NCBI GenBank assembly: GCA_013331625.1
Contig: DUGC01000111.1
Span: 1 to 13,733 of the forward strand
Source: Candidatus Iainarchaeum sp.
GTDB taxonomy: Archaea > Iainarchaeota > Iainarchaeia > Iainarchaeales > Iainarchaeaceae
Direction of reading: 5' to 3'
DNA: 13,733 nt
The notes beneath the pieces are model-generated. The model worked only from the letters and a program-made list of their open reading frames with translations. It ran no database searches and was not told the origin of the DNA. Shown here piece after piece: positions 1-13,733 of the stretch (its first letter is position 1; the number at the start of each line of letters is the position of its first letter). The position numbers were made by a program, and so were the translations under genes.

Positions 1-2614
1 CCGCCTGCGCTGCCGCAAGGCGCGCTATCGGCACCCTGTAAGGGGAGCAGCTTACGTTCGAGAGGCCGATGCGGTGGCAGAATTCAACCGAAGCGCTCTC
101 GCCTCCGTGCTCTCCGCAAATCCCGATGTCTATTTTGGGCTTTACGCTGCGGGCTTTCTGCACCCCCATTATCATGAGCTCTCCGACCCCTTTTTGGTCA
201 ATTGTTGCAAAAGGGTCGCTTTCAAGGATGCCTTTTTCCATGTAGGCCTGTATGAACCTGCCTGCATCGTCCCTTGAAAAGCCTAAAGTGGTCTGCGTGA
301 GGTCGTTGGTCCCAAAGGATATGAAATCAACTTCTTTTGCGATCTCCTCTGCGCTCACGCATGCGCGCGGGACTTCAAACATCGTGCCTATCGTGTATTT
401 TATCTGCCCCTTGGCATTGAGGCGCTGCGCCACTGCCTCGATCACCTGCTTTTGGTGCATGAATTCCTTCAAATTGCCGACAAGCGGGACCTCGATTTCA
501 GGGATGGGCGTAATTCCTTTTGCCTTCACATTGAGCGCTGCCTCAAATATTGCAGTTGCCTGCATTTCAGTGATTTCAGGATAGGTGATCCCCAGCCTGC
601 AGCCCCTGTGCCCGAGCATCGGGTTGAATTCATGGAGCGAATCCGAGATGTCGCGGATTTTCTGCATTGTAATCCCCATTTCATCTGCAAGTTCCTGCAT
701 CTCTTTTTCTTCCTTTGGCAAAAACTCGTGAAGTGGCGGGTCCAAAAGCCTGATTATTACAGGGAGGCCGTCCATTTCCGTAAAGAGGCCCTCAAAGTCG
801 CTCCTCTGGTATGGCAAAAGCTTGCCAAGGGCCTTCCTCCTCCCGCCCTCATCTTGCGAAAGGATCATTTCCCTCATTGCCTTTATCCTCTCGCCTTCAA
901 AGAACATGTGCTCAGTCCTGCACAGGCCAATCCCCTGCGCCCCAAAGCCGCGCGCCACTTTGCTGTCTTTTGGAGTGTCTGCATTGGTGCGCACTTCAAG
1001 GCGCTTATATGAATCCGCCCATTTCATGAGCGTTCCAAATGAACCGGACATTGTGGGCTCAACAAGCGGCATCTGGCCCGTGAAGACCTCGCCCGTGCCG
1101 CCATCAAGGGTTATGAAATCCCCTTCATTTACCACGAGGTTCTTTTTGGGCACTGAAAACATCTTCTGCTGCTCTGAAACCGCTATTTCCTCACAGCCCG
1201 CAACGCAGCACTTCCCCATTCCGCGCGCAACGACTGCTGCATGCGATGTCTTTCCGCCCCTTGCAGTGAGGATTCCCTGCGCGGCGTGCATGCCTTCAAT
1301 GTCTTCAGGGCTTGTTTCTGTCCTTACAAGGATTACCTTTTCCCCAAGGTCATTGAGCTCGGTTGCCCTCTCTGCAGTAAAAACCGCTTTTCCGACTGCG
1401 GCCCCGGGTGAGGCTGCGAGCCCTTTTGCGATTGCCTGCGCCTTCTTCTTTTCATTTGGATCTATCTGCTTGTGCAAGAGCTGGTCGAGCTGCTCGGGCT
1501 TTACCCTCATCACTGCCTCTTCGCGATTGATCAGCTTTTCATTCGCCATCTCGACAGCGATCCTGACCGCCGCCTGTGCGGTCCTCTTGCCGCCCCTTGT
1601 CTGGAGCATGTAGAGTTTCCCTTTCTCAAAAGTGAACTCGAAGTCCTGCATCTCGCGGTAGTGCTTTTCGAGCCTTCCATATATTTTTATCAGTTCGGCG
1701 TGCATTTTGGGGTGGGTCTTTTTCATTTCATCTATCGGGAGCGGCGTCCTTATGCCTGCAACGACATCCTCCCCTTGCGCATTGACCAAAAATTCGCCGT
1801 AGTGCTCAATTTCGCCCGTTGCCGGGTTTCTTGTGAATGCCACCCCTGTACCTGAGTCATCACCCATGTTTCCAAAGACCATTGCCTGCACATTTACCCC
1901 GGTGCCGGCGTCGCCACGGAGACTGTTGATCCTGCGGTAGCTTATTGCCCTTGGCGAGTTCCATGACTCGAACACTGCGTTGATGCCCATTTCAAGCTGC
2001 TCTATGGGCTCATTGGGGAACGAGACCCCTTTTTCAGATTTCACGACTTCCTTGTAGCGCAAAACAAGCTCTTTGAGGTCATCGGCTGAGAGGCCGGTGT
2101 CAAATTTCACCCCTTTGTCTTCCTTCATGCCATGGATTATTTCCTCAAATTTTGCATGCGGGATGCCCATGACGACATCACCGAACATGTTGATGAAGCG
2201 CCTGTAGGAATCGTATGCTGCCCGCGGATTTTTAGTGAGCTTTGCAAACGCCTCGACAGTGACATCATTCATGCCAAGGTTCAATACCGTGTCCATCATG
2301 CCCGGCATTGAGACATACGATCCTGAGCGCACTGAAACAAAAAGAGGGTTTTTCGGGCTGCCGAATTTTTTGCCCATTTTCCGCTCGAGCCTTGCAAGCG
2401 CCTGCCTTATTTGCCTGTCAAGCCCCTGCGGCCACTTCTTGCCGGATTTATAGTATGCATTACATGCAGCAGTTGTGATTGTAAAGCCGTACGGGACGCG
2501 CAATCCCGCTTTTGTCATTTCCGCAAGCTGGGCGCCCTTGTTTCCCAAAAAAAACTGGGATTCCTCGGTATTTGGGTTTTTTGTCTCATCGAACATGAAC
2601 ACGTATTTTGCCAT
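1..2614 (-). CDS. ppdK: Pyruvate, phosphate dikinase (3' end cut by window edge)
   Basis: Interconverts pyruvate + ATP + Pi and phosphoenolpyruvate + AMP + PPi in the cytoplasm. I translated the whole minus-strand frame from the ATG at 2614-2612 to the left edge: 871 codons with no stop. An N-terminal ATP-grasp half (about residues 1-340) is followed by the swivelling phosphohistidine domain, with GGKTSHAAVVARGMGKCCV and the phospho-accepting His at residue 458 (codon 1243-1241). The C-terminal PEP/pyruvate TIM barrel (about 520-871) carries GIGLCRTEHMFF, NPMLGHRGCRLG, FGTNDLTQTT and ICGEHGG with the catalytic Cys at residue 833. The last visible residues, SCSPYRVPIARLAAAQAA, are the usual family C-terminus, so only a few residues are missing. 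The start is set by a GAGGTGA ribosome binding site 8 bases upstream. It diverges from the NAD kinase gene. Nothing is odd except Lys for the more common Met in GG(M/K)TSHAA. Confidence 0.97.
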   Translation of the reverse strand, partial: MAKYVFMFDETKNPNTEESQFFLGNKGAQLAEMTKAGLRVPYGFTITTAACNAYYKSGKKWPQGLDRQIRQALARLERKMGKKFGSPKNPLFVSVRSGSYVSMPGMMDTVLNLGMNDVTVEAFAKLTKNPRAAYDSYRRFINMFGDVVMGIPHAKFEEIIHGMKEDKGVKFDTGLSADDLKELVLRYKEVVKSEKGVSFPNEPIEQLEMGINAVFESWNSPRAISYRRINSLRGDAGTGVNVQAMVFGNMGDDSGTGVAFTRNPATGEIEHYGEFLVNAQGEDVVAGIRTPLPIDEMKKTHPKMHAELIKIYGRLEKHYREMQDFEFTFEKGKLYMLQTRGGKRTAQAAVRIAVEMANEKLINREEAVMRVKPEQLDQLLHKQIDPNEKKKAQAIAKGLAASPGAAVGKAVFTAERATELNDLGEKVILVRTETSPEDIEGMHAAQGILTARGGKTSHAAVVARGMGKCCVAGCEEIAVSEQQKMFSVPKKNLVVNEGDFITLDGGTGEVFTGQMPLVEPTMSGSFGTLMKWADSYKRLEVRTNADTPKDSKVARGFGAQGIGLCRTEHMFFEGERIKAMREMILSQDEGGRRKALGKLLPYQRSDFEGLFTEMDGLPVIIRLLDPPLHEFLPKEEKEMQELADEMGITMQKIRDISDSLHEFNPMLGHRGCRLGITYPEITEMQATAIFEAALNVKAKGITPIPEIEVPLVGNLKEFMHQKQVIEAVAQRLNAKGQIKYTIGTMFEVPRACVSAEEIAKEVDFISFGTNDLTQTTLGFSRDDAGRFIQAYMEKGILESDPFATIDQKGVGELMIMGVQKARSVKPKIDIGICGEHGGESASVEFCHRIGLSNVSCSPYRVPIARLAAAQA

Positions 2615-2622
2615 TTTTCCGC

Positions 2623-2629
2623 TCACCTC
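2623..2629 (-). promoter_or_regulatory. Ribosome binding site of ppdK
   Basis: GAGGTGA on the minus strand, 8 bases before the ATG at 2614. It is a near-perfect match to the archaeal anti-Shine-Dalgarno sequence and fixes the start of the dikinase gene. Confidence 0.8.
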
Positions 2630-2668
2630 AAGGCCATTAATGAAATACAATCTAAGAGCCTGAAAACA

Positions 2669-2676
2669 TTTATAAA
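2669..2676 (-). promoter_or_regulatory. TATA box of ppdK
   Basis: The palindromic TTTATAAA lies about 59 bases upstream of the ppdK ATG. With the usual archaeal TATA-to-start spacing (about 27 bases), transcription would begin near 2646, giving a leader of roughly 32 bases that contains the GAGGTGA site. The core is symmetric, so orientation is assigned from the gene it would serve. Confidence 0.55.
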
Positions 2677-2738
2677 AACAGGGCAGAAAGTGCATTTGCA
2701 CAAAATTAGCCTGAAAAATTAACCGGAAGGCAAAGCGC

Positions 2739-2744
2739 TTTTAA
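2739..2744 (+). promoter_or_regulatory. TATA-like box of the NAD kinase gene
   Basis: TTTTAA centred about 28 bases before the NAD kinase ATG, in the otherwise GC-richer context GCGCTTTTAACCCC. The spacing would put the transcript start at or beside the ATG, and no ribosome binding site precedes that ATG, so a leaderless mRNA is likely. Confidence 0.5.
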
Positions 2745-2769
2745 CCCCTTTCCACTTCAATTCCAAAAC

Positions 2770-3561
2770 ATGAAAGTTGAATGCATAGGGATTGCGGGAA
2801 GGAAGAGGAACGCGCTTGCGGCAAAAACCGCGATTGAAGCGGTCGCAATTCTTAAGGAAAAAAATATCGCGGTGCAAATTGAGAGGGGCTTTTTGAAGAT
2901 CGGGGGCGAAAGATGCATCCCTGTCAAAAAATTCAGCTGTGACATCGTGCTCTCTTTTGGCGGGGACGGGACTTTGCTGCAGGCCTGCCGCGATATCGGG
3001 AAAAAAATTCCGGTGATGGGGATAAACTGCGGCAACATCGGGTTTTTGCAGTCATATAAGGCGCAGGAGATTGCCGGTGCAATCGGGGACATAAGCGCAG
3101 GAAAATTTGAAATTGAAAAGCGCACGCGCATTCTGGCGCGCATAGATTCAAAGAGTGCCGGAGAGGCCCTCAATGAGGTCCTCGTGGTCCCTGCAAAGGC
3201 GGGAAGGCTGCTGCGCTACAAGCTCAAGATCGGCGGTGAAGGGAGAACAGAAGCCGGTGATGGCCTTATTGTTGCAACTCCGACCGGCTCGAGCGCGCAT
3301 GCACTATCTGCAGGGGGGCCTGTTGTGAAGGGCAATGCGGCAGTGTTTGTAGTGGTTTCCGTCAACCCTGTTGATTGGAAGCACCGGCCTTTGGTCATCA
3401 ATGACCATGAAAAGGTTGCAATTTCAGACTTTGAAAAAGGGATACGGGCAGAGCTCATAATTGACGGGCAGAAAAGGTTTGGGATAAGGAAAAAAGTGGT
3501 GCTTTTAAAGGGCTCGGAAGTGCTTTTTGCAAGGCGCAAGGAATTTCATAAAACCGGATAA
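2770..3561 (+). CDS. nadK: ATP-NAD kinase
   Basis: Phosphorylates NAD to NADP using ATP or polyphosphate; cytoplasmic. The 263-residue protein has the family signature GGDGT at residues 64-68, the NE pair at 135-136 (in ALNEVLVV), and the conserved block at 164-184 that reads DGLIVATPTGSSAHALSAGG. Length is normal for the single-domain archaeal/bacterial family. The ATG is preceded by a TATA-like box at the leaderless distance and by no ribosome binding site; the first residues (MKVECIGIAG) form the expected first strand of the fold. It stands between the divergent dikinase and the isoprenoid cluster, 127 bases from the next gene, so it is probably its own transcription unit. A cofactor-supply link to HMG-CoA reductase is conceivable, but the reductase keeps a residue associated with NADH preference, so I do not infer one. 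Confidence 0.95.
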   Translation: MKVECIGIAGRKRNALAAKTAIEAVAILKEKNIAVQIERGFLKIGGERCIPVKKFSCDIVLSFGGDGTLLQACRDIGKKIPVMGINCGNIGFLQSYKAQEIAGAIGDISAGKFEIEKRTRILARIDSKSAGEALNEVLVVPAKAGRLLRYKLKIGGEGRTEAGDGLIVATPTGSSAHALSAGGPVVKGNAAVFVVVSVNPVDWKHRPLVINDHEKVAISDFEKGIRAELIIDGQKRFGIRKKVVLLKGSEVLFARRKEFHKTG

Positions 3562-3630
3562 AATAGCCATGTTTGGATTTTGGGGGGCATTATAGATAGG
3601 AAACAACCCCTTCCTTCGTCATCTGCCAAC

Positions 3631-3635
3631 TTTTT
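3631..3635 (+). terminator. Possible T-run terminator after nadK
   Basis: Run of five T in the 127-base gap between nadK and the next gene, ahead of that gene's TATA box. Archaeal termination often occurs at short T-tracts. No hairpin was seen. Weak evidence only. Confidence 0.25.
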
Positions 3636-3655
3636 AATGGACAAAAGTCGTAACA

Positions 3656-3663
3656 TTTATATA
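3656..3663 (+). promoter_or_regulatory. TATA box of the 67-residue protein gene
   Basis: TTTATATA centred 29 bases before the ATG at 3689, in the context ACATTTATATAGG. This is one of the best-formed archaeal TATA boxes in the window and supports both the reality of the small gene and its chosen start. Confidence 0.65.
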
Positions 3664-3688
3664 GGCGTTTTGCCACAAAAGAAGGTTC

Positions 3689-3892
3689 ATGAACCAGCAC
3701 AAGCAAACAGCTGACCTGTTAAAGACGGGGAAGGCAAAAGCAAAGGCGCGCATTGAAATAGCGCTCGAATACCTCAAAAGGCATGCAAAGGCAGACAGCA
3801 CAAATGAACTCATCAAGGCCGGCATTGCCAAAAAGAAGGCGCGCAAAAAAATTGTTGAAAGGTACATTTCAGGCCTGCAGCAGGCTTATTAA
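3689..3892 (+). CDS. Small basic protein with two internal repeats, unknown function
   Basis: I do not recognise this 67-residue protein. It is rich in Lys and Ala, predicted helical, with no signal peptide or membrane segment and no Cys. It consists of two copies of a roughly 20-residue unit, residues 10-29 and 41-60 (offset 31). Conserved positions are Leu10/41, Lys12/43, Gly14/45, Ala16/47, Lys17/48, Lys19/50, Ala20/51, Arg21/52, Ile24/55 and Tyr28/59, i.e. 10 of 20 identical. The pattern LxKxGxAKxKARxxI looks like a short helix-turn-helix hairpin with a basic second helix, so nucleic-acid binding is possible but unproven. A good TATA box precedes it, GC content matches its neighbours, and the gap to the reductase gene is only 39 bases. 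The small size and simple composition leave some doubt that it is a gene. Confidence 0.7.
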   Translation: MNQHKQTADLLKTGKAKAKARIEIALEYLKRHAKADSTNELIKAGIAKKKARKKIVERYISGLQQAY

Positions 3893-3903
3893 GCATGCTG
3901 TGC

Positions 3904-3909
3904 ATAAAG
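3904..3909 (+). promoter_or_regulatory. TATA-like box before HMG-CoA reductase
   Basis: ATAAAG in GCATAAAGTATC, centred about 26 bases before the ATG at 3932 and compatible with a leaderless start. No strong ribosome binding site precedes that ATG. The box is imperfect, so co-transcription with the small upstream gene is also possible. Confidence 0.35.
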
Positions 3910-3931
3910 TATCACTTCCGGGATTGGAAAA

Positions 3932-5218
3932 ATGTCTACCTCCAAGGTTTCAAAGTTCTATGAAAAGCCCCTTGCCGAAAGGGTGGCGATTGTAAAGGAG
4001 TTCGGCTCGCTCACTGATGGGGAAGCGGCGCTTTTGGGAAAGTTCGGGGCCCTTGATTTTGAGGTTGCAAACCGCATGATTGAAAATGTGTATTCCGCAT
4101 TCCCCCTGCCTTTGGGGATTGCAACCAATTTTGTGGTTAACGGCAGGGAGTACCTTGTCCCTTTCGCGCTCGAAGAGCCAAGCGTTGTTGCCGCCGCGAG
4201 CAATGCTGCAAAGCTGTGTTCCGGCTTTGAAGCCAAGGCAACCGAGCCTGTGATGATCGGGCAGATACAGCTTGTGAAGGTGAAAGACCCCAAAAAAGCG
4301 ATTGCTGCAATTAAGAAGGCGCAAAGGGAATTGCTGGAAATTGCAAACGCGGGCGATTCCACTTTGGTTAAATTCGGGGGAGGCGCAAGGAGGATAGAAG
4401 CAAGGGCAATATCAACAAAGCGGGGAAAAATGGTCATTTTGCATTTACTTGTGGATGTGCGGGACGCGATGGGGGCAAATGCGGTAAATACCATGTGCGA
4501 GCGCATCTCGGGGCGTATTGAAGAGATCACTAAAGCAAAAACAAGGCTCAAAATCATATCAAACCTTGCGGTCCACAGGACTGTGAAGGCAAAGGGGCTC
4601 TGGAAAAAAGAGGAACTCGGGGAGGATGCAATCGGAAAAGTTTTGGACGCTTACGAATTTGCCGCAAATGACGAGTTCCGCGCATGCACCCATAACAAGG
4701 GAATAATGAACGGGATTGATGCTGTCGTGATTGCCACGGGGAATGATTTCCGCGCAGTTGAAGCAGGGGCGCATGCATTCGCCTCGCGCAGCGGGAAATA
4801 TAAGCCGCTTACAAAATATTACTCCGATAAGCAGGGGAATTTAATCGGTGAAATTGAATTACCCATGGCTGTGGGGCTTGTGGGAGGCGCCACGAAGACA
4901 CACCCTATTGCAAAGATCAATGTGAAATTACTGGGGGTAAAGAGCGCATCAGAGCTTGCGGAATTGATTGCTTCAGTAGGATTGGCGCAGAACTTTGCCG
5001 CGCTGCGCGCGCTTGCAAACGAAGGGATACAAAAGGGGCACATGAGGCTGCATGCAAAAAACATTGCCGTGCTGGCAGGGGCGCAGGGGATTGCGATTGA
5101 GGAGATTGCAGGGCAGATAGTAAAGGAAGGGAACATCAGCGTCAGCAGGGCAAAGGAGATTTTGGGGGAAAAAGAAATGCTGACTACAACTGGCAAAAGC
5201 CCCGCCGGAGGAAACTAA
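3932..5218 (+). CDS. mvaA: HMG-CoA reductase, class II (bacterial type)
   Basis: Reduces HMG-CoA to mevalonate with two NAD(P)H; soluble, no membrane anchor. The 428 residues follow the Pseudomonas mevalonii class II enzyme throughout, as I recall that sequence: MIENVYSAFPLPLG at 49-62, EEPSVVAAAS at 81-90, DAMGANAVNTMCE at 178-190, THNKGIMNGID at 253-263, ATGNDFRAVEAGAHAFA at 268-284, LVGGATKTHP at 316-325 and GHMRLHAKNIA at 369-379. The four catalytic residues map to Glu82, Lys256, Asp272 and His370. Asp142 (in ANAGDST) aligns with Asp146 of the P. mevalonii enzyme, a determinant of NADH preference, so NADH use is inferred. Most archaea carry class I; class II is known in Archaeoglobus and Thermoplasmatales and is attributed to transfer from bacteria. 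It stands at the head of the mevalonate cluster, 58 bases before HMG-CoA synthase. Confidence 0.96.
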   Translation: MSTSKVSKFYEKPLAERVAIVKEFGSLTDGEAALLGKFGALDFEVANRMIENVYSAFPLPLGIATNFVVNGREYLVPFALEEPSVVAAASNAAKLCSGFEAKATEPVMIGQIQLVKVKDPKKAIAAIKKAQRELLEIANAGDSTLVKFGGGARRIEARAISTKRGKMVILHLLVDVRDAMGANAVNTMCERISGRIEEITKAKTRLKIISNLAVHRTVKAKGLWKKEELGEDAIGKVLDAYEFAANDEFRACTHNKGIMNGIDAVVIATGNDFRAVEAGAHAFASRSGKYKPLTKYYSDKQGNLIGEIELPMAVGLVGGATKTHPIAKINVKLLGVKSASELAELIASVGLAQNFAALRALANEGIQKGHMRLHAKNIAVLAGAQGIAIEEIAGQIVKEGNISVSRAKEILGEKEMLTTTGKSPAGGN

Positions 5219-5230
5219 CACACCGGTTAG

Positions 5231-5238
5231 CTTTAAAG
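5231..5238 (+). promoter_or_regulatory. TATA box of the HMG-CoA synthase operon
   Basis: CTTTAAAG lies about 43 bases before the synthase ATG. The predicted transcript start near 5261 leaves a leader of about 16 bases that contains an AGTGAG ribosome binding site (GTGA at 5266-5269, 7 bases from the ATG). Confidence 0.5.
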
Positions 5239-5250
5239 GATGGAAAATTG

Positions 5251-5256
5251 TTTTTT
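5251..5256 (+). terminator. Possible T-run terminator after mvaA
   Basis: Run of six T, 33 bases past the reductase stop and just before the predicted transcript start of the next operon. Consistent with archaeal T-tract termination; no hairpin seen. Confidence 0.3.
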
Positions 5257-5276
5257 AATGGAGCAGTGAGCAAAAG

Positions 5277-6329
5277 ATGAATGTCGGAATTGTCGGTTAC
5301 GGCGCATATATCCCGAAGAAAAGGATAACTGTTGAGGAGATCGCACGCGTTTGGAAAAAGGACGGGAAGAAGATCTCGGCAGGGATTGGCGTCAAGGAAA
5401 AAGCAGTCGCCTCATGGGATGAGGACGCGGCTACGATTGCAGTTGAGGCTGCAAGGCTGGCACTTGACGTGGCGCATATCGGGGCGGAGAAGATTGATGC
5501 CATCTATGTAGGGTCAGAATCGCACCCATATGCGGTGAAGACCACCTCCTCAATTGTAGGTGAGGCCCTCAATGCGGGGCAGGATTACATGTGCGCTGAC
5601 CTTGAATTTGCATGCAAGGCAGGGACGGCAGGATTGCAGATCGTGTATGGTTTTGCAAAGGCAGGGATGATAAGGTACGGGCTTGCGATAGGGGCTGACA
5701 CTGCGCAGGGAAGGCCGGGGGATGCGCTTGAATTTACTGCAGGCTCGGGCGGCGCTGCATTCATTGTGGGAAGCAAAAAGGAGGAAATAATTGCGGAAAT
5801 AAATGACACTTACTCATTCACTACCGATACCCCTGATTTTTGGAGAAGGCAGCACGCGCAGTTTCCGCGCCACGCAGGAAGGTTTACAGGAGAGCCTGCA
5901 TACTTTAAGCATGTAGTGAGCGCTTCAAAGAACATGATGAAAAAGGCAGGGATGGAGCCAAAGGATTTTGACTACGCGGTGTTCCACCAGCCAAACGGCA
6001 AGTTCCCTGTGAGGGCGGCAAAAATACTGGGATTTCGCGATCAGCACATTAAGCAGGGGCTTTTGACGCCAACAATCGGAAACACCTATTCGGGGGCCTC
6101 CATGGTGGGGCTTGCAAGCGTTCTTGACATTGCAAAGGCAGGGGACAAGGTTCTTGTCACCTCATACGGATCGGGGGCCGGAAGCGACGCATTTATCCTT
6201 ACAGTGACTAAAAATATAGAGAAGAAGAGGGCGAAGGTGCCGCTGCTTGAAGCGATTAAGGAAAAAGAGTATGTTGACTATGCGCAGTATGCAATACACC
6301 GCAAAAAGATAAAGACGCTGGGTGAGTGA
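5277..6329 (+). CDS. Hydroxymethylglutaryl-CoA synthase, archaeal type
   Basis: Condenses acetyl-CoA with acetoacetyl-CoA to give HMG-CoA. The 350-residue length and sequence fit the archaeal family rather than the longer eukaryotic/bacterial one. Visible active-site elements are GSESHPYAVK at 79-88 with Glu81, ADLEFACKAGTAGLQ at 107-121 with nucleophile Cys113, FHQPNGKFP at 236-244 with His237, and GNTYSGASMVGLAS at 268-281. In Methanothermococcus thermolithotrophicus the equivalent protein forms a complex with thiolase and a DUF35 protein that channels acetoacetyl-CoA; all three genes occur here in the same order, but with a membrane microprotein gene inserted between synthase and thiolase. 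The stop codon is followed directly by that gene's ATG. The final codons (GGTGAG) double as its ribosome binding site. The start has an AGTGAG site 7 bases upstream. Confidence 0.96.
   Translation: MNVGIVGYGAYIPKKRITVEEIARVWKKDGKKISAGIGVKEKAVASWDEDAATIAVEAARLALDVAHIGAEKIDAIYVGSESHPYAVKTTSSIVGEALNAGQDYMCADLEFACKAGTAGLQIVYGFAKAGMIRYGLAIGADTAQGRPGDALEFTAGSGGAAFIVGSKKEEIIAEINDTYSFTTDTPDFWRRQHAQFPRHAGRFTGEPAYFKHVVSASKNMMKKAGMEPKDFDYAVFHQPNGKFPVRAAKILGFRDQHIKQGLLTPTIGNTYSGASMVGLASVLDIAKAGDKVLVTSYGSGAGSDAFILTVTKNIEKKRAKVPLLEAIKEKEYVDYAQYAIHRKKIKTLGE
6321..6325 (+). promoter_or_regulatory. Ribosome binding site inside the synthase gene end
   Basis: GGTGA in the last codons of HMG-CoA synthase, 4 bases before the ATG at 6330. 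The same motif with the same 4-base spacing precedes the thiolase start (6488-6492). This is the main evidence that the intervening small ORF is translated. Confidence 0.7.
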
Positions 6330-6500
6330 ATGGAAGCATGGATCGGTAAAACTATTATCGGGATGGCAGTTTTCTTTATAGTTTACGCCGGGATAAATAT
6401 TTTCATCATGGGCAAAAATGACTTATTTAATCCGGTGGTGGCGACAATTTTTTTCGGGATAATAGCAGGTTACTTTGCAAAAAAAGCGGTGAAAACATGA
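6330..6500 (+). CDS. 56-residue two-helix membrane protein, unknown function
   Basis: Not recognised. The protein starts MEAWIGKTIIGMAVFFIVYA and has two hydrophobic stretches, about residues 8-27 and 35-50, joined by a short polar turn (MGKNDLFNP), with a basic tail ending KKAVKT. This is a helical hairpin of minimum size. The lysines at both ends (Lys7; Lys51, Lys52, Lys55) suggest both termini on the cytoplasmic side. It is fitted exactly between HMG-CoA synthase and thiolase: its ATG directly follows the synthase TGA, and its stop overlaps the thiolase start in ATGA. GGTGA ribosome binding sites stand 4 bases before both this ATG and the thiolase ATG. GC content is about 38%, lower than neighbours, partly because hydrophobic codons are T-rich. 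A role in tethering the synthase/thiolase/DUF35 complex to the membrane is my speculation. Confidence 0.75.
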   Translation: MEAWIGKTIIGMAVFFIVYAGINIFIMGKNDLFNPVVATIFFGIIAGYFAKKAVKT

Positions 6501-7663
6501 GGGGCGTCAGCATTGTTGGCGCAGGTCAGACCTCCTTTGGCGAACACTGGGAGAAAAGTTTCAAGGAATTGATAGCGGAAGCCGGGATAAAAGCGATTGA
6601 TGATTCGGGCCTTGCAAGAAAGGATATCCAGGCGGTTTACGGCGGATGCATGGCATCGGGAAGGTTCATCGGCCAAGAGCACATAGGGGCGCTCATTGCT
6701 GACCAGCTGGGGCTCAACCCTATCCCCTCAACAAGGCTTGAAGCCGCATGCGCTAGCGGCGGGGTTGCCTTGAGGAACGGCTACATTGCAGTGGCAAGCG
6801 GATTGTATGATATTGTTGCCGTCGGCGGAATTGAGAAGATGACTGAAGTGAGCACTGAGGATGCAAGCTTTGCCCTTGGGGGCGCGGGGGACCAGGAAAC
6901 GGAGCTATTCATGGGAGCGACATTTCCTGCACTTTATGCACTGATGGCGCGCTCACATATGAAGGAATTCGGGACAACTGAAGAGCAGATGGCATCGGTC
7001 AGCGTTAAAAATCACAAGAATGCTGTCCACAATCCTTTCGCGCAGTTCCGCACCGAAATCACTGTTGAGCAGGTCATGCAGTCAGGCTATGTCGCTTCCC
7101 CTTTGAAGCTGCTTGACTGCTCACCTATTAGCGACGGGGCAGCGGCAGTCATATTGTGCGCTTCAGATGTAGCAAAAAAAATGAAAATGGACGGGAAAGC
7201 CGTGGAGATAATTGCGAGCACGCAGGCTTCAGACACACTGGCGCTTGCACACAGGCACAACCTTTATGAAACCCGCGCAGCTAAAATTGCCGCTGATCAG
7301 GCCTATAAGCAGGCAGGAATAAAACCGGCAGATGTGAGTTTTGCTGAGGCACATGACTGTTTTAGTGCAGCGGAGATAATGGCAATTGAAGCATTGGGAT
7401 TCTGTAAGCAGGGGGAAGGCGGAAAGTTCACGGAACAGGGAAATACTGCACTTAATGGGGCTATACCTGTAAATACATCAGGAGGCCTGAAAGCTTGTGG
7501 GCATCCGGTAGCAGCAACAGGGGTAAAGCAGGCAATAGAAGCGTATCTCCAGCTCAATGAAATGGCCGGCAAAAGGCAGGTCAGGGGGGCGGAAACAGGG
7601 TTAACGCACAATGTGGGCGGGTCGGGCGCGACTGCGGTAGTGCATATTTACAGGAGGCTTTAA
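6497..7663 (+). CDS. Acetoacetyl-CoA thiolase (acetyl-CoA C-acetyltransferase)
   Basis: Condenses two acetyl-CoA into acetoacetyl-CoA, the first step of the mevalonate pathway. At 388 residues it fits the archaeal thiolase family of the HMG-CoA synthase complex. Motifs are RLEAACASGGVALRNGY at 80-96 with nucleophile Cys85, SPISDGAAAVI at 209-219, AEAHDCFSAAE at 283-293 with His286, GGLKACGHPVAATG at 329-342 with His336, and HNVGGSGATAVVH at 371-383. The start overlaps the upstream stop (ATGA) and has a GGTGA site 4 bases before it, implying translational coupling. Two bases separate its stop from the DUF35 ATG. In methanogens the enzyme feeds acetoacetyl-CoA directly to the synthase through a shared CoA site bridged by DUF35. 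A sterol-carrier-type thiolase of other function is unlikely in this context. Confidence 0.94.
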   Translation: MRGVSIVGAGQTSFGEHWEKSFKELIAEAGIKAIDDSGLARKDIQAVYGGCMASGRFIGQEHIGALIADQLGLNPIPSTRLEAACASGGVALRNGYIAVASGLYDIVAVGGIEKMTEVSTEDASFALGGAGDQETELFMGATFPALYALMARSHMKEFGTTEEQMASVSVKNHKNAVHNPFAQFRTEITVEQVMQSGYVASPLKLLDCSPISDGAAAVILCASDVAKKMKMDGKAVEIIASTQASDTLALAHRHNLYETRAAKIAADQAYKQAGIKPADVSFAEAHDCFSAAEIMAIEALGFCKQGEGGKFTEQGNTALNGAIPVNTSGGLKACGHPVAATGVKQAIEAYLQLNEMAGKRQVRGAETGLTHNVGGSGATAVVHIYRRL

Positions 7664-7665
7664 GG

Positions 7666-8070
7666 ATGACCCAAGGGGCATTGCCGCTGCACTGGAGAAA
7701 GTACCCTGAGCGCTACAGGCTTGAGGGCAACATAAACATTGAAACGGGGCAGGAATTCTTCCCTGCGCGCCTGGTTGACCCGCGGGCCGGAAGGAAGGGG
7801 CTTTTGCAATCCAAGGAGATGCCGCGCGAGGGGAAAATACTTTCGTGGACCGAAGTGTTTGTTGGCCCCGTGGGCTTTGATAACGAAACGCCATATTTCC
7901 TTGCAATTGTAGAGCTTGCAAACGGCGTGCGCATACTCACGCAAATCGTTGATTCTGAAAAAGAGAAAGTGAAAATCGGCGCCAAAGTGAGGAAAATGTT
8001 CCGCAAGATATCAGACACCGATGCAGAAGGGGCCATTGCTTACGGGTACAAGTTCAAGGTCGTGCACTGA
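7666..8070 (+). CDS. DUF35 / OB-fold acyl-CoA-associated protein lacking zinc-ribbon cysteines
   Basis: The scaffold partner of the archaeal thiolase/HMG-CoA synthase complex. The 134-residue protein begins with the typical helix and lead-in (LPLHWRKYPERYRLEGN, residues 6-22), then a region equivalent to the rubredoxin-like zinc ribbon (about 22-50), then an OB-fold containing GKILSWTEVFVGP (56-68) and PYFLAIVELANGVRILTQI (76-94). Family members usually have four Cys in the ribbon. Here there is no Cys anywhere in the protein; the positions read GNINIETGQEFFPARLVDPR. The ribbon therefore cannot bind zinc in the normal way, although the surrounding fold appears kept. The gene is 2 bases after thiolase, with an AGGAGG site at 7652-7657 8 bases before the ATG, so it belongs to the same operon. 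Family assignment rests on this context plus the lead-in and OB-fold pattern. Confidence 0.88.
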   Translation: MTQGALPLHWRKYPERYRLEGNINIETGQEFFPARLVDPRAGRKGLLQSKEMPREGKILSWTEVFVGPVGFDNETPYFLAIVELANGVRILTQIVDSEKEKVKIGAKVRKMFRKISDTDAEGAIAYGYKFKVVH

Positions 8071-8083
8071 GAAAAAGCGCAGG

Positions 8084-8090
8084 ATTAAAT
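8084..8090 (+). promoter_or_regulatory. TATA-like box before the 211-residue hypothetical gene
   Basis: ATTAAAT centred about 29 bases before the ATG at 8116, compatible with a leaderless transcript. A second AT-rich stretch at 8101-8110 (GCTTATTTAT) is too close to that ATG and would instead suit a downstream start. Confidence 0.35.
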
Positions 8091-8115
8091 TCGGCAATTT
8101 GCTTATTTATGCACT

Positions 8116-8751
8116 ATGCGCAGCAGGTTAAATAGTGGCGGATGGACCCCCAAGAACGGTTTGTTTGGGATCCCTCATAAAAGGCAGCTACCTGCAGCAG
8201 GAAAATTTGAAGAACTTTTAAAAAAACACCTGCAGATACCTGAAAAGAAAAGAGGGAGTATGGCAGATTACCTTCGCGACCATTTTCAATTTGAGTACAA
8301 AATAGACCAGAAACTTGGGGGAATACCAAAAAAGCCACCACATATGGTGAACAAGCCGGCTATTGCATATCTTGCGGATGCCTACCGCAGGAACAGAAGG
8401 CCCATGGAAATAAGCCTTGCAATTACGCTTTTGCACAATGCAGTGAAGGAGCTTAAATTAGTTCAAGGCCTCCAACAAGGCACGCAGGTCCGCAAGTTCA
8501 TAGAGGAGTGTGAAGAGGCAATTGAAGATCTGGAAGGGAATAAGAAAAGAAATTCAGATACAGCCATACTTGAAGACACGCCATTTCATTTCTTCAAAGA
8601 ACTGTTATGGAACGAAGTGAGGGCAATGAATAAAAATGCCGGAAAGCCGGATATGCGGCTTGAAAAGTACATTAAAAAAATTAGCAGGGAAATGGAGGCG
8701 CTTGCAGAGCGGTATGCTAGCGGCGGAAACAGCCACCAGCAGGGCATATAG
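8116..8751 (+). CDS. Hypothetical protein, 211 residues
   Basis: I do not recognise this protein. It is soluble, strongly charged and probably mostly helical, with no signal peptide, membrane segment or obvious metal or nucleotide site. The middle (about 75-135) contains MVNKPAIAYLADAYRRNRRP and a long amphipathic stretch; an acidic patch (EECEEAIEDLEGN) follows, and the C-terminus (FFKELLWNEVRAMNK, then SREMEALAERY) is helical. A hand count of part of the gene gives about 42% GC, below the neighbouring enzymes. The ATG at 8116 has a TATA-like box at leaderless distance. An alternative is the ATG at 8260 (residue 49, MADYLRDHF), which is directly preceded by AGAGGGAGT. It separates the DUF35 gene from the kinase genes, with gaps of 45 and 59 bases, so it may be a separately transcribed insertion. 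Confidence 0.75.
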   Translation: MRSRLNSGGWTPKNGLFGIPHKRQLPAAGKFEELLKKHLQIPEKKRGSMADYLRDHFQFEYKIDQKLGGIPKKPPHMVNKPAIAYLADAYRRNRRPMEISLAITLLHNAVKELKLVQGLQQGTQVRKFIEECEEAIEDLEGNKKRNSDTAILEDTPFHFFKELLWNEVRAMNKNAGKPDMRLEKYIKKISREMEALAERYASGGNSHQQGI

Positions 8752-8760
8752 CAGCACGCC

Positions 8761-8769
8761 ATTAAATAC
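8761..8769 (+). promoter_or_regulatory. TATA-like box before the first mevalonate kinase
   Basis: ATTAAATAC about 46 bases before the ATG at 8811, giving a predicted leader of about 19 bases that carries a purine-rich ribosome binding site (GAAGGGG at 8799-8805, 5 bases from the ATG). This would be the promoter of the lower-pathway genes. Confidence 0.45.
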
Positions 8770-8810
8770 GCTGCTAACACATTATTTTTTGGGGAAAAGA
8801 AGGGGAATTT

Positions 8811-9746
8811 ATGGGCGCTGCCGGAGTCGGGTGGGGAAAGGCGATCCTTTTCGGGGAGCACTTTGTGGTATACGGGCTGCCGGGGATCGCCGCTTCAATA
8901 GAGCTCAATACAACATGCACTTTTGAAAAGAACAAATCAGGGATTGCTTCCAATGACCTTGTAACCGGGGAAGTGATCAGGTATGGGGATGACAAGGGCA
9001 AAAGGCTCAATCAGGTGCTTGAAATTATTTTCAATGAAACCGGCATCAGGGAAGGGAATTTCAGGCTCGCGATGAGCACGAACATGTCGGTGAAGGGCGG
9101 GATGGGGAGCTCTGCTGCGCTTGCAGTGTCGATTACAAGGTGCCTTGACAGGGAGTTCGGGCTTGGGATCAGTGATGAAAAGGTCAATGATATTGCATTC
9201 AAGGTTGAAAAGCTGTTCCATTCAAACCCGAGCGGCATCGATAATACCGTTTCAACCTTTGGCGGGCTGTTGTGGTTCGTGAAGGGCGGGATGGGGAACA
9301 AAATGGAAAGGATCGGGGTAAAAAGGCCGGTTGAAGCTGTGCTTATTGACAGCGGCATTATCCGCGATACCGGCGAAGCTGTTGATTTTGTGAAAGGCCA
9401 GAGGGAAAAGGAGCCGGAGAAGTTTTCGGGAATGTTTGAAGAATACAATGGGATTGCACTTGATGCAAGGAAAGCAATTGAGGAGGGGGATTGGAAGGGG
9501 GTTGGCGTTTTGATGAACAGGAATCAGGAACTTTTGCGCGAAATGGAAGTGAGCAGCAAAGAGATTGAGGAAATAATTACCGCGTGCCTTAACGCAGGGG
9601 CATTTGGGGCAAAGCTTACGGGGGCAGGCCTTGGGGGGAATGCGATAGCGCTCACCCCGGGGAGGAATTTACAGGAAAAAGTGGCAAAGGAGTGCAAAAA
9701 AGCGGGCTTTGAGACTTATAAAATACTTATAGGGGTGCAGGGATAG
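8811..9746 (+). CDS. Mevalonate kinase (GHMP family), copy 1
   Basis: Phosphorylates mevalonate to 5-phosphomevalonate with ATP. The 311 residues carry the three GHMP motifs: GKAILFGEHFVVYGLP at 9-24 with Lys10; the ATP loop KGGMGSSAALAVS at 95-107 with Ser100; and GAKLTGAGLGGNAIAL at 266-281. The catalytic Asp144 lies in NPSGIDNTVSTFGG (139-152). The N-terminal ILFGEHFVVYG pattern is diagnostic of mevalonate kinases. The next gene is a clear paralogue, sharing the motifs and QREKEP before a similar helix, so the pair arose by tandem duplication. In motif 3 the usual GAGGGG is GAGLGG here. The start has an AGGGG site 5 bases upstream. Mevalonate as substrate is inferred from the motifs and the pathway neighbours; I cannot tell which copy is the main kinase. 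Confidence 0.9.
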   Translation: MGAAGVGWGKAILFGEHFVVYGLPGIAASIELNTTCTFEKNKSGIASNDLVTGEVIRYGDDKGKRLNQVLEIIFNETGIREGNFRLAMSTNMSVKGGMGSSAALAVSITRCLDREFGLGISDEKVNDIAFKVEKLFHSNPSGIDNTVSTFGGLLWFVKGGMGNKMERIGVKRPVEAVLIDSGIIRDTGEAVDFVKGQREKEPEKFSGMFEEYNGIALDARKAIEEGDWKGVGVLMNRNQELLREMEVSSKEIEEIITACLNAGAFGAKLTGAGLGGNAIALTPGRNLQEKVAKECKKAGFETYKILIGVQG

Positions 9747-9760
9747 GCTAAAAACTCTTC

Positions 9761-9768
9761 TTAAGTAC
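9761..9768 (+). promoter_or_regulatory. Possible promoter element before the second kinase
   Basis: TTAAGTAC in the 42-base gap between the two kinase genes, centred about 25 bases before the ATG at 9789. Gene spacing equally allows read-through from the first kinase gene. Weak. Confidence 0.2.
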
Positions 9769-9788
9769 ACTTAGGGTAAGAGGGTGGC

Positions 9789-10739
9789 ATGGTGGCAGGA
9801 AAAGGGGTTGGCTTTGGAAAGACAATTTTATTTGGCGAGCACTTTGTCGTTTATGGATTGCCTGCAATTGCATCGGCAATATCAGGCCATACTTTGGCAA
9901 CTGTTGAGGGCGGGAAGAACGGAATTGAATTTGTGGACAAAAGGCCGCAGGTCGAAGGTTACAAGGAAACAAAAAAGGGTGAGATTGCGCGCGAAATCGA
10001 TGCGCTTGTGAAATACTTCAAAATTGATCCTGCCAAAACGCCCCTCAAAATCACCCTTGCTGGCAATCTGGTGTGCGCTTCGGGGGTTGGCGCGAGCGCT
10101 GCGCTTGCAAGCTCCGTTGCGCGCGCGCTCAATGAGCACTTCTGCCTCAAAATGAATGATGAGAAAATCAACGAGGCAGCCTATGAGGCGGAAGCCGCTG
10201 GCTCGGGAACGCCAAGCGGGATTGACAATACATGCTCAACGTATGGCGGGATGATCTCATTCCAAAAGGGCCTGAAAGGGGGCAAGAACAAAATCACGCT
10301 GCTTGAAGTGAAAAAGCCGCTCTTTATCGTGATGGCAAGCTCGGGTATCACACAGGAGACAAAGGGCGTTGTTGCAGATGTCAGGGCGCAAAGGGAAAAG
10401 GAGCCGCAAAAGTATGAGAAAATCTTTTCCGAGTACACTGCGCTTTTTGGCAAAGCGCTTGAAGCGGTTAAAAAGGGCAATGAGAGGAAAGTTGGCGCCC
10501 TCATGGATAAAAATATGGAGCTTTTGAGGCAGATAAATGTGAGCTGCAAAGAAATTGAGGGGATAATTTCAGCTGCAAAAAAGGGCGGCGCGCTTGGCGC
10601 AAAACTTACGGGAACTGGAAGGGGGGGCTTGGCTATCTGCCTTGCTGCGGACAAAAAGGGCGCTGAAAAAATAGCTGCAGCAGTTAAGAAGGGCGGCTAT
10701 GAGGCGACAGTGACACAGGTCGGGGGGAAGGCAAAATGA
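9789..10739 (+). CDS. Mevalonate kinase-like GHMP kinase, copy 2
   Basis: Second kinase of the tandem pair, 316 residues. It has GKTILFGEHFVVYGLPAIAS at 10-29 with Lys11, ATP loop GVGASAALASSVA at 99-111 with Ser103, TPSGIDNTCSTYGG at 141-154 with catalytic Asp146, and a third motif GAKLTGTGRGGLAICL at 270-285. The GVGASAA loop and GTPSGIDN are the forms I associate with trypanosomatid and many archaeal mevalonate kinases; copy 1 has GMGSSAA and SNPSGIDN. The third motif departs from the usual GAGGGG (GTGRGG). All catalytic residues are present, so it should be active, on mevalonate or a related hydroxy acid. Its stop overlaps the decarboxylase start (ATGA), so it is translationally coupled to it; copy 1 is not. 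This closer tie makes it a good candidate for the main pathway kinase. Confidence 0.87.
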   Translation: MVAGKGVGFGKTILFGEHFVVYGLPAIASAISGHTLATVEGGKNGIEFVDKRPQVEGYKETKKGEIAREIDALVKYFKIDPAKTPLKITLAGNLVCASGVGASAALASSVARALNEHFCLKMNDEKINEAAYEAEAAGSGTPSGIDNTCSTYGGMISFQKGLKGGKNKITLLEVKKPLFIVMASSGITQETKGVVADVRAQREKEPQKYEKIFSEYTALFGKALEAVKKGNERKVGALMDKNMELLRQINVSCKEIEGIISAAKKGGALGAKLTGTGRGGLAICLAADKKGAEKIAAAVKKGGYEATVTQVGGKAK

Positions 10740-11728
10740 AGTCAACTGCTATTGCAAATTCGAACATTGCACTCGTCAAGTACTGGGGGAAGAGGAACGA
10801 GAAGCTCATTTTGCCCTTTAATTCGAGCATCTCGATGACTCTTGATGGCCTTTACACCGCCACAACTGTTGAATTTTCTGAAAAGTACAAACAGGATTCG
10901 CTCTCAATTGATGGCGGGCATATTTTTGGCGAGGAGCTCTCGAAAGCTTCAGTGCAGCTTGACATCATCAGGAAACTTGCAAAATCAACACTCAAAGGAA
11001 AAATGGTGAGCAGGAGCAACTTTCCCAAATCCGCAGGGCTCGCGAGCTCTGCTTCTGGGTTTGCGGCGCTCACTTTGGCTGCAACGAAAGCGCTGGGGTT
11101 GCACCTGGACAGGAAGGAACTTGGCATAATTGCGCGGCAGGGCTCGGGAAGCGCGTGCAGGAGCCTTTATGGCGGGTTTGTGGAGTGGCAAAAAGGGACT
11201 CTTGAAGACGGGTCGGACAGCTATGCAAGGCAGATCGCGCCAAAGGACCACTGGGGCGAGCTTGCAATGGTTGTGAGCGTTGTCACTGCAAAGGAAAAGA
11301 AGGTGAAGTCGCGCGCTGGGATGGCACAAACAGTTGCGAATTCGCCATTGTATAAAGCGTGGCTTGAAACGGTTGAAGATGACCTTGTAAAGGCCAGGAA
11401 GGGCATTAAGGAAATGAATTTCACGCTCCTTGGGGCTATAGCCGAAATGAACTGCCTCAAGATGCACTGCACGATGGTCACCACAACGCCCCATATAATT
11501 TACTGGGAGCCACAGACGGTTTCGATGATGAAAGAGGTGATGGCAATGCGCGAGGAAGGATTGGAATGCTATTTCACGATTGATGGCGGGCCGCAGGTCA
11601 AGATATTGTGCCTTGATAAGGACGTGAAAAAAATAGAGGCACGCGTGAGGGAAAACAAGGACGTGCAGAAAGTGTACTTGTGCCATGCGGGGGACGATGC
11701 GGGGATAACAAAAGAGGACTTGTTTTAG
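10736..11728 (+). CDS. mvaD: Diphosphomevalonate decarboxylase
   Basis: Converts 5-diphosphomevalonate to isopentenyl diphosphate with ATP-dependent decarboxylation. The 330 residues show the family hallmarks in order: NIALVKYWGKRNEKL at 10-24 with Lys15, LPFNSSISMTL at 26-36, FPKSAGLASSASGFAALT at 96-113, RQGSGSACRSLYGGFVEW at 134-151 with Arg142, and CYFTIDGGPQVKIL at 278-291 with catalytic Asp283 (usual form TMDAGPNV). Keeping Lys, Arg and Asp argues against mevalonate-3-kinase, a Thermoplasma relative that has lost the decarboxylase residues. A 5-phosphomevalonate decarboxylase of the haloarchaeal kind is harder to exclude from motifs, but a phosphomevalonate kinase gene lies nearby, which supports the diphosphate substrate. 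It overlaps the upstream kinase by 4 bases. Confidence 0.94.
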   Translation: MKSTAIANSNIALVKYWGKRNEKLILPFNSSISMTLDGLYTATTVEFSEKYKQDSLSIDGGHIFGEELSKASVQLDIIRKLAKSTLKGKMVSRSNFPKSAGLASSASGFAALTLAATKALGLHLDRKELGIIARQGSGSACRSLYGGFVEWQKGTLEDGSDSYARQIAPKDHWGELAMVVSVVTAKEKKVKSRAGMAQTVANSPLYKAWLETVEDDLVKARKGIKEMNFTLLGAIAEMNCLKMHCTMVTTTPHIIYWEPQTVSMMKEVMAMREEGLECYFTIDGGPQVKILCLDKDVKKIEARVRENKDVQKVYLCHAGDDAGITKEDLF

Positions 11729-12229
11729 ATGAGGGATAAACCAATTATGATCAGACTTATTCGCCAAATACCTGATTATTTAATAGAGGAATTCCTGCAA
11801 TCCTGTGTGCCTAGGCCAACACAGAGTTTTTATAGGAAGGATATAAAAAAAAGCAGTGTAAATGTGGGGGCGTTTGATGGAGAAAATATCATAGGTTTTA
11901 CATGCGGGGGAAATTCTGGATATGACCCAGGGATTATTATGCATGGCATTTATGTAAAGCCAGAATATCAAATGACAGGGAAAGGAAACACGGCCGGAGT
12001 TGGGCAACGGCTACTTACCAAACTTATCATGGAAGCGGGAAAACAAGGATTGAATCTAATTGGCAGTGATCTAAATAATAGAAGTTATAGGATGATAAGC
12101 AAAATAGTGGCGCGAATCGGGGCAAAAAAAGCAGAAAATCGCCCTTTTGAAATTGGCCTTGGCAAAGTAAGCATGACAAGCTTAATGGCTGCAGCAAATA
12201 TCAGAAAACCTGCCAGAAAGCCAAAGTGA
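11729..12229 (+). CDS. GNAT-like acetyltransferase fold protein
   Basis: A 166-residue protein with a GNAT-like pattern: strand VGAFDGENIIGFTCGG (46-61), strand IMHGIYVKPEY (70-80), a glycine-rich turn and helix GVGQRLLTKLIMEAGKQG (90-107), and NLIGSDLNNRSYRMISKI (109-126) in the position of the C-terminal motif. The usual Q/RxxGxG/A loop is stretched here (TGKGNTAGVGQ), so acetyl-CoA binding is likely but not certain. The C-terminus (MAAANIRKPARKPK) is basic. Its ATG directly follows the mvaD TAG; another start at 11747 (residue 7, MIRLIRQ) is possible. GC over 420 bases is about 40%, against about 50% in mvaD, and codons are T/A-richer, so it may be a recent insertion in the pathway operon. 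The substrate is unknown; no pathway step calls for an acetyltransferase. Confidence 0.7.
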   Translation: MRDKPIMIRLIRQIPDYLIEEFLQSCVPRPTQSFYRKDIKKSSVNVGAFDGENIIGFTCGGNSGYDPGIIMHGIYVKPEYQMTGKGNTAGVGQRLLTKLIMEAGKQGLNLIGSDLNNRSYRMISKIVARIGAKKAENRPFEIGLGKVSMTSLMAAANIRKPARKPK

Positions 12230-12235
12230 AGTAAT

Positions 12236-12239
12236 GTGA
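12236..12239 (+). promoter_or_regulatory. Ribosome binding site of phosphomevalonate kinase
   Basis: GTGA 4 bases before the ATG at 12244, in the 14-base gap after the GNAT-like gene. Short but in the usual position, and it supports the ATG chosen. Confidence 0.4.
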
Positions 12240-12243
12240 TATT

Positions 12244-13374
12244 ATGGAAGGGAATGTGGGCATTGTAAATGAAAAGGACGAAGTTATCGGGGTTTCAGCC
12301 CCCGGAAAGCTCATGCTATCTGGCGAGTGGAGCGTGCTTGAAAAAGGAAACCCATGCATCGTTCTTGCAATGGACAAGAAAGTCATTGCACGCATAAGGG
12401 AAAGCGATAAATGCTACATAAAACTTAAGAGCTTGGGGATTTCCACGAATGCAAAAATAGAGGGCACGAACGTAATCACTGAAAAAGAGGATGGGAAGCT
12501 CGCGTTCACAAAGCATGCAATACACACAGCCCTTGAGTACCTCAAAGGAAAAGGGATTAACCCCAAGAATTTTGAATTGGAGACCGATTCTGAGATGAAA
12601 ACTGACTCGCGGGAAGCCGAAAAGCTGGGCTTTGGGAGCAGCGCCGCGGCGGTTGTTGCAATTAGCGGGGCAGTGCTAAAGTTGCATGGAGGGGAAATCG
12701 AAACGGAGCAGGAAAAGGAAGTGCTCTTCAAGCTCGGGATCATAGCGCACTACTTCGCGCAATCAAAGATAGGGTCGGGGTTTGATGTTGCCGCTTCAAC
12801 TTTTGGGGGAGCGCTTTTGTACAGGAAATTTGACCCCCAGTGGCTTGAGGGCAAGCTTAAGGAAAAAAGCGTTTTTGGGGTTGTGAATTCAAAGTGGCCA
12901 TGGCTGGAGCACAAAAATATCGAGTTGCCAAGGCAGATGAGGGTGGTCGTGGGATTTACCGGAAAGAGCGCATCGACAAAAGAGCTTGTGACACGCCTCA
13001 AATCCTTCAGGGAAGGGCAAAAGGAAGACTATGGCCGCATAATAAGTGAGATTGTGCAAATCACTACAAGCCTTGTTGGCGCGCTTGAGAAGCAAGATAA
13101 CAAAAAAATATTGCATCTTTTGGAAAGAAACCGGAATGCATTAAGGGAACTTAGTGACAAAAGCGGGGCAGGGCTTGAAACAGCAGAGCTTGAAAAAATC
13201 GCGCTTGCTGCCAAAAAGTATGGCGCTGCGGGGAAGTTTTCTGGCGCTGGGGGCGGGGACTGCGGGATTGCTGTTTGCTTTGACAAAAATACTGAGGCGA
13301 AGATAAAAAAGGAGTTTGCCGCGCAGGGGATAACTGTTATCCCTGTGGGGATTTCTAGGGACGGGGCGAAGTGA
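12244..13374 (+). CDS. mvaK2: Phosphomevalonate kinase (ERG8 / mvaK2 type, GHMP family)
   Basis: Phosphorylates 5-phosphomevalonate to the diphosphate, the substrate of mvaD. The 376 residues hold SAPGKLMLSGEWSVLEKGNP at 18-37 with Lys22, the ATP loop KLGFGSSAAAVVAISGA at 127-143, KIGSGFDVAASTFGGALLY at 175-193 with Asp181, GFTGKSASTKELV at 237-249 (the GxSAST signature of this family), and GAAGKFSGAGGGDCGIAV at 327-344. GEWSVLE in motif 1 and SGFDVAAS separate it from mevalonate kinases (GEH; SGIDN). Length is typical of bacterial enzymes. Among archaea this enzyme is well documented in Sulfolobales; most others lack it. It closes the cluster, 14 bases after the GNAT-like gene and probably co-transcribed with it. 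Confidence 0.93.
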   Translation: MEGNVGIVNEKDEVIGVSAPGKLMLSGEWSVLEKGNPCIVLAMDKKVIARIRESDKCYIKLKSLGISTNAKIEGTNVITEKEDGKLAFTKHAIHTALEYLKGKGINPKNFELETDSEMKTDSREAEKLGFGSSAAAVVAISGAVLKLHGGEIETEQEKEVLFKLGIIAHYFAQSKIGSGFDVAASTFGGALLYRKFDPQWLEGKLKEKSVFGVVNSKWPWLEHKNIELPRQMRVVVGFTGKSASTKELVTRLKSFREGQKEDYGRIISEIVQITTSLVGALEKQDNKKILHLLERNRNALRELSDKSGAGLETAELEKIALAAKKYGAAGKFSGAGGGDCGIAVCFDKNTEAKIKKEFAAQGITVIPVGISRDGAK

Positions 13375-13733
13375 AATAACGATGAAACCCATAAAACCAA
13401 GACGGAGATTAGGGGCTAGAACTGCAGAAAACAAGGCCCTCAGCCAGCCTATCGGAGTCGCATATTGAAAGGATGCACCGTTACAGCCAGGCAACACATA
13501 CAATATTTGGGATGTATAACAGGGCCTTGGCAAGAAAAAGAACGCAAGCAGAGAAGTTTTTGCAGCATACAGGGCTAAAGTTCAAACGGCCAACGCCCTA
13601 TACATAATGCATGAAGCCTTTGCAGGAAAAAAAAGAAATCCAATTATGCTGAACACTTCTTCTGGCATGGCAGCCTGCAGGCAAAAGGGCCCTTAAAGCA
13701 ATAATTAACACCGTAACTCCTCAAGGTTTAGGG
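13375..13733. other. 359-base end region with tiny ORFs and palindromes, no clear gene
   Basis: No recognisable gene. Three very short plus-strand ORFs follow one another: 13382-13468 (28 residues, basic, MKPIKPRRRLGARTAENK...), 13473-13607 (44 residues, MHRYSQATHTIFGMYNRALA...) and 13607-13696 (29 residues, overlapping the previous stop in TAATG). They alternate between two frames and the middle one is preceded by GAAAGG, so the stretch could be a decayed gene or chance. Two perfect 10-base palindromes lie near the end: GCCTGCAGGC (13673-13682) and AAGGGCCCTT (13685-13694). AT-rich boxes at 13693-13708 could be the promoter of a gene beyond the window. No tRNA, CRISPR repeat or insertion-sequence end was seen. 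Confidence 0.5.

Follow-up and report, generated by a model that had tools for sequence, protein, structure and literature searches.

A mevalonate locus of predicted classical type in a Diapherotrites archaeon, and the apparent replacement of lower-branch modules behind a common upper block

How does a small-genome Diapherotrites archaeon come to carry a predicted classical mevalonate pathway, from acetyl-CoA to isopentenyl diphosphate (IPP), in a single gene cluster, and what occupies the same locus in its relatives? The window analysed here is the whole 13,733-nucleotide contig DUGC01000111.1 of Candidatus Iainarchaeum sp. A first-pass annotation had placed all six mevalonate enzymes between positions 3932 and 13374, which was borne out: each is encoded by an intact open reading frame (ORF) scoring above curated NCBIfam cut-offs. 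The cluster lies on the plus strand and starts with a class II HMG-CoA reductase (HMGR, 3932..5218; TIGR00532, 446.6 bits, cut-off 260; best PDB match 6dio, 426 bits). It is followed by an archaeal-type HMG-CoA synthase (HMGS, 5277..6329; NF003274, 544.6 bits, and TIGR00748, 541.2 bits; best PDB match 6esq_I, 467 bits), an acetoacetyl-CoA thiolase (6497..7663; NF004720, 556 bits, cut-off 420; best PDB match 6esq_A, 395 bits; under the cut-off of the narrower family NF053570, 536 of 600) and a predicted DUF35/OB partner of the thiolase-HMGS complex (7666..8070; PF01796, 62 bits; best PDB match 6esq_E, 84.5 bits). The lower part comprises two mevalonate kinases (TIGR00549, cut-off 163), the extra copy MK1 (8811..9746, 221.0 bits) and the family-resident copy MK2 (9789..10739, 220.2 bits), a diphosphomevalonate decarboxylase (MDD, 10736..11728; TIGR01240, 327.4 bits, cut-off 171.35) and a phosphomevalonate kinase (PMK, 12244..13374; TIGR01220, 239.5 bits, cut-off 165.7; PDB matches 3k17, the Lin0012 protein, 165 bits, and 1k47, a phosphomevalonate kinase, 77 bits).

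Further genes complete the locus. An ORF between the OB gene and the kinases (8116..8751, plus strand) has no family match, tblastn against the other 59 locus regions gave nothing at 1e-6, and a GNAT acetyltransferase (11729..12229, plus strand; PF00583) separates MDD from PMK; a GNAT gene 49% identical to it also follows MDD in the chimeric genome G006 (see below). The first-pass list lacked these two genes, the DUF35/OB partner and the second MK. Comparison of ORF starts with sister genomes suggests that the first 16 PMK codons (12244..12291, plus strand) are probably a remnant of the NUDIX gene sited between MDD and PMK in those genomes; in G003, NUDIX and PMK are joined in a single open frame of 547 amino acids. 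Upstream, translations indicate a divergent pyruvate phosphate dikinase (PPDK)-like gene truncated by the contig start (2..2701, minus strand) and an NAD kinase-like gene (2770..3561, plus strand). A gene similar to the former also lies beside the mevalonate locus in G001, G020, G022, G025, G032 and G034, and one similar to the latter in G001, G020, G022 and G063. The contig ends 359 bases past PMK; an IPP isomerase was not found in the window, and tblastn with the NUDIX and IDI2 genes of a relative returned nothing in this tail.

The HMGS, thiolase and OB genes are adjacent in this order, and 6esq is the closest PDB entry for all three proteins. As in 6esq and 6et9, which we take to be structures in which thiolase, HMGS and DUF35 form one complex, the three subunits are found together, here as genes encoded side by side. 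Thiolase, HMGS and the OB protein would produce HMG-CoA, HMGR would reduce it to mevalonate, MK and then PMK would add two phosphates, and MDD would yield IPP. On this prediction, the window has all steps from acetyl-CoA to IPP in the same enzyme families as the classical (eukaryote-type) pathway of Sulfolobales, Bacillota and eukaryotes. It differs from that pathway in its upper enzymes, where thiolase, HMGS and DUF35 protein are of the archaeal kind and HMGR is of class II, in forming one cluster with two MKs, and in a lower half that is interchangeable among relatives.

The archaeal assignment of the host was confirmed with EF-2, as the archaeal 16S model gave no match in the window genome. 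The genome encodes an archaeal EF-2 (TIGR00490, 748 bits, cut-off 738, the match being cut by a contig end), and in the upper-gene tree the upper genes of the window group with the family members G001 and G006 (support 100, starred); a bacterial origin of the contig was rejected on these grounds. In relatives this slot is taken by the archaea-type route (AcnX, UbiD-type decarboxylase, IPK), and partly so in two members of the window's own family. The window genome differs: AcnX was not found there by a search that was positive in M. jannaschii among five controls, and IPK gave two weak matches (44 and 32 bits against a cut-off of 120). These absences are consistent with the classical reading; they are not final because the genome is 86.75% complete.

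The phylum was surveyed in 87 genomes with family profile cut-offs, all relatives being draft or metagenome-assembled (G059 is listed with 4% contamination). PMK scored above cut-off in 21 genomes, MDD in 24, AcnX in 33 and IPK in 39; neither PMK nor AcnX did so in 33. PMK never co-occurred with AcnX, although 7.97 such genomes would be expected (hypergeometric 6.9e-6, kinship not corrected for), nor with IPK. A contig scan with the single window PMK as query retrieved no relative. Gene order was read in 60 regions from 57 genomes, covering all AcnX genomes but G056, G057, G064 and G065, and clustering and types were counted over 52 in-order genomes with loci read. At least one upper-pathway gene shares a contig with lower-branch genes in 46 of these 52, so the mevalonate pathway is normally clustered in the order of the window genome. 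The claim that archaeal mevalonate genes are usually scattered, and that the cluster is a strong departure, is therefore not supported for this order; the archaeal, complete classical route in the same first-pass interpretation is supported.

Throughout the order, a constant HMGR-HMGS-thiolase-OB block is accompanied by one of several lower branches. The classical branch (MK-MDD-PMK) was found in 22 of the 52 genomes; the archaea-type branch reads MK-UbiX-UbiD-AcnX-IPK. A Thermoplasma-like branch (M3K-M3P5K-MBD-IPK, no MK seen) occurs in G044, G049 and G066, a possibly haloarchaea-type (PMD-like) branch (MK-PMD...IPK) in one genome, G013, and a chimera without PMK (MK-MDD-UbiX-UbiD-AcnX-IPK) in G002 and G006, both of the window's family. 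In the Thermoplasma-like genomes, IPK is above cut-off in all three and G049 has the four genes on a single contig. M3K is the best family for the G044 and G049 candidates at scores below cut-off (128 and 135 of 440), as is MBD in all three (158-169 of 560), and the M3P5K candidates reach 113 and 110 of 250, below cut-off, versus 126 and 120 bits for 2-phosphoglycerate kinase; both kinase labels in G066 rest on similarity to G049. The PMD-like protein of G013 has NF040704 as its best family, below cut-off (192 bits of 475), and the IPK of this genome, above cut-off, lies on a different contig, both genes being near contig ends. Lower-branch types differ inside up to eight genera. Six of the 22 classical loci (G069, G050, G039, G005, G004 and G059) lie on contigs that carry no upper gene, and their genus assignment depends on binning.

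Pairs of loci from the same genus illustrate these differences. In G007 and G002, the stretch from MDD to a NUDIX gene common to both holds PMK in the former and NUDIX-UbiX-UbiD-HD-AcnX-IPK in the latter; their shared locus genes are 70-91% identical. Compared with G046, its congener G051 has an inverted PMK-MDD pair between OB and MK and lacks UbiX..IPK, MK being kept (83%). The same inverted pair is present in G054, where the contig stops before MK. G063 and G044, again of one genus, have upper genes that are 78-91% identical, followed by a classical branch in the one versus M3K-M3P5K in the other. We consider it likely that the window represents a classical locus in which the upper block of the order stands next to a slot where lower-branch modules replace one another. 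This reading builds on the observed gene content, gene order, exclusivity and tree positions, from which we infer the enzyme activities and the mode of replacement: a module would be gained inside the locus, after which the other module would be lost.

Alternatively, two complete lower branches stood next to each other in the forebear of the whole order, or in that of every family, and lineages lost one of them with no exchange, a scenario to which we give somewhat less than an even chance. It agrees with the MDD, PMK and UbiD/AcnX trees, which mostly keep families together (family f14 is split in the MDD trees and f10 unresolved in the PMK tree), with an MDD above cut-off throughout the window's family (eight genomes), and with the single clade formed by the six PMKs of that family (95, starred). 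The accessible part of PMC11052028 also describes Hodarchaeales with PMK+DMD and AMPD+AcnX on one contig. Against it, none of the 87 genomes has PMK and AcnX both above cut-off today. In family f10, moreover, the MKs of the classical genomes G050 and G069 group with other families (98, starred), apart from the other seven f10 MKs, which form their own clade (99, starred). The chimeric MDDs of G002 (genus g2) and G006 (genus g3) are sisters (99/97), whereas the EF-2 tree pairs each of these genomes with a classical congener (100, starred); an AU test of this sisterhood against G002+G005+G007, set up after tree inspection, gave a marginal p of 0.046.

Kinship and lower-branch type were also compared directly. 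The upper-gene tree recovers families, with 13 changes for 14 family labels. Classical versus archaea-type or chimeric labels required 10 changes in 37 rows of this tree (11.9 on average after shuffling; 15.5% of the 2000 shuffles needed no more), and classical versus archaea-type labels 9 changes in 32 rows of the EF-2 tree, with EF-2 rows covering 41 of 53 relatives searched (shuffle mean 10.7; 22% of 100 as low); on both trees these labels are little more clustered than shuffled ones. Counting against the replacement reading, five type labels are clustered to a degree, with 13 changes over 40 rows of the upper-gene tree (16.5 on average after shuffling; 2.5% of shuffles needed no more). In the MDD tree, 23 of the 24 MDDs above cut-off in the order form one clade, with a Woesearchaeon adjoining and a record titled Pacebacteria inside (SH-aLRT 90, unstarred), and the MDD of G027 falls with Micrarchaeota; no donor of the module was identifiable from this tree.

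It is improbable that one of the window kinases or the decarboxylase uses another substrate and the pathway is of some other type. GHMP enzymes are known to have shifted in substrate, and the window has two MK paralogues in tandem, of which MK1 is not the family-resident type: it pairs with the first MK of G005 (100, starred), this pair adjoining MKs of family f14 genus g28 (91), and MK2 falls in the clade where the remaining MKs of family f1, its own, are found (99, starred). Such a shift is argued against by MDD and PMK scores above equivalog cut-offs and by the failure to find AcnX, or an IPK above cut-off, in the window genome. The window MDD also keeps K188, S192, R193 and D283, corresponding to K187, S191, R192 and D282 of the Enterococcus faecalis enzyme (mapped via an Enterococcus raffinosus row with constant offset), whose roles in catalysis and diphosphate contact are given in the accessible part of PMC7414129; R142 is conserved as well, its numbering being one off from R144 of that source. 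MDD could be read in 20 PMK-bearing genomes, the window included, and 19 of them have an arginine at the R193 position. Since G062 has Thr here and many PMK-bearing bacteria have T, S or G (80 fetched loci, the best 80 of 587 relatives in an MDD alignment search, 5 of them archaeal by title), this residue was rejected as a strict marker and is only suggestive of diphosphate use. Least probable of all is that the within-genus differences are binning artefacts, with cassette contigs assigned to the wrong organism: the drafts have up to 4% contamination and six classical contigs lack an upper gene, but 16 of the 22 classical loci share their contig with one or more upper genes, the upper-gene tree places G051/G054, G063, G073 and G007 within the genus or family to which each belongs (100, starred), the downstream flanks are also common to both members of the G007/G002 and G051/G046 pairs, and the single- and two-contig genomes, G020 and G019 respectively, are classical with AcnX not above cut-off.

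By family score, the decarboxylases of the chimeric loci in G002 and G006 are MDD (337 and 332 bits) rather than PMD (192 and 190 of 475), and they lack the Arg that contacts the substrate diphosphate. At the positions of the Lys of WGK, the Arg of SRxGM and a Met, G006 has Q/E/M, without the WGK lysine, and G002 has K/N/M; in the multiple alignment, three Chloroflexota rows, taken for comparison with PMD, read N, S/T and H, with Leu at the last position in a pairwise alignment. The PDB entries 6n0x, a PMD in its natural form, and 6n0z, a mutant, have WGN and WGK, respectively. By this comparison, the WGK lysine would be the DMD lysine meant in the accessible part of PMC11052028. The loss of Arg hints at a change of substrate, by which the chimeric MDDs may act on 5-phosphomevalonate and feed IPK. 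The same source reports DMD without PMK in Asgard CR-4, similar to these chimeras; unlike in the Asgard cases, the chimeric DMD sits inside an archaea-type cassette and congeners carry a classical cassette at the same locus. More tentatively, and with somewhat less than an even chance, a single locus in one order could be an exchange site holding all four described lower routes and the chimera behind the same upper block, with classical/archaea-type switching so frequent that kinship hardly predicts the route; the former MDD of the chimeras, freed from PMK, would then be a second enzyme supplying isopentenyl phosphate to IPK, with the chimeras as present-day intermediates between routes.

That DPANN genomes carry classical mevalonate genes is already published at the level of presence. 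The accessible parts of the sources mention PMK and DMD in 'several DPANN MAGs' (PMC11052028), a 'typical mevalonate pathway' in 39.7% of Diapherotrites (PMC8407392) and PMK and MDD in Micrarchaeota (PMC12892359); heterogeneity of MEV versus MEP within bacterial genera is likewise described (PMC13001223, accessible part). The unusual part is the interchangeable lower half of the locus, which the first-pass annotation did not note; among the titles and abstract openings retrieved from open-licence PMC papers, none gives an account of lower-branch swapping at one locus in Diapherotrites. A survey of the density given in the accessible part of PMC11052028, 229 genomes for 138 archaeal orders, is too sparse to reveal swapping within a genus. 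The lower mevalonate branch makes the archaeal lipid precursor and is used as a marker of deep evolution, for the origin of the pathway and for Asgard-to-eukaryote transfer. If the route indeed changes within a genus by cassette swap at one locus, route type would say little about deep ancestry, and tests on the sister pairs G002/G007, G006/G003, G051/G046 and G063/G044 could show how an essential pathway gives way to another while IPP supply continues.

The window is the entire contig C103 of a genome of 1.43 Mb (86.75% complete) and carries, in this order, a PPDK-like gene on the minus strand, a NAD kinase-like gene, HMGR, HMGS, thiolase, OB/DUF35, an unassigned ORF, two mevalonate kinases (MK1 and MK2), diphosphomevalonate decarboxylase (MDD), GNAT and phosphomevalonate kinase (PMK). 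The first-pass annotation had described a complete classical mevalonate set in an archaeal cluster, and this set is real: from acetyl-CoA to IPP, every window enzyme scores over the curated NCBIfam cut-off of its family. HMGR is of class II. The nearest PDB match is 6esq for thiolase, HMGS and OB alike, and for both MKs it is 2hfs, a Leishmania enzyme, which ranks above the archaeal entries 4hac, 1kkh and 1vis. An archaeal EF-2 is present in the genome, and the search proposed for AcnX and isopentenyl phosphate kinase (IPK) returned no AcnX and no IPK over the cut-off in this 86.75% complete assembly. The window is placed in the Diapherotrites, of which Iainarchaeota is the GTDB name according to PMC12892359. 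As first described, the finding is mostly known already, the classical route of DPANN/Diapherotrites being in print at presence level. The 211-aa ORF between OB and MK1 (8116-8751) has no family match and was not seen in the other regions read.

The phylum sample comprised 87 genomes, 75 of them in the window's order, and loci were read in 60 regions from 57 genomes (52 in the order, 5 outside). At least one of the upper-block genes HMGR, HMGS, thiolase and OB lies on the lower-branch contig in 46 of the 52 in-order genomes, and none does in six. The slot behind this block is variable. The classical module (MK-MDD-PMK) was found in 22/52 genomes, 21 with PMK over the cut-off and G073 with a PMK truncated where its contig stops. 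In G054 and G059 the contig lacks MK, and G051 and G054 have PMK-MDD in inverted orientation. The archaea-type module MK-UbiX-UbiD-AcnXL-AcnXS-IPK occurs in 23/52 (the contig of G060 stops before IPK) and a chimera, MK-MDD-NUDIX-UbiX-UbiD-AcnX-IPK, in G002 and G006. G044, G049 and G066 carry a Thermoplasma-like M3K-M3P5K-MBD-IPK set, with assignments below cut-offs and on two contigs in G044 and G066, and G013 has MK-PMD-like genes with IPK on a separate contig. No type was given to G027, which has two fragments of MK and an MDD truncated at a contig end. Downstream of the slot there is often an isomerase candidate, IDI2 in some genomes and a NUDIX gene in others (e.g. L033, L040, L049 and L234), the NUDIX genes scanned all scoring below isomerase cut-offs. 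No upper genes were seen in the five out-of-order regions; four have AcnX in different gene orders. In the fifth, from the class-level relative G082 (L239), a divergent decarboxylase with His at the position typical of phosphomevalonate decarboxylase (PMD) adjoins IPK, possibly a haloarchaea-type pair. The MDD of a record titled Candidatus Pacebacteria (L064) is 59% identical to the window MDD and falls among the order's MDDs, which indicates either a transfer or a bin that is mixed or wrongly named.

Over the cut-offs, PMK was found in 21, AcnX in 33, MDD in 24 and IPK in 39 of the 87 genomes. PMK coincides with neither AcnX nor IPK in any of them (0/87 each); for AcnX the expected overlap is 7.97 (hypergeometric chance 6.9e-6, uncorrected for kinship). 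MDD and AcnX meet in 2/87 genomes, the chimeras, and 33/87 have neither PMK nor AcnX. Among the 25 genomes whose completeness is 90% or more and whose contamination does not exceed 5%, a hand count gave PMK in 6, AcnX in 9, both in 0 and neither in 10. The type varies inside eight genera: in g2, g20, g33 and g37 the difference is backed by upper genes on the same contigs, in g3 more weakly by OB alone on the G003 contig, in g13 and g26 it depends on binning, and for g36 the AcnX in question, that of G065, is incomplete and sits where a contig ends, in a locus outside those read. Among the genomes used, route and kinship are nearly, but not completely, unrelated, because change counts on both trees are close to shuffle means. 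For classical versus archaea-type or chimeric loci, the upper-gene tree requires 10 changes over 37 rows (shuffle mean 11.9; 15.5% of 2000 shuffles as low) and the EF-2 tree 9 over 32 rows (mean 10.7; 22% of 100 as low). With five labels the upper-gene tree shows some clustering (13 changes, 40 rows, mean 16.5; 2.5% as low); the family labels, 14 in number, fit it without conflict in 13 changes.

Comparisons within genera suggest how replacement may work. G007 and G002 are sisters on the EF-2 tree (support 100), separated by roughly 0.10 changes per column, and share MK, MDD and the downstream genes; the stretch from MDD to a common NUDIX gene holds PMK in one and NUDIX-UbiX-UbiD-HD-AcnX-IPK in the other. 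Compared with G046, G051 has an inverted PMK-MDD between OB and MK, keeps the old MK (83%) and lacks UbiX to IPK between MK and IDI2. Compared with G053, G054 likewise has PMK-MDD inverted, as far as the contig of G054 reaches. Since the remaining five genomes read in this family, f17, are all archaea-type, the arrangement looks like a gain of MDD-PMK, after which the archaea-type genes would have been lost. In family f10 the MKs of G050 and G069 cluster with those of other families, so that the entire MK-MDD-PMK set may have arrived together. G063 and G044 differ as classical versus Thermoplasma-like, with upper genes 78-91% identical.

The window itself carries apparent traces of its history. 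MK1 and MK2 (8811-10739) are a tandem of different origin, with a similar pair in G005; because MK1 groups with a G005 MK next to genus g28 of family f14 on the MK tree, while MK2 lies inside the family's own clade, MK1 looks like an addition. A NUDIX gene stands between MDD and PMK in G001, G003, G004, G005 and G020, and in G003 NUDIX and PMK form a single open frame of 547 aa (L032:5679-7322). Residues 1-16 of the window PMK (12244-12291) resemble the start of that gene: among 531 ORF starts compared with the G002 NUDIX start, the window PMK scores 46, surpassed only by the NUDIX genes of G006 (66), G020 (62) and G004 (51), and the next below scores 20. We read this as a probable deletion in which the greater part of the NUDIX gene was lost, its start now being joined to PMK.

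G002 and G006 combine MDD with the archaea-type module and IPK, without PMK. Their MDDs retain the mapped catalytic residues, and the Arg of MDD is replaced by N in G002 and by E in G006; in E. faecalis MDD, R192 with the preceding S191 contacts the substrate pyrophosphate (PMC7414129). The Lys of the WGK motif is also gone in G006; for PMD-like enzymes of Asgard CR-4 and Chloroflexota, PMC11052028 describes loss of a DMD lysine. We regard a shift to phosphomevalonate as substrate as possible to likely. Against it, the Arg is absent also from 1/20 PMK-bearing genomes and from many bacteria, the Lys is kept in G002, the PMD His is absent from both chimeric MDDs, and both proteins score as MDD; the alternative is that they are a decaying leftover.

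We found no description of lower-branch switching at a single locus with chimeras in the literature searched; papers beyond it may describe it. After this follow-up the locus is unusual and worth closed genomes and assays.
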